A DNA stretch of 64,000 nt from Pochonia chlamydosporia 170 (taxonomy: Eukaryota > Ascomycota > Sordariomycetes > Hypocreales > Clavicipitaceae), in contig NC_035791.1 in assembly GCF_001653235.2 (NCBI RefSeq), positions 1,550,001 through 1,614,000 of the forward strand, in the 5' to 3' direction. Below, piece after piece: positions 1-64,000 of this stretch; positions within the stretch are counted from its first letter, which is position 1, and each line of letters opens with the position of its first letter. The notes under the pieces are model-generated. The model had not been told where the DNA came from. It saw only the letters and a program-made list of their open reading frames with translations, and ran no database searches. The position numbers and the translations under genes are program-made.

Positions 1-810
1 GACGCTTTGGAGGATTTCCGCCCAGAGGCAGAAGGCCATCAATGGTTCCAGTCGAAATTGTACCAGGGCGGACTCGGCCAACGAGGACATCGACATCGAA
101 GTACTTGGCTTGACCAGCGCCAACAACAGCAAGGACACAGTACCAACGGCACCACCAGACCAGACCAGACATGACCCCTCCTCCTCCTCCGCTTTCTGCA
201 ATTCCATTCCATTACATAAAAGCGACCAAGTCCCTTCTGCGGTCCAAGTCCCTCCATGCCACCAAACTGCTATCATAGATCCAGATCCAGCACCGATTTA
301 GAGGGCAACAATTGCATCTTGTTCCTCGCTGTATCCTGGGGGACAAAGCATTTGTGTTCCTGTCAAGCCTGCGCTTGCTTGTTCTTCCCCACGTTTCCTC
401 TCAACTAACTAACTGCCTTTTCCTGGCACCAGCAGCCGCCACAGACGCGCCGTCAGCTTCCTCATCTGCACTGGGGTCGACTTAATTTTTTTTTTCGCTC
501 GCTCTTCCCCTCTTCTCGTCAAGTTGTTGGTGCTTCCCCGGCTCAGTTCCCACGCTACACCAACTTATCTACCAAGCAAAATCCTCCCCGTTATCACAAC
601 GACGCACAAACTCCCGGCTTCCTCCTATCGCTGCATTGTTTGTTGCCCCGGACCCTGATACTTTTGTTTGCCTTACCAACAATTCGGTTTCTTCCGGCTT
701 CACTTGACGATCTACTATCGTCACTCAGCACCGTTTTGTTTTTCCTGAAACCGGGGCGCTTGCCGCACCGCGGCTGTCATCTTAGAGGCCCTGCGCCGCG
801 ACCCTAAGGA
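1..810 (+). promoter_or_regulatory. 5' region and probable leader of the kapC-like gene
   Basis: No convincing coding sequence lies here. The last ~450 bases are pyrimidine-rich, with a run of ten T near 486-495 followed by CT-rich tracts up to the ATG at 811. This is typical of a fungal core promoter and 5' UTR. A triple CCAGAC repeat sits at about 154-170 and belongs to a motif seen elsewhere in the window. Short ORFs on both strands lack protein-like composition. Confidence 0.5.
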
Positions 811-2402
811 ATGGCCGAAGAGATGTCCATCGATAACAAGCCCAACCCTCCCCGCGACGAGTCTGACGACTCTGTCGATTCAACTCCCGAAAGAGAGCAA
901 AACGCCTCTGCACCCGTCTCTGGTAACAGCAACAATGCTGTCCAAGACGCCCAGCAGCCGAAGCGGAAGGGTGGTCGCAAACCGGTGAGTGATGAGACAT
1001 TGTCTGCGCATTATCTGCAAATACCCCTCCACCTCAGCTTCTCACAGCTACGATTATGATTCACCTCACCTAAGGACTACTGCTGTAGCCGTCACCATTG
1101 TCACATCTTTGTGTGTTTGGGTTTCCCGTCACTTGCCTCTCTCCCTGCACATCTGAGAAGTTCTCGTCACTTTTCAACACAACACACCGTCTTTCACAAT
1201 TCTACCTCCGCACAACTCACTACGAGCTGCAACAACCTCCCAACTCGTTTTATGCCGGAATTCGACAAATTGCTGACACAACGACTCAAAGATCTATGCT
1301 ACTTCAGAGGAGCGCAAGCAGCGCAACCGGCAGGCACAGGCTGCGTTCCGTGAGCGCCGGACTGAGTACATCAAACAGCTTGAGGAGACTATTCGGGTAC
1401 ACGAATCCAACTTGCACAACCTCCAATCCGCTCATCGCAATGCCGCCGACGAATGCTTGATGCTTCGGTATAAGAACTCGCTGCTTGAGCGAATTCTTCT
1501 CGAGAAAGGTCATTCCTTTCCAGCACTGACACCCTAGTAAGACGATTGATGAAGTTAACATGGGTTGTTTGAATAGGCATCGATGTTCAGGCCGAATTGC
1601 AAGCCAAGGCCGACAGTCCCAATCTCGGGCCTGCGCATGTTCCCCAGAACATGGTGCAACCGCCTCCAATTCAGAGACCTATCATGAATCGTCAGCATCA
1701 CAATCGGAAGTCAAACTCTAGCATTGCCCCGAAACTAGAGCCAGGATCCGGCTTACAAGCTCACAAATCCGCCACCTCTCCTAAGAACCGTCCCACGCCA
1801 TCATCCCACTCCAACTCACCCAGCAATGGCGGTTCAAACTTTTCTCCTGCCCCGTCTGACAGCGCTTCCATGCGAGGCTCCATCTCGGGGCTTGCTCGTC
1901 AACAACTCTCTCTTGGCGGTGCTGCTCAGCCTTCTCGAACCTCTTTGCTGCAATCTGGTACACCCCGCAGTGTCGCCGGTGCGGGAGCCTCCTTTTACCC
2001 AACCCCGGCGTTCCAAAGCCAGGTTGAACCACTCGGTAAGTCTATGAATTGTCGATGCATGAGTTCATTTCACAGACCTAACCACTCCCTGTGACAGACA
2101 CCGACTATGATAACCAAGCCGACATGGTTGACGACTCTGAAATTGAGACCCCCAGTGGGCATGGTGGATTTGGCGCCGCCTTCAACAGCGACACCACTCA
2201 GCCGATGCTGCTCTCTCCCACCTCGACTGGCCCTGCCCATCATGAGCAAGGGGGACATCAGGCGTCGGTGTCAAACCACCACTTCCCATCCATGACTCAG
2301 CTGCTCGACCACCAGAACCTCGACTGGGACCCCTTCGGACTGAGCGCCAGCATGGCTTTCCCCAGTCAACAATTCCCATTTGACCAGGCGAGCATGCGAT
2401 GA
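811..2402 (+). CDS. kapC: KapC-like bZIP transcription factor
   Basis: This is a nuclear AP-1-like bZIP regulator, predicted 384 aa. Exons are 811..984, 1292..1508, 1577..2035 and 2098..2402. The first intron (307 bp) lies just before the basic region. The basic region (residues ~63-81) reads SEERKQRNRQAQAAFRERR and is followed by a leucine zipper through ~125 (EYIKQLEETI, then LMLRYKNSLLERILLEKG). The stretch ADECLMLRYKNSLLERILLE followed by GIDVQAEL is what I know from Aspergillus KapC. The acidic, Ser-rich N-terminus and the Pro/Ser/Gln-rich C-terminus look disordered. Intron 2 has an unusual donor (GTCATT at 1509), but only this splice keeps the K-G-I-D-V-Q reading. DNA targets cannot be told from the sequence. 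The orthology call rests on remembered family sequence. Confidence 0.85.
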
Positions 2403-4521
2403 TGAGGCATGGCTCATCGCAGACGAGGAGTTGCCCTTTTATCGAACTAATCTCTTTACATCGAACATACCCCAGCTGGCGCAAAGAGATTTTTAATACG
2501 GCAACACTTGACCTACAAAGGAATACGATACACGGATCACATTTGCTTCGGCCAAAAACGATTCACCGAATCGCCGTGCCCGAGTGGCAGTCGAAGCATC
2601 AAATCCACCACGGATATAACACTTTGCCTGGTGCACAGTACGAATTACCCCGGTTGAAATGCCGGAGCTACTACTAAAAATATGGTGTCAACCGCTCCTT
2701 CGCTGCAGAGCAAGTATTAAACGCATACATAATGCGAGTATACAAAGCTCTGCCGTATAGGTATCAACAGCGACTTGCGCGGAAACACGCAAGCCCTTGC
2801 TCTATGCTGAGACGCTGAAAGACAGGAGCATTTTGCCTACGCCTTGGAACGAATGTTTTGTTACGACCTATCTTATTTGGCTGCGCCGATGCTATTATCA
2901 GTACTTGTCCTTTTTTATAAAAAGTTATTTTTGTTTGGCCAAGTGTTTTGTTGTGCCCACCACCTTCGCCAGCTGGCTCTTCGTGGCGTGATGTCTGCGC
3001 TCCTCCCAGGCAAATATCGGCCAGCCTGGTTCTATCCGATCCGCAAACCAAACCCGACTCTGACTAATATACCCAGTGGCTCGATAATATTCAAAAAACA
3101 GTACGGATTTAAAAGCTTTAATAAAAAACGGGGCTTGGCTCAGCGGTTGATCAAAAGTGATGTTTTCTTTTTTTCTTAACCTGTTACTACTTTTTGGCGT
3201 CTATTAGGGCATGGGGAAATACTGTCGGGAAAAGTTTGAACGAATACGGACCGAAAAGCGAAAAGTCACGAGAAGTTATGGATCTACAGCTACGGTTATG
3301 ACTAGGCGGGTTTATTTCTACTTCAGTTTTTTTCATATTCTTTTCACCCGGGCTCAGGAATAGCCCTTTTAGCGTTTTGCATGGGATTATCTGGACTCTT
3401 TTTGCATATAGGTCGTGTATGCTGGATTGATGCATTCTAGTTGTTTTGTACTTGGGTTCGGGGGTTTTGTAATCATTCTGGCAAAAATTGTGTTTGGAGC
3501 CTTCATTGTACAATACTACTTTATCTACAGCGTACGGGCAAGCAGCGTCTGTAATGGTGTCAATTGACGATTATGGCGTTCAGGGGTCACAACGAAGGAT
3601 AATTGGAGTCTTTTTCTCACTTTCCTTGTCGCGTCAGGCTGTCTAATCAGTTTTCGGTTGGTGTGGCGGGCTTGGTGTGGTGTGTCTCAGGTCCAAAGTG
3701 GGAATGGGAGATTTCTGTGATCACGAGGACAACTTGAGGACGGCGAGCAGCTCAGATGCTGGTCTGGTTCGACTGAATTAGCCAAGGCCATCATAACTAG
3801 AGCAGGCTGGGGAAAGCGGGTCAATGTAATGGTTTGATGCTGGTGTTCTCCGAACGATGGTACCCAGGTATCCAGTGCATGAAGAATCGGGTCTGGTTAC
3901 ACGTAACCTGCAGGTTTGGTACGGAGTATCCATTTTGGAAAATGGACGTGGTAGTTGACTCAAAGGACGAGATGGGATGGGACATGGACGAGAAAAAATG
4001 ACAAGACACAGCGTAAGTCCGTACAGACGCATTATTGTGCCATTGAGTGCGTTGGACAATGTCGCACAAACCACTGGGTCATGCATGTCTCGCAGACTAG
4101 GTATGCTTAATTCCCCGGTTTCATTGAGTGATCCACTGGGCATTGAGTGATTGTGTTTGGTGGGTTGTGTTACCTTGCTGCATGGTGAGGAGATCAGCAG
4201 ACGGGTTTGGTGAGTGCAGTGGGCGGTGAGCGAAATACTGCGTGGGGTTTATTTATGCTCTAGGGTATGCGGACCATGAAGTTACTTTTGGGATGGACAG
4301 TACATTGTGTATGATGTGTATTGCAAATTGCAAATTGCAGATTCGGATTTTGGATGCGCCTTTCTCAACCGCGATATGATTGAGTTACTTAACTTGGGAG
4401 ATGTCTCGCTACGGGTTCTGACGAGGGACTACCAAATGACCTCAAGTCCAAATCAATATAACTACATCCTAACTTACAGGACATATTGAAGCATATAAAA
4501 TCCCGACACGGTCACATCACA
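2403..4521. other. Gene-free stretch, 2.1 kb
   Basis: This holds the 3' side of the kapC-like gene and the 3' side of the GH16 gene, which converge here. No ORF looks protein-like. AT-rich tracts at 2920-3180 could contain the polyadenylation region. One TACGGAGTA motif lies at 3920-3928, and a CCAGACC-type motif on the minus strand lies near 3759-3770. I see no RNA gene. Confidence 0.5.
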
Positions 4522-5634
4522 TCATGAAAACTCCAACACCAAACAAACCACAAACACCAACAAACACCATGAAGCTTCCATCCTCACACCCGCACTCTTC
4601 GTCTTCTCACCCCAAAGCTTCGTCACACCCTTGCCCCTCTCCGCACCATCATCAATACTACACACAGCACCGCACAACCCGCCCTTCGCAGAACCAGAAC
4701 CATCCCTCCGTAGCGAACGCCCCTTGCTATCAGTCGTATTAAACACCATCTCAATCCACTGAATCTGCAAACTCGACTCAGCGCCCACACTCATATTCCC
4801 GCTCCAACTACCCCCATCACCCCACGAGTTGAAGTTGATCCCCGCCGCATCACGGGGCACCTGAAACGTGATATTGGCAATCATCTCGCCGTCGACATAC
4901 CAGACACTCGCGCCAGGCGTCCAGTCCAGCCGGTATACAGCCCAGTCCGACCACCCCAGCCCTCTCGGCAGGGTAGCATTCCTCGTGACATCAGGCTTCG
5001 TTGCCCCGTTCTCCGTGTACGACGGCTGATTCGTGCAATGCACGTTCTTCCTCGGCCCTTGCGTGACAACCTCCAGATCTGCCTCCTGAATGTCCGCGAG
5101 TTTCCCGGCATCGCGATACGTAAAGAAGGCGGATACGCCGCCTGGTTCGCCGACTGTTCGCGCCAGCAGACGCAGCGACAGGTACTGGTAGTTGGAACTC
5201 TGGGACTGGAACTGCGCTGCTGTTTGGAAGCTCGCCAGCCGCTTCGTGCGTAGGGTGAGGTGTGTGGCGGAGTCGGTGCTGCGCTCGATGTAGATGTTGT
5301 TGGGGGAGTTGATCATGAGGACGGTGGCATCGCCGGCGAAGTTGTTACCTCCGCCTTTGGAGTTGCTCCATGTTTGGAGCTCCCATGATTTGGTCCAGGC
5401 TTCGGACTGGAAGTATTTGCTGGTGGGGGGCGCGGTTGGCGTGTCTTTCGGGTTGGTGATGGCGGCGGAGACGGAGGCGTGGGAGGCGAGGTTGCGGAAG
5501 TCGAAGAAGAGGTGGTTTGAGAAGTAGGCCGGTTCGCTGGAGTTGGTGAGGAAGCAGTCGCACGAGGAGTCGGGGACGAGGGAGGACTGCACGAGGGCTA
5601 TGAGAGATGCAGTGGTGGAGAGGGAGAGGCGCAT
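4522..5634 (-). CDS. Secreted GH16-like glycoside hydrolase, possibly membrane- or GPI-anchored
   Basis: An intronless 370-aa protein with a signal peptide (MRLSLSTTASLIALVQSSLV, cleavage near residue 20). It has a concanavalin-like beta-sandwich region from about 40 to 310. The GH16 catalytic signature E-x-D-x-E appears as E184-A-D186-L-E188, within the stretch DIQEADLEVV. Family knowledge makes E184 the likely nucleophile and E188 the acid/base. Downstream, GWSDWAVYRLDWTPGASVWY and the Trp/Gly-rich WGDGGSWSGNM fit a glucan-binding cleft. The last ~20 residues are hydrophobic (ASWCLLVFVVCLVLEFS), suggesting a GPI-attachment signal or membrane tail after a Ser/Gly/Lys linker. The substrate is probably a beta-glucan of the wall but is not determined. 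The gene is divergent from the WW-domain gene. Confidence 0.85.
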   Translation of the reverse strand: MRLSLSTTASLIALVQSSLVPDSSCDCFLTNSSEPAYFSNHLFFDFRNLASHASVSAAITNPKDTPTAPPTSKYFQSEAWTKSWELQTWSNSKGGGNNFAGDATVLMINSPNNIYIERSTDSATHLTLRTKRLASFQTAAQFQSQSSNYQYLSLRLLARTVGEPGGVSAFFTYRDAGKLADIQEADLEVVTQGPRKNVHCTNQPSYTENGATKPDVTRNATLPRGLGWSDWAVYRLDWTPGASVWYVDGEMIANITFQVPRDAAGINFNSWGDGGSWSGNMSVGAESSLQIQWIEMVFNTTDSKGRSLRRDGSGSAKGGLCGAVCSIDDGAERGKGVTKLWGEKTKSAGVRMEASWCLLVFVVCLVLEFS

Positions 5635-6513
5635 TGTGGGTGTGAGTGCTGCGTGATGCTTCTCAACTGACTGGACATTGGCACAGACGCATGGCAGTCA
5701 GTGAGGCCGTGGCAGTGCGTTGCGGTGGTTGGGAATATGAGGCGAAGATGAGATGGGTTGTGTTGTTGTTCTGGACATGTATGGTTACACTGATTGCTGG
5801 GAGTATGCACGGGTCACTTCAGTCACCTGGAAGTTGCTTTGCTGAGCTCATGGTTCATGCGGCTCGCCTTGGATGTCAGCTAGAATATTGACGATGGATG
5901 TTTGCCGTGCTCAGGAGTCAGGTTATATGTCGGCGCCTGTGCATCCTGAATCCCAGACCTGTTGATGTGAAGATGATTGCCTGTTCAACTTATCGAGTCT
6001 CTTAGTGTGGCGTGTCCACCACAGCACCCTGTGTATATCTTTGATGCCATCTTTGTTGGACCATCTTGATTGATAAACAGATACCTCATGTCCAGAATCA
6101 ATTGAGTCCCCTACCTTTCTATCCCTTGTGAAGGAAGTTGTGTGCAGGTATTCAACCAACAAACACAAATGACGTCTGTCGGACCCAATTTTTTCCGCGG
6201 CCGGGCACCATCGTCACCATGCATCCATCCGCCTTGCCTCTTTCGTCACTCAACTTCAACCCCATTAATACATAATCAACAACATCTCACGGATCGCAAA
6301 TCGCAAAAACCTCGGCGCATCACAACTCCCCAAGGAATCCAAGCTTTCGCAAAACTTCAGCCGCGACGCAGTCCCACACCGCCAGCATCAACTCCATACC
6401 GATTCGCTAAGTTCAGGTCCATAAACGTATCATGACAAACGTTTTCTCTCCGGGATGCTCACCATTGTAGAAGACAGATTCGCAGGCTGGATAGATCTCC
6501 ACGCTCCCTAGCC
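5635..6513. promoter_or_regulatory. Shared upstream region of the GH16 and WW-domain genes
   Basis: About 880 bp lie between the two divergent start codons, so this must carry both promoters. I see no coding sequence. A short ATG-initiated ORF at 6142-6435 (97 aa) has no domain-like features and is probably 5' UTR sequence of the WW gene. Confidence 0.5.
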
Positions 6514-7269
6514 ATGACTGCTTCGCCATCGCCAGAGCGCTCGCCCGCAAAAGACTCCCACACCCGGTCCAAATCCAAATCACCACCTCCTTCAGCAAGC
6601 GCAGACCCTCCAGAGCCGGAAACACAAACTTCCGAATCAGACGTAGATTCCCAACAAGAAGACGGTGAAGTCGACGAAGACGCGCCCCCGGAAGAACCAC
6701 CACTCCCTCAAGAGGCGCCTCCCGCGCAGGACGACGGCTGGGACTGCCAATTCGACCCCGGCACCCAAGCATGGTTCTTCTACAACCGCTTCACCGGCAA
6801 AACGCAATGGGACAACCCGCGCGTGCCGTCAGAAAAACCTGCCGCCTCCGCCTCCGCGCCCGTTCCTCAATCTGAACCCCCCGTGAGCGGCTACAACCCC
6901 GCCATCCACGGCGACTACGACCCCAACGCGTGGTACGCCCAGAAATACAACCAGGCCGATGAGCCTGCTCCTCTACAGGCGCAGGTGCCCAGCCTAGAAG
7001 ACGGGTACACGTCCACCGCGGGGTTCAACCGCTTCACGGGCCAGTTTCAGCAGGAGGACGCAGGGCCGGGGCGACACACCGACGACGCAAAGTCGCGGCG
7101 GCAGATGAATGCCTTTTTTGACGTAGATGCCGCTGCGAATGCGGACGACGGCCGTAGCTTGAAGGCGGAGAGGGCGGGGAAGCGCATCAGCAAGTCTGAG
7201 CTGAAGGCGTTTAAGGAGAAGAGGAGGGCGAGGAAGGAGGAGAAGAGACGGGCTTGGTTGAGGGATTGA
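6514..7269 (+). CDS. WW-domain protein, probable RNA-processing factor
   Basis: An intronless 251-aa protein. Residues 1-70 are disordered, Ser/Pro-rich then acidic. A single WW domain spans ~75-103, with both signature tryptophans (W76 and W99), the aromatic FFYN block and the closing NP. After a linker, the C-terminal ~60 residues are strongly charged: SRRQMNAFFDVD, then SLKAERAGKRISKSELKAFK, ending in KEKRRARKEEKRRAWLRD. This is a nuclear-localisation-like helix found in a conserved fungal WW family. WW domains bind proline-rich ligands, and the layout recalls splicing- or transcription-associated WW proteins. That role is inferred from composition. The gene converges on RIX1 with a 213-bp gap. 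Confidence 0.85.
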   Translation: MTASPSPERSPAKDSHTRSKSKSPPPSASADPPEPETQTSESDVDSQQEDGEVDEDAPPEEPPLPQEAPPAQDDGWDCQFDPGTQAWFFYNRFTGKTQWDNPRVPSEKPAASASAPVPQSEPPVSGYNPAIHGDYDPNAWYAQKYNQADEPAPLQAQVPSLEDGYTSTAGFNRFTGQFQQEDAGPGRHTDDAKSRRQMNAFFDVDAAANADDGRSLKAERAGKRISKSELKAFKEKRRARKEEKRRAWLRD

Positions 7270-7482
7270 GTTTACTGGGGTTGTTTTGGTTGGCGTTTTG
7301 GGGGGTTTGGAATTACGGCGTTCAATAGGGCTGAGTTGAGTATATACGTTGGATTAGGCCTACTATTATTGGGGTATATGAGGTTGGCTATTATTTCTAT
7401 TAAGCGTCTAGATAGTTTTGATATCCCAACCTGCGTGGCTTGCCACTGCTAAAACACTTTTCCTACCATTGCGCCGATAATG

Positions 7483-9621
7483 CTACTCATCTTCATCTTC
7501 GTCTTCATCGTCGTCCAGCTCCATGTTTAAATGGACGCTTTCATCGCTGTCGCTGTCATCGTCCTCATCAGGAGTAGGCGCTTTCACAGCAGTCGTATCT
7601 AATTCCTGACGCTTCGACTCCGGCTCCGCACTAGCATCTTCATGCTTTCTCTTTGAAGGAGAGTCAGGTATAGCTTCCGCCACACTAAACGCATTTGGTG
7701 TCGTGCCCTGAAACACATTCTGTTGAATCGGAAGCTCGATATTTGAAGCTGCCAGTGCAGGTTTCACAATCTCCTCCAGAGGTTCACCTTTCTCTTCCTC
7801 AACATGCTCATCCTCATGCATTTCTTCGTCCTCCACCTCCGCCACCTCCGCGACGAGATCACTGCCTCCTAACACGCCGACGCGAAGATTACTCCGCAGA
7901 ATTTCAACGCCCTGATCGTGGGGGTACTGCTGCGACAAATGCGGCAAGATGCTGGGGTACATTCTCCCGCGCTGGTCCTTATACGGGTTCAGAACACTAG
8001 CTAGCATGCCGTCACGGCTGCGTGTAAGAATGGCAGTTTTGTCAAGAAGACCTCTGTGCGTGGGTTTCAAATGCCCCTGCGGCAGATGGGACAGCAGACC
8101 AACGAGCAGTTCCGAAGCAATGGCTTTATGCTCGGCGTCTAGATGCACCGCCGTCTCGGTAGAAGCCTGCGGTTGGAGGAAGAGATCTGCATTCGCGAGA
8201 CCCTTGTCTTTTGATGCCGCCTTTTGGGATTTGAGAAACCCCGCGTCTTCTTGTAAGTCGCGACAGCAGGCGGCGATGATGGGTTCTAGCATTGTGACGG
8301 TTGATTTCGACATGGTTGGCCCTGTAAGAGGGAGGATGCTACTGAGTAGTTTGCATCCTGTGGTTCGTACCTGTGGGTTGCTGATTCCAGACTTGAATAC
8401 CCGGACTAAATGGTCGAGCGCTTCTGGAATGAGCGGAATCATGGCCCGGTTGAACCGCTCGACCATGGTCGAAAGGAGTTCCAGCGCTGATATATGGATA
8501 TCGGGAATGACGCTCCACAGCTCTTCTTTTTCGTCGCGGCCAATAGCGGCGTTTGCCTGCACCGCCTGCTCCCAGGTCTGGCTCTTGGACATCTTCGCGA
8601 TGAGGCAGACCCGCGAAATGGCGTCCATGAATGCGCTGACGGGGATAACGACGGGTGTTTTCGTAGCATAGCGCAGACAGTCGGACAGATAGGCGAATAT
8701 ACCTATTATGCGTTCGGCGCCGGAACTCACGCCGGACCAAGCTGGTAATTGGTCTGTAGAGTCGCCGCCGCCGTGCGGTTCACCCTCGGGATCAACACGA
8801 GAGCGATTATATCCCGATGTGCCCTCCCAAGATTCGTCAACAGCCCTGAACACCTGGTCGGCAGTACCGTGCAATTCCCGAAGCAATCCATCCACAATCT
8901 TGGCCCATTCCTCGCTTCCACCCGCCTTAGCTGCCACGCAGTGCAACGAAATAACCACCTTCCTTGCCGCTCTCCGCAACGACACCGGCACAAGCACCCC
9001 ATCAGACAGCGTCGGCGCCAAATACCCCCTCACAGCACCTCGGATCTGCGAGCCAAAAGGCCGAAACGTAGTAGGATACAAAGGAGCAAGACTTGAAAAC
9101 GCCTCGCAAACCGTCTCAGCCATACTGAACGGCGCAGACCCCTTCACAACCTGCAAGCACGCCTTGACGAATTCCGGAATCGTAGGCGTGCCAATCTCCC
9201 TAACCAACGTCTGGTACGGCCGCAGAAGCACATACACGCGCGTCAACGTAATCACCGCCAGTTCCTTCACCGGTAGGGCATCGCCCTTCTGCACAATGGC
9301 CAGCAGACCACGCACCCAGGGCTCAGAAGCTCGTAGTGTTTCCCACCCGCCTACATCGATCATGGCCTTGATGAGTCCAATGGCTGTGAAGCGTGCTTCG
9401 CGACTCCGTCCTGTGAGGAGGGTGGTTATGCTGGTTCGGAGTTTGTGAATGAGCTGCGCGGTTGGGGAGTCATGTTTTGACTTTTGTTCCTGGGGCGTGG
9501 ACAGGACTTGTTTGCAGTGGAGGATGTGTCTTGTTAGGAGGGGGAGGGATTGTGGTAATTGTGCGGGAGGGAGGGTGAGTTTCCTGCAGAGGACCCGGAG
9601 GTCGGGGGGTGTTGAGGCCAT
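7483..9621 (-). CDS. RIX1: Pre-rRNA-processing protein RIX1
   Basis: An intronless 712-aa protein. The N-terminal ~200 residues (DLRVLCRKLTLPPAQLPQSL; SREARFTAIGLIKAMIDVGG; KELAVITLTRVYVLLRPYQT) match the RIX1/PELP1 N-terminal helical repeat family. RIX1 works with Ipi1 and Ipi3 in the nucleolus and nucleoplasm, in ITS2 processing and late pre-60S maturation. The middle is alpha-helical and the C-terminal ~130 residues are acidic and disordered. They include a basic NLS-like element (SPSKRKHEDA and SKRQE) and a long Asp/Glu tail at the extreme C-terminus, the usual RIX1 ending. Promoter sequence should lie in 9622-10257, downstream of the YPP1-like gene on the same strand. Confidence 0.9.
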   Translation of the reverse strand: MASTPPDLRVLCRKLTLPPAQLPQSLPLLTRHILHCKQVLSTPQEQKSKHDSPTAQLIHKLRTSITTLLTGRSREARFTAIGLIKAMIDVGGWETLRASEPWVRGLLAIVQKGDALPVKELAVITLTRVYVLLRPYQTLVREIGTPTIPEFVKACLQVVKGSAPFSMAETVCEAFSSLAPLYPTTFRPFGSQIRGAVRGYLAPTLSDGVLVPVSLRRAARKVVISLHCVAAKAGGSEEWAKIVDGLLRELHGTADQVFRAVDESWEGTSGYNRSRVDPEGEPHGGGDSTDQLPAWSGVSSGAERIIGIFAYLSDCLRYATKTPVVIPVSAFMDAISRVCLIAKMSKSQTWEQAVQANAAIGRDEKEELWSVIPDIHISALELLSTMVERFNRAMIPLIPEALDHLVRVFKSGISNPQVRTTGCKLLSSILPLTGPTMSKSTVTMLEPIIAACCRDLQEDAGFLKSQKAASKDKGLANADLFLQPQASTETAVHLDAEHKAIASELLVGLLSHLPQGHLKPTHRGLLDKTAILTRSRDGMLASVLNPYKDQRGRMYPSILPHLSQQYPHDQGVEILRSNLRVGVLGGSDLVAEVAEVEDEEMHEDEHVEEEKGEPLEEIVKPALAASNIELPIQQNVFQGTTPNAFSVAEAIPDSPSKRKHEDASAEPESKRQELDTTAVKAPTPDEDDDSDSDESVHLNMELDDDEDEDEDE

Positions 9622-10257
9622 GGCTGGATAAGTGATGGCCGTATTGGTGAGATGTGAGTTTTAGTGATGAGTGTCGTTGATGTTTCTTGGTGTTGTAACT
9701 TTTTTTTTTGGCTGCCGAGTTGGTGCCCCACAATGGGACTGGGCTCCGAGTTCCAAGACTTTTGACATACCCTGTAGCAATGGGGGGATGTATGTAATCC
9801 CGATTTTACTGTGAAGTCTAATTCAATGATCTTGAAAGATTTTAAAGACACTATATGCTGTGTTTAGGAGCTACAATTGTGATCATTATAATTACCAGCA
9901 TAGCGATAGTTGAACGCCGAGAGTTGTGTCGTGACTACCAGGTCCAGACTGCATTTGTGATCTCGTCAATGCAGAAGTAAAACTGCAGCAACGCTAAATG
10001 TCCCATTCCACGATGCGGCCGTGGTAACTGGAAGACGTGCTAAACTGCTTCTTGCTGAGTAGTGGAGGCATAGGACGAATAACACACACATCCCACCCAA
10101 TCCCATGTTATTCCAGGTTGGAAATGCATTAATTAAACTACGTCTTTGCTTGCTGTTGCATATAATGTGTACATGGACTTTTAGACGCACGAGAGTCCGT
10201 CGGCTCACGCGTCACTGGCATCTTCCTTCTTCCCACAACGTCCATTCAGCCTCACCC
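9622..10257. other. Spacer between RIX1 promoter and the YPP1-like 3' end
   Basis: These 636 bp separate two minus-strand genes, so they must hold the RIX1 promoter and the YPP1 terminator. A run of nine or ten T at about 9699-9708 lies ~80 bp upstream of the RIX1 ATG. There is no coding or RNA gene signal. Confidence 0.5.
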
Positions 10258-13200
10258 TCAAATTATATAACCGCCATTGCCTAGGCATCGCCACTCGCGC
10301 ACGCCCATGGCCTCTTCCAGCTCCACACACCACCATAACACTTCTTTGGCCTTGTCCGGCTGTCCGCTCTCTTCGTGAGCTCGAGCCAAAGCGAACCATG
10401 CTTCAGAATTGTCCCAGCCATTACCCAACCGGGTCAATCCCGAGAGAAGTGTAAAGGCGCGCTCCCTCGCAGCAAGACGATCTACCAGTGGCAGATAAGT
10501 GGCTTTGTATGGCACAGGTAGTTGATCATGCTTGCTTTTAGCTACCGTGTCCTCAAGTGTCAATGAAGAAATGGGTGCCGCAATAGACGGCCCAAGACCA
10601 AGCGGCGATGACGGCAGGGTGCCAGCAAATCGTTTGTGGTATGTTTGGTTTGGTGGCTGAAATCCCTCCTTTTCATTGTGATCCAACCCATCTAGAGCCG
10701 GCATGGTCGGAGGAGGAAGCACCTTCTCGCTGAAAATGTCCAAGAGAATATTGGATAGTCCAACAGTGGCTGCAGCATGGTCAGGCGAGTGCGTGAGCGC
10801 TGTTTCAAAGTCCGACTTTGCTTCAAATGGAAGGCCCTTTGCGACGCCCAAGAGGCCGAGCTGGAAATTGTTAGCATATTTGTTAAAAGAAGCGGAACAA
10901 GAACGAGCAGAAAAGGCCCTGGCGGAAACACATACCTCGGACCACACATCGCCCCAGAGGTCGTCCATGCTCTTTCTCTCAGCCCAGCCGAGTCCCTTCG
11001 TTGCACCTGTGTTAGCTTGGTCTCTCGCAGCCTCAGACTCCATGCCCGCCAAAAGTTTTTGTGCCTCCAGAACCGCAGCTTTACCATCATCTAACATGGA
11101 AGCTCGACGATAGAAGCCAGCAATGGAAAGCCAGATTTTGATTAATAGAGAAATCTTTTGGGCTTTTGCCTTTTCTTTCGAAAATTGTATGAGAGGCAGT
11201 AAATTGGGAGACGCATGGGTAACATCAACAGTCAGTTCTGTAACATCAGATGACTTTGATGTAGCCGTCATAACTGAGTGCACAGAGGACACGGTCTTGC
11301 CACGGGTCAAGGAAGGGGCTCGTGCAACAGGCAATTTGTTCAGATTGAAAAAATCGGGCGAGTCACCTTCTGTCGTTGGAGTAAAGAAGGTCTCTCCATC
11401 CAACATGGTGGGCTGGTGAGAGGTTGCAATAGCCGTTACCGGTCTGGTTCGACTGCCACTTCTGTCCCTCTTTTTCAAACTGTTTCTCCGCCTGGAGTTG
11501 CTTCGCTGTCTGTGGGTGCTACCACGTCGCGAGGTACTGCCAGTGCCATTGACATTTTCCTTCTCATCCGTCACTTGAATTGCCGGAGTTGCTGTACGAG
11601 AGCTGTGGGACGTTGCGGGTCTCGAAGTTGGCACACCGGATTTCTCGCTCACGGTACTACTGCTGGGTTGTCTGGTTGGCGGTCTAGATCGATCTGTCTT
11701 GCCTCCAAAGATGCTGCCCCGGATGCTTCGAATAGTGCCTGAAGTTTTTGGTGGCAGCGACGGGGTAGGGGATTTGATGGATGGCTGAGCAGGAAACGTG
11801 CCGAATAGGCGTGAGAACAGTGAGAGCAGCTCGTAGCTGGCGTTGACAGCTGCATCTGGTCCCTCAACAAGTTCAACGAGTGCCAATTGTGTCATCTTGA
11901 CCTCCAAGATGCTTTCCTTCTCAGAATCCTCCATGTCGTCGACTAGACCTGGAGGATGCAGTTCCGAATTACCATTAACTTCGACATCTTTCAGATGGTC
12001 GCTACGGCAGTGTGCTTCGGTCTTACCAAAGAGAATGGTGGAATCCCCAAATTGTTCCAAGGCGCCTTCGCATGCCCGAGCAGCCATGGTGTAGTCTTGC
12101 CTGGCACTCAAAAGTAGTGCCAGCAGATGCCACACGGGAATCAAGGTCCGCTCTTGCCAATATGGCCCGTGGTAAAGACTGTAACGTTCCTCCTGGCCCT
12201 TATTACACAGCAACGCAGATCGAACCAGCTCGATGGCAGCCGTAAGTTCCCGTCTCTCGGCAAGCAGGAGGGCCAGACTAAAGAAACTCCTGATATCCTT
12301 GGAACGGCCAAACTCTGCAGCCAGAGACTTACGAATACAGCGTATAGCCTTTGATTGGATTTCGGTTCTCGAAGCTGCTTCATGGGTAATTCTGGACCAG
12401 TGAGCATGGGACAAGCCGATGGCTTGCCAGGACAGGGCAATGATATTCGGTGCAACAAGCGTCCTCAACTCCATTCTAGGTTCCTGATCATGCGGTGCGA
12501 CTCCGTTTTCAGTGGATTTTGTATGTGGCAGCCTTGATAGCCAGTCTTCCAGTTCTGCACCCAGCTGACGAGCCTTCTCTCCTGCGCTTTGATGCCCGTA
12601 ACGACATAAGGCCATTACAGCTTGCGCTATGGTTTCCAGCACTGTGCCGTCGTCATCCAAGCTCGCTTCCTCGTGTCCCGTCTTGTCCACGCGTGCTTTG
12701 CCCTTCTTCACAATGTCCAGGTACGAGTCGAATGCTTTGAAGGCAAGGTCGAATTCTGCCAAGGCAAGGTGGACGCTGAATAACGATCGCAGAATCGAGG
12801 TAGAATGATATGTCCGAGTTGCAGCACTATACAACGTCTCGAGAACATTGCGACTTAGCGCAGCGCGGCCGCCCGGACCAAGATCTTGCTCTCGCCAGCC
12901 TCGGCCGCAAAGAATTGTCCAGTTGGCCATCACCCGCTTCACAAAGTCTTCTACTTCTTCCCGATCTTCGTCTGCTCTTGGGAACGTTGTCTCAGTCAGA
13001 ATGAGCGCCCGATAGGCAGCCTCAGTCTGCTTGATCTCCAGCCGAAGTTGAGCGCGAGCGGACAAGTCTGGCGAAATGGTGTCGACATGGCCGCCTACAT
13101 AGGCCAAGTCGTTTTCTAAAATACGAGAAAGTGCCTCATAGTATTCAGCCCATATTCTTCGTCGAGGAACGGAACCTTTGAAGCCAAATCCGCCAGTGAT

Positions 13201-14115
13201 CGGCGCACCCATTACGTCCCAGTATCTGGCCCAGGCACGGAAACTGGCCAGGGAGTTGGGGTCATCAAGATTCAGCTCTTCGTTCTCTACAGCCTGGCTG
13301 GACAGCATGCAATACTCTGTTAGGAATAATTCGGACCAGTATCGGAGCTGCTTGCGGACGCCATGGCCACACCACACTCCATTCAATGAAGGCGTCGCAG
13401 ATTGTAGGGCGGAGAGTGCAGCGGCCCTCTGATCGTTTCGCATTAGACAATTGGCCTTTAGGTAAGCAGACTTGAGAGCACAGAGGTTGGTCCATTCTGA
13501 AATTGTATCGGTTCGTTCCTGTGAGATGCCCTCGGCCTCAAGACTGCTGGGGAGGGTTGACAAGGCATGGTGGTATTCACCGACCACCCAATGCAGCCAA
13601 CCCGTGCAGACCTTGGCTTGAAATCTATCTTCATGATGGTGATGCTCCTCCTCAATGGCGGCAGCTAATTTGGGAAACCGGCTAGCAACGTCGAGGTCTT
13701 GGGCAGTTTGGGCAGCAGAGGGTCGAGCGCCGGATGATGTGGCCTGAGAGATGGCGGCTTCCGTCTCGGCAGCAAGAGTGAGGGCTAGAAACGAGGTCAA
13801 AGTAAGCCATCTGGCGGTACCACGGAGTGAAAGAGAGAGAGAGAGAGAATCCCCAAATAAGAGCCAAACAAAGCGTTCGAGGTTGAAAGGTAGAATATTG
13901 TGAGCTCATGGCGAGTATGACGTACATTGTCTTTCGGGAGCATGCTTGCGAACCTTGCGCACCAGCTCGGGCACAGCTTCCCAGTTTCCCTCGCACCGAG
14001 CGCTGTTGAGCTGGTCGATATAGCTTGCGGCTTTGGGCTAAGACAGGTATCAATTGGTGTCAGTCTTCATCTGTTTCAAAAACGCAGAAAATTGTCTTGC
14101 AAGACTCACATTCAT
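10258..14115 (-). CDS. YPP1: YPP1/TTC7-like TPR protein (PI4-kinase complex and endocytic cargo)
   Basis: Predicted 1189 aa from four coding exons read on the minus strand: 14110..14115 (two codons), 13926..14037, 10936..13784 and 10258..10860. The N-terminus reads MNPKAASYIDQLNSARCEGN then WEAVPELVRKVRKHAPER, the usual start of fungal Ypp1. TPR-type helices follow, ending near ALARAHEESGQPDKAKEVLW. Yeast Ypp1 helps recruit the PI4-kinase Stt4 to the plasma membrane with Efr3, and it acts in endocytosis. A Ser/Arg-rich disordered insert sits in the middle (RSRPPTRQPSSSTVSEKSG region). The 75-bp intron 10861..10935 has good GTATGT and TTCCAG ends but no stop and a length divisible by three, so retained transcripts would still encode protein. 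The long single ORF that starts at 13800 is not the real N-terminus. Confidence 0.85.
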
Positions 14116-16839
14116 GTTGCGACGATGTCAGGGGTCTTTGACTAGCAAAGGGGGAGCTCCAACAGCATCGCGAAGGGAAAGGAGTTTTGAAGCAAGGGAT
14201 GATTAAGGAACAGCCTCAGGGACCGAGTTCGACTGCGGAAGGGTATAGGAGAAGGAACAAAACAGAACAAAGACAGCAGAGAAGGCCGCCGCGCGAAGAT
14301 GTGCGCGATGCGGATGGAAAACGAAGGCGGGATGGATGACGGATTGTGGACTGTGGAGGCGGCGTCACAAGCAAAGGTGCGGGATGGAGCTTTCATCTTG
14401 GTGGTCTGGCTTAGTGCTGGCCTGGTTCGGTGGCTGTTGAGGCCAGGCGAGGCAACCAGAGCAGAGGATCTGATTGACAGGGTTGCACCTGCCAACAATG
14501 GCTCAGAGCACACAAAGCACGGAGCAGTGCCTGACTGGACCCACTTGAGCACCAAAGGACAAGTGCCTGGCTGCCCACAGTGGAAGTTGAGACGTTCAAC
14601 TGCATGTGGTCAACTTCTGATCAATCTGACTGGTCCTTTTTGCCAGCCTCTTCGGGTCATTGCCAGCCGTCAGCCAGCACCTGAGGAGTAATAATGTCAA
14701 ATTCAATAATTGACATCGGGAACAATTTGGAGTCAAATTGAGCCATTCCACCACTGACCGTCTGTGTGCCTCGGACTTGCTTGTGGTTGCTGCAGGTGCT
14801 TCCCGTCTAATGAGCCCACCACCAATCAGAAGCCCATGTGGAACCCCACGAACCAGGGCTCCTCCAAGCCGAGCGAGTCGCATTTGGCGATTGGCACTTG
14901 ACGAACGGGGCGGCGGTGAAAAAGTTGAAGCAGCCTCCGTGCATAAAAGATAATAAGCTGGTGCAAGGCCAAATTGTCAATTTGGAAAATTCTTAAATTT
15001 ACAAATAAAATATCCGAGCAGCGATATGAGAAGCCATGACAGACGGCGTATAAGTGGGCGGAAATCGTAACTACCTGGTATGTCACTGCTTGGAACAGCA
15101 GCCAATCAATTGAAAAAAGTACACAATGATGTAATGGCATGAAAATGAGACTCATTTAGTCGCGAGTTACAAGTGTTCCCGGAGCATGATTGAATCCCAT
15201 TCTGCCATGTTACTTAAGCAGCCACCACAAAATACTTGGTCCTGCCACATTTCTATGTGCAGAATGCCTTCATTTTGAGCAAATCCCCTACAGCATTGTT
15301 CCAAGATTGTCGTACTTTATATTTCTCGACGCTTTGTTACCAGTCAACCGTCAATACTACAAGATGGACCCTTGATTTATGTGGCGTTGAGTTTGATGTC
15401 ATCGGTGCCGCGTGTTGGTGAAGTGAGCTGAGTATGAGTATGGATACCCCGGCTGGATAACCTACAGAGACAGTATGCTTTTGTTGATTTACTTGGTTCT
15501 AAAGGATGTGTAACTTGGCACTTTATATTGTATGTATTTTTTCTTACACATTGCACTGTAATAGAGGCTACCCCTGTCACTATTGAACCTCCCTTTACAG
15601 ACGTCACAAAAAGTTAGGGAAAGAAGCAGACCGGTCAGCTAGATTGGAATAGTTCCGTCAATGGTGCCCGACGTCATGGTACGTGTAAGCACCGTTGAAG
15701 CAACCCATCCAAGAAGTGGCCGGGTCACACCGTGCCGTTGGCGCATCTTGCATTGGTTGTTAAATTTCTGGGTTGTTACATTACTCTGAAGTGTCGTGGA
15801 AACGTCTGCACTTGCTTAGTTACCGCACATGATTGCTGTTATTAACTTCTTATTCCGTGGCAGACAGTGTACTGATCTTTGGTAATTTGTTTCGGGGATG
15901 ACGACCGATGACTTGTCTGATAATTGACGTCCAGGGGAAACTCGGCCGCAAGAGCAAGCTAGCGACAATTGCTACCATGTGAGGTTCAGTGACAAAAACC
16001 ACAACCGTCTCTGACGGAATAAATTAGCTTAAGTTGGAGGGGAATCAGCTGAAATCACGTACTTTATTCCATTGGGCCAAACGAAAAGGAGAGCCGGTAC
16101 CGCCCAGTGGTAGGGGGTCGAGTGCAGATCGTAAACTCACTAGACTCATCAAGTCCATCCAACAAACACCGATCTGATAACGCCGCCGAGACTGCTGGAT
16201 TAGGGGCCAAAGGCCACTAACTACATTTCACACGATACTCAACTGCCAATGTGTCTAATCATACCTAGTATGCCCAACCACACTGTAAGATATTCAACCA
16301 CATTGTGATATACTCAACCACATTGTGATATACTCAACCACATTGCGATATACTCGACCACATAGTGATATACTCGACCACATAGTGATATATCGCTAGA
16401 CATAATGTAAAGCACCAAGGTACGTAGATACCTCGCTGCAAACACACATTGCCACAGGGTCACGTACACACACTGGGACTTACACGTTCACACACCACCC
16501 TGACCATTCACAGCACGAACATCACAATTCATCACGAAGCAAAAATGCGTGAAACCCAATTATATTTCCCGTCTCTCAGCATTTTATGCCCGAGACCTCA
16601 ACGCTGCCAAAAAGAAATAGGTATCAAAAACTTTTGCGAGGTACCAATTCTAAGCCAAGAAACGCCAATGACTTGAGACGAGCAGCAAACCAAAACGACA
16701 ATGTACAGCCCAAAAAACTTCCAAACAAATAATGCGGAAAAAAAGCAAATGCCAATGACTTGAGAGCAAATGCTGAAAAAAAACCGCCCCAAGTCCATGC
16801 ATACAACCCCTGAAATCCCTTTCCAATCTCCATCTCAGC
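14116..16839. other. Gene-free stretch, 2.7 kb
   Basis: This is upstream of the YPP1-like gene (minus strand) and downstream of the Pro/Gln protein gene. No ORF of convincing composition is present. The 137-aa minus-strand ORF at 14142-14555 is low-complexity and overlaps the YPP1 5' UTR region. The stretch contains the six-unit 20-bp array listed separately. GC content falls towards 15.0-16.5 kb. Confidence 0.45.
16271..16390. repeat. Tandem array of six 20-bp units
   Basis: Six consecutive units start at 16271, 16291, 16311, 16331, 16351 and 16371, each exactly 20 bp. The consensus is TACTCAACCACATTGTGATA. The first unit is the most diverged (TGCCCAACCACACTGTAAGA). The last two are identical and differ from the middle ones at shared positions (CGACC, CATAG). 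The constant phase with a gradient of substitutions indicates stepwise duplication. It does not overlap any gene. Confidence 0.95.
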
Positions 16840-17967
16840 CTAGGATCGAGGGCCTTTCCACCCCTCTTTCCAGACTGATTCTGGCGGGAAGCACTCTCGT
16901 CCCAAGAAGAAGCCCTTTTTGCGAGGAGCCGCCATCTCCTTCTCCTTCTTCTTCTTCTCTTCCTCCTTCTCCTCCTCCTCCTCCTCCCAGAAAAGACCCC
17001 TTTCTGCCTCCCTTTCTGCCTCCGTTACGACCCATTCGTCGTACTCAGCAAAGCCTCTTTCGAAGTCTTCATCGAGTTCTGGGCCTACAATGACCTGCAT
17101 TGGAGGCTCAGGCGCTGGAGCGGGAGCGGGAGCGGGAGCGGGCGCGGGCGCGGGAGCGGCAAGGAAAGCTGCATGTGAAGCCGGGACGTTGCTGTTGACG
17201 GCTTGGACGGCCCCGACAGGCGTGATGACAGTGCTGTTGACGACATCTACCTGGCTGACAACACTGACCGGCATTTGGTAGTCCGGTTGGGGAGGCCATG
17301 CCGGGACTTGGAGGTCGTACCCGAAGTTGACTTGTCCCGGGCCTGGATTCTGCTGAGGCACGAATCCGCTGTTCATGTGATAGCCCGGCTGAGGCACCAG
17401 GTTGTATGCGTGGTCGATACACGCGGGGGCCGGATTCTGCTGAGGCACGAATCCATTGTACATCTGGTACCCCGGCTGGGGCGTCAAGTCATACCCGGAT
17501 GTAATATATCCGGGGTTTGGAATATGCTGCTGCTGCTGCTGCTGCGGCTGCGCAAATCCGGGATCCATCATACCGGGCTGATAGTAGCCCGGTTCATGGG
17601 TATAGTTCTGCCCGTACTGGGCAGTATATTGCAGTGGCACCTCTGCTGGTGCCATCTGCGGCGGCGGGAAGTTGTTTGCATCTTGTGGCAGAGATGCGGT
17701 GGCGGCGGCGGGAATCAAGATCATTTGTGCATCTTGTGGTAAAGATGCAGCCGGGAAGAAGTTGTTCTGTGCAACTTCAGGAAAAGATGGGACGTCGGGG
17801 GCGGGAAAGAAGGTTATCCATTCATCTTGGGGGAAAGATGCGGCGGCGGCGGCGGGAAAGGAACTATACGGCTGCTGGGCTTCGCGGACGTTGTTATATT
17901 GAGGATCGTTATTATATTGAGGAGGCCCTGTTGGACCTCCGGAAGGGAAGTTTAGCCAGCCAGACAT
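16840..17967 (-). CDS. Low-complexity Pro/Gln/Ala-rich repeat protein of unknown function
   Basis: I do not recognise this 375-aa protein. The first ~120 residues contain repeated Ala-Ser-(F/L)-PQD blocks (AAAAASFPQDEW, AASLPQDAQ, ATASLPQDANN). Residues ~140-245 hold three related units built on PQPGYxMxxGFVPQQNPxP, the third degenerate (PPQPDYQMPVSV). A stretch of about nine Ala-Pro pairs follows, then a non-repetitive segment (VGPELDEDFERGFAEYDEWV). The end is a charged helix of Glu then Lys, finishing GFFLGRECFPPESVWKEGW. There is no signal peptide or membrane segment. An uninterrupted reading frame through such repeats supports a real gene. The N-terminal MSGWLNFPSGGPTGPP looks like a genuine start. 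Confidence 0.65.
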   Translation of the reverse strand: MSGWLNFPSGGPTGPPQYNNDPQYNNVREAQQPYSSFPAAAAASFPQDEWITFFPAPDVPSFPEVAQNNFFPAASLPQDAQMILIPAAATASLPQDANNFPPPQMAPAEVPLQYTAQYGQNYTHEPGYYQPGMMDPGFAQPQQQQQQHIPNPGYITSGYDLTPQPGYQMYNGFVPQQNPAPACIDHAYNLVPQPGYHMNSGFVPQQNPGPGQVNFGYDLQVPAWPPQPDYQMPVSVVSQVDVVNSTVITPVGAVQAVNSNVPASHAAFLAAPAPAPAPAPAPAPAPEPPMQVIVGPELDEDFERGFAEYDEWVVTEAEREAERGLFWEEEEEEKEEEKKKKEKEMAAPRKKGFFLGRECFPPESVWKEGWKGPRS

Positions 17968-18438
17968 TGCTGTTGCTTGCGAGGTTCCTTAATGTGTCAA
18001 GGTCTTGAACAATTCCTTGAAAGGAAATTGTATAATGAGGACGTGGTCGAGAGGGAGCACTTGGTGATGGCTGATGGTGAATTTATCGTCTGTTCTTGTG
18101 GTAAGGCGGGCAGAGCTCAGAGGCTTGATGCTATGCTGTGCTGTGCGGTGCTGGCAGAACAGATGTGAAGGTCGATAAGTTTGGCTGAATCACTTTCAGA
18201 AATTGGGGAAATCGTCTCTATACTTATAGACGGGAAGGGGGCTGGTTCTTCGAAACGAAGGTTTGCTTCTAAGTTAGGAATACGTGGCAGTTCTTCATCA
18301 TCTTCTTTCATTTCCTTCATCCTCGTATGGATTTGGCGATGGGAAAGTCTAATCCATCAGCTTGATACTTTGGTTTAGGTGGTAAGTTGGTGAGACAGGA
18401 GGTAGACGTACTATGAACGTCCGTGAAATTCCGTGCTT

Positions 18439-18890
18439 CAAGTCCTAATAATGTTTAATTGGGAGGAAATGGTATCGTGTGACCTAGTGTAGTCTCCGAT
18501 ATAGAGTTGCGCGTTGAGTTAAACGGCGATACAGCTAGGCGATGTGCAGTTTAAACGCCAAACAACCAGATGTTTGACGATTATTGGCGGTTGAGAACGG
18601 TACAGTGGGATATATGCCCTCGCAGTATAGATCGCGAATATTCACGGATACTAGAGTCAATTGCAAGTGTTCCAATAATGTTTAGTTGCGAAGAATTGAC
18701 ATGTGCTGCTTGCTGATAGGTTTGATGTAGGTCACGAGTGAGCTAAACGTTGATACAGTTCGACTATGTGAAGTTCAAAACGTTAAAGGGCGAGATGTTT
18801 GTCGTTTATTGGCGGCTGAGAACAGTCCAGTGAGATTTATGCTCTCGTATAACAGTATCGTGGATATACGGGAATGCGAGAGTCGGAAAC
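18439..18890. repeat. Diverged tandem duplication, unit about 225 bp
   Basis: Two head-to-tail copies are visible, starting near 18439 and 18664. Matching words keep their order: TAATAATGTTTAATTG versus CAATAATGTTTAGTTG; GAGTTAAACGGCGATACAG versus GAGCTAAACGTTGATACAG; AGATGTTTGACGATTATTGG versus AGATGTTTGTCGTTTATTGG; and CGGTTGAGAACGGTACAGTG versus CGGCTGAGAACAGTCCAGTG. Many differences are transitions. Weak echoes between ~18999 and 19130 (CAATAATG, CTAAAC, GAATGCGA) hint at a third, shortened copy. Neither copy has an open frame. Confidence 0.8.
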
Positions 18891-19608
18891 TGTAAATAAC
18901 CTCTTCGTGATGACAAATATAGTGGATATTCTGCATGTTTGAAGCTTAAACTCGCCCAATGATGATGATGATAGTATGTAATTTGGAAATGGAGGCCTCA
19001 ATAATGGGAGTGAGAGTTGTTGGCATCTAGGCGGGGGATACGTGTCAAAACTAAACAGCGAACAAGTTACACTTTTGACGTTTAGTCTACTCGTATGGAC
19101 AGTTGCGAATGCGAAAACTGTATTTCCTCACCGATTAAACACATCTATGACTACATGATGGGTGAGATAGTTTGACGTACAGTCTGTGGTGAAAAATACC
19201 TAGGAATTTTCGACATCCAAGTATACAATGACACATGTCAATACCCCTGAGTACCCAGCGCGACATGCGATACCATTTACTTGTTCTGATACTTTGACCC
19301 AAACCGTGTGCTGAGGCACGCTCGCGAGAAACGCTGTCAAGGAATACCCGTTGAATGGTATTAACGTTGACAGACGAGTCTCACAGCCCTACAGGATAGG
19401 CCAAGACGCCAATTGTATTGACGTTGACTGAGTGTATACGTGGAACACAGTACAACCAAGGAACACAGAGAAGACAGAAAAATTCCTATTTACATCAATT
19501 TTCTTGGGCAAAAACTGCGATTTGTGCATAGACATAAACCACAAGTCAATAGAATGTGTCTAAATCAGCTTCTAAACTGGGACGTTAAGCTTCAACGAAT
19601 GTGGCTGG

Positions 19609-19775
19609 ACGGCGAAACCGAATTTGGCAATTGCAACTTGCGGAAGTTTAATTATAACGCTAGAATCATCTACAGAGCTACACAATACAACCGAAATTGG
19701 AAATTGGCAATTACAGCTTGCAAAAACTTTAATTGTGTCGGTGCTAGAATCGTCCATGTCGCTGCACGATGAAAC
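19609..19775. repeat. Diverged direct repeat, unit about 80 bp
   Basis: Two copies share AACCGAA, then TTGGCAATTGCAACTTG versus TTGGCAATTACAGCTTG, then a TTTAATTRT block and GCTAGAATC. The offsets between matching words are 73 to 84 bp, so small indels separate the copies. AAACTAAAACTGGAAAGTG after 19770 may begin a third copy. The repeat is non-coding. Confidence 0.6.
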
Positions 19776-20940
19776 TAAAACTGGAAAGTGTAACGTAAAA
19801 ACGGCAGTCTATGACGAGTAGACTCTCCATGATTCTGTTACGTGGCCTTTAACCAGTAGTTTTGTGCGTTGCTGGTAGATTGCTGACCTATGTCTCCTGC
19901 GAAGCCCTGACATGGCATGATATGGAAGCAGATGGACAACAGTCCTAATAGCCATGCGAACTTGGGAAGTTGATCATAAGGACCCCGTTTCGTGCTTGTC
20001 ACAGTTGGGCAATGGCATTGAAGGACGTTCCCGAAATAATAGTAATTAGGATAAATCGTGCCTTTTCTGTCGACAACCTTTATACGTCGTGGCGGTTGAT
20101 GAAATGGAAACCCATTCGAAGTCGGATTCAACTTGGCGTAATTCCAATGCCATAATTATGAGCATGAAACCAGTTGAGGGCTCAACTCAACAGTCGCACG
20201 GCGCGACTGGTGAGGTGAGTACCTACGTAGTCTATAAACGATGCGACACTGACACGCCAAAATATTGCATCCCAAGCCCTGCCATACCATTGTATTAAAT
20301 ATACCCCGAATATGACATAATACAAGTAAGCAATATTTTACATTTCGCATCTAGATTCTACACATCGCGTCAACGTGATCCATAGACAGGTCCCTTGACA
20401 GGGAGGTCGGCGCTAAACCACGATAGGAAATTTGTAAATAGACCAGGGACAGACTGACATGGGTCAAACGGTTCCAATTGATCTGAAGAGACATTGATGA
20501 ATGTTGTCTAGACTCGCGTGGGGTGAGCAAGACCGCGTCTACGACAGGGTGCAAGCAGTGAATAAATGAAGTAAAATAATTCTGCTAAAATTATTGATTG
20601 ACGAATGAATTTCATATTTTTTTTTCTTGATTAATAAAAGGCTGCAGTTGCGGCAGACAGTCGTGCACATTCCCCATACCAACCCCAGTCCGGCCCATCA
20701 AATGGGTCACTGTTGGTGTTCGCGCGACAAGACCAGACCAGACGTGACGGGACGGGACTCGACTTTCCCATCAACCACATGTGGGTTTCCCAAACCACCG
20801 ATATATACAACACCAACCGACCAGACCTCAAATACAAACCTCCTCCCTCCCTCATAGATACCCGGCTGTCCTCTCCCAAAACCAGCCCCAATCCTCCTCT
20901 ACTCCCCCAAATCTCCAACTTCACATCCTCCACTCCCACA

Positions 20941-21662
20941 ATGCCCTCCTCACCCACAAAGCAACGCGCCGCCCTCGCACCCCTCGACGCGAACGCCAAA
21001 CCCTCACTCCCATCTCCCAAAATGTCCAAAGATGGAACCACGCCTATCATCCCCCTAACCGGCGGCTCATCCCCCCTCAAGAAGAGCTTCTCACCGTCCG
21101 TCACAAGCGGCACCAAGCGCTCCGCCGAGGCCATGACCTCCCCGGGGACCAAAAAGCCGTGTATACAAGAGGTACGTGCTCCCCTCACGAACCTCCAAAT
21201 TCACAATCTAACAAGCACAGAACACGCGCTCACGAACTACATCCCCCGCCTCGCCATCCCTCTTCGACACCTCCACGGAAGGCGACTCATGGGCCACCAC
21301 GACCACGGAGCCCGAGATCGGTATTGTAAGCGACGCGCCGGCCTTGTTGGCGCCCCGACAACGAGGTAGTTTGACGAGAGAGCAAGCCAGAGAGGTAAGC
21401 TTTTCATTGCCTGTATAAAGTGTAGCGTGAGACTGACAATACGTAGAAGGCGGAAATACTACGACTGAGACTCGGCCTCGCGAGCTACAAGGTGCGCACG
21501 GGACAAACGACCGTGCCGCTGGCAGATCTTCAGCGTAAACCGCTGCCCAGGAAGACGGTGCGCGTGCAGTCACCTCGGGAGGACGCGTCGCAGTCGTGGA
21601 GACGGTCGAATTCACCTGCCAGTGTGAGTGGGCTGGTTGGTCTTGCTATGGGGGATTCATAG
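20941..21662 (+). CDS. Whi5/Nrm1-like G1/S transcriptional repressor
   Basis: Predicted 206 aa from exons 20941..21171, 21221..21394 and 21447..21662, all in phase 0. The first 135 residues are Ser/Thr/Pro-rich and disordered, with many SP/TP sites (MPSSPTK, SLPSPK, SSPLKK, TSPGTKK) suitable for CDK phosphorylation. The third exon carries the family's GTB motif at ~131-155: REQAREKAEILRLRLGLASY followed by KVRTGQTTVPLADLQ. In yeasts this motif lets Whi5 and Nrm1 bind SBF/MBF and hold back G1/S genes until CDK phosphorylation removes them. The short C-terminus is basic and Ser-rich. Whether it acts like Whi5 (start) or Nrm1 (end of G1) cannot be told. A late GTGAGT at 21623 could be an alternative donor, but reading through to the stop is simpler. 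Confidence 0.8.
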
Positions 21663-21964
21663 CACTTTCTGGGATTTGAGCGAGCTAGATTCATAGATGG
21701 GGTTGTTGTCTAGGGGGGTTATTATAGACATTGCTTTGCTGGGATTATGCATTGGCGGGCTGTGTATTTGGGAATGGCGTATGGGGGAAGGGAATGTTTT
21801 ATGGCGTTGGGTTATCATGCAGTGTACTACTACCAATACATGTTGTCATGGATGGGAAATTCTGTAAATGATTGTGACAGGGCTTTATTTGGATCTGACA
21901 TTTCCTAATTACACATGTTCTCGTAAATGCTCAATACCTCAACTCCATTACGGCTCATACATCC
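21663..21964. other. Convergent 3' region
   Basis: These 302 bp lie between the stop codons of the Whi5-like gene and the M18 aminopeptidase gene. Nothing but presumed 3' UTRs is seen. Confidence 0.5.
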
Positions 21965-23531
21965 TTAGTCCACGAGAATCTTGGACTCCAAACGGCCATA
22001 ACTACTAAAGAACTCATCAAACAACTTGACCGCAAATTCAACATCAGCAGAGCCACCCGTCTCACGGATACTGTGCATGCTCAGCTGCGGGTTACCCAAG
22101 TCGAGAGTTCGCATACCCAGTCTGGCAGCTAGCCCGGGTCCAATGGTGCTACCGCACGGGGAGTCGTTGCGAACCACAAACAGCTGAAGAGGCACACCGG
22201 CAAGACGGGCGCACTCCTGCACCAAGACGATGCCCGGTGAGTTGGTGGCATATCGCTGGTTGGCATTGATCTTGATCACAGTGCCCTTGTTCATGGCAGG
22301 TTGGTGCGAGGACTCGTACTTTCCGGCGTAGTTGGGATGAACCGCGTGGGCCATATCGGCGGAAACGAGGAATGACCGTGAGAGAGTCTGCTCATAGGCG
22401 GTCGACTCCTCTCCCTCGTGGTGGACGGCTTCGTAGCTGCCGTCGCTCGAGGCATCTCGGTTCCCGGGCAGAGATGACAGACGGCGGATGACGGCTGGCA
22501 GCAAATTCGAGTGGGCACCCTGAGCAGACTGCGAGCCAATTTCCTCATGGTCGAAGCAAACAGTCATGCGGATGGTCGAGTCTTCATTCAGCGAGTCGTT
22601 GTTGCGGACAGACGAAATGAGACCCATGACGGAGCAGTATGTCATGCCCAGGTTATCGAGGCGCGGTGAGAAGATGAGCTCGTCCTTTAGACCACCAATG
22701 CAAGATTTCTGCGTATCGTAAAGCACCAGCTCAAAGTCGACAATGTCAGTAACCTTGGCGTTGAGCTCGGCCGCAATGACATCCAGAACAGCAGGGTGAT
22801 GGCGCTCGGCCATATTCGCGAGGGGCTTGAAGTCCTCCTCCTCAGTCTGCGCTGGAGCATCGTCACCAGCGCTCTTATTCAGCTCGGCTTCCGCCAGACC
22901 AGCAATGGGGAACAGCTCGCTCTCCTTGTTGGGGTCAAAGCTAGATTGCCGGTGAAGGTGAATCGCCAACGTGGGAATGCGCAGCAGAGGCTTGTCAATC
23001 TTGATGAGCTTCTGGACGAAGTTGTCGCCCTCCTTGACCAGGACCCGGCCCGCGATGCTCAAGTCACGGTCGAACCACGAGTGCCAGATACCGCCGCCAT
23101 ATGCCTCGACACCGACCTGGAGATAGCCGACGTTGGTCTTCTTGGAGACGGGCTTGAGACGCAGGCAGCAGGAATCGGTGTGGGCGCCAACAATGGCGAC
23201 TGGGTTTCCGGGGCGCCACTTGCGGCCGACGGCAAAGGCGACGATGGACGAGCCGTTGCGGGTGAGGTAGTACTTGCCGCCGGGCTGGATGGTCGAGGCC
23301 CACGAGTCGCGTTCACGGATCAGCTTGAAGCCAGCTTTTTCGAATCGTTCGGCGGCGCACTGAGTGGCATGGTAAGCTGGGGGCAGCACGGGTTAGCAAT
23401 TGAACTATCCATCTCCCTAAGCTGGGCAACGCGGCGGAATTCCAGGGCAAATGCCAAGGCAGGGACAACGTACGAGTGGGAGAATCATTGACAAAGTCGA
23501 CAAAGTCGAGGGCAGCCTTGGGTGGGGCCAT
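21965..23531 (-). CDS. Aspartyl aminopeptidase, peptidase family M18
   Basis: Predicted 489 aa from exons 23474..23531 and 21965..23376. The join restores NDSPTPYHATQCAAERFEKA, the typical M18 N-terminus. Family metal and catalytic motifs are present in order: GAHTDSCC (His near residue 85), FDRDLSIAGRV, CFDHEEIGSQSAQGA (the Glu pair), SADMAHAVHPNY (metal Asp) and LSMHSIRETGGSAD (metal His). M18 enzymes are zinc peptidases, usually large homo-oligomers, that release N-terminal Asp or Glu from peptides; yeast relatives are Ape4 and Ape1. Length is normal. An upstream in-frame ATG at 23675 would add 48 residues resembling a mitochondrial presequence. I place the main start at 23531 because the internal MAPPKAALDFVDF is the conserved start. 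Confidence 0.92.
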
Positions 23532-24682
23532 TTTGATCGAAGCCGTTGAGAAGCTGTGCAGTGAAGGAATTCGAGATCTCGAGACGAGGTCGTGTGACTG
23601 GGATGGAGCTGCTCCGGTTCTTGAAACAACAGGACGAAACAATGCCGCAGTCAGGGCAGTCACTCGCGGGAGCATGGAGGGGGAGAAGAGGAAGTTAAGA
23701 AGACAGCAGAAGCGGATTGATGCAGAGACCAGACGAAGAGAAGTGATCCTTGAAGTGAAGTTGGGGTCGAGTGCGGATGGTGGTTGCCGGGTGGAGCTAC
23801 CGTTTGGCCGACGATGATTGGACTGCCGGACGTGGGTGTCAAAAGTTCGGTCTGCAGGACTCCATCATGTGGGGATCATGAACGAGACCGGCAGGTCATT
23901 GCATTGCAGAATGGAAGTGGTGGCTGTTCTGTCCCCCCCGCATTGAGCCGAGCCTCCATTAGATGTGTCTGGTGTATTGGCATAAACGAATGCTGCAGGT
24001 TTAAAGGGTGTGAATTGTAATGTACATAATTGCCGTGTATGGAAGCATTCTCATCTCCCGGCCACCTTTCCGTCTGGTGGTCTTGTGCATCAATTGAGGT
24101 AGATCCCTGGAGCTGTCATGTACGCAAATCGTCAGAAACTGATCAAGTTACATTCAAAGGGTTACCTACAGCGGTGACATGCGAGTAATCTTACAACTCG
24201 ATCCAACTGCCTCAGTTAATTCCGCCCCATGTCTCCGTTCCGACAACACATTTTCAATCCATTCCGGCGTCATCATACCCAAGCCTGACCAGCTTCGGCT
24301 GTGGGTCCCGATGCCCCAAGTTTTCCCTCCGGTGGCGTCGGTACTCCGGCCGGACGCACTGACTTTCATGCGGAAGTAGTCGATCCATTCTCCGCATTTC
24401 ACAATCTTGCTCATGAACCTCAAGTCCATTTTGTATTCAAATAAGGCGTATTTCAAATACTATTCAATTATATCTTCATGTAGCTGTCTAAGCTCGGTCT
24501 ATCGATATCCCCAGAGAACATGCTTCACACAGACATCAAATCCCCAGTCTTCCAGCATCTTGGCTCTCATAGATAACGCACTCCTCAACCAGCAGCAGGC
24601 ATTACCACAAATTAAGCTGACAACACACTGAAACAAAGGAAAAAGCACAAACTTCTTAGACACTTTTGGCATACACATGTCC
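23532..24682. other. Upstream region of the M18 gene and 3' side of the RTA1-like gene
   Basis: The first 144 bp stay open in frame with the aminopeptidase (possible N-terminal extension). The rest, to 24682, contains no convincing gene. It must include the M18 promoter and the 3' UTR of the RTA1-like gene. Confidence 0.45.
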
Positions 24683-25637
24683 CTACTTCCGCTCAGGCGT
24701 GCAAGCACCACTCTCCTCACTGTCATGAGAGCTCTTCCTCGGCTGCTCCCGGCCAAACACCAGCCCAGGATGCCCAAAGCACAAAGCAACAACAGCAAGC
24801 ACAATAAGAACACCCTCAAGAATAATGAAGGGAATTTCCTCACGGATCAACTCTCCATCGTATCCGTCCCTCAGCTCAGCGACACGGAATGCGCAACGAG
24901 CAAGAATAAGCAGAATGGACGTGGAAAGACCCAGGAAAAAGGCATTGAGGCGCCAGCCAAAGGACTTTGCGCGGCCGGACCGCAGGTACCGAATCATGTA
25001 GTCGGCGAAGCAGCCCACAAATGCGGTCAGGATAATGACCTGCAGCGCCAGACCGGCCATGGAGACGTTCACGCCGATTTGGTTGTCGCCGTTGGAGTTG
25101 GTGGACAGGGCGCCGCCAGCGGCTTGGAGAACCAGGCACACGACGTCGAAGGGGATGAAGATCCAGTAGAAGAGCTGGGGGTTGAAGCGGGACAGATCTG
25201 GGGCGAAGTGTATGATCGTCTTGGAGAGAGTGACGTAGATGGATGCGGTGTAGAAGACGGGCGCGATGGTGAGGCATACTTTTTGGAGGGTTAGTTGATG
25301 TAGGAGGAATGTGGTATGTTGGCGTGCAGGACTTACCGATTTGAACCATGAATCCCACGAAAGAGAAAGGATTATTGTAGAGCATTATTCGCCCCGCATA
25401 GCCTATCACCTCACTCAAACACCCGAGAATCATACCGCTCATGAAGCCCCAGCTTCTCCATCGGTAGCCAAGGTATCCGTGTATGCCGCCAACGAGGATG
25501 AATAAGACGAGGAATGCGGTATTAGCACCCAACGAGGGGCGGAAGCCGTAGATACTCCACTCGGCAGGGCAGGTGTCGAGTGTGCAGTTTGCATTGGGAC
25601 CAAAGGCTTTTACGCCCGGGGGAAGTTGTCGAGACAT
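24683..25637 (-). CDS. RTA1-like seven-transmembrane protein
   Basis: Predicted 298 aa from exons 25337..25637 and 24683..25278; the splice gives FMVQIVCLTIAPVFYTASIY. Hydrophobic segments are spread along the protein: TAFLVLFILVGGIHGYLGY, MSGMILGCLSEVIGYAGRIM, the APVFYTASIYV segment, FIPFDVVCLVLQAAGGALST, LALQVIILTAFVGCF, LGLSTSILLILARCAFRVAE and IILEGVLIVLAVVALCFGHP. The order and motifs (GYAGR, QAAGG, ARCAFRVAE) are those of the fungal RTA1/lipid-translocating exporter family. Members confer resistance to aminocholesterol-type drugs or move sphingoid bases. The exact substrate is unknown. The cytosolic tail ends in KSSHDSEESGACTPERK, a likely phosphorylated stretch. Confidence 0.9.
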
Positions 25638-28600
25638 TGTGGTGACTGATGACTTGGGATGGTGATGGGGAGAGCAGTACTCTTGATACCTTGCGGGATA
25701 ACTCGACCTGAGAATCCAAAGATACAAAGTTGGCAGAGCTAATTATATATGAATACACCAGGGAAGTAGGCTAGCGGTAAGGGAGCAAAAATAAGGTGTG
25801 GCACTCGGTTGGTGAATTAAGCTTGTCTCAGGTGTCCCTGGGCAACTCCGTCGAGATACGGAGATGCGGTAGAATGTATGTCTTAGATGAGGGTTGCGTG
25901 ATGGAAAGACATCCAAGTGACGGGATCTTCTCGAGTTCAAATACACGAATTTCAATGCAGTCAGACTGTTGTGTATTTTCACCGTGTTGAACGACCAACA
26001 CCACAATCAATCTTCACACGTGGGACTGTTACGTTGGCGCCTCCAGAATCCTCGGACATGAAGCCCTTCGGACTCGGGACCGCAGCACGTCATCCACACA
26101 TCGGGCCCAAGCCGTGAGACTCATGCTGCAATCCTTCGCCGTATAGCCCCGGAGACTGGAGTTGGCTGTGTCTTGAATTGTGGACTTGTCAGCAGCCAGT
26201 GTTGGACAAGGCAAGCTGCATTCCTCAAACAGCTTTGAAGGGCCGCGACGCAATTGCTGCGGCGTAGCCTCATGCAGGGAGAGAGGGCAGTTAGCGTCGT
26301 TGGGCTATCTTTGGACTGTTAGTTAAGCTGCATGTGTGGTTGGACTGCGTGAGCTGAACAGGGCGATGAGTAAGAACATTTGCAGTCTCGTGCTAGTTGG
26401 GAGTCCGAAGATGCATCTTGGAGGAGCGAGTCCGACCGCACCAGTCCGAGGGGCGAGAGAGCGAAGGCGAGCCCCACTTTTCCCGAAAGGGAAGGACTAC
26501 GAATAAACTCGCTCAAAGCCAAGACACATCAGCATCTCAAAACCATTCGGGTTCATAGCTGAACCAACCATTCTATGCATACACGTCCTCTAAGATCTTA
26601 GGAGAAAAGTTTTACCAGCCTGGAGGAGATACACTCATGCATGCGTACGCAGTATACGCGGCCAAGTTGGCACTCCTTCGTGGCCAGCAAGGGTTGCACG
26701 TGGATCTGACACAGTCTCACCCTCATGCTACATTCCATCAACTCGATCAAAATTTGGTCACCAGTTTCCTTTCTCATCTTCTCAACAATGATATTGCCAT
26801 CCTAAAGTTGAGTTCTGAGGTGATCTTAATCCAGCAACATGCAAGGATTGTAGCCCTGAGCCGCCGATCCCATAACGCATCATGTATCTCGTGTTCCCCT
26901 TACGAATGCGAAATGACTTACACGCATAAGGCTGAACAACTCGTAAAATGTGCCTCGCCCGGACAACAAGCAAAGCACTTCAAGCTGACTGTAAAACGCA
27001 CCACATCCCCTTCGGACAAGTTCCTTCCAACGTACAACTGTTTTCATTGTCTGCAACGTCCGTGTGCCTCCAATTCGAAAACATCGCTCGCCCATGTGGT
27101 TCTCCACGGAAGAATCATGCGGTCAACATTTAAGCTTATGCCAGTGCCGATTTTATACTCTTTGGGTCCGTAGCTCCGTATGGCTCGGCAGCCCGGCGAC
27201 CATGGACGCACCGGTGTTACATGTGGCCACGGGCTTTCTTTCATATTCTCTCGACTATCAGTCCGAAAAAATGATGATGCCAGTCTTCTCAATGAAATGA
27301 CTCTGAAACATTATGCTTCTTGTCCACGTCTCATGTCTGCAAGTCTGGATTTAGAGCTAATTACCAGTTGAGAGACTCAACCAGATGATGGAGTGCTTCA
27401 ACTCCTCAGGTGTTCTGGCTTTTCAAGTTCCTGGGCGAAAGCCCTGGTTGTTTAAGCTCAGCTTGAAATCATGTTCGCTGTTGTCACCATCGGAATACGG
27501 ACGATGCCTTCAGATTCATTGCGTCTAGGTGTAAGTGAACTTTTCCCTGAACACTACCGCAGATGTCGAGTTTTTCGCATGTTGAAAGACAAATCACGAG
27601 ACCTTGCTCAACTTCGCACAAGCTTTTGTCAGCACGATTTTGAGATCCTAAGGGCACTTGCACATGCCAACCTGCGAAAGATACACGGCTGTTGACTGCG
27701 ACAATTCAAACAGATTCCGTTCCAGAACAACGTCTCCAATTGAATACTTCCAACTGACCAGCATTATCTCTCATAGAAATCGAACCCCAGTCTAAGTGAC
27801 CTTAACCAGCCCGGAGACACCTGTCTTGCACAAAATAATGCGAGTTCTAGTCTCGTCAAACCACTGGCGCGACTTGTGAAAGCTCAAGTCTCAAGTCGAA
27901 GAGGCTTCGGCTATTTGGTTTGACAATTCTGATACTTGCCACTACGTATACAACTTGTACCGAGACAAGTTAACGCTGATTGATCAGCATATCGCAGGCT
28001 TCGATATGCACGCTTTTGCGATGGCGTTGTGTGAAGTGCATCCTCTGGATATGCATGTGGCTTCTGCTGTTGAAAGACACGAGAAGCTCATCGAAACAGA
28101 CTGCCGTTGCGTGGCTGCCTCAACAGTGTTCGGTCGATGTTGGGAACAACGAGATATCGTGTCGAAATGAGAGACATAATCTATGGACTCAGGAAGATCA
28201 TAAGTCGTTCCTCAACGAAATGCATGGCCCTGCCACTGGCATCATCGATTACCATTGTTTTGTCAGTTTTCTCGTACACCCGTCAAGGTTGAAAGCTACC
28301 AGTGCCTCTGGTTGACCATTCAACGAGAGCACCGCGCCGCTGATCGCACCACGTATCCGGAAGTCGGCCACCAAACAACTTGGAATCTTGCAATCCGCAA
28401 CTATGCACTGACAGGTCAAAGTATTCTGCCATTCAACGCAACCGGACTGCGGAAATTGCCTCCCATGAAGTGTCAGAACGTCTCTGGGCAAATACACGTC
28501 AGACCCTCGGACAAGCCAAGACCAGATCGTGCCTCGCACAAGGAAACCAACCACATCGACCACAAAACGTGCCATTGATCGGAGACACAAATTCTGAGAC

Positions 28601-30327
28601 ATTGGGCTAAGGCACAAGCGAGACGACAGATCGCAAAGTACTTTACGGAGTACGGAGCACAAAGTACCGTGATACGCGCCTTCAAATCCACGCTCATGAG
28701 CACCCCATGACGACAATTGCCAAAGCCGGCATCACAGCAAGGAACTGGAAAATCGAAACAAGCCAAAGGCAGCATGCTCATCACATCACCTTGTGAGGCT
28801 GGTGAGACATTCTGGGACACGTTACGGCGGCGCCACCAAAAAAAGAAAATGACGAAGATACATCTGCCGATCTTTAGGACGAAGTTTACAGGTCGGGAAA
28901 CGCGTTACGACGTGACTGTGCAGTCTCGAGGGTTGGGGATAAAAGCCAATATTTAACTGGCTTGCGCGATCGTTTCAGTAAGTACGCCGTGGCGAAAAGA
29001 GTAATCTTGTTGTTGTGTCAATCGCGACAGTGCTTTGTTACGTGTAATTCACGAGAATAGCAATTGCATATCGCGACGGAGGAGCTCAGGCCAAGACCAA
29101 AGTTCACCAAAGCCAAGCTTTTGCCCAGAAACACTGCCGACTACCTACCTAGATGTAGGTACCAAGGTGCCAAGGTGCAGTACCTGCCAGGTGGCCATAA
29201 TCCTCTGCCGTCGGAATGTCTGGTGGCCAGGCCAGCATTATCCGACCTGGAGAGCACGGACAGCGAGATTCCAAATCTTCCAGACGGACGGGCAAAACGC
29301 TCGCACCGTGTCATCAACAGATGACTACCAAGTATCCCCGAATTGTACAGGTACTTACTCCGTACATCAAATGCAAAAAATAGTCTCAGCAAACGAGCCA
29401 GCAAACAATCCAACCGATGCAACAACGATAAAATAACCTCATTACCACCAAGCGCCATCAGTACAAAAAGGAAGTCGGTAAGAAATCGACTAATTTAGCA
29501 GCTCCTCCCAAAAGGCAAGATACAGGCCAACGCGCCTGAACCGCCGCCATCCAATTTAAGCACCAGACACGTCCAATGTTCCAATACAACATTCAAAGCG
29601 CTTGTTTCTCTCCACAAAGAGTCCGCAAAGCTTTTATGCTGCCAGACCAAAAGGAAGTCGTAACCGCCGACCAGGCATCCCAAAATGGCCAAGTGGGCGT
29701 TGTGATTGGTGGGGGAGAACCGGCCCAGTCAGCTGGAGCTTTGACCAATCATGCTGGGGGGGGAGCCACCAAGGTCAGCGCAATCTCCGGTCGACTGGGT
29801 TTATGACCAAGGAACAATGCGTCTAGCCCCCTTTTGGTAGTGAGGCGTAATATCCGAAATGAATGTTTACAAGGGGAAGTGATGATCCTGGGTATTGTTT
29901 CTGCAATGGGGGTTTCCAGTGCATCCCTCCTTCTTTTCTGTTTTTCTTTTTACAGGCTGGCTTTATTGATTCTTTCGGCTGCTCTGGGCTTGGGGGCTGA
30001 GACTGAATTGTCTGAGCCTCACACTTGACATCTTCAATAGTCGACATTCAATGGGGGTCAGAAAAAGGTTGTGTTCAAAAAAGCAAGACATCCAGGTCAA
30101 GCGCCTCTTCTCATGAGGACGGCTCTCCCGTACGCCCACCCAATACGATTAGAAGATTAAATACATTGAAATGACCCTTGCGCGTATTTTGTTGCCGTAA
30201 AATGCTAGTAATATTCAAGGAATCTAAGTTAAACTCTGTACATGTCCAACAAAGATCCAGAAATGCCTGTCGTAAAAATATTGCCGTAAGCCTTCAGGCT
30301 TCAACCTATGTAGTCGAAAGAAAATAT
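25638..30327. other. Gene-free stretch, 4.7 kb
   Basis: I find no credible coding gene. ORFs up to 178 aa (26637-27173) have cysteine- and histidine-scattered, domain-free composition on both strands, as in non-coding DNA. GC content is moderate, so this is not AT-rich RIP-type sequence. A small Ser/Glu/Arg-rich ORF at 26380-26562 could be a remnant of something coding. Motifs TACGGAGTA (28644-28657), TACTCCGTA (29356-29364) and an inverted CTACCTA/TAGGTA pair (29141-29161) occur. The stretch contains the promoter of the RTA1-like gene. Confidence 0.45.
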
Positions 30328-31097
30328 TTAAGCAAGGACGAAAGCGGCAATACCGGCGACGGCAGCGAAGACGGCAGAGCCGGCGAAGGAAGCGGCGCCA
30401 GCAGTGACGGGAGGGGGGTTGCCACCGGGGGTGCTGTAGAATGTTAGTTGATAATTCTCGTTATTTCTGATCAAGACAAATTGGAAACTTACGTCTGGTT
30501 GCCACCAGTAGGGGGGTTGGTGGGAGCAGGGGGAGCACCAGTGCCGGGAGCGGACTGAGTAGGGCAGGGAACCTCGATGGTAGAGTACTCAACGGAGGTC
30601 AAGACAGTGGTGTAGCTCTTGGTGATGGCAGTGACCGAGTGAGAGGGGCAGGCGGGAGCCTGGGTGGTGACGGGAGGAGGCAGCTGGGTAGCAGGGCCGG
30701 AAGAGGCGGGAGGGCAAGGCTGACCGCCGCACTGTCCAGGAGTGGTGGCAGGAGGAGCAATGGTGGTGTTCCAGTGTCCGGGGACAGAAGTAGGAGGACC
30801 AACGGGGCAGACAGTGGTAGAGACGGCAACGGTCTCAGTGGTGACAATGGTGCTGTGAGCCGGGCAGTTGGTGACGGTGGGAGCGCAAGAGGTGATGGTG
30901 TGCACCTTGGTAGAGTAGACGGTAGAGGTGGTCAGAGGAACCACGGAGGTCTGGACCTGAGTAGAGCGAGCAGGGCAGTCGGTGACGGTCTCAGGGCAGG
31001 CGGTGATGGTGACCAGCTGAGTGGTGTAGTCAGTGGAAACATCGCCGGCAATGGCGGTACCAGCCATCAAGGCAGCAGCAGCAGCAGTGAAACGCAT
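30328..31097 (-). CDS. GPI-anchored Ser/Thr/Pro-rich cell-wall protein
   Basis: Predicted 236 aa from exons 30493..31097 and 30328..30433. It begins with a signal peptide ([18 protein letters not shown]). Two copies of a Thr-rich cysteine motif follow: [20 protein letters not shown] and [20 protein letters not shown]. After a Pro-rich, Cys-containing linker comes a further [16 protein letters not shown] copy. The second exon supplies the GPI signal: Gly/Ala/Ser omega region ([12 protein letters not shown]) and a hydrophobic end ([13 protein letters not shown]). The first-exon ORF alone would lack the anchor. The composition predicts heavy O-glycosylation and a wall location, and the family occurs in many ascomycete walls. 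The earlier in-frame start at 31211 is less likely because it would bury the signal peptide. Confidence 0.85.
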
Positions 31098-34000
31098 CTT
31101 GAAGGATGTAGTATTCGTAAGAACGAAAATAAGTATTAAAGAATGACGTGAAGCTGGTAGGCTTGTAGAGTGTTGTTGAAAGAATGGACGACCGAAGTCA
31201 AGATGAGTCAAAAGCAGTGCTTTGAGTGTGAAGTGGCTTTTCTGGCTGGAGAGGAAAGAAAGAGAAAAAAGAGATGGTTACTCGGATGGAGGATGGGAGG
31301 ATATTAATACGTACGTACAACCACAGGATTCGTCTTACCGGCTTTTTGCCTCCATCCTGGGCCTTGGTCCGCTCACTTCCCACTTGCCAGTTCCCCTGCT
31401 CCTTGTTCCCAGTCCAGGTCCCATTCATTTTGACAGAAAACCACACCAGACTCTTTGTCCCCTCCCAGACTCCTTCTTCACCGGCGAATCTTGCCCCGGG
31501 AAATTGCACAGCGCCAGTCTCCTCCAACGGCACTAATCCAGGGGCAGCCGCCGCACAAAGAGCATGGTGGAGGCTAATATGGGGCGCGCCACACCTCCAC
31601 TTCTATCCATGGGTCTTTCGGCTCAATGTACGGGTACACACCCACCAGGCTCTTCGTCCTCGTGAGATTGATGGGGTGCTTGTCGTCCAGAAGTTTGTTC
31701 TGCTCGTTCATTGAAGCAATCACTCTCGCATCCCTGTTAAATCCCAGTCCAATCTAGGTGGCGAGGACGATTACAAGCCAGTGGGCGCGAAATGCTTGGT
31801 CCTTAATGCATGATAGGGGTGACAAAGGTTATTTCGTTCAATCCTGAAAGTAGAGGCGGCCAACACAACCATCTTGCTGGCCAGGCGGTTGGACTAGTGG
31901 CGGGTCAATTTAAAGGTCTTCATCTCAGAGTCAAATTGCTCCAACATTCAGCGCACCTTTCCGATGGAACGATACTCCATGAACTAAAATGGTTCCGCGT
32001 TGAGTGCCCTCTGGCCCCGGCGGTTGGCCAAAAAGATGTCGCGTTCAATCTCGGTTGGATCTGTAGGCCGAGCCAGCCAAAGGCTTGTTTGGATGAAAGT
32101 CCGGCCAAGACCACTACTTGGACCGTGCTTCTCACTTGAGCCCAGGATATTGAGTCGAAAAAAATGAGGGGAATCAATTGATAAATTGCTATGTGGCAAT
32201 TGGCTGTCAGACCGCTATTGCACCACGCCGCTAGCCATACTACAGGGGCTATACAGCTCCTAAAGTTCTTGCGGGTGTCCCTGATGGCCTAATGGGACGT
32301 TCAGCGGTTTGGGTCGAATGAAGACATGAGGCCACAGGAGCAGAGACAAGTAATGCGCGTAAAGTGATTGCAAGGGGAGCTCCTTGTGCATCGAGCAATG
32401 GCGACATCAGACGGAGTACCCCATACTCTGTACATACAGGAAAGAGAAACATTTGGAGACGACCAGTTGTTCCAAGGTAGGCAAGGGCTAGGCAAGGCGG
32501 CTGAGGGAGTTTAGTGTTGTCTCGCAGCGGCGTTGTTGCACTATTTCTTCTCTTGTCCAGCGGCAGTGGCTGAAAAGTCTCACATTGTCTTTGGTGCCCT
32601 CCAACCCTCTAGCGGTGCGTAGAGACTTGTGTGAAGTTGTTCCTGTTTGTATGAACCGTCAGTCACTGCCCCGATGCACCTAGTGTAGAACGCTTAGCTA
32701 AAAGTTGTTGTACACCTCTCGATGGATCATTGAATATGGGACCCATTACACTGCCTATTGCAAGCAAGAATCACCACCACGGCGTTCGAATGGCCGAGGA
32801 AATTGCGATTGCTGATGGCCGGGTTTGATCATTTAAAGGTAGCTAAATGATGCAGCGTCCATGGTTGAGATAGAGTCCAGTCGAGCATGGAGCAGAACAT
32901 TGATCACGCTGGGCGAAAACAGCACATTTGCCATTGGCATATCGCGTTTGATTGTTGGCTGTCATCATACGACACGTCTTTCTCGCGTTGGAGTTTGACA
33001 GCCAATTTAGCGACGGAAGGAGCTTCGATGCTCTTGCCCTGGCATAGCCCTCTGACGTGTATCTTCCCCTACCTAGGTACTTTATGACGCAGTGCATGTT
33101 GTATCCCACTTGCACTCACCACGCTTGGGAAGGAACAATGGCAAATGATGATAAGCAGTCTCTGGCGGCTAGCACAAGTCTGGTGGATTTGTGCGGCGTG
33201 TGCAGTGTGCACAACTGCCAGCACAGCCAAGTCAAGTTGTACCGGTACAAACGAAATGGTTCGCTATCCTGCGCTAATGCAGGAACAGATCGACATCCCA
33301 CCCACTCAAAACGCTGGACTGGCCAGACGCGCGCCGTGCACAACGCCTCTCGGCCACTCGCTCTCCTCATTGTGTCATTCACCTCAATCTCCTCTTTTTT
33401 CCTCACTCGAGGCTGCCTGCCTATCATTTCTGCCTTTGAATCCTATTCACTCCCACCAACAAACTCCATGCTTGACACCAACCTTCATCGTGGCTTGCCC
33501 CCACGCCGCACTGCCACTGCTGCTAGCCGCAACAAAGTCCTTGAATATCGTGTGAGATTAGCTATCTTGGTGCTCCGTTTACACCAACCAGGCTGGGGAC
33601 ACACAGACATTTCCAACGTGAGGGCCCAAATGTGATGGTGGACGCAGGTAATGTCACCAGGAGTCGCTGGCTGTTCGAGCATGGCAATAATTTGTACGCC
33701 GCATATTGCAATATTTATACAGCCAATCGCCACATAAACGGCTATTTTTGGTTTCAAGGACCGTTATGAATATGGATTGGGGTACTCTTGAGGTTCCCTG
33801 TTGCTCATAGCTTGACACCGCTGCAAAGTTTCAGTCCTTCTCCAAAACCACTCACTTGCAGGCAGTTGACATGGATCACAGTGGCAACGTTCCTCTCGGC
33901 TACTATGCTCTCTGTACTCCATACAGAGTACGGAGTAGGCTGGCCCGTCATAGAACGGGAGATTTCATCAATGCGCCAGCAAGAACAGGCTGAACTTGTC

Positions 34001-36873
34001 CCGGTCCGACTCCTGACGAAAGCCTGTTGCGGGAGCGGCCCTTTCTTCGATGCTCATTTTGCGACCACCCAGACAAGCCTGCCAGCTACAATGGTCCAGA
34101 ATATGCGGCCAGCAAACCAACTGCTTGATTCGGACACAGTTCGCGTGCAACCTCAGCTTCGAGTTATTGGCAAATTGCCAGGGGACCATTTTAGTGAATC
34201 GCCACATCTGGCTTGGTGGTGAAGGAGTCTCGGCTTGTCTCACCTTCTTTCCAGCAACCTTCTACGGCCCGCCACTGCACAAGCCAGTCAATAGTTCCTC
34301 CGCGCCAGGGGTAGCATGTTCCCTCCTCTGGGCGGACTGTTGTAGGTCGTTCTCATCTTTGCTGACTGATATTCTGCGACAAAGCACGTTGTTGATGCAA
34401 CACTTCAATAGTCGTGCTGTGTCGACCCTTAAAGTGGATTATTTTCCTCGACCCAGAGAGTCAACGTTCGTCTCATCTTTCCATCCCTTGTGCTCAGCCT
34501 CAGTCCTTGCCGCCCAGATCTTATGTTGCCAGCGTTTGTCGCACCATGGAAGATCGGCTGTCCAAAGCCGATGTGATTGCTGTCACTCCATTGGTGGGGA
34601 ACCAATGGCAGGACACAATTTCGTGAAACATGAAACCAACGAGAGAACCATGGGGCTGTGCGGTTGCTTTTGCCGAAACGAACTATGAGACTTCTGTGGC
34701 CATTCAGAACTCGTCATACTCTTCGATGCGCAAAGTACTGAAAGCACGAAGAATATTCATATTGTCAGCAGTGACAAACTCTCAGTGATGCCGGCTATTG
34801 AGATGGTTGCGGGCCACACCGAAGTTCCTCTCGAGTCCTTCCTAAAGAAACAAGCTTCCGTTGTGACCAGGCCAGGATATCACAGGAGAGCTTAATTTGC
34901 CACCAAGCACGCAGCTCAGCACTTGGCAGTTTCCACTGGCAAGAGATCCTTGCAATTGGCCATTTCAGTCCATACGCTCTCAACTTTTCCGCATGATCCT
35001 ACTTTCCGCGGTAGACAGTAGCTGTCGAAAATTACTGCTCTGTCAGCATACTTTGTTGGCCTCGTATTTGCAAATTCGAATAAAATTCTTCTCCCCAGTT
35101 TTCCCGGAGCCTGACCCCGTCACATCCATCGAGGCACTCCACAGAGGAAATCCTGGAAAACTTTCCCGGGGCTACACCCATCTGATATCTCCGCAAAAGG
35201 GGATAACTACTTAATTTGCGAAGAGCATGGAGTTGCAAATCGACCGATCGGTGGACCGGTGTCAATCCCGAATATTTACAGACTCGGCGTTGGGTGTTCT
35301 CAGAATTTTTGTGTATGGCAATCTTTCACTGAGGAAAGCAAACCCTCTACACTCTGACTCTTCGACATGGAAATGAGGCATACCACTTCCATCAAATGGT
35401 CTGACGGACACATGCCCACATACCTTGGGACGTTTGACAAAACGAATTTTCCGATGTACACTTTTTGGTTCGACTGTTTTGCAGAGCAGATGACTGGTGA
35501 GAGCCTATTGCTCTCGAATTCCGGCTGCGTGGCCGGAGGCGTATCGGCTCTGCATGGTAAGCTCGTTACATTCCGAATCATCATTCCCCAGCCCAGCCCT
35601 TGACAAGTATGGACAAGATCTGGCTACATGGCAGCCTATCATCCCATTTCAGATGGGGAGCGCGAGCTTCTTGTTCTTGCGTGGGAAGCTGACCCAACAC
35701 AAGAACTCTCAACAGGAAATCCCTGGCACTCAAGCGAGATGGTTATTCGTCAGTAGACACCGACACGACGAGCCTCGAACCAACCACTACTCCAACGTCG
35801 CACCGAGATGTGCATTGAGGTCGAGGAGTCAAGATACGGTCCAACAACAAGGAACCAGGTGCGGTGTTACGAGCCAACCCTGGTGTTTGATATCAGACCA
35901 TATGCCAACGTTTTATGAAAGCCGTTGAACATAGGTGAAGGGACTTGGTATGTTCCATCGCGCACCACCTAAGGCCGAACTATGCCATGTCATCACGCAC
36001 TGTCGTAGATACCCCGGTGTTGTCATTGGCGGTACCAATGATGTGCGGCAACGATTTACGCAGTAGACTGATCATATTCCTGTCCCGATTGTGACCAATG
36101 CCATAGAGAAACACGTCGATGGACATGATGGCCTTCGGTGCTGAGGGTCAACCCATCCATAAACGTGCTCAACAGCGGAAGCACATGCAAATCAGCAGCA
36201 CATTTTCTGTGCATATACCTGCATAATCGCGCAGAATCCTTCACAATGGGTAGCTGCGCGCATATGAATTTCCGGCGTCCTTTGCATTGAGTTGCCTTGC
36301 AGTAGCGAGACGAGTATCAGTGTAGCGGAATTTCGTTGTTTGAAGCGCCCAGAATGCCCAGTGTCAGAACGTTCGGTGTTTTTTATTCGTACTGTAAGCT
36401 GCGCTCCAAATAACTGCGTCTCGCACAGTAACCCTTTCTGGCGCACAACACTTTGCAAAACCTTTGAACCCCACAGATTTGCCCGAACATCTTCCGCCTA
36501 CCTTTGGATGGAAAAAAGTACCCCCACATTGGCACGCGAGAACTGCACCGACTTTTGGGCACAGCAGATAAAGACGCACATATCAACTCCAAGGTCGACA
36601 AATTACTCCGGCTAGGCGAGCCTGGTGATACAACCATCTTCGGTTTGCGGCCTGTATCCCAGACTTTCCCCCTTTTCCCTGGACTTGCCGCCAAGCTGCC
36701 TTCCCTCGGCCCAGGCATGACTCCGCGGTAGCCTTGTTGTCTCCCGACCCGACTAAGCATGCTGCATGCTGTGTACACAAGGCTGCCCGAATTATAGCAG
36801 CGTTCATTCCCTCAAACAAGTCAATCTGCATCTTTCTCAGCTGTAGAGGCAAGAACAGCACTTGTCTGTCATC
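31098..36873. other. Gene-free stretch, 5.8 kb
   Basis: It separates the divergent GPI-protein and LOS1 genes. None of the ORFs (largest 212 aa at 34050-34688) looks like protein. Near 33350-33551 there is a pyrimidine-rich leader, a good start context and a short basic open frame ending at a GTGAGA donor, resembling a gene 5' end without a body. TACGGAGTA-type motifs occur at 32411-32419 and 33929-33937, and TACCTAGGTAC at 33070-33080. Confidence 0.45.
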
Positions 36874-39800
36874 ATGGAGGCACAGGTAGGTTGCTGAGTT
36901 GCCCGCCCGCATCATCGTCACTCCTGCATCAATTATCAAGCTGCCCCGCCACTTTGCTTGCCTAGAGGTCTCTTTCCTTGCCCCGACAGCGTCCCAATCA
37001 TATACACGCAACAGGCACGAAATGCAGATGACACGTCTTAATCAAACCCATTACTGACTATGACCTCCTCTTCGATCTGTATTCAGGTCGAAAATGCTGT
37101 CGAAATTTTATCGAATCCCACATCCAACCAGTCGGTGAAAGAGCAAGCCTTTGAGTATCTCAATCAACTACGATCCGATCCCCAAGGTTGGCAAGCATGT
37201 ACAAATCTCTTTGCCCGGACTCCGCGGTCGTCAGAAGTGGTTCGAATGGTTTGTCTTGAGGTCGTCAACTACGCCGTTCATACCCAAGGGCTTGACGCCG
37301 AGAGCTTGTCGTACCTGAAATATACACTACTCCAATATGTTCGCCAGAGCTACGGTCCCGATGCCCAGCAGGAGCCAGACCCAGTGTCACTTCAGAACAA
37401 GCTTACTCAGACACTGACTTACCTATTTGTGTTCCTTTACCAAGACGGGTGGCAGAGCTTTCTGGACGACTTCTGGGAGCTGACAGGCGTACCAAATGGC
37501 CGAGACAGCGTCGGCGGGGTGCTCTTCTACCTCCGAATATTGTCCTCGATTCACGATGAAATTGCTGATATGCTGTTGTCTCGACAAAGCAACGATGCCA
37601 AGCGAAACACGGAGCTCAAGGATCAACTCAGAGCCCAGGATATGCACAAGGTCTCTGAATCTTGGAAACAACTCCTCAACAAGTACCACGACAATGACAC
37701 TGTCATTGAACTGGTACTGAAAGTGATTGGCAAGTGGGTTAGTTGGATGGATATATCTCTTGTCGTCAGCCAAGACATGATCAACTTACTCCTGCCCTTG
37801 GTCGGTCGCACCACTGGTGGAGGAGAGGACAAGGTTCGGGATGCCGCAATTGACACGTTGACCGAAATATGCGGCAAGAAGATGCGCTCGCCAGACAAGA
37901 TGGAGTTGGTATCGTTCCTCAATCTTCAGGAAATTGTCGCTCAGCTCCTCGCTAGCGCCCCACTGAGCACGCACAAGGGGACCTCGAAATACGATACGGA
38001 TCTCGCTGAGGCTGTTGCGAAGCTAGTCAATACAGTCATGTCGGATATTGTCAAAGCTCTTGACGACAATCAGACTGGCGAAGAGTCCAAAGCACGGGCT
38101 AAGCAGCACCTTCATGGCTTCCTCCCATTTCTCCTGCGGCTCTTCTCTGACGAATACGACGAAGTCTGCTCCACAGTCATTCCTGCGCTGACTGACCTCC
38201 TGACTTTCCTCCGCAAACTCGGACAGTTGACCCAGGACTATGCCGGTATGTTGGCTCCTATTCTGGATGCCATTATCAGGAAAATGCGATACGACGAAAC
38301 CTCGACATGGGGAAATGAGGACGAACAAACCGATGAGGCAGAGTTCCAGGAGTTGAGAAGAAAGTTGCAAAACCTGCAAAAGACTATCGCTGCCATTGAC
38401 CAGCAGCTGTACATGGATATGCTCAGCAACCTCGTAGCAAACACCTTTCAAACTTTGGATCAAAGTGGATCTGAGATGGACTGGAGAGATCTCGATCTAG
38501 CACTTCACGAGATGTACTTGTTTGGAGAGCTGGCGCTGCCAAATCAAGGGTTAGGTACCAAGAACCAGCCTTCAACGGAGGCGTCCGAAAGACTCGTGGT
38601 CATGATGCAAAAGATGGTTGGATCTGGTAAGTTTATTCATTGCTTGAGAGAGACATGACGAATTCTAATTTTTTCCCCTCCCAGGTATTGCCAGTTTCTC
38701 CCATCCCGCGATTCTTCTTCAATACATGGAAATCTGTGTGCGTTATTGTATCGTTTTCGAAAGCCACCAGGATTATATCCCCCAAGTTCTGGAGAATTTT
38801 GTGCGACTAGTTCACCACGATCACGTTCGCATCAAGACTCGGTCATGGTACCTCTTCCATCGGTTCATTAAGCAGCTCCGCAGTCAGGTTGGAAACGTCG
38901 CAGAGACTGTCATTCATTCCATTGGTGATCTTCTGCCGATCAAAGCGGAAGTCCCTGGAGAAGATGCCGATGATGACATGTCATCCGACGAGTCAGATCA
39001 CTCTGCAGATGCGTTATTCAACAGCCAGCTGTATCTGTTCGAGGCCATTGGCTGCATTTCTTCGACCACTAGCACTCCAGCTGACAAGCAAGGCTTGTAT
39101 GCACGATCAGTGATGGATCCTCTTTTCCAGGACATGGAAGTTCACCTCCCACGAGCCAAATCTGGCGATGTGCAGGCTGTTCTTCAGATTCACCACATTG
39201 TCATGGCACTTGGCACTTTGGCCCATGGGTTCTCGGATTGGAGTCCTGGATCTGCCGCAACTGGTCACCATCCTCCGCCAGCCAAAGCCGTATCGGACGA
39301 GTTTTCCAGAGCTGCCGAAGCAATTTTGATTGCGCTCAATCAGCTAAACTCGTCGGCGGAAATTCGCACTGCATGCCGATCAGCCTTTTCGAAACTTCTT
39401 GGGGTGCTTGGCTCCGCGGTTCTTCCACAGCTTCCTCAGTGGATCGAAGGATTACTGTCGCAGAGCTCGTCCAAGGACGAGATGGCCATGTTCCTGCGTC
39501 TGCTGGACCAGGTGGTTTTTGGCTTCAAGGCGGAGATTTATGATGTTCTCAATGTGTTACTCACGCCGTTGTTACAGCGAATTTTTGGTGGATTATCAGA
39601 GCCCATTTCCGGTACCGACGACGAAATACAGCTGGCCGAACTTCGACGCGAGTATTTGTCCTTCCTTCAAATCATCCTCAACAACGGGTTGGATGGTGTG
39701 CTCATCAGCGAAGCCAATCAAGGGTTCTTTGAGCCTATGATTTCGTCCATAACGCAATTGGCTAACACTCTGGATGGCAATATTGGCCCAAGCCGGCTTG

Positions 39801-40201
39801 CGTTTACACTTATGGCAAGGATCTCAGCCATCTGGGGCGGCCCGGATGTTGCCGCAATTTCACAGAATCCCACTGCGCCTACTGGGAACCCAACCCCAGC
39901 AATCCCGGGCTTCGATCGATTCATGCTTGATAGATTTCACTCGGTTTGCTGGGAAGTCATGCGCAACCCTAGCTTCCGTCCGGCACAGGATGCTCAGACA
40001 AAGCAAGTCTTGACGGAGATTGCTGGTCTCGAACAAACTATTTACACAAAGACAGGGGATGTGTTTATTCAGGAGTTGCAAAACGGGCTGTTTCCCAGCC
40101 TGGGTATTAATGGGGATGAGTTTCTACGATCACTGACGACATCCACTGATAAGAAAGTGTTCTCGTCATATCTACAGGGTCTTTTGAAGAATAGGCAGTA
40201 A
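36874..40201 (+). CDS. LOS1: Exportin-T / LOS1, tRNA nuclear exporter
   Basis: Predicted 1022 aa from exons 36874..36885 (four codons, MEAQ), 37087..38626 and 38685..40201. The join gives MEAQVENAVEILSNPTSNQS, the typical fungal Los1 start, then AFEYLNQLRSDPQGWQACTN. The second join gives MVGSGIASFSHPAILLQYME. The protein is HEAT-repeat throughout and of the right length. LOS1/Xpot binds mature tRNA with Ran-GTP and carries it through the nuclear pore. An acidic insert in the third exon (EVPGEDADDDMSSDESDHSA) is likely a flexible loop. The C-terminal half includes NGLFPSLGINGDEFLRSLTT, near the end. A long ORF starting at 37060 extends into the first intron and is not the true start. Confidence 0.92.
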
Positions 40202-40700
40202 AAGAGGAAGAAGAGACGGGCACATTGTAGGGACGAGCATAGAAACCCCGTTGCCAATTCTTTTTTTTGTTTTGGTTGCTATACATATCATCATCAGTGG
40301 ATGCCGATGGATGGGAAGCGAGATTCATGAATGGGTGAAGAAGTTATTGGATGTGGAGGAACATTCTCATATCATAGGAGTTGGAGGCAAGCCATAGATT
40401 TTACGACCCTGCAAAAATATTAAAGACGAATATACCTCATTGGATGATAAACTGGCCTGCTGAGCACAACTGTAGGAGTTTCCATAATGCAGTTAGTATG
40501 TATGTTATTCTGTTTCAAAAGCTCAATTCTGGCACTGATCAACCCAACGCGTCGACTATTGCGAAGCAGTTGCACCCACAACGACCAGCCGTTGTCGAGG
40601 ATGAAGATAAACACGTCGAGCATATACCAATTCATGGAACATGTTGTTCAAACACAATAAATTACAAAATCACCCCCTATCTAACTGCTATTGACAGCCA
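40202..40700. other. Convergent 3' region
   Basis: These 499 bp lie between the LOS1 stop and the stop of the membrane sulfatase-like gene. Nothing but presumed 3' UTRs is seen. A short T tract lies at about 40260-40268. Confidence 0.5.
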
Positions 40701-43271
40701 TCACCCACTATACCGCCACCTCTTCGCATTCTCATCAACCCACCACCTCGTCACAAAGGCCGCCTCCTCCGCCCACATCGCCGCCTCCCGCCCAAACTCC
40801 CTCTCCACGCTCCCCAAAAACTTGGCAAAGTCAAACGACATGACAACGTGCTCCAGCTCATGCGGATCGGCCTCCACATCCGTAAACCGCCACTCGATGT
40901 CCTCCACCACGGGAACGACGATCCTCCACCGCGGATTCCTGACGCTGCGGGTGGATATCTGGGCGCCGCCGGGGCTCATCACCGTGAATTGCCAGTGTGT
41001 TGTTTCTTTCTCTAGCGGTCGGAGGAGGGAGAGGCCTTCTTGGTTGTGGAGGAGGTGGCGGGCGGCTTGGGAGTCGGACGGGGAGAGGGAGCCCGTCTCG
41101 ATGAGAAGGTCTAGTATCGTTGGGAGAATCGAGATCGAGTTGACGGGCGTGTGGGGGATGTCAATAGCTGGTAAGTGAGGGTGAGAAAACACCAGGGGCA
41201 CGTGGAAGCCTCCTATGTTGGGGATGTAGTATGGTGATATGGCGCCGATTTCGGGCAGCGAGAGCCCGTGGTCGCCTACGAATACGAGGAGGGTTTCGTT
41301 GGTGGCGCCGTTCTTGTCGATGATGTCGAGGATGGTTTGGAGCCAGCTGTCGACGTAGCCTATTCCGTTGAGGTAGTTGGATAGGTCTTCGAGTTTGGAT
41401 TTCGGTGTGAGGGGGGAGTATTCCCCGTCGGGGTGGCTCGACCAGGGGGCGTGGGAGGATCCCGTGAGATGGGTGAGGAAGACGCGCGTGTTGTTCTGCT
41501 GGGCGGTTCTGAAGGCGTCGTCGATGTAGTCTTCGAGAGCGTGCTCTGATAGCGTCTGCCAGCGGACTTCGCTGTAGGGCGTGGGGCCGAACGCCGCGGT
41601 TTCGCTTTGTAGGTATTCTTTGGTGATGTATTCTTCGGGGGTGTAGCCGATGGAGTACATGAGCTCGTCTTGTTTGTCGTATATTCCTGTTACGGAGAGC
41701 ATGTAGGAGGTGTTCCATCTGTATTGGGTGTAGTGCTCCGTGGGTGCTTGATCTTTGGAGTGGTCTAGCGCGTTGAAAGCTTTGAAGATGTGAGGGAGGC
41801 ATGGCTGAGATAAGTGATTCAGGTAGTCTACGTTCATGTCTGCTACGAGGGGAGCCGTGCCGCATAGGGCTCCGATTGTGCTTTTGAGGGTGTATGTGCC
41901 GACGGGGTGGTTGTTGTGGACGTTGATACCGCCACGACGGCGGGTGGTGTTGTGGTTAAAGCCGTCGTTGTATTCGCCCGTGAGGTAATTCGCCGTGGTG
42001 GTGAGGTTGGCAAGTCTGGCTTGCACGTCTGGTGGTATGGTTTTGTTATCCCACGATGCCGCTATGGTGTTCCATATGTAGCCGTCTTTCTTGAGGGGGA
42101 AGACATCCTTCCGCGTACTCTCAAGCATGACGAGCACAACATGTCGAATGTCAACCTGGCCCAGTTTACCACGAAGCTCAGCGAGCAAATCGTCCTCGAA
42201 ATTAGGCTGATTGAACGGGTCGAGTTTGGCGTTGTAATGATCTGTGTGATGGTACCAGTCTTCAAATCCGGGCACCGGGCCATCCTCCTGCGGCAGCCAT
42301 GCCCACTCCTCCGGCGCTGTGAGAGAAGTTTGATCATCCCACATGCGGATAAGACTCTCATTGTACACGGGCCGCAACTTCGCGAGCGTAGACGAGGAGT
42401 GCGTGAGGTCGATGAACGGCAGGAGTATCGGCGTCCAGGACACGAAAATGAAGGACGTGTCGATGGGTCGCACATACGACGCTATCATCTGGACGAGTAT
42501 CATGATACAAGTCGCCCCGTAGAGGAACTTGGTGCATTTTCGTCCCTTGGGAGGGCTCGATTCAGAGGTGACGCTCTTGACCTCTGCGTCGAAGCCTTCC
42601 TCATCGTTCGGGAGGTGGGTGTAGCCTGTTGTTTTTTGAAATCGACCGCACCAGGGGATTTTGCTAAATATAAGTGAAAAGGGCGCCTTTATCGAGTCGA
42701 GGACGAACCCAGCGAGGAAATAGTTGACGCTCATTAACACACATGATGTGAGCATGACAGCCGCAAAAGCAAGGCCAACCGCCCAAAGACCCGTGAGAAG
42801 CAAGCCCCGAGAAGAAGAGTCCGTCGCGACGCTGATATTGCGCCATCGGATTTCAGAGCCGACAAGTGCGAAGAACGACAAGTTTACAGATGAAAGTGCC
42901 AGGTGGATAGCGGTGAGAAATGATGCCACGGTCACGGCTATCAGTTGTAAAGCGCGGTTGCTATTCACGTAGCCTTGAGGCTTATCATCAAGAAGTAGCC
43001 TCAGTAGAAGCAAAATCACTAAATCTTGCGCAAAAAAAGTAGGCCACCATCTCGCGAGGTCACCGGGTGTCATAGCTTCGATGTGAGCGTAAAGATGGAG
43101 GCATTTCGCGGAGAGTATGGACGTCGCGGCAATGGAGAAGAGGAGTCGTCGGCCGGTGAGTCGAGGGAGGAGAGTGAAGGGCTTCAAGATGAAGCGGCCG
43201 GCGTGTAGACAGAGTCTACATGTGGGCGCCATTGGGAAAGGCTGGACCTTGTACGTCGGGTACAGAGGCAA
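40701..43271 (-). CDS. Membrane-bound sulfatase/phosphoglycerol-transferase-like enzyme
   Basis: An intronless 856-aa protein of the alkaline-phosphatase superfamily. The first ~290 residues contain about five or six membrane segments (~44-60, 78-94, 108-135, 157-190, 251-265, 274-290). The catalytic domain begins near 375. HVVLVMLESTRKDVF places a Thr in the E-S-T position (T386) used as nucleophile by LTA-synthase-type enzymes. Later motifs are FLTHLTGSSHAPW (His ~607) and FVGDHGLSLPE (Asp-His ~667-668), both metal-ligand positions in the superfamily. The usual sulfatase Cys/Ser formylglycine motif is not seen, so a phospho-transfer or phosphodiesterase activity is as likely as sulfate removal. 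The start could be 43271 or the in-frame Met at 43232. The gene borders the PaaK/ATP-grasp/TauD group, but a link is not shown. Confidence 0.85.
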   Translation of the reverse strand: MPLYPTYKVQPFPMAPTCRLCLHAGRFILKPFTLLPRLTGRRLLFSIAATSILSAKCLHLYAHIEAMTPGDLARWWPTFFAQDLVILLLLRLLLDDKPQGYVNSNRALQLIAVTVASFLTAIHLALSSVNLSFFALVGSEIRWRNISVATDSSSRGLLLTGLWAVGLAFAAVMLTSCVLMSVNYFLAGFVLDSIKAPFSLIFSKIPWCGRFQKTTGYTHLPNDEEGFDAEVKSVTSESSPPKGRKCTKFLYGATCIMILVQMIASYVRPIDTSFIFVSWTPILLPFIDLTHSSSTLAKLRPVYNESLIRMWDDQTSLTAPEEWAWLPQEDGPVPGFEDWYHHTDHYNAKLDPFNQPNFEDDLLAELRGKLGQVDIRHVVLVMLESTRKDVFPLKKDGYIWNTIAASWDNKTIPPDVQARLANLTTTANYLTGEYNDGFNHNTTRRRGGINVHNNHPVGTYTLKSTIGALCGTAPLVADMNVDYLNHLSQPCLPHIFKAFNALDHSKDQAPTEHYTQYRWNTSYMLSVTGIYDKQDELMYSIGYTPEEYITKEYLQSETAAFGPTPYSEVRWQTLSEHALEDYIDDAFRTAQQNNTRVFLTHLTGSSHAPWSSHPDGEYSPLTPKSKLEDLSNYLNGIGYVDSWLQTILDIIDKNGATNETLLVFVGDHGLSLPEIGAISPYYIPNIGGFHVPLVFSHPHLPAIDIPHTPVNSISILPTILDLLIETGSLSPSDSQAARHLLHNQEGLSLLRPLEKETTHWQFTVMSPGGAQISTRSVRNPRWRIVVPVVEDIEWRFTDVEADPHELEHVVMSFDFAKFLGSVEREFGREAAMWAEEAAFVTRWWVDENAKRWRYSG

Positions 43272-44419
43272 AAGACGAACGAAAAGGGAATATGAGTAAG
43301 CTGGGGATGTGATTGTGATGTGTCTACATATTTAAACTGGGTGTATGTGTGTGGTGTAAGTCTTATTGCGGGAGACGAGGTGAATTACATGGCGTCTGGA
43401 TTGGGCCAGCAGACGGGCTAGGTCTATTGAATGGCATATGTTTGATATATGTGGATGCAAGACACGGAAGGGGATTAAATTCATTCAAGGCGCGATGTTT
43501 GCGTGCCCTCCCTGTGTTGGAAGCTGGTATGTTGGGGTCAATTGGTGCGATTGATAGAGTCGTGACGGTGGGGTGGATGAAGAATGTGTGCAGAGTTGAC
43601 AGGTCGTCTTGTGCTTTCACATTATTCGCGCCATTGGATGTTATGAATGGTTCATCCTCGCCTTGCTTCTGAAATGGCAGAGAAGGCTGGAGAATATCCG
43701 TCGAGTATCTGTTACTCGGTGATGCAATCAGACGATCGGTTGTGGACATGGATGACCCAAGGAGGAGGCTTTACTCGGTAGCCAGGGACCATAGACCCCT
43801 TGAACTGGGTAGCATACACACCAGACCAGACAAGATTAATCTATTTTCCGCATTCAGTGACCACCAGACCACAGTCTCCCTCACTCAATCAACGGTGAAC
43901 TCAGTTTGTTTGATGGCGATGGCATGCAAGACACGCGACCATGAGCCGTATTGGGACTAGCCCCAATCTACCAGTCCGCAAGGAGGCCATTCAATGTTTC
44001 TACTCGCACCCCCTTTATTCCCCCTCTCACTCTCACCTCGACAATCTTTCAAACTACTCAAGTGATTGTCTTCTTTCCTTTGCACATTCCAACCAGAGTG
44101 GCTCACACATCGCCGAGCACAGAAGCAAAGCCACCAAGGAAGCAAGAGATGCATGGTTGTGTCCTGCAGCCGATACAACTTTAAATAGATTTACAATATC
44201 ATGGCAATAACTACATAGAGTAAATGACTGTGGCTGTCAGGTTACATGTACATAAATATGTCTACATTCTCCTTTGCCAAGGCGGATAGTTTGGTCATTT
44301 TGGTGGGACTCAGCCGTCGCGATTGTTAACATGACTCCCATAAGGCTGTGATGGAGAATAGCGACATTACAGAAAACGGCAAGGTCAACGTTCTCCTTTT
44401 TGGTGAACCTTGCTCAGCC
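43272..44419. other. Gene-free stretch between sulfatase promoter and PaaK-like 3' end
   Basis: About 1.1 kb lie between two minus-strand genes. It holds the sulfatase-like promoter, with a TTTAAATATG element near 43328-43337 (plus-strand coordinates), and CCAGACC motifs at 43819-43830 and ~43863. I see no coding sequence. Confidence 0.45.
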
Positions 44420-45968
44420 CTATGTAAATCTATCTACAAGCTTGATTACTTTTCTCCCGGTGGCGCTTCTCTCAAATCCATCCAAACCATCTACATACAC
44501 TATCCGGAAACGGTGCTCATTCGCCGAATATACATGAAAGAAATGTCGCAATTCGGTCGTGCATTTCCCCTCAGCAGACTTGGATGAACAAAGAACACGG
44601 ATCTCAAGTCCCGCCTCCTGAGATGGCTCCATTCTATACAGAATGACCTGCCACTGAAGCACGCCAAAGTCTTCTTTGCTCATCATGGCGGCCACATTTT
44701 CAAACTCGATACAAAATCCATCCCAGTCGAAGCCGAACCGACGATCACGGCCCTCGAGGCGGACAATTTTGAGGTATGCCCAGTCCGCTTCAGGGACAAC
44801 GGAGCGAGCACTTTCAGGTAGCGAATGAAGAGATCCAATATCACCAGTGATGTACCGTACCAGCGGATTGCGCAAACGACACAATGAGGTTTGCACTATA
44901 ATGCCCTTTTCGCCATCTTGGAGACATTCCGTGGTTGAGCCGCTCTCAACACAGGCCTCGGGCAAGATTTCGATGAGCATGTGTCTTGTATCATACACAA
45001 AGTCTGCCGTGGCAGTCTTTATCTCTCTCCCGCATAGTTCCGTGCTGCTGACGCCCCAGGGACCAGCTTCCGCGCTTCCTAAGAGGGAATAGATCCTAGC
45101 ATTGCTCCCTAGCGTCTCTTTAATATGTAGTCGTTGCGCGGCCGTGAGCACTTCGGACGAGTAAATGACTTTGGTCAGGTTTACGCGTTGCCTCTCCTCG
45201 GGAGACAGGGTTGATATGTGATGCACGACTTGGATAATCTGGCTCCCGTCGCCAGTGAGTACATTCACATGGTAGCTAATCAGGAGCCGGACAACTTCGG
45301 CTGGGCTCATGTAGTTTCCAGCGGCCAAAACTGTTGCTCCGGCGTTTTCAAATATTTCAAGCATAAGGTCTAATGATCTAAAGTTGGTCAACCTTCGGTA
45401 TTCCTACTTGACAAGATTGTGTAATTTCATTCACGGCCGCCATCAGACAAGCCTTCTTTGCAATAGATCACCACTTACCTGTACAGTTGGCCGGCACAAT
45501 GGGTAGTAAGCACCCAGTCATCGTCCTCTATTAAGCCTGTCGTCCTGAGAAATCGGCCAAAAGAAGCTCGTTGTCTGCGATTTTCGTGAACATCAGTTGC
45601 AAAGAAGAGCGGCTGCCCACCACTACCTCCTCCGGTTACACTAGTATAAACACCACGACGATATGTATTTTTGACATTGGTATCGTTGACTAAACGCTGG
45701 ATGACTTCGTAGCTGGAATGAATTATCCCATTTTAGTGATCTGGTAGGCTTCAAAAGGCGCCCACTCCTTCATTTTTAGTACTTACAGTTCTTTCTTGCT
45801 AAGAAGGTTTCGCGATTTCAGCCCAGGTTGATCGGTCTGGCCAACCTTTGAGCCACGCAGCGCTTCGATGGTTTCTGCATTGGGGGGATAAGAGATGGTT
45901 GAATTGTAAAACGGATGAGCATTAGCGATGGCCAAAACTTCTTCTAAGCAATATGCGTCAGTAGCCAT
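44420..45968 (-). CDS. PaaK-like adenylate-forming enzyme (phenylacetate-CoA ligase family)
   Basis: Predicted 462 aa from exons 45787..45968, 45479..45712 and 44420..45392. Joins give NLLSKKELYEVIQRLVNDTN and AGQLYRLTNFRSLDLML. The nucleotide-binding loop reads YTSVTGGGSGGQPLFFATD (~83-101), the PaaK form of the TSGTTG loop. Further motifs are IYSLLGSAEAGPWG (~239-252), LVRYITGDIGSL (~316-327) and the hinge-like RLEGRDRRFGFDWDG (~350-364). Length matches stand-alone PaaK enzymes. It should activate a carboxylic acid as an AMP ester, with CoA or another acceptor taking the acyl group. The substrate is unknown. An in-frame Met at 46079 would add 37 residues. It is head to head with the ATP-grasp-like gene and is likely part of a small biosynthetic group. 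Confidence 0.8.
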
Positions 45969-47255
45969 GGCTATGTGAAAATCCGTAACCAAGAAAAAAA
46001 GCTTTTGCAGCGAATTGTCCCAAGAGTGACGGAGTGTTTCTCTTACGATGGAGTTTTGTACGGATCGAAGCTGAGTCATGTGGGATCGCAGGAGGAATGA
46101 TCGAAATGGAATCTTCCAATCTCTTTGTCGAGGGCCTCTTATGACCCATCACGTACAATCAATTTATCAACATGGAGCCCTATAACGGTCACATTTTCAT
46201 AGGCTTCTCCGATGCGACGTGGGTACTTCACCTTGCCGAGCTGAAAGAGGCGAACATGTCTAGCGCATCATTCTCATGCACCGGCATATGCAATGCAAGC
46301 AAAGGTATGCTTGTGATGGTCGTCGTCCTTGGTGGCAAAGCAGGGAACTGGTGATATTGACCAGCTGCATGCATTCTTCAAAGCATGAGTCCCCATTTCG
46401 AATACCAGGGCGGTTGTTTGTATTTTTCGTTCCTAGTGCTCCGCTCTCCATAATTTGCTTTGTGCTTCAATAAATGCCTGCACGTCAGCACCAGATTTCG
46501 TTCGCTTCCTACCTTACCATTGACAAGGCAGGCAAGCTGAAAGTAGATGAAGCCTGGTCAGATCTGACAAGTAAGCGAGGCCAGCTAGCGGCTGAGCTAC
46601 TGATTCCTTGTCCCAAGACTCAGAATAGAAGTCACGTTGCGGATGCCCAAGAACTGATTTTCGTTCAATCGGAATTCGTGGAAACAGAAAAGGGCATAGC
46701 TCGATGGTGGTGCAAGACTACTTCGTACGCCGTGTCATCGTCACACTTCACATCTCGTCTAGGAGTGCCGAGGCTATACACCTGAACCAGAAAACTTTTT
46801 CATTAACTTCACGAGATCTTTGAATGAAGAGACCGATGTTTCAGACCGAAGATTTAGTTGCAAAAAGTTCTTTGCTCCTTGTACCCATTTATCACGGCAG
46901 GGTCTTGGCTGGGGGGACCTGGGTGAGCCATGGGTATAGACAGCTCCACAACCATCAGTTAGACCAGGGACCTGGTTAAGTTTCCGGAAAATTCATCTAT
47001 CGACGCTCAAGATGGACACAGGATGCCGAGTATAAAAACGGGGGAAGATGTTGAAAAGATGTGGTAAAGCCACAATGCCCCAGCAGACATCTTGACGCTC
47101 CTGGACCAGACCAGACCAATTTTCAAACATTGAAACCATCAGCTCCTCCATTCGGAAGTAGTTCCTTCCATTTCTTGCCCTCGTCACTGACATAAGCCCC
47201 AACCAACCAGACCAGAACCCAACATTGAAAGAATCATTTCCAACAGTTGGCCAGG
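45969..47255. promoter_or_regulatory. Shared upstream region of the PaaK-like and ATP-grasp-like genes
   Basis: These 1.29 kb separate two divergent start codons and must contain both promoters. The right end carries two CCAGACC clusters (47104-47118 and 47205-47217), the nearer only ~40 bp before the ATP-grasp-like ATG. The middle holds a possible gene remnant (46172-46793), listed separately. Confidence 0.5.
46172..46785 (+). pseudogene. Possible degenerate gene or unresolved short gene
   Basis: Three protein-like islands follow one another on the plus strand in three different frames. An ATG-initiated 44-codon segment begins MEPYNGHIFIGFSDATWVLH (46172-46304). A short island reads SSLVAKQGTGDIDQLHAFFK (46323-46382). 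A longer island begins HQISFASYLTIDKAGKLKVD and contains EAWSDLTSKRGQLAAELLIP and VETEKGIARWWCKTTSYAV, up to a stop at 46783-46785. I could not find intron positions that join them in phase, which suggests frameshifts and decay. I recognise no family. It may equally be chance coding bias in the shared promoter region. Confidence 0.3.
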
Positions 47256-49037
47256 ATGGAAACACCTATCAATCCCTTACTCCGGCAAATTCACATTGGA
47301 CTCGGCCCTAATGGGTACGAGCCGGTGGCATCTTCTATGACGGCAAACAGCACCACGTATATAAGAGAATTTGAACAATTAACCGCAAACCTTGTCCGCA
47401 TTTGTCCCGGGCATATCTGGCCAGGAGAATCGTACAAATCTATCTGTCCGCGTCCAATTCTTATCAACCAGGGCCACCAAGCACATCTTAAGCGTCTGCA
47501 TGAAGCCCTGACAAAGGCCATCACCGACATTGTGCAAAGGTGGTGGTCAGATACGGAAGCGAACTTTCCCTCGCGCATGCCACTTGCAAAAGAGGAGGAA
47601 GATTTGTTGCTATGGATAGAAGACCAAGTCTCTCAAGGCAGAATGCGGCCCTTCTCAGCCTGCCGGGGCTCTTGGAGGCCAGATTTTCTCATCAAAGACA
47701 ATTTGACCGCCACCCCGAATGGTATCATCAACGACCAAGCGGGTGAAAGCGAACTCTTTTGCATAACCGAGATCAACGCCAGATTTTCCTTCAATGGCTG
47801 TCTGCACGAAGCTCTTGGTCAAGAAGCACTTAATGACATGGGTATGGACAAGCTTGGTTTGGCTAGTGCAACGAATTCAGCTCAGGTAAGTACGACGTGG
47901 CTTACTCTGCCATTTTCTCTTTTCATTGCATCGTGCTTGGCGCTATTGTACGAACCAGTCCCACTGGGATTTGCTTCTTGGTTCTTTCTCGCTGGGTCCG
48001 ACACCTCTTTCTGATACGTCAGGAAGGCTTATTTACGAGATTGCTTGCAGAGCTAATGCATACGGGTTTTTTTTTTGTAGATGTTGGACGGATTGATGTC
48101 ATTGTTCCGGCAAGGCCTTCCGTTGCATCTGCTGAAGGATGCAGAGCACGGCTTCGACATCCATATGTTCATGGATATAATGCAACGGCGCTTTGGTGTG
48201 ACAACACGACCAATCACACCTGCAGATCTTAGATTGGTGCCCGATCCCGAGAACGAGACTGGGTTTAAGCTCTGCTGTCTGGCCAGCCACAAGAATGGAT
48301 CAAACCAAGATACTGGCTCCCATCCCGCCCAAGTTGGATCAACAGTACACCAGGCTGGGAAGAAGACAGTCACATGGATTAATGATGCTGGTGAATGGGT
48401 TGAAGAAATTCACCAAGTTGGGCTCGAGCTGCATCAACGGGAGATTGTAGCATTGGATGCAGAGATGCTGCGACAGGTGAGTCTCCGGTGTTTCAACGAC
48501 ATGCGAACAGTGCTGTTAGTCCATGACAAAAGGATGCTGGGCATGGTGAAGCAGGAACTCGAGAATCTCGTAAACCGGGGAGTTCTAACTCTCGCCGAGG
48601 CTCAGGTTCTCGCCAAGGGTATTGCAGACACCGCAAACCCCGGTTCGCCGGAGATGGGTGAGGTGCTGAAATTGACCAAGGCGAACCCGGAACTGAGGAA
48701 GCAATATCTTCTCAAACCTGTACGCAGTGGGAAGGGTGCTGGTATCGTCTTTGGTGACGAGACCAGCCCAGATGAGTGGGTTGCGGCACTCGAGAATCTC
48801 CAGAGCCCCGTTCTGGTTCCAGGGGTATCCTGCGTTGTGCAGCGCCGGATCACACCCCGGCTATATGATGTGATAATAAAGTCCTCTGGCGACAGGGTTC
48901 GATATCCTCTGGTTGGAACGTATCATGCTATTCACGGAAACTTGCTCGGACTGGGTATCTGGCGTACCAGCGCCGATCGGATTTGCGCCCTCAGCACAGG
49001 AGGATCTTGGATGTGCTCCGTTATCAGCCGGGGGTAA
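47256..49037 (+). CDS. ATP-grasp-like ligase with permuted motif order
   Basis: Predicted 528 aa from exons 47256..47885 and 48081..49037 (clean GTAAGT and TTGTAG ends, phase 0). Residues ~150-181 contain RPDFLI and ITEINARFSFNG, where E-I-N looks like the metal-binding end of an ATP-grasp fold. Much later, ~211-222 codons into exon 2 (residues ~421-432), comes LLKPVRSGKGAGIVFGDE, which resembles the ATP-binding Lys and glycine loop. VLVPGVSCVVQRRITPRLYD follows, as the hinge acid region might. This order is reversed from classic ATP-grasp, as in circularly permuted members. The end is LVGTYHAIHGNLLGLGIW then GGSWMCSV. ATP-grasp enzymes join a carboxylate to an amine or thiol through an acyl phosphate. 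I assign the fold from motifs only. Intron 47886-48080 contains a T-rich acceptor. Confidence 0.7.
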
Positions 49038-50042
49038 TACCGGTCACAAACACGCAGATTCTTTGTTATTAGTCACGTTTGTCTCGGTTCGGGACGCCTT
49101 TTACTCCTTTTGTCAATACGAAAAGTCTTTCTTGAATCTACCCTTGTCAGCGGCCAAGTATAGCCTTGTGTGCTGCGCGAGATGAGCCACGGTTGTTCAT
49201 TGCTCTTCTGATTAGCCAGTCACTTCCGTCGTGAGCCGTGAAGGTCCAATCCAGGCGCTTCAGAGTTCCCATTGTTTCAAAATCTATTTCATTTCGTTGA
49301 GAGCTGGTAGCCACTATTTACGGAGGACTAATTATACGGACACGATGCTGCAACAAGCCAATCAATGGCTGCGGCTGACGTGTTTTTACACAAGCTCTAT
49401 GGTGTTACATGACCATGCCTTGTTGTATCTTCGTCATATTGAATATTTTACCTGCATCAACTCTTTACGTTATGGTTATCCCCATGGCCTGAACAAGAAA
49501 GCAAGAACTACTTGGAAATACTAGATTCTTTACCCCAAAAAGAATCATGGCAGTCACTCTCAGCCCCCACCTAGTGATATGTACCGCCGCTGTTACGCAG
49601 CACAACGCACCGACCTCCCATCTTGAGGATGTTTTACTTTGTTTATGCTGGTATCATCCACATGCATGTACTCTAGTTGTGGCGGTGTCTTTGCTTCAGT
49701 TCAGCTCTACGGCCTGGGATGAACCGGGATGACCGAACCTGCAATGGCTACTTAAGATGGGCTGAGGTGTGGATTTGCAGGGCCAGGCGAGCCGGTTGTG
49801 CATGGGTCCATACAGCAGCAATGAGTCTGGATATTACGAAACATTGGGATTTTCTTTCGTCTTTGAACCGAGGCGACTATGTGGTGGCCGGAGAGTATGG
49901 AGAAACAAAGAAAAGTTGATAATAGGCCGCCAGGGTGAATCATTCTCGCCATATCGTCGATTCCATAACTCTTGTTCCCAATCTCCTGTCTATCAGTTGA
50001 ATCTATCAGATTTCCAAGCAGAAAACTTAAACTTTACTCATC
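49038..50042. other. Gene-free stretch, 1.0 kb
   Basis: This is the spacer between the ATP-grasp-like and TauD-like genes, both on the plus strand. It should carry one terminator and the TauD-like promoter. I see no coding or RNA gene; ORFs here are below 100 aa and domain-free. Confidence 0.45.
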
Positions 50043-50960
50043 ATGACTCTACTTACACCCTTCCGGTCAAGTGCCATATTCACCCTCAGACGAATACCAA
50101 ACCCATCAAATCGCAAGGTCTACACATCCCACCACCGTCATCTAACTACATCGACAATCCTCCCCCATCTCCAAGCCCCTTCTCTGCTCGAGGCCCGAAA
50201 CCCCAAACACACAAGTCTCATCGCCTCACACCTCCAAGAACAAGGCATCCTCAAAGTCACACTCGGGTTCAACGACCCCCAAAGTACATACCTTCAACAC
50301 CTCATCGACTCGCTCCACCGCCATCATGGCCACAAGCTGCCCATCTCTCACAGCGCCAGTCGCGGTTGGTTCTGGGACGTCCGTCCCGCCAACGACAACT
50401 TCCAAACGGAGAATCACCAGGCTCGCTCAGAAACAATGAACGAGTTCCCCTGGCACACGGACTGCAGCTACGAGAACCCGACACCGCGCTTCTTCGCGCT
50501 ACAGGTCCTTCGACACGATCACCTCGGAGGAGGCACACTGTCCGTCACCAGCGTAGCCAGTCTGACAGACATTTTATCCGAATCCACGAGACGGGCCTTG
50601 CAAAAGGACGAGTTCCAGATCCACATACCCAGGGAATTCGTCAAAAAGGCCGAACAAAAGTCCATCACGGGCAGGATACTAGCCAGAAGTCAAGGCCAAA
50701 GTATCATGCGGTTCAGGCAAGATATTCTTACGCCCTTGACAGAGGATGCCAGTGCCGCACTGACCGAATTAAACGATACTTTGAAAAAGGTGCGCTCTTC
50801 AAACCACGCAGTTCATCTGACGGCGTCGGATCTCCCTACCGGTTCGGTAATACTAGTCGACAACTTTAGATGGTTACATGCAAGGAATCACGTCAAAGAT
50901 CCGGAGAGACATCTCCGCCGAGTACGATGGGATGCTGTCCCCTTTGGAAGCGATCCGTAA
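50043..50960 (+). CDS. TauD-like Fe(II)/2-oxoglutarate dioxygenase
   Basis: An intronless 305-aa protein. Iron ligands are visible as H138 and D140 in FPWHTDCSYENPTPRFF and a distal H279 in VDNFRWLHARNHV, followed by the 2-oxoglutarate-binding Arg region (ERHLRRVRWD, ~288-297). This is the HxD...H facial triad with the TauD/TfdA core. Such enzymes hydroxylate, desaturate or epoxidise small molecules while decarboxylating 2-oxoglutarate. The first ~38 residues (MTLLTPFRSSAIFTLRRIPN, then RKVYTSHHRHLTTST) are rich in Arg/Ser/Thr with no acidic residue, as in a mitochondrial presequence. The substrate is unknown. It lies 1.0 kb downstream of the ATP-grasp-like gene in the same direction and may act in the same pathway. 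Confidence 0.88.
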   Translation: MTLLTPFRSSAIFTLRRIPNPSNRKVYTSHHRHLTTSTILPHLQAPSLLEARNPKHTSLIASHLQEQGILKVTLGFNDPQSTYLQHLIDSLHRHHGHKLPISHSASRGWFWDVRPANDNFQTENHQARSETMNEFPWHTDCSYENPTPRFFALQVLRHDHLGGGTLSVTSVASLTDILSESTRRALQKDEFQIHIPREFVKKAEQKSITGRILARSQGQSIMRFRQDILTPLTEDASAALTELNDTLKKVRSSNHAVHLTASDLPTGSVILVDNFRWLHARNHVKDPERHLRRVRWDAVPFGSDP

Positions 50961-52414
50961 TCACATGTTTCTATAGCTACAGGTACAGGCATGTATAATA
51001 AAGAACGATCAAGCACACCCGACTCTAACCGCCGTGACATCAAAGAATTCTCTTAACAGCCCTTTTCCAGAAAACATAAAGAGTTTTCAGCCCTAAGAGA
51101 GAATTATAAAAACAGGGTCCACGTGCCGTCTTTGCCGTCATTACTCGTACGTCCCTTGAACCTAGCCCGTGACAAGGGTCCAACGGTGAGGCTGTATCCA
51201 CAAGTAAGGAAACGAATGCAACGTAGTCGTCTTGGATACTACGCAATACAGACCATAATATAGTTCAAAATAGGGGTAGAGAATGAAAAGTTGCGACTTG
51301 CAATTTTCAACATGAGTATGAAAGGAATGATTCATGTCGCCAAGGTGTCAGAATTAGTGCGACTAGCGCATTGGTTGCATTGGATCAGATTTCTCGGACG
51401 CGCGGGCCGAGCCGACGCTAAACCTCGTCCGAGGATAAACCACAGGATAAATTTAACATCAAACAAAAACAATAAAAATACGACCCGAGGTTGACTCTTA
51501 CCACCTGAACAAGATCGGTCGCTTTGTATTCTAGCACACTGCATCAATACAAAGACACAAAAGACGTGGCATGACATATCGCATTATGTAAAATCGCCAA
51601 AGACAGTCTTGTCCGGCGTCACTATCTCTAACCCAAAAAGAAACAAAGAAGGAGCAAAAAGTTGCTCCATTGGAAATGCATTCCCGTCATAGCTGAGCAC
51701 CAGACCAGACCAGACCAGACCGTTCCGTCCTTCACGTTGACGAATTATACCTCTCTCAACAACTTTGTCCCCCGCAAGATAGACATTAGCCCCATCGTTT
51801 CCAAGAAATAAAAAGGATAAATCAAGACCGGCATAAAAAGACATAGAGACGCATCACATGGGCATGCCGAGGGAGAGGATACGTGATACAATTCGCAGAA
51901 AAAAAAGAAGAAAAAAACCAAGTGAAAAAGAATAAACCCCAAATCGATTCCCTTCTCCTTCCAAAAGTCGGCCCCAAAGTTGCAAACGCCGGTGGTGGTT
52001 GCTATTGCAAAGAGCCTTCGACACCCCTTTTGTGGTAAAAAATTGTCCAACCCAGTCGCCCCCTCCCGTTCCACTCCATTCCTGTTCCGTAGAAAACAAA
52101 AAAAGCAAAAAGGTTCTTTTTAGGTGCCAAAATCACTCATAAATGCCTGCTTCCCTATGCGTTTCGGTATCATCAGTCGGGTATATATCCTGGAAGCTCA
52201 AATGCCCCAAGTGACAAGAGCTCAAGCAGAAAACTTTCAAAACAAAGCATCAACATAACACAACAAAAAAACAACAAGAATAAGAAACAAATCATGCTCA
52301 TTGTCCACTCAAACATCATCGGATCGCCGAGTGAGTGTGTGGTTTTGACTGGAGTAGTCAATATCAGCACATTTTGGTAGAGTAGCACAGCTTCTCCAAA
52401 TTCTCATCAGTTGA
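50961..52414. other. Convergent 3' region, 1.45 kb
   Basis: It lies between the stops of the TauD-like gene and Med15. It is AT-rich with A/T homopolymer tracts near 51900-51920 and 52080-52270. The densest CCAGACC array of the window (four CCAGAC repeats) lies at 51699-51721. No gene is seen. The 109-aa minus-strand ORF here is aromatic-rich and looks like antisense low-complexity sequence. Confidence 0.5.
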
Positions 52415-55400
52415 TCACATGCCCATAGAGTACAAACTCATATCAAGCTGAAAAGGCTTTGAATAGTCAACTTCAATAGAATCCCAGTCGGGCACAGACC
52501 TCGACGGTGGATCCAACAACAGCATCGGATCAAGACCCCCATCCAATGTTGTGCTATTCATATCCAGAAGGAGGTCGGGATCGAATGTTTGCCAGTTCAT
52601 ATCAATCTCGAGCGCCGCACCCTCTGAGATATCACTATTTGGCTCGCTCGATCCGCCATCCTTGCTGGATTCGGGAGTGTCCTTTGGGGTCAAGGAGCGG
52701 TACATGTTGGCGTCGCTGACGATATTAGGCAGCCCGTTCTCAAAACCAAGGTTGGTGAGTAAAGCTTGAGGGTCAATTGTGCAACCGGCCCAAGGACTGG
52801 GCTTGGTCTGCTTGGAACCCCCAGCGTCCACCTTGGGCTTGCCATCCAATCCCTTGCTCAAAGCACTTCCAGTCCTCTTCATGGCATTGTCTTGGGACAT
52901 CGGTGTACCCGCAACATTCTTGGGCGTCTGACCTTGCTTCGAGGCTGACGCACTCATAGCTACGGCCCCATCAGCTGGTTTCTGCTCCTTCTTGACCGTG
53001 CCGTCCGGTTCCAGGCCCAACGCCAGGGCCAGGTTTTCCTTGACAAACTTGACTGGGTCTTCCCGAGGCTTTGTGTGCTCCTCTTCAACATGATGTTGTA
53101 AGGCCGTCTCGCTTGGGAACCCAAATGGGCCCGCTTCGCATTCTGGCTCTGTGCAGAGGAAAACTGGCTTGGGCGGCTCTTGGCGACGCATCTCTGGTGA
53201 AGCATTCTTGGCTGTCTTCGGCGATGGAGTCGCACCGTGCGGCGTCTGCCCTGGTTGTTGGCCAGAGACCTTCTGCTTCTTACGAGACGAAGGTAATTGA
53301 AGATTCATATCCTTCTGCTTGCCCATATAGCTTGGGTTGCCATGGGGCGAGGATGCTCCAAACGAGAAAGGTGGCTGTGTAGCCGTTGGCGCGGGAGGAG
53401 GTTGTGAGCCCTTACTGGCAGATTTCTGCTGGTTTTTGAGTGCTTGGGAGTTCTTTTCCAGATTGGCCGCGTTCAAAGGTGCTGGCTGAGACTGTTGATT
53501 TTGCTGCGATGCCGCCGGTTGCTGCACTTGTTGCTGTGGCGGTGCAGTTTGGCTTTGCCCTGCTCCCTGACCTTGCTGCGGCTGTTGCCCAGGCTTCATC
53601 ATTCCTCTGCCGTACATGCTGGCTGCTAGGTCCTTAGCCATGCTCTCCAGCATAGCCCGAGCTTGATCGATTTCCGCCGAGTTGATGCTAAATTTGTCTT
53701 TCAAGATTTTCATTGTGTCTGCATCTGCGAATTGCTTCATGATACGTAGGCGCTAAACACCAGTTAGTTCTTTCTTGTTCACAGCCCGCATTGACACATC
53801 TTCAACTGGTGTCTCGGCCATGGTGTTGGCGGTTGCCGTTCATTCTGGGTACTTACAGTTCTGAAAAACATCTTGGCTCGAGCATCATCCCTCGTAATCG
53901 AATACCATTTAGTAAGTCCGCGGCTGACCTTGCCCATATCCTGAGCAATGCGCTGAAGCTTGGCACCAGTTTCACCGAGTTCCTGGGCGTTCATCGATAT
54001 GTCGGGCATTGTTTCTTGGTGAAATTGTCGTTGTTCGTCTTGACTGATGGTTCGCAATCGAGTAAGGGTATCGGCACCGGCCGGTTGAGGCAGACTTGCA
54101 CTTTGGGTCTGTCCTGTTAACTGAAGTTTCATGAATTGTTCATATTTGGCCCGCTGCTCTGGACTGAGCCCGGCAATCTGTTGCGGCGTGAGCGTAGGCA
54201 CCCCCTTCGGCATCTGCTGATTAGGCTGTGACGCTGGACGAGCTGGGGCAGGAGCGGCAGAGTTCGCGTTGGACGTCGCGGCCGTATCCGCAGCATCATC
54301 AGTGCTAGGTCGCTTGAGGCTCTTCGCAGCGGGTTGAGCTTGGTTATTATTCCGCGCTTGACCAGTTCCCGCTTGAACTGGTTGTCTCTGTCCGCCGGAC
54401 TGCATTGAAGCCGTTTGTGCCATATTTGTGGGACTAGCTTGAGTCTGCGACTGGGGAGTTCGGTTCTGCTGCTGCGGTGTTTGTTGCACCGTCATGGGAG
54501 CAGCACCCATTGGATTTGGTGCACCACCAGGTTGGTGCTGTGCCTGGTTCGGTGTCTGGTTTGGTGTCTGACCTTGGGGTTGTGGAGCTCTCATCATGCC
54601 GGCCTGTGGCTGCTGGAGGAAGGCCTGCCGCTTCATCGTCATGAGCATTGTCCGTAGTTGCTCGTCTGGGATGTGACCGAGATCCGCGCGCTGGCTCCGC
54701 GCTCGCATCAGCTCCTGTGGTGTTACCTGTAGAACATGCGCGGGCACATTTCCCACGGGTCGTTGCATGCCCATCTGCTGCTGTTGATTTGGCATCTGCG
54801 CTCCAGCATTCGGCATTGCGGCAGTATTCACGTTGGGGTTTTGGCCGGCTTGCTGTTGCATCGACGCTCGACGTTGCATAAGAACCGTGAACTGTCTTTG
54901 TTGAAGTCCGCCAAGCTGGCCCCGGGTTGGCGGTGGTAAAGTGCTGTTCTGACTGAGCCAAATCTTCAAATCTCTCCACTTCTTGACTTCTACAGGAAGT
55001 TGCCCGACAATGTTCTGGACCTGTGGTGGTAGGTCCATAGCATCCATCATTGCTTGGGCTTGGTTATTTTGGATCGGCATCCTTGGCATCGGCATTTGCT
55101 GTTGCTGTTGATTGACTGACATACCCCCATTAGGCTGTTGCATGCCCTGAGCTCCCTGTCCAGTGGCCATGTTTAGGTTCATTTGTCCAGCAAATTGGTT
55201 TTGTGGTCTTTGTTGCTGATTCATTTGACCACCATTCATGGCCATCTGCTCTTGTCGTTGGTTTTGCCACTTTCTGAAGACTTCGCTGAGCTTGTCGGGA
55301 GGCAGGCCCTGAATTGCCTGCCTCTGCTCTGGCGTCATATTGGCTAGCATGTTGTTGAATGCCTGGTTGTTTGGCCGCTGAGTACCTTGGTTGAAGCGCT

Positions 55401-57038
55401 GATCGCCGAAAGGAACGGTGCCTTGACCCAAACCTTGGTTACCCATGGGGTTCATGGCGCCGGGAGGACGCGACACTGGGGTATTCAAGGTGTTCATAGC
55501 TGGGCTCTGTGAAGGTGGCATGCCACCTGCCATGCTATTCTGCTGATTCTGCTGCTGCATCTTCACTTGCTGCAACTGATTCTGGGACTGCTGAGCGGCT
55601 TGGTTCATCTTCATTTGTTGAAGATTGACACCAGCTTGCTGGGGTTGCTGCTGGCCCTGCCGAGGTGTCTGGTTCGGTCCCTGGGCACCTGGCATATTTT
55701 GATTGCCAGGCTGGGGAGTGGCATGTTGGGCGCCCCCGGAGCTAGCTGGTACAACCATCTGGCCCGCCTGCTGGGCCATGAGACCAGTCATTTGCTGATC
55801 TTTGATGCTCTCCATATTAGGAGTGAATTGGGAGAAGTCGTTGGGTTGCCCGGCATTCATCATATTCTGTCGTTGCTGGAAGGATTGCTGGCTGTGTTGC
55901 TGCTGCATCATAGCCGCAGCAGCCGCCTGTCCGCCATTCTGATTCTGCGTTGCAGCCTGTTGCTGGGCCTGCAGGCGGTTCATATTAGTCTTCAGCATTT
56001 GGAGCGCCTGATTCTGATAGAACCAGACCACCAGATCCTTTCCTTGAGCTTGTATCTCGTTCAGTTGTTGAGGGGTTAGTCTCTGTTGTAAACTCATTCT
56101 GGTGGTAGCCTTTTGTTGCTCAGACGCCTGTGCCAGCATCTTGGACGCAAGATCCATGACCTTGGCCCTGTCTGACTGAGCGAGTCGCGATACATCGGTA
56201 GGAACTTGTTGTGGTTGCCGGTTTTGCATTGCCATGGCTTGCTGGTTCGGTCCCATGGCTCTGCCCATACCCATCTGCTGTTGCTGCTGAAGTTGAGGGT
56301 GCGGTTGTGCCTGTTGAGGCAGCTGTCCAGTTTGCATCTGGTGCTGGAGATGTTGGAATCCGGGTTGAACTTGACCCATACCACGTCCCATTTGAGCCTG
56401 CATATTCATCATGGCCTGAGCCTGTGCCTGAGCCTGCGCCTGTGCCTGCGCATTGGCATTGAGGTTGTTTTGTATGTTAGGCTCGTTTGCCTGTCGCTTC
56501 TTGAAGAATTCCAGAGTCTTGGTTGCCATAGTTTGGTCATAAGCCTCCTGTAACATAATGGTTAGTCAACTTTGGCCTCCTCAATTGGCGATAGCAGTCC
56601 GACGCGTAAGGGCAACTATACAAACCTTGCTTGGTGATTTGTGAAACACCTCTCGCTCAAAATTGCAGCCTACTTCTGCAGCTCGCATATGGTCGACTCC
56701 AGCGATGCCCAAAGCTATATTTGAAATACTAAAAAGACGTTAGCCGTTGTTACCATTGTTGTTTTGTCTTCTTGTTTTATTTTCAACTCTACACTGGGCA
56801 ACGGCACAGAACGCGGGTAGATTTGAGGGAAATTGGGCACTCACAGATCCATAGTCTTCCCCATACGGTCGTTGAAGCTGACATTACCTTGCCATGTTAG
56901 GCCGTTTGAAGGTTGTTGGTTTGCCATAAGGTTCTGGTACACCATTTGCTGAAGCTGGTGAGAATTAGTAGGCGGCCGTCGCAGCTGCTGGGGCATCATT
57001 TGACCCGCCCCAGCCATTTGCTGCATGTTGGCGGCCAT
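52415..57038 (-). CDS. MED15: Mediator subunit 15 (Med15/Gal11)
   Basis: Predicted 1441 aa from exons 56845..57038, 56626..56728, 53857..56547 and 52415..53752. Joins give GKTMDLISNIALGIAGVDHM, NFEREVFHKSPSKEAYDQTM and KMFFRTRLRIMKQFADADTM. Residues ~25-115 form a KIX-type domain (TMDLISNIALGIAGVDHMRA, then AAEVGCNFEREVFHKSP and EAYDQTMATKTLEFFKKRQA), the activator-binding surface of Med15. Long Gln/Met/Pro/Asn-rich stretches follow through the third exon, with shorter structured islands (NLNANAQAQAQAQ early; ALNKL-type helices at TPEQRQAIQGLPPDKLSEVF and LPVEVKKWRDLKIWLSQN). Near the end, a PHGATPSPKTAKNASPE region precedes CTEPECEAGPFGFPSETALQ and HVEEEHTKPRE, a C2H2-like finger. Med15 sits in the Mediator tail and receives signals from DNA-bound activators. 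Confidence 0.92.
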
Positions 57039-59537
57039 GGCCGCTTAAACTGCAGTCTGGCACAATCCCAGAAATATTGTGCTCGCGCAATAACCGAAAC
57101 CAACACTTGATATGATGGTATTCGAGTGTGTAGTTGCCTTTGTTGCCACCACTCTTCTAGGTCCTCTGAAAACTTGAGAACAGAGATCGACGGGATTCTC
57201 TCAGCGTACGGCTCTTTGACAAGATGGAGATGTGCGGTTGACTTTTGACAACGAGTGATCAAGATCGCTCGACCGTCAACTTCAGTCCAAGGCGATATGG
57301 ACAGGTTATTTGCTCGAAAATTTATCCATTACACGATGGTAGATTAGGCACGCGTGGGGTATCGTAGGACAGAAAGGGTTATGTCGCACGGAGGAGAAAA
57401 GAATAAAGGATTCGGAGCCGCCAAGGAGTTTGTTACGGTAGAAGAAGATGAGCGGTCAGGTCGGTTCCGGTTGCGTGGGTGAGGTGTGGTATCGATTCTC
57501 CCGATGCCGAAGCACAAGATAATCGTCTGGCCCGTCAGCAAGAAAGAAAGAGGTGGTAAGTCGCTGGGAACTCGAGTTTTGAGAGCGAGGTTGCGGGTTG
57601 CTCAAGATGGCTCTGGGCTCTGTGAATGGGGCAGGATCGGTACGAGGCGCTGAATCGCTGTGCAACACGAAGAGAAAAACACCGACACCAGAAGTGTATG
57701 GTCCGTTCAGGTCAGTCGTGTGTGCGGATCACGTTTGATGTCCCCGTTGTCCAGCGGAATGTCGTGGGAGGTGGATGAGAGAGTTGGCGTGGGCACTGCG
57801 ACCTCGACGATGTGGTTTTGGAGGGAGTCGGAGAGCGAGGAGGTTGGCCAAGCCACGAGGCAAGGCAATCCAGAGCAACTGAAAAGATGGCAATGCACAA
57901 GTCCGAAGGCGACGGTGTATGGCCTAGGAAGAAAAAGAAATGCTCGAGAGAGTATATGTGAAAGAGTCTGGTTGCACCCTCGTCGCCAACACGAACCTGA
58001 GAGGTTGTGGATAAGCGGTAGGAGGAGGATTGGAGAAAGCAGGCAGGGTCAAGTGAGAAAGGCTGGTGCGGCGACTAGAGACTAGAGAGAGAGGTGAGGT
58101 GAGAAGCATGAGGAGCGGTAGCAGCCTGACCAGACTGACCAGACCACACACACAAGTGGGTGGGCCAAGGCCAGGACCCCAGAACCAAAAGGCAGAGCAG
58201 ACCTGACCAGACTGGACATGGAGGAGGCAGAGAGGCACCAAGTGACGAGGGTGTGCAGGGGGGGAGGGGTGGGATAGGAGTCAATGAGCGGGGTGCGGTA
58301 GATGACACTAGGAGCCCTTGAGCTTGAGGACTTGACATGGGCATGGGGCGTGGACTTGACTGGATGGACTCGACTGGAGGAGGCAAGCAATGACCCAAGC
58401 TCAGCAGACTGCCTAGGTGGTGGACCAGACATCAAAATGCTATGGTGCATATTCCGTACATACAATAACAATACACAGAACCACAGCGTAGGAGACAAAT
58501 AAACTTCGTGTGCCTCCGTACAAGGTTTTGGGAAATAAATCAGACTTTGAGTAGCTCGTACGCTTCAGAATCTAAAGCAGATTTTGGCGAAGCTTGCGCA
58601 CAAGCAGCACGACCATCAGTCGACCCAAGGCGCTTGCCTGCTCCAGTGTGTAGAAAGAGCATGCGGAGTACTGTACCAGACCGTCAAATGGTAATTGGGA
58701 TTAAGTTCTCTGGTGGGAAACTGTCTGGTGTGACTGCGTGCCTCCTTCCGCTTCATGTCTGGGTGGTAAAGAAAGGCACATGGGGGCGTCGCAGATGGGC
58801 ATGGGCGTGAATCTAGTACTTGCCCAGACTTTGACTTGCGCTTGTCAAGTGCTGCTGCTGCCGCTGCTGCTGGAGTCTCTTGGAGCAGCCCTTGACATCT
58901 AGAGCAGCCTGGTGCTGCATCAACTGGTCCCTTTCCGCAGCGCCCCGTCCACATGGTTGGCTGAAACGACGCCAGAACAGCAACCAGCAGATTGACTTAA
59001 CAGCACAAGACTCGAGAGCAGAAGCTCCTCCATGGCGGGAAAATAGTCAGGGCCATCGCAGTACCGTACCAGATGTTTGGCCATGGGGTTGCCGTCGTGG
59101 TTGTTGTTGTCGATAGTCGTGGTCGTGTCGTGGTTGTGGCCAGAGTTGTCCTCTTGTGGCGGTTGTGATGCCCTCAAGAGCAAGGTACAAAGGTACATAT
59201 ACTTAAGTACCTACCTAGTAGGTAGTATGCGGATGGACCAGCAAGACTCTTTAGGGAACTGACTGGGCACAGAGCGTCAAGTATCAATCAATTAGTACGC
59301 ATGCGGAGAGAATGTTGGCCTCCTTTTTGCCTCTCCTGATAAGAGGGTACTATCAAAACGACGCAACTACCATTTGCCACGATTCACTGACACTGACGAG
59401 AAGCACAGCCATCCATCATCACGTTAGAATGCTTGCGAGACAATCTGTCAATCAATTCAATGTTGATCGTTCGTCCCTGATGACTGGACTCGAGCACCTT
59501 GCAGATTGGCCGGGTTCCTCCATGTCAAGGTCAAGGT

Positions 59538-59571
59538 CCATGTCCATGCCCATGCCCATGCCCATGCCCAT
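59538..59571. repeat. Simple repeat of a CCATGC hexamer
   Basis: Five or so tandem copies of a CCATGC unit, preceded by the related steps CCATGT. It is non-coding; the frames it opens are not protein-like. Confidence 0.8.
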
Positions 59572-59673
59572 TCAAGTCTGCTCTGCTCAGGTCTGGTGCG
59601 TGCTGGTGCTGGCGCTGATCTGGTGGCCCAGTCTGCCCTCACTGTTCATCCACCTCTGCTCTTGCCTGCATCG

Positions 59674-59699
59674 GACTCACTCACTCACTCACTCACTCG
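59674..59699. repeat. Simple CTCA tetranucleotide repeat
   Basis: Six tandem copies of a CTCA/ACTC unit in non-coding DNA. It is an ordinary microsatellite. Confidence 0.85.
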
Positions 59700-62600
59700 C
59701 CTTCAATGATCTTTTGCACCGCTGTTCCCCGCAGTCTCTTTGTCTGCATGGATCCAGATGTCCAGATGTCCCATTCCCCTTTGCCGTTTGTCAATCCCAC
59801 CCTTGTCCACAACACTGGAATCTCACCAGACAATGAATAATTCGCCAAGGTGCTGCTGCTTCCTTCCCCAGACTGAAGATACTCGCTGTGAGACCCCCTT
59901 GTCTCGTAGCAGGTTGAGACACAGCGAGAGGTTTTTAATCAAGGGCTGTGTGCCTGCTTGAAGGCAGTGCCTCCTCCACCAGACTTCATCCCTTCGAGGT
60001 CATATGTCAATCAACTAACAATACCAGACGCTAGCAAGCTCCTGTGTGGGTTTGACAGTACCATGGGAGTGGGATAAGAGACCATCACAGACGACAAAAA
60101 CTCTTGGCTCAAATCATGCAAGTCAGTGCGAACTCTACTCCGTACACAGGAAGGAAAATGGAACATGGCATTACTGCACCATACTGTACTTACAGAGAAC
60201 TCTACGACCATGCTCGGATTTTTTTTTTTTTTTTCCAAGCTATCACCGTCCACAGGAACAGGGTAGACCCATCCTAGCACACATTGGCTCGTCAGAGACA
60301 CTTGTGTGCATACCAGCACTCTTAGCCACTGTGCACCTTGACTCGGCCATGCTCTGCTGCAGGGACAAATGAGAAGGAGGCTCATGAAGCCTTGCTTTGG
60401 AAGACAAAGCCCTTGACCTTCATTGTCACGGCCACAACATTGCCTGATAAAGTGGGTGCATCCTCAACGAGAATCTGACACAACCACCCACCAGAAAGCA
60501 GGCTTTGAGCAACAGGAACATAATGGTGATTGAAGCTCTGGATTGGGCGTCTGGTGGATCAAATGGGAATCTTGGAACCCTGGACATGCTGATATCCCGG
60601 CGCCCGGCAAGGTCATCTTTGGCGTGGGTGTGTGAGCTCTCTGGTGAAGTGTCCTGTCCTGGGCTGGAACTGGATATGATGCTCTTTGGGGCGGCATGCA
60701 TTCATCGTCCGGAGACGCACATTGTCAATCATGGTTTTTTTCGGTGTGGCCAACGAGACGCCTCATCGGCTCGTCTGGGTTGTCTGGATCCAAACTGTCG
60801 TCTGGGATCGACTTTAGCGTTTCGCAAGAGCACTGGATGTGATGGGCCGGCCGCACCACCCACAAACCCTGGTCGATTTCAGCCTGGATGGTGGACGACG
60901 ATTGTATTGTGCAGGTTCTGTGCTAACTCAGGAAAAGGCTCATTGGCCATTGGCAGCCACAGGACGCGATAACAGGGAACCATTCAGGTACGGTGTCCAC
61001 AGGGAGCCTCTTTCAAGTTGAGGCAGGGGTCTATCGCTTCCTTTCAGCCTGCCACACCCAAAGCTGTGCCAATTGAAGCACAACAGCCCCGTGATGTTTC
61101 TGGCCTGGGAGGGGAGTCTGGGGAGCAACCAGGGCAGTCCTCCCCATTCCAGAAGCCGGCAGGTCGTCTTGTGTCCTCTGAATTGACCGCGTCTGGTTCA
61201 CTATCGATCCGCAAGGTATCAACATTTTGGTTGTAGGCTATGGGAAGAAAATTGGCGCACATTTTGCTGGCTCAAAGGAATCTGGGAGAAGGAGAAGTTG
61301 TACGCCTGTCCTATGTATGGATTGCTTCATATTGTGCGTCCTGTCTACTTTGGAGTGGACCCGTTGCGGCAAGACAAGACGCTTGCCTGTAATTACGAGG
61401 TGGTTTGCTCTGAGTGGCCTCGTCACATTTCGCTACACAATCGTCACCACTGGCCAGCTTCCCCTCAGTCAACGCTCAGCATGAGCTAGCTGATTAGAAT
61501 CATAGCCATTTTAGACGACATAGAGAAAGGCGCCAACCGGTGCAACAGTCTACCCCCGAAGTACCCCGTGTGCTCGGCCAGGACTGCCTCAAATGCCACC
61601 AGATGGTCTATATCAACTTTCTTAGCAAAAGAGTATCGCAGGAACCAGACCAGATTCATATGGATGTGAGGATCGAAGTACGGAGTATCTGGGTAGAGGT
61701 TGGTAATCCCAGTTCCCCCACAATAGATTAAATGGCAGCAGAACATGGTGTAATAAGGTAGTTTATCCCTCGGGAGGATGAAGATTCTTGTCAATGTTGG
61801 TCTGGTCCACGATTCAAGCTTTGGCTCTGGTGTCGGCTTCAACTCTTCTCCCTCATCTCGCCAAAACAAAAACAACCATGGACTAGCACAGGGCACTCGA
61901 CTGACCAAGTTGGCCTGAAAAATAATGCCATTTGATTTGAGGGTTTCTGGACTGGAGACAATCTTTGCATCTTACCTCGATACTAGACTTCAGCAATGCT
62001 GCCCGATTGCCCCATCTGGCGATGGTATAGCGATGGCACACGCAATCCTGTCTCTTGCGCTCTTTGTCCTCCGAGCCCTGTCTGACCCAATGCATTGGAG
62101 GTAGGCTGCATCGTGCTCTCAACATTCTTATGCCAGAAGCAGGGGAGGCTTTTGCCAATGAGCTTGGCTGGATTGTACAAACTCCATACATGAACATGAT
62201 TCCTTGTTTGCTGGAGCAAAGCTTTGCCTACCGAAGTCGATGTCCATACGGCTTCGCCGTCATACTCTTGCACACAACGGGCAACGAGTCAGACGGATCA
62301 TCAAGCGCTCACGTATCGTTGAAGCAACCATGCTGCCTGACTCTGTCGCTGCTTGATTATTGACTTCCGCCCAGGCTCTCGACAACACTCAAAAGGGCAT
62401 ATTTGAAAACATTGAACCTGGACGGGTGTTCTCTCCCTTTCTTGCCGGCACCGATCTGGGATAGCCCATGTCTAGCGCAACACGCCAGCATGGGTCAAAT
62501 TGATGCCACAACCCAACCAACATTTTCGCCTTGACGGCCCCTTGGAGCAAATCAAGTTTTATTTTGGCCAAGAGTGTCCAAGAAGCCAGAAGAGTTTGTC

Positions 62601-64000
62601 CGTTGGTTTCCACCGCAGGCGAGTTACGGCTTCTACGGGATCACGACAATCTTGCCAATTGTATCAGCTTACGGCACTTTGGGAGACAACCTGAAAACTA
62701 TACGGCAAATGAGGCTTGGCTTCATGTTGGTGCTGCACAACTTTTCACCATGTGCAGAATGGCGGGCACGGGCACTGGTTAGACAACCGCTTACATGTCA
62801 TCGATTTATTCCAGGCTGACAGAACCTGTTGCGCACACACCAACGATTGATAATACAGAAGGGTCTGTGTCGAGCATCCTTTGTATGTCAGTTTGGGCTA
62901 GCTACCACAATGCAGTGCCATCCACGAAGAGATTTATAATTGATGGCTTCTGTTTCTTTCGTTTCTTCATCACCTTATCCCCTGACTTTCGGCATCGAGA
63001 GTTTGTTCCGCTCCCGTGCTAGTTTTGGGTGTTGGTTGGCCTGGGCCAGCAACAACCTGCATGTTCGACATCTATGATGTGTACAGAGCACCCAGCACGG
63101 AGTACAAAGGCACGTCAATGGCAAACAATGTCTTACAAAGGTGGGAATACGAGCCATTTTCAACAACTTTTGCGGATTTATTTACTTATCTAGCTTCAGA
63201 ATGGTCATAGTGGTTAAACGTCAAAGGTCATGCAGGCCAGGTTAAAAGTCTAGCTGCCGGAGTGCCGATGGTTGCGACTTAAGGGACGCAGCTGGAAGAG
63301 TCTGCGATCCAGCTTGCCGCCGCAAGTGGCATTTTGTATTTGCCAGCTGCATGAATGGAAAGCTACACAACCATATGCCATCAAGCCAGATCGACTACGT
63401 CCTTCGGTCCTTGGTAAGTAGCCAAACCTGTGCAACAATGGCAGCGACTCGTCAAACCCAATCAGCTGCCCATGCGAGGATCTCATTTGCTCACACTCCA
63501 CTCGCCGCCTCCTTGAATACAGTAAGTCTGAAGCCTAGGTGGACGGTGGATAAACGGGTCAACATCGTGTCTTCGCAATCACTGTTTGGGCTACGCTTGT
63601 CGCCGTCGTTACATACCTTTCGACGTTGAATCCATCACAGACATTGGCAGAGCAAGAAGTATTTCGACCAGACAATTCTAGGTTGTGTGAGATTGCCTTT
63701 TGTCTCCTCGGGCAAATCTTCTCATCAACAAATCTGCCCCTCAAGACTCAAGAGTCAAGAGGGGTGGCGTCTCTGGACCCATGTCTCTCGCTCCATGCCG
63801 GGCAAGGTTCACCCCTGTCAATATTCCACAAACCTCAGCTGTCGCCACATGTTGAATGAGGAGCGCCGTTGCAACTACTCACAAGCGAATGTCACAGGCC
63901 TCCCCGCTCAATTCGAATCATGAGCAGATGGTAATTATGAAGGAGGCGAGCGCGTTGGAAGATGGAAGAAAAGAGACGTAGAGAATCAGAAATCAGAAGA

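Follow-up and report, generated by a model that had tools for sequence, protein, structure and literature searches.

The locus poses a simple question: do three adjacent enzyme genes, A, B and C, serve one pathway, and if so, which one? They lie in a 64,000-nucleotide window, the whole stretch of DNA that was analysed. An initial annotation made from the letters alone had described them as a small biosynthetic group with no NRPS or PKS gene among its three enzymes. This description holds, and it matches the minimal cassette for E-64-type compounds as set out in PMC12568646. E-64 is a standard cysteine-protease reagent whose biosynthetic route in fungi was not published until 2025 (PMC12568646). 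We put the probability that A, B and C form an E-64-type biosynthetic cassette at about 0.9, which makes the finding very probably an additional complete case of an already known kind of cluster, and hence mostly explained. The initial annotation did not recognise the E-64 family.

Layout of the three genes

The features are as follows (window positions).

44420..45968, minus strand: gene A, predicted Cp1D-type amide bond synthetase (PaaK-like AMP-forming ligase); from the splice model, relatives, a PaaK-type profile, a relative's fold and adenylation-type motifs
45969..47255, no strand: shared upstream region of 1287 bp between the divergent genes A and B
47256..49037, plus strand: gene B, Cp1B-type ATP-grasp ligase; from the match to PDB 9CJN and the retained catalytic residues
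50043..50960, plus strand: gene C, TauD/clavaminate-synthase-like Fe(II)/alpha-ketoglutarate oxygenase, predicted trans-epoxysuccinate synthase (Cp1A-type); from PF02668, the metal triad and the fold
50043..50159, plus strand: codons 1-39 of gene C, an N-terminal extension that is acid-free and arginine-rich; a reading based on composition

Gene A encodes 457 amino acids in three exons (45968-45787, 45712-45479 and 45377-44420) and gene B 528 amino acids in two (47256-47885 and 48081-49037); both spliced models read cleanly. Gene C, with 305 amino acids, is a single open exon. A and B diverge, their start codons lying 1287 bp apart, and C follows B in tandem after a gap of 1005 bp. The arrangement described initially (two intact genes head to head across 1.3 kb of common upstream sequence, the third in tandem) was thus borne out, with all three frames intact and the outer limits, 44420-50960, exact.

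Between A and B we found no convincing additional gene: a 103-amino-acid open reading frame at 46474-46785 matches no Pfam family over the cut-off. A repeat scan of the gaps returned nothing beyond short palindromes and short families of two copies. A promoter scan found 2 sites where 1.6 were expected; it is made for bacterial promoters and so is uninformative here. The flanks hold a sulfatase-family protein (40707-43331) on one side and glutamine-rich frames from 52415 on the other.

Enzyme families and the known pathway

The pathway used for comparison is encoded by the cp1 and cp2 clusters of Aspergillus flavus (Liu et al. 2025, PMC12568646), and the A. flavus reactions and the three-gene sufficiency given here come from that paper; gene structures, family membership, catalytic residues and neighbourhood come from the present analysis. 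The products of the pathway are cysteine-protease inhibitors bearing an epoxide, made by an oxygenase (Cp1A), an ATP-grasp enzyme (Cp1B) and an amide bond synthetase (Cp1D). In the account given there, Cp1A acts first, on free fumaric acid; the ATP-grasp enzyme then couples the epoxy-diacid to an amino acid via an acyl phosphate; the PaaK-like enzyme finally activates the pseudodipeptide by adenylation and converts it to an amide with an amine (PMC12568646). The adenylate, acyl-phosphate and oxidation steps proposed in the initial annotation therefore do belong to one pathway, but their order was wrong, with epoxidation first, the ATP-grasp step second and adenylation last, and the idea that the dioxygenase oxidises the finished product does not agree with a characterised oxygenase that takes the free acid. 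The three genes were necessary and sufficient in A. nidulans, and the Cp1 and Cp2 sets, about 50% identical, both yield E-64 analogues (PMC12568646).

The window has the same three kinds of enzyme as cp1 and cp2. It differs from them in lacking a match, in a profile search, to a PF02784-type decarboxylase (the kind encoded by cpC); a search of the genome turned up a single PF02784 match, on a different contig. Since the PLP decarboxylase Cp1C is described as dispensable in A. nidulans and cpC as the non-conserved gene (PMC12568646), this absence does not count against the cassette definition.

Gene C matches PF02668 (TauD) with 46.2 bits against a cut-off of 27, in keeping with the TauD-like family first suggested for it. 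Residues H138, D140, H279, R289 and R293 are present in all 121 rows of its alignment, among which P0241 duplicates the window protein; we take the HxD...H pattern to be the metal triad and the arginine to be the cosubstrate residue of this fold. Asparagine oxygenase, clavaminate synthase and glutarate hydroxylase are among the solved structures closest to C by profile and fold. C shares its fold and metal triad with the clavaminate synthase-like and TauD oxygenases (PDB 2OG7, 1DS0 and 6F2A), whereas its identity to these three is below 20% and its predicted substrate is fumarate. Judged from its residues and fold, gene C is an Fe/alpha-ketoglutarate oxygenase with an intact metal triad; family, fold and neighbourhood together lead us to predict a Cp1A-type epoxysuccinate synthase.

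No Pfam family reaches its cut-off for gene A, whether searched as a whole protein or by exon (middle exon left out). NCBIfam models of AMP-ligases and PaaK match it below their cut-offs, and PaaK chains in the PDB (2Y27 and 6SIW) match its family weakly, at about 18% identity. When the predicted structure of P0121, a relative sharing 69% identity with A, is compared with known folds, PaaK1 comes out on top; adenylation-type motifs are conserved. Named relatives reach 69% identity over the full length, among the matches listed. By these profile and fold comparisons gene A is, as had been proposed, a PaaK-type AMP-forming ligase, with a predicted ANL/PaaK-type fold, and family, fold and neighbourhood argue for a Cp1D-type enzyme. 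Its likeness to PaaK phenylacetate-CoA ligases and other PaaK-type AMP ligases consists in the weak profile similarity and the fold of P0121; unlike them, A is expected to use an amine as acyl acceptor, in the manner of Cp1D, and not coenzyme A.

Eukaryotic glutathione synthetases are circularly permuted. Gene B, for which an ATP-grasp family had been suggested, can be aligned over almost its whole length with Cp1B, a crystallised ATP-grasp ligase (PDB 9CJN; residues 2-525, 553 bits, E 5e-165), an enzyme that has been compared with homoglutathione synthetase (PMC12568646). Neither its exons nor the whole protein matched a family over the cut-off in the Pfam library searched; PF28486, annotated on relatives of B, matched neither B nor P0001 and is apparently not in that library. 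By BLASTP, B is 50% identical to the A. flavus protein P0078, which carries the eight residues of the paper at the paper's own numbers (PMC12568646). Four of the Cp1B residues, R139, D141, E163 and N165, are proposed to act in acyl-phosphate formation, and alanine at each of them abolished or much weakened activity (PMC12568646). All four are kept in the window protein (as R141, D143, E172 and N174) and in 119 of the 120 listed relatives of B, the remaining row being a fragment. On this sequence evidence, gene B is a Cp1B-type ATP-grasp ligase.

The amino-acid pocket of B, in contrast, keeps none of the four residues named for that of Cp1B, the changes being F175H, V228F, V477I and I488L. Three of the resulting residues, H184, F235, I503 and L514, are still hydrophobic, and histidine at the first position is the majority state among the relatives of B. 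The altered pocket is one of the points that would favour a related NRPS-free pseudodipeptide amide built on another acid (fumaryl, malyl or another diacid) over a true E-64-type epoxide. Cp1B and Cp1D are described as promiscuous, an A. nidulans strain without Cp1A having given malic and fumaric acid analogues, and their homologues are found as well in clusters that lack homology to those of E-64 (PMC12568646). Against this stand the intact gene C with its conserved metal and arginine residues, the presence of oxygenases acting on small dicarboxylic or amino acids among the nearest solved relatives of C by profile, and the co-occurrence of the whole trio in other fungi. We consider such another-acid product improbable.

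Neighbourhood in other fungi and in the genome

Among the best 120 hits per family (of 399, 459 and 552 hits for the three families), relatives of A and B share 39 contigs, those of A and C 22, those of B and C 24, and all three occur together on 13; here, the same contig means equal size of the hits' longest contig, and a single B row lacking a contig was excluded. The first refuting condition named in the initial annotation, homologues that are neighbours in no related genome, therefore does not apply. Consecutive locus tags are seen in six of the 13 three-family contigs, and the names in the other seven do not permit the test. Gene order in these six genomes is A-C-B versus A-B-C in the window. 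A TauD domain is annotated as joined to B (P0002) or to A (P0152, P0154 and P0157) in 4 of 360 listed rows. Most of the 286 distinct contigs carry one family only among the matches listed, which is weak evidence either way since only the best 120 hits per family were counted. The fragments P0004 and P0123 (96-97% identical) both lie on one 20144-base contig.

Because relatives of the three families share contigs in other fungi, the grouping is more than chance. Gaps of 1.0 and 1.3 kb and flanking genes that look unrelated are what could be expected if A, B and C were chance neighbours with unrelated functions, but the repeated co-location in other genera, the consecutive locus tags, the annotated fusions and the necessity and sufficiency of the published three-gene cassette in A. 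nidulans (PMC12568646) leave that explanation hardly any probability.

Among the matches listed, the named proteins most similar to A, B and C all come from Metarhizium, with identities of about 64-69%. Metarhizium is among the carriers named in PMC12568646, where the legend of Extended Data Fig. 3 names an E-64-like cluster of M. anisopliae, one of the known clusters most like that in the window; the window itself belongs to a different genome. Among the open-access papers listed, we found no other publications on an E-64-type pathway in Metarhizium. The cassette in the window is a further complete one, and its three genes have their closest named relatives, among the matches listed, in that genus.

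Elsewhere in the genome, contig C10 carries a second AMP-ligase, a lone paralogue of A; an AMP-ligase tree was built from A, this copy and 29 hand-chosen relatives of the 120 listed. Searches with B, with the M. album ATP-grasp protein P0016 (from another cluster type) and with C found no second ATP-grasp or epoxidase in the genome. In these searches B and C occupy one locus each, and no second complete cassette was found. As the second AMP-ligase has no partners that we could find, loss may have happened in this lineage, and the cassette itself might by the same token be a relic, intact in sequence but silent or no longer yielding its product. With all three frames open and the catalytic residues kept, we regard this as very unlikely.

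Proposed route and the N-terminus of the oxygenase

In the E-64-type reading, C would make (2S,3S)-trans-epoxysuccinic acid from fumaric acid, and perhaps from succinic acid as well. One carboxylate of this epoxide would be phosphorylated by B and coupled to a hydrophobic L-amino acid through the latter's amino group. A would then adenylate the free carboxylate of the pseudodipeptide and amidate it with an amine, for which agmatine, putrescine or cadaverine from the polyamine pool are the probable candidates. The resulting epoxysuccinyl-amino acid-amine would alkylate the active-site cysteine of papain-like proteases. By analogy with the A. flavus enzymes, we infer that those of the window perform the same reactions, and likewise their choice of amino acid and amine.

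No papain-family (PF00112) match was found in the fungus's own genome; if the host shares the way of life of Metarhizium, the targets could therefore be proteases of insects, nematodes or soil rivals. Two bleomycin hydrolase matches, 63% identical, are present in the genome. Self-resistance through duplication of this E-64 target was considered and rejected, since one of the two lies some 390 kb away and its counterpart is on a different contig.

The first 39 codons of C are acid-free and arginine-rich, and the N-terminus across the epoxidase family is acid-poor and arginine-rich, like a mitochondrial presequence. Composition was counted in 104 of the 121 rows, 17 having been dropped (stretch shorter than 15 residues or no Met start). 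A presequence cleavage pattern, picked after inspection of the sequences, was counted in the 99 rows with at least 25 residues, and its shuffles are not independent trials because the rows are related. In composition, then, the extension of C resembles a mitochondrial presequence. Under the words searched, the main text of PMC12568646 held no mention of such an N-terminus.

The warhead would accordingly be made in mitochondria, with A and B cytosolic. We tentatively propose, as a somewhat unlikely extension, that the epoxidase is imported to the site of fumarate, succinate and alpha-ketoglutarate, that epoxysuccinate is exported to cytosolic ligases, and that one ATP-grasp product common to A and its C10 paralogue gives rise to two sets of inhibitors. 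If real, the presequence of the epoxidase bears on the design of hosts making E-64-type compounds.

A probable three-gene cassette of the E-64 type

The initial annotation had proposed a small biosynthetic group made up of a PaaK-like ligase, a permuted ATP-grasp enzyme and a TauD-like dioxygenase; the group is real, and all three enzymes had been placed in the correct families. We located the window on contig C2 of the host assembly (44.2 Mb, 49 contigs). The trio and its flanks are laid out as follows.

40707-43331: sulfatase-family gene, flank on one side of the trio
Within 44420-50960, minus strand: gene A, predicted Cp1D-type amide bond synthetase, three exons, 457 aa
Within 44420-50960, plus strand: gene B, Cp1B-type ATP-grasp ligase, two exons, 528 aa
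Within 44420-50960, plus strand: gene C, predicted Cp1A-type epoxidase, one exon, 305 aa
52415 onward: glutamine-rich frames, flank on the other side (no Pfam match for the first frame)

Genes A and B are divergent, with 1287 bp from start codon to start codon, and gene C lies downstream of gene B after a gap of 1005 bp.

Work with Aspergillus flavus genes showed that Cp1A epoxidizes fumaric acid, giving (2S,3S)-trans-epoxysuccinic acid; that Cp1B couples this acid to an L-amino acid, releasing ADP; and that Cp1D converts the Cp1B product to an AMP ester that is then amidated with an amine (Liu et al. 2025, PMC12568646). In the same report, epoxysuccinyl compounds were lost without any one of Cp1A, Cp1B or Cp1D and were not abolished when the decarboxylase Cp1C was left out; the legend of its Extended Data Fig. 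3 names cpC as the non-conserved gene of the cluster and Metarhizium anisopliae among the cluster-bearing fungi, and the pathway is reported from over 100 species of fungi, among them Metarhizium. The window cassette agrees with this pathway in every testable respect, and the trio is very probably an instance of a pathway already described in 2025.

Gene B had no match in the Pfam library, and its residues 2 to 525 matched the crystallized 'Ligase Cp1B' (PDB 9CJN) with an E-value of 5e-165. P0078, a relative listed as A. flavus, was taken as a stand-in for Cp1B because eight of its residues (R139, D141, E163, N165, F175, V228, V477 and I488) occupy the positions published in PMC12568646. The corresponding catalytic places in gene B are R141, D143, E172 and N174, and all four catalytic residues are present in 119 of the 120 listed relatives, the remaining row being a fragment without that region. 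In the proposed amino-acid pocket, gene B has H184, F235, I503 and L514 versus F, V, V and I in Cp1B. Most rows have histidine at the first of these places (93/118 listed rows), and phenylalanine at the second is uncommon (6/118); our guess is that the bulkier pocket residue favors a smaller side chain.

For gene A, Pfam gave nothing above cut-off, and the NCBIfam AMP-dependent CoA ligase models matched under cut-off (best, DVU_1553 family, E 5.7e-14; PaaK TIGR02155, E 1.6e-09). A profile built from 35 relatives retrieved phenylacetate-CoA ligases from the PDB (best E 6e-06), and one of the 120 listed relatives, P0224, carries a pre-computed AMP-binding domain (PF00501). The predicted structure of P0121, 69% identical to gene A (mean pLDDT 85.3), had PaaK1 as its top Foldseek match (E 6.4e-22, TM about 0.6, rmsd 6.9), with rows 1-37 occupied by PaaK enzymes, AMP ligases of the PaaK type and further enzymes resembling acyl-CoA ligases.

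Gene C matched PF02668 with 46.2 bits. The structure predicted for it, with a mean pLDDT of 77.2 and low confidence at the N-terminus and near residues 103-126, had KDO1, asparagine oxygenase and clavaminate synthase as its nearest matches, and the HxD...H triad and two arginines are kept in 121/121 aligned rows, P0241 being a repeat of the window protein.

Among the best 120 matches per family, on 286 distinct contigs with equal length taken as the same contig, 39 contigs were common to A and B, 22 to A and C, 24 to B and C, and 13 to all three. Six of these 13 bear the trio under consecutive locus tags with gene C in the middle (Fusarium nematophilum, F. zealandicum, Trichoderma viride, T. 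cornu-damae, Cylindrodendrum hubeiense and Neonectria ditissima), whereas gene B is in the middle in the window; for the other seven, the names displayed do not permit the test. In M. acridum, the tags MAC_00420 (C) and MAC_00422 (A) make the window order also possible. Four listed matches from other fungi are annotated as TauD-domain fusions to gene B or gene A family members (P0002; P0152, P0154 and P0157); these could be genuine fusions or merged gene models, and in both cases they indicate gene adjacency.

The N-terminal extension of gene C

Residues 1-39 of gene C (window 50043-50159) contain six arginines or lysines and zero acidic residues. Across the 104 of 121 family rows whose start is usable, the region preceding the LPHL motif holds on average 6.8 basic and 0.9 acidic residues, with 49 rows free of acids. 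For equal-length pieces elsewhere in these proteins the means are 5.4 and 5.7, and for the first 40 residues of 120 gene B and 120 gene A relatives they are 3.3 basic and 5.1-5.3 acidic. An acid-poor, arginine-rich extension is seen in most usable-start rows of the epoxidase relatives P0242-P0360.

The motif R-x-[FYLI]-[AST] is typical of fungal mitochondrial cleavage sites. This pattern, picked after inspecting the sequences, occurs in 45 of 99 N-termini, with a shuffle mean of 24 and a highest value of 37 in 300 rounds. The helical moment is only mildly raised (mean z 0.9; window protein 1.0), and none of the 99 rows contains a hydrophobic run of at least 8 residues, as in a possible secretion signal. 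From its composition, we read the extension as a putative mitochondrial presequence, which would be sensible for an enzyme predicted to use fumarate and alpha-ketoglutarate. A word search of the main text of PMC12568646 found no mention of mitochondria, compartments, signal peptides, localization or truncation, nor the word N-terminal. Cp1A made in E. coli is reported there as active, and mitochondrial import is therefore dispensable for in vitro activity.

Possible targets and a lone second ligase

A six-frame search of the genome, ignoring introns, gave no match to the papain family (PF00112) at E 0.001, which suggests that the cassette product would act on other organisms. Bleomycin hydrolase (PF03051) is an E-64 target, and the family had two matches in the genome, 63% identical to one another.

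C4:3631861-3633153: bleomycin hydrolase copy, reads QNSWG
C2:1206846-1208132: bleomycin hydrolase copy, reads QNSHG

We take this site to be the catalytic Asn position. Any protective role of the pair would be speculation.

The genome search returned one locus for B, one for C and two for A. No second ATP-grasp locus (with M. album P0016 as a further probe) and no second epoxidase locus (with C as probe) was found in this loose search of a possibly incomplete assembly.

C10:464260-465954 (L018:5261-6955), minus strand: gene A paralogue, search match at C10:464266-465807, 253/456 aligned positions identical to A (about 55%)

In a tree of 31 ligases, gene A grouped with one Metarhizium set (100/99), and the C10 paralogue fell in a ten-row group (97/91), its internal branching order not resolved, with Tolypocladium, Conoideocrella and a second Metarhizium set. 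Because a member of that second set, MAM_07700, adjoins the ATP-grasp gene MAM_07701 on the same contig, the host lineage may once have carried a second cassette, of which it retains the last enzyme after losing the partner genes. The C10 paralogue could use the pseudodipeptide made by gene B. Roughly 8-12 kb from it lie a GMC-oxidoreductase-like frame (L023:4383-6098) and a methyltransferase-like frame (L023:6653-7792), both named by eye.
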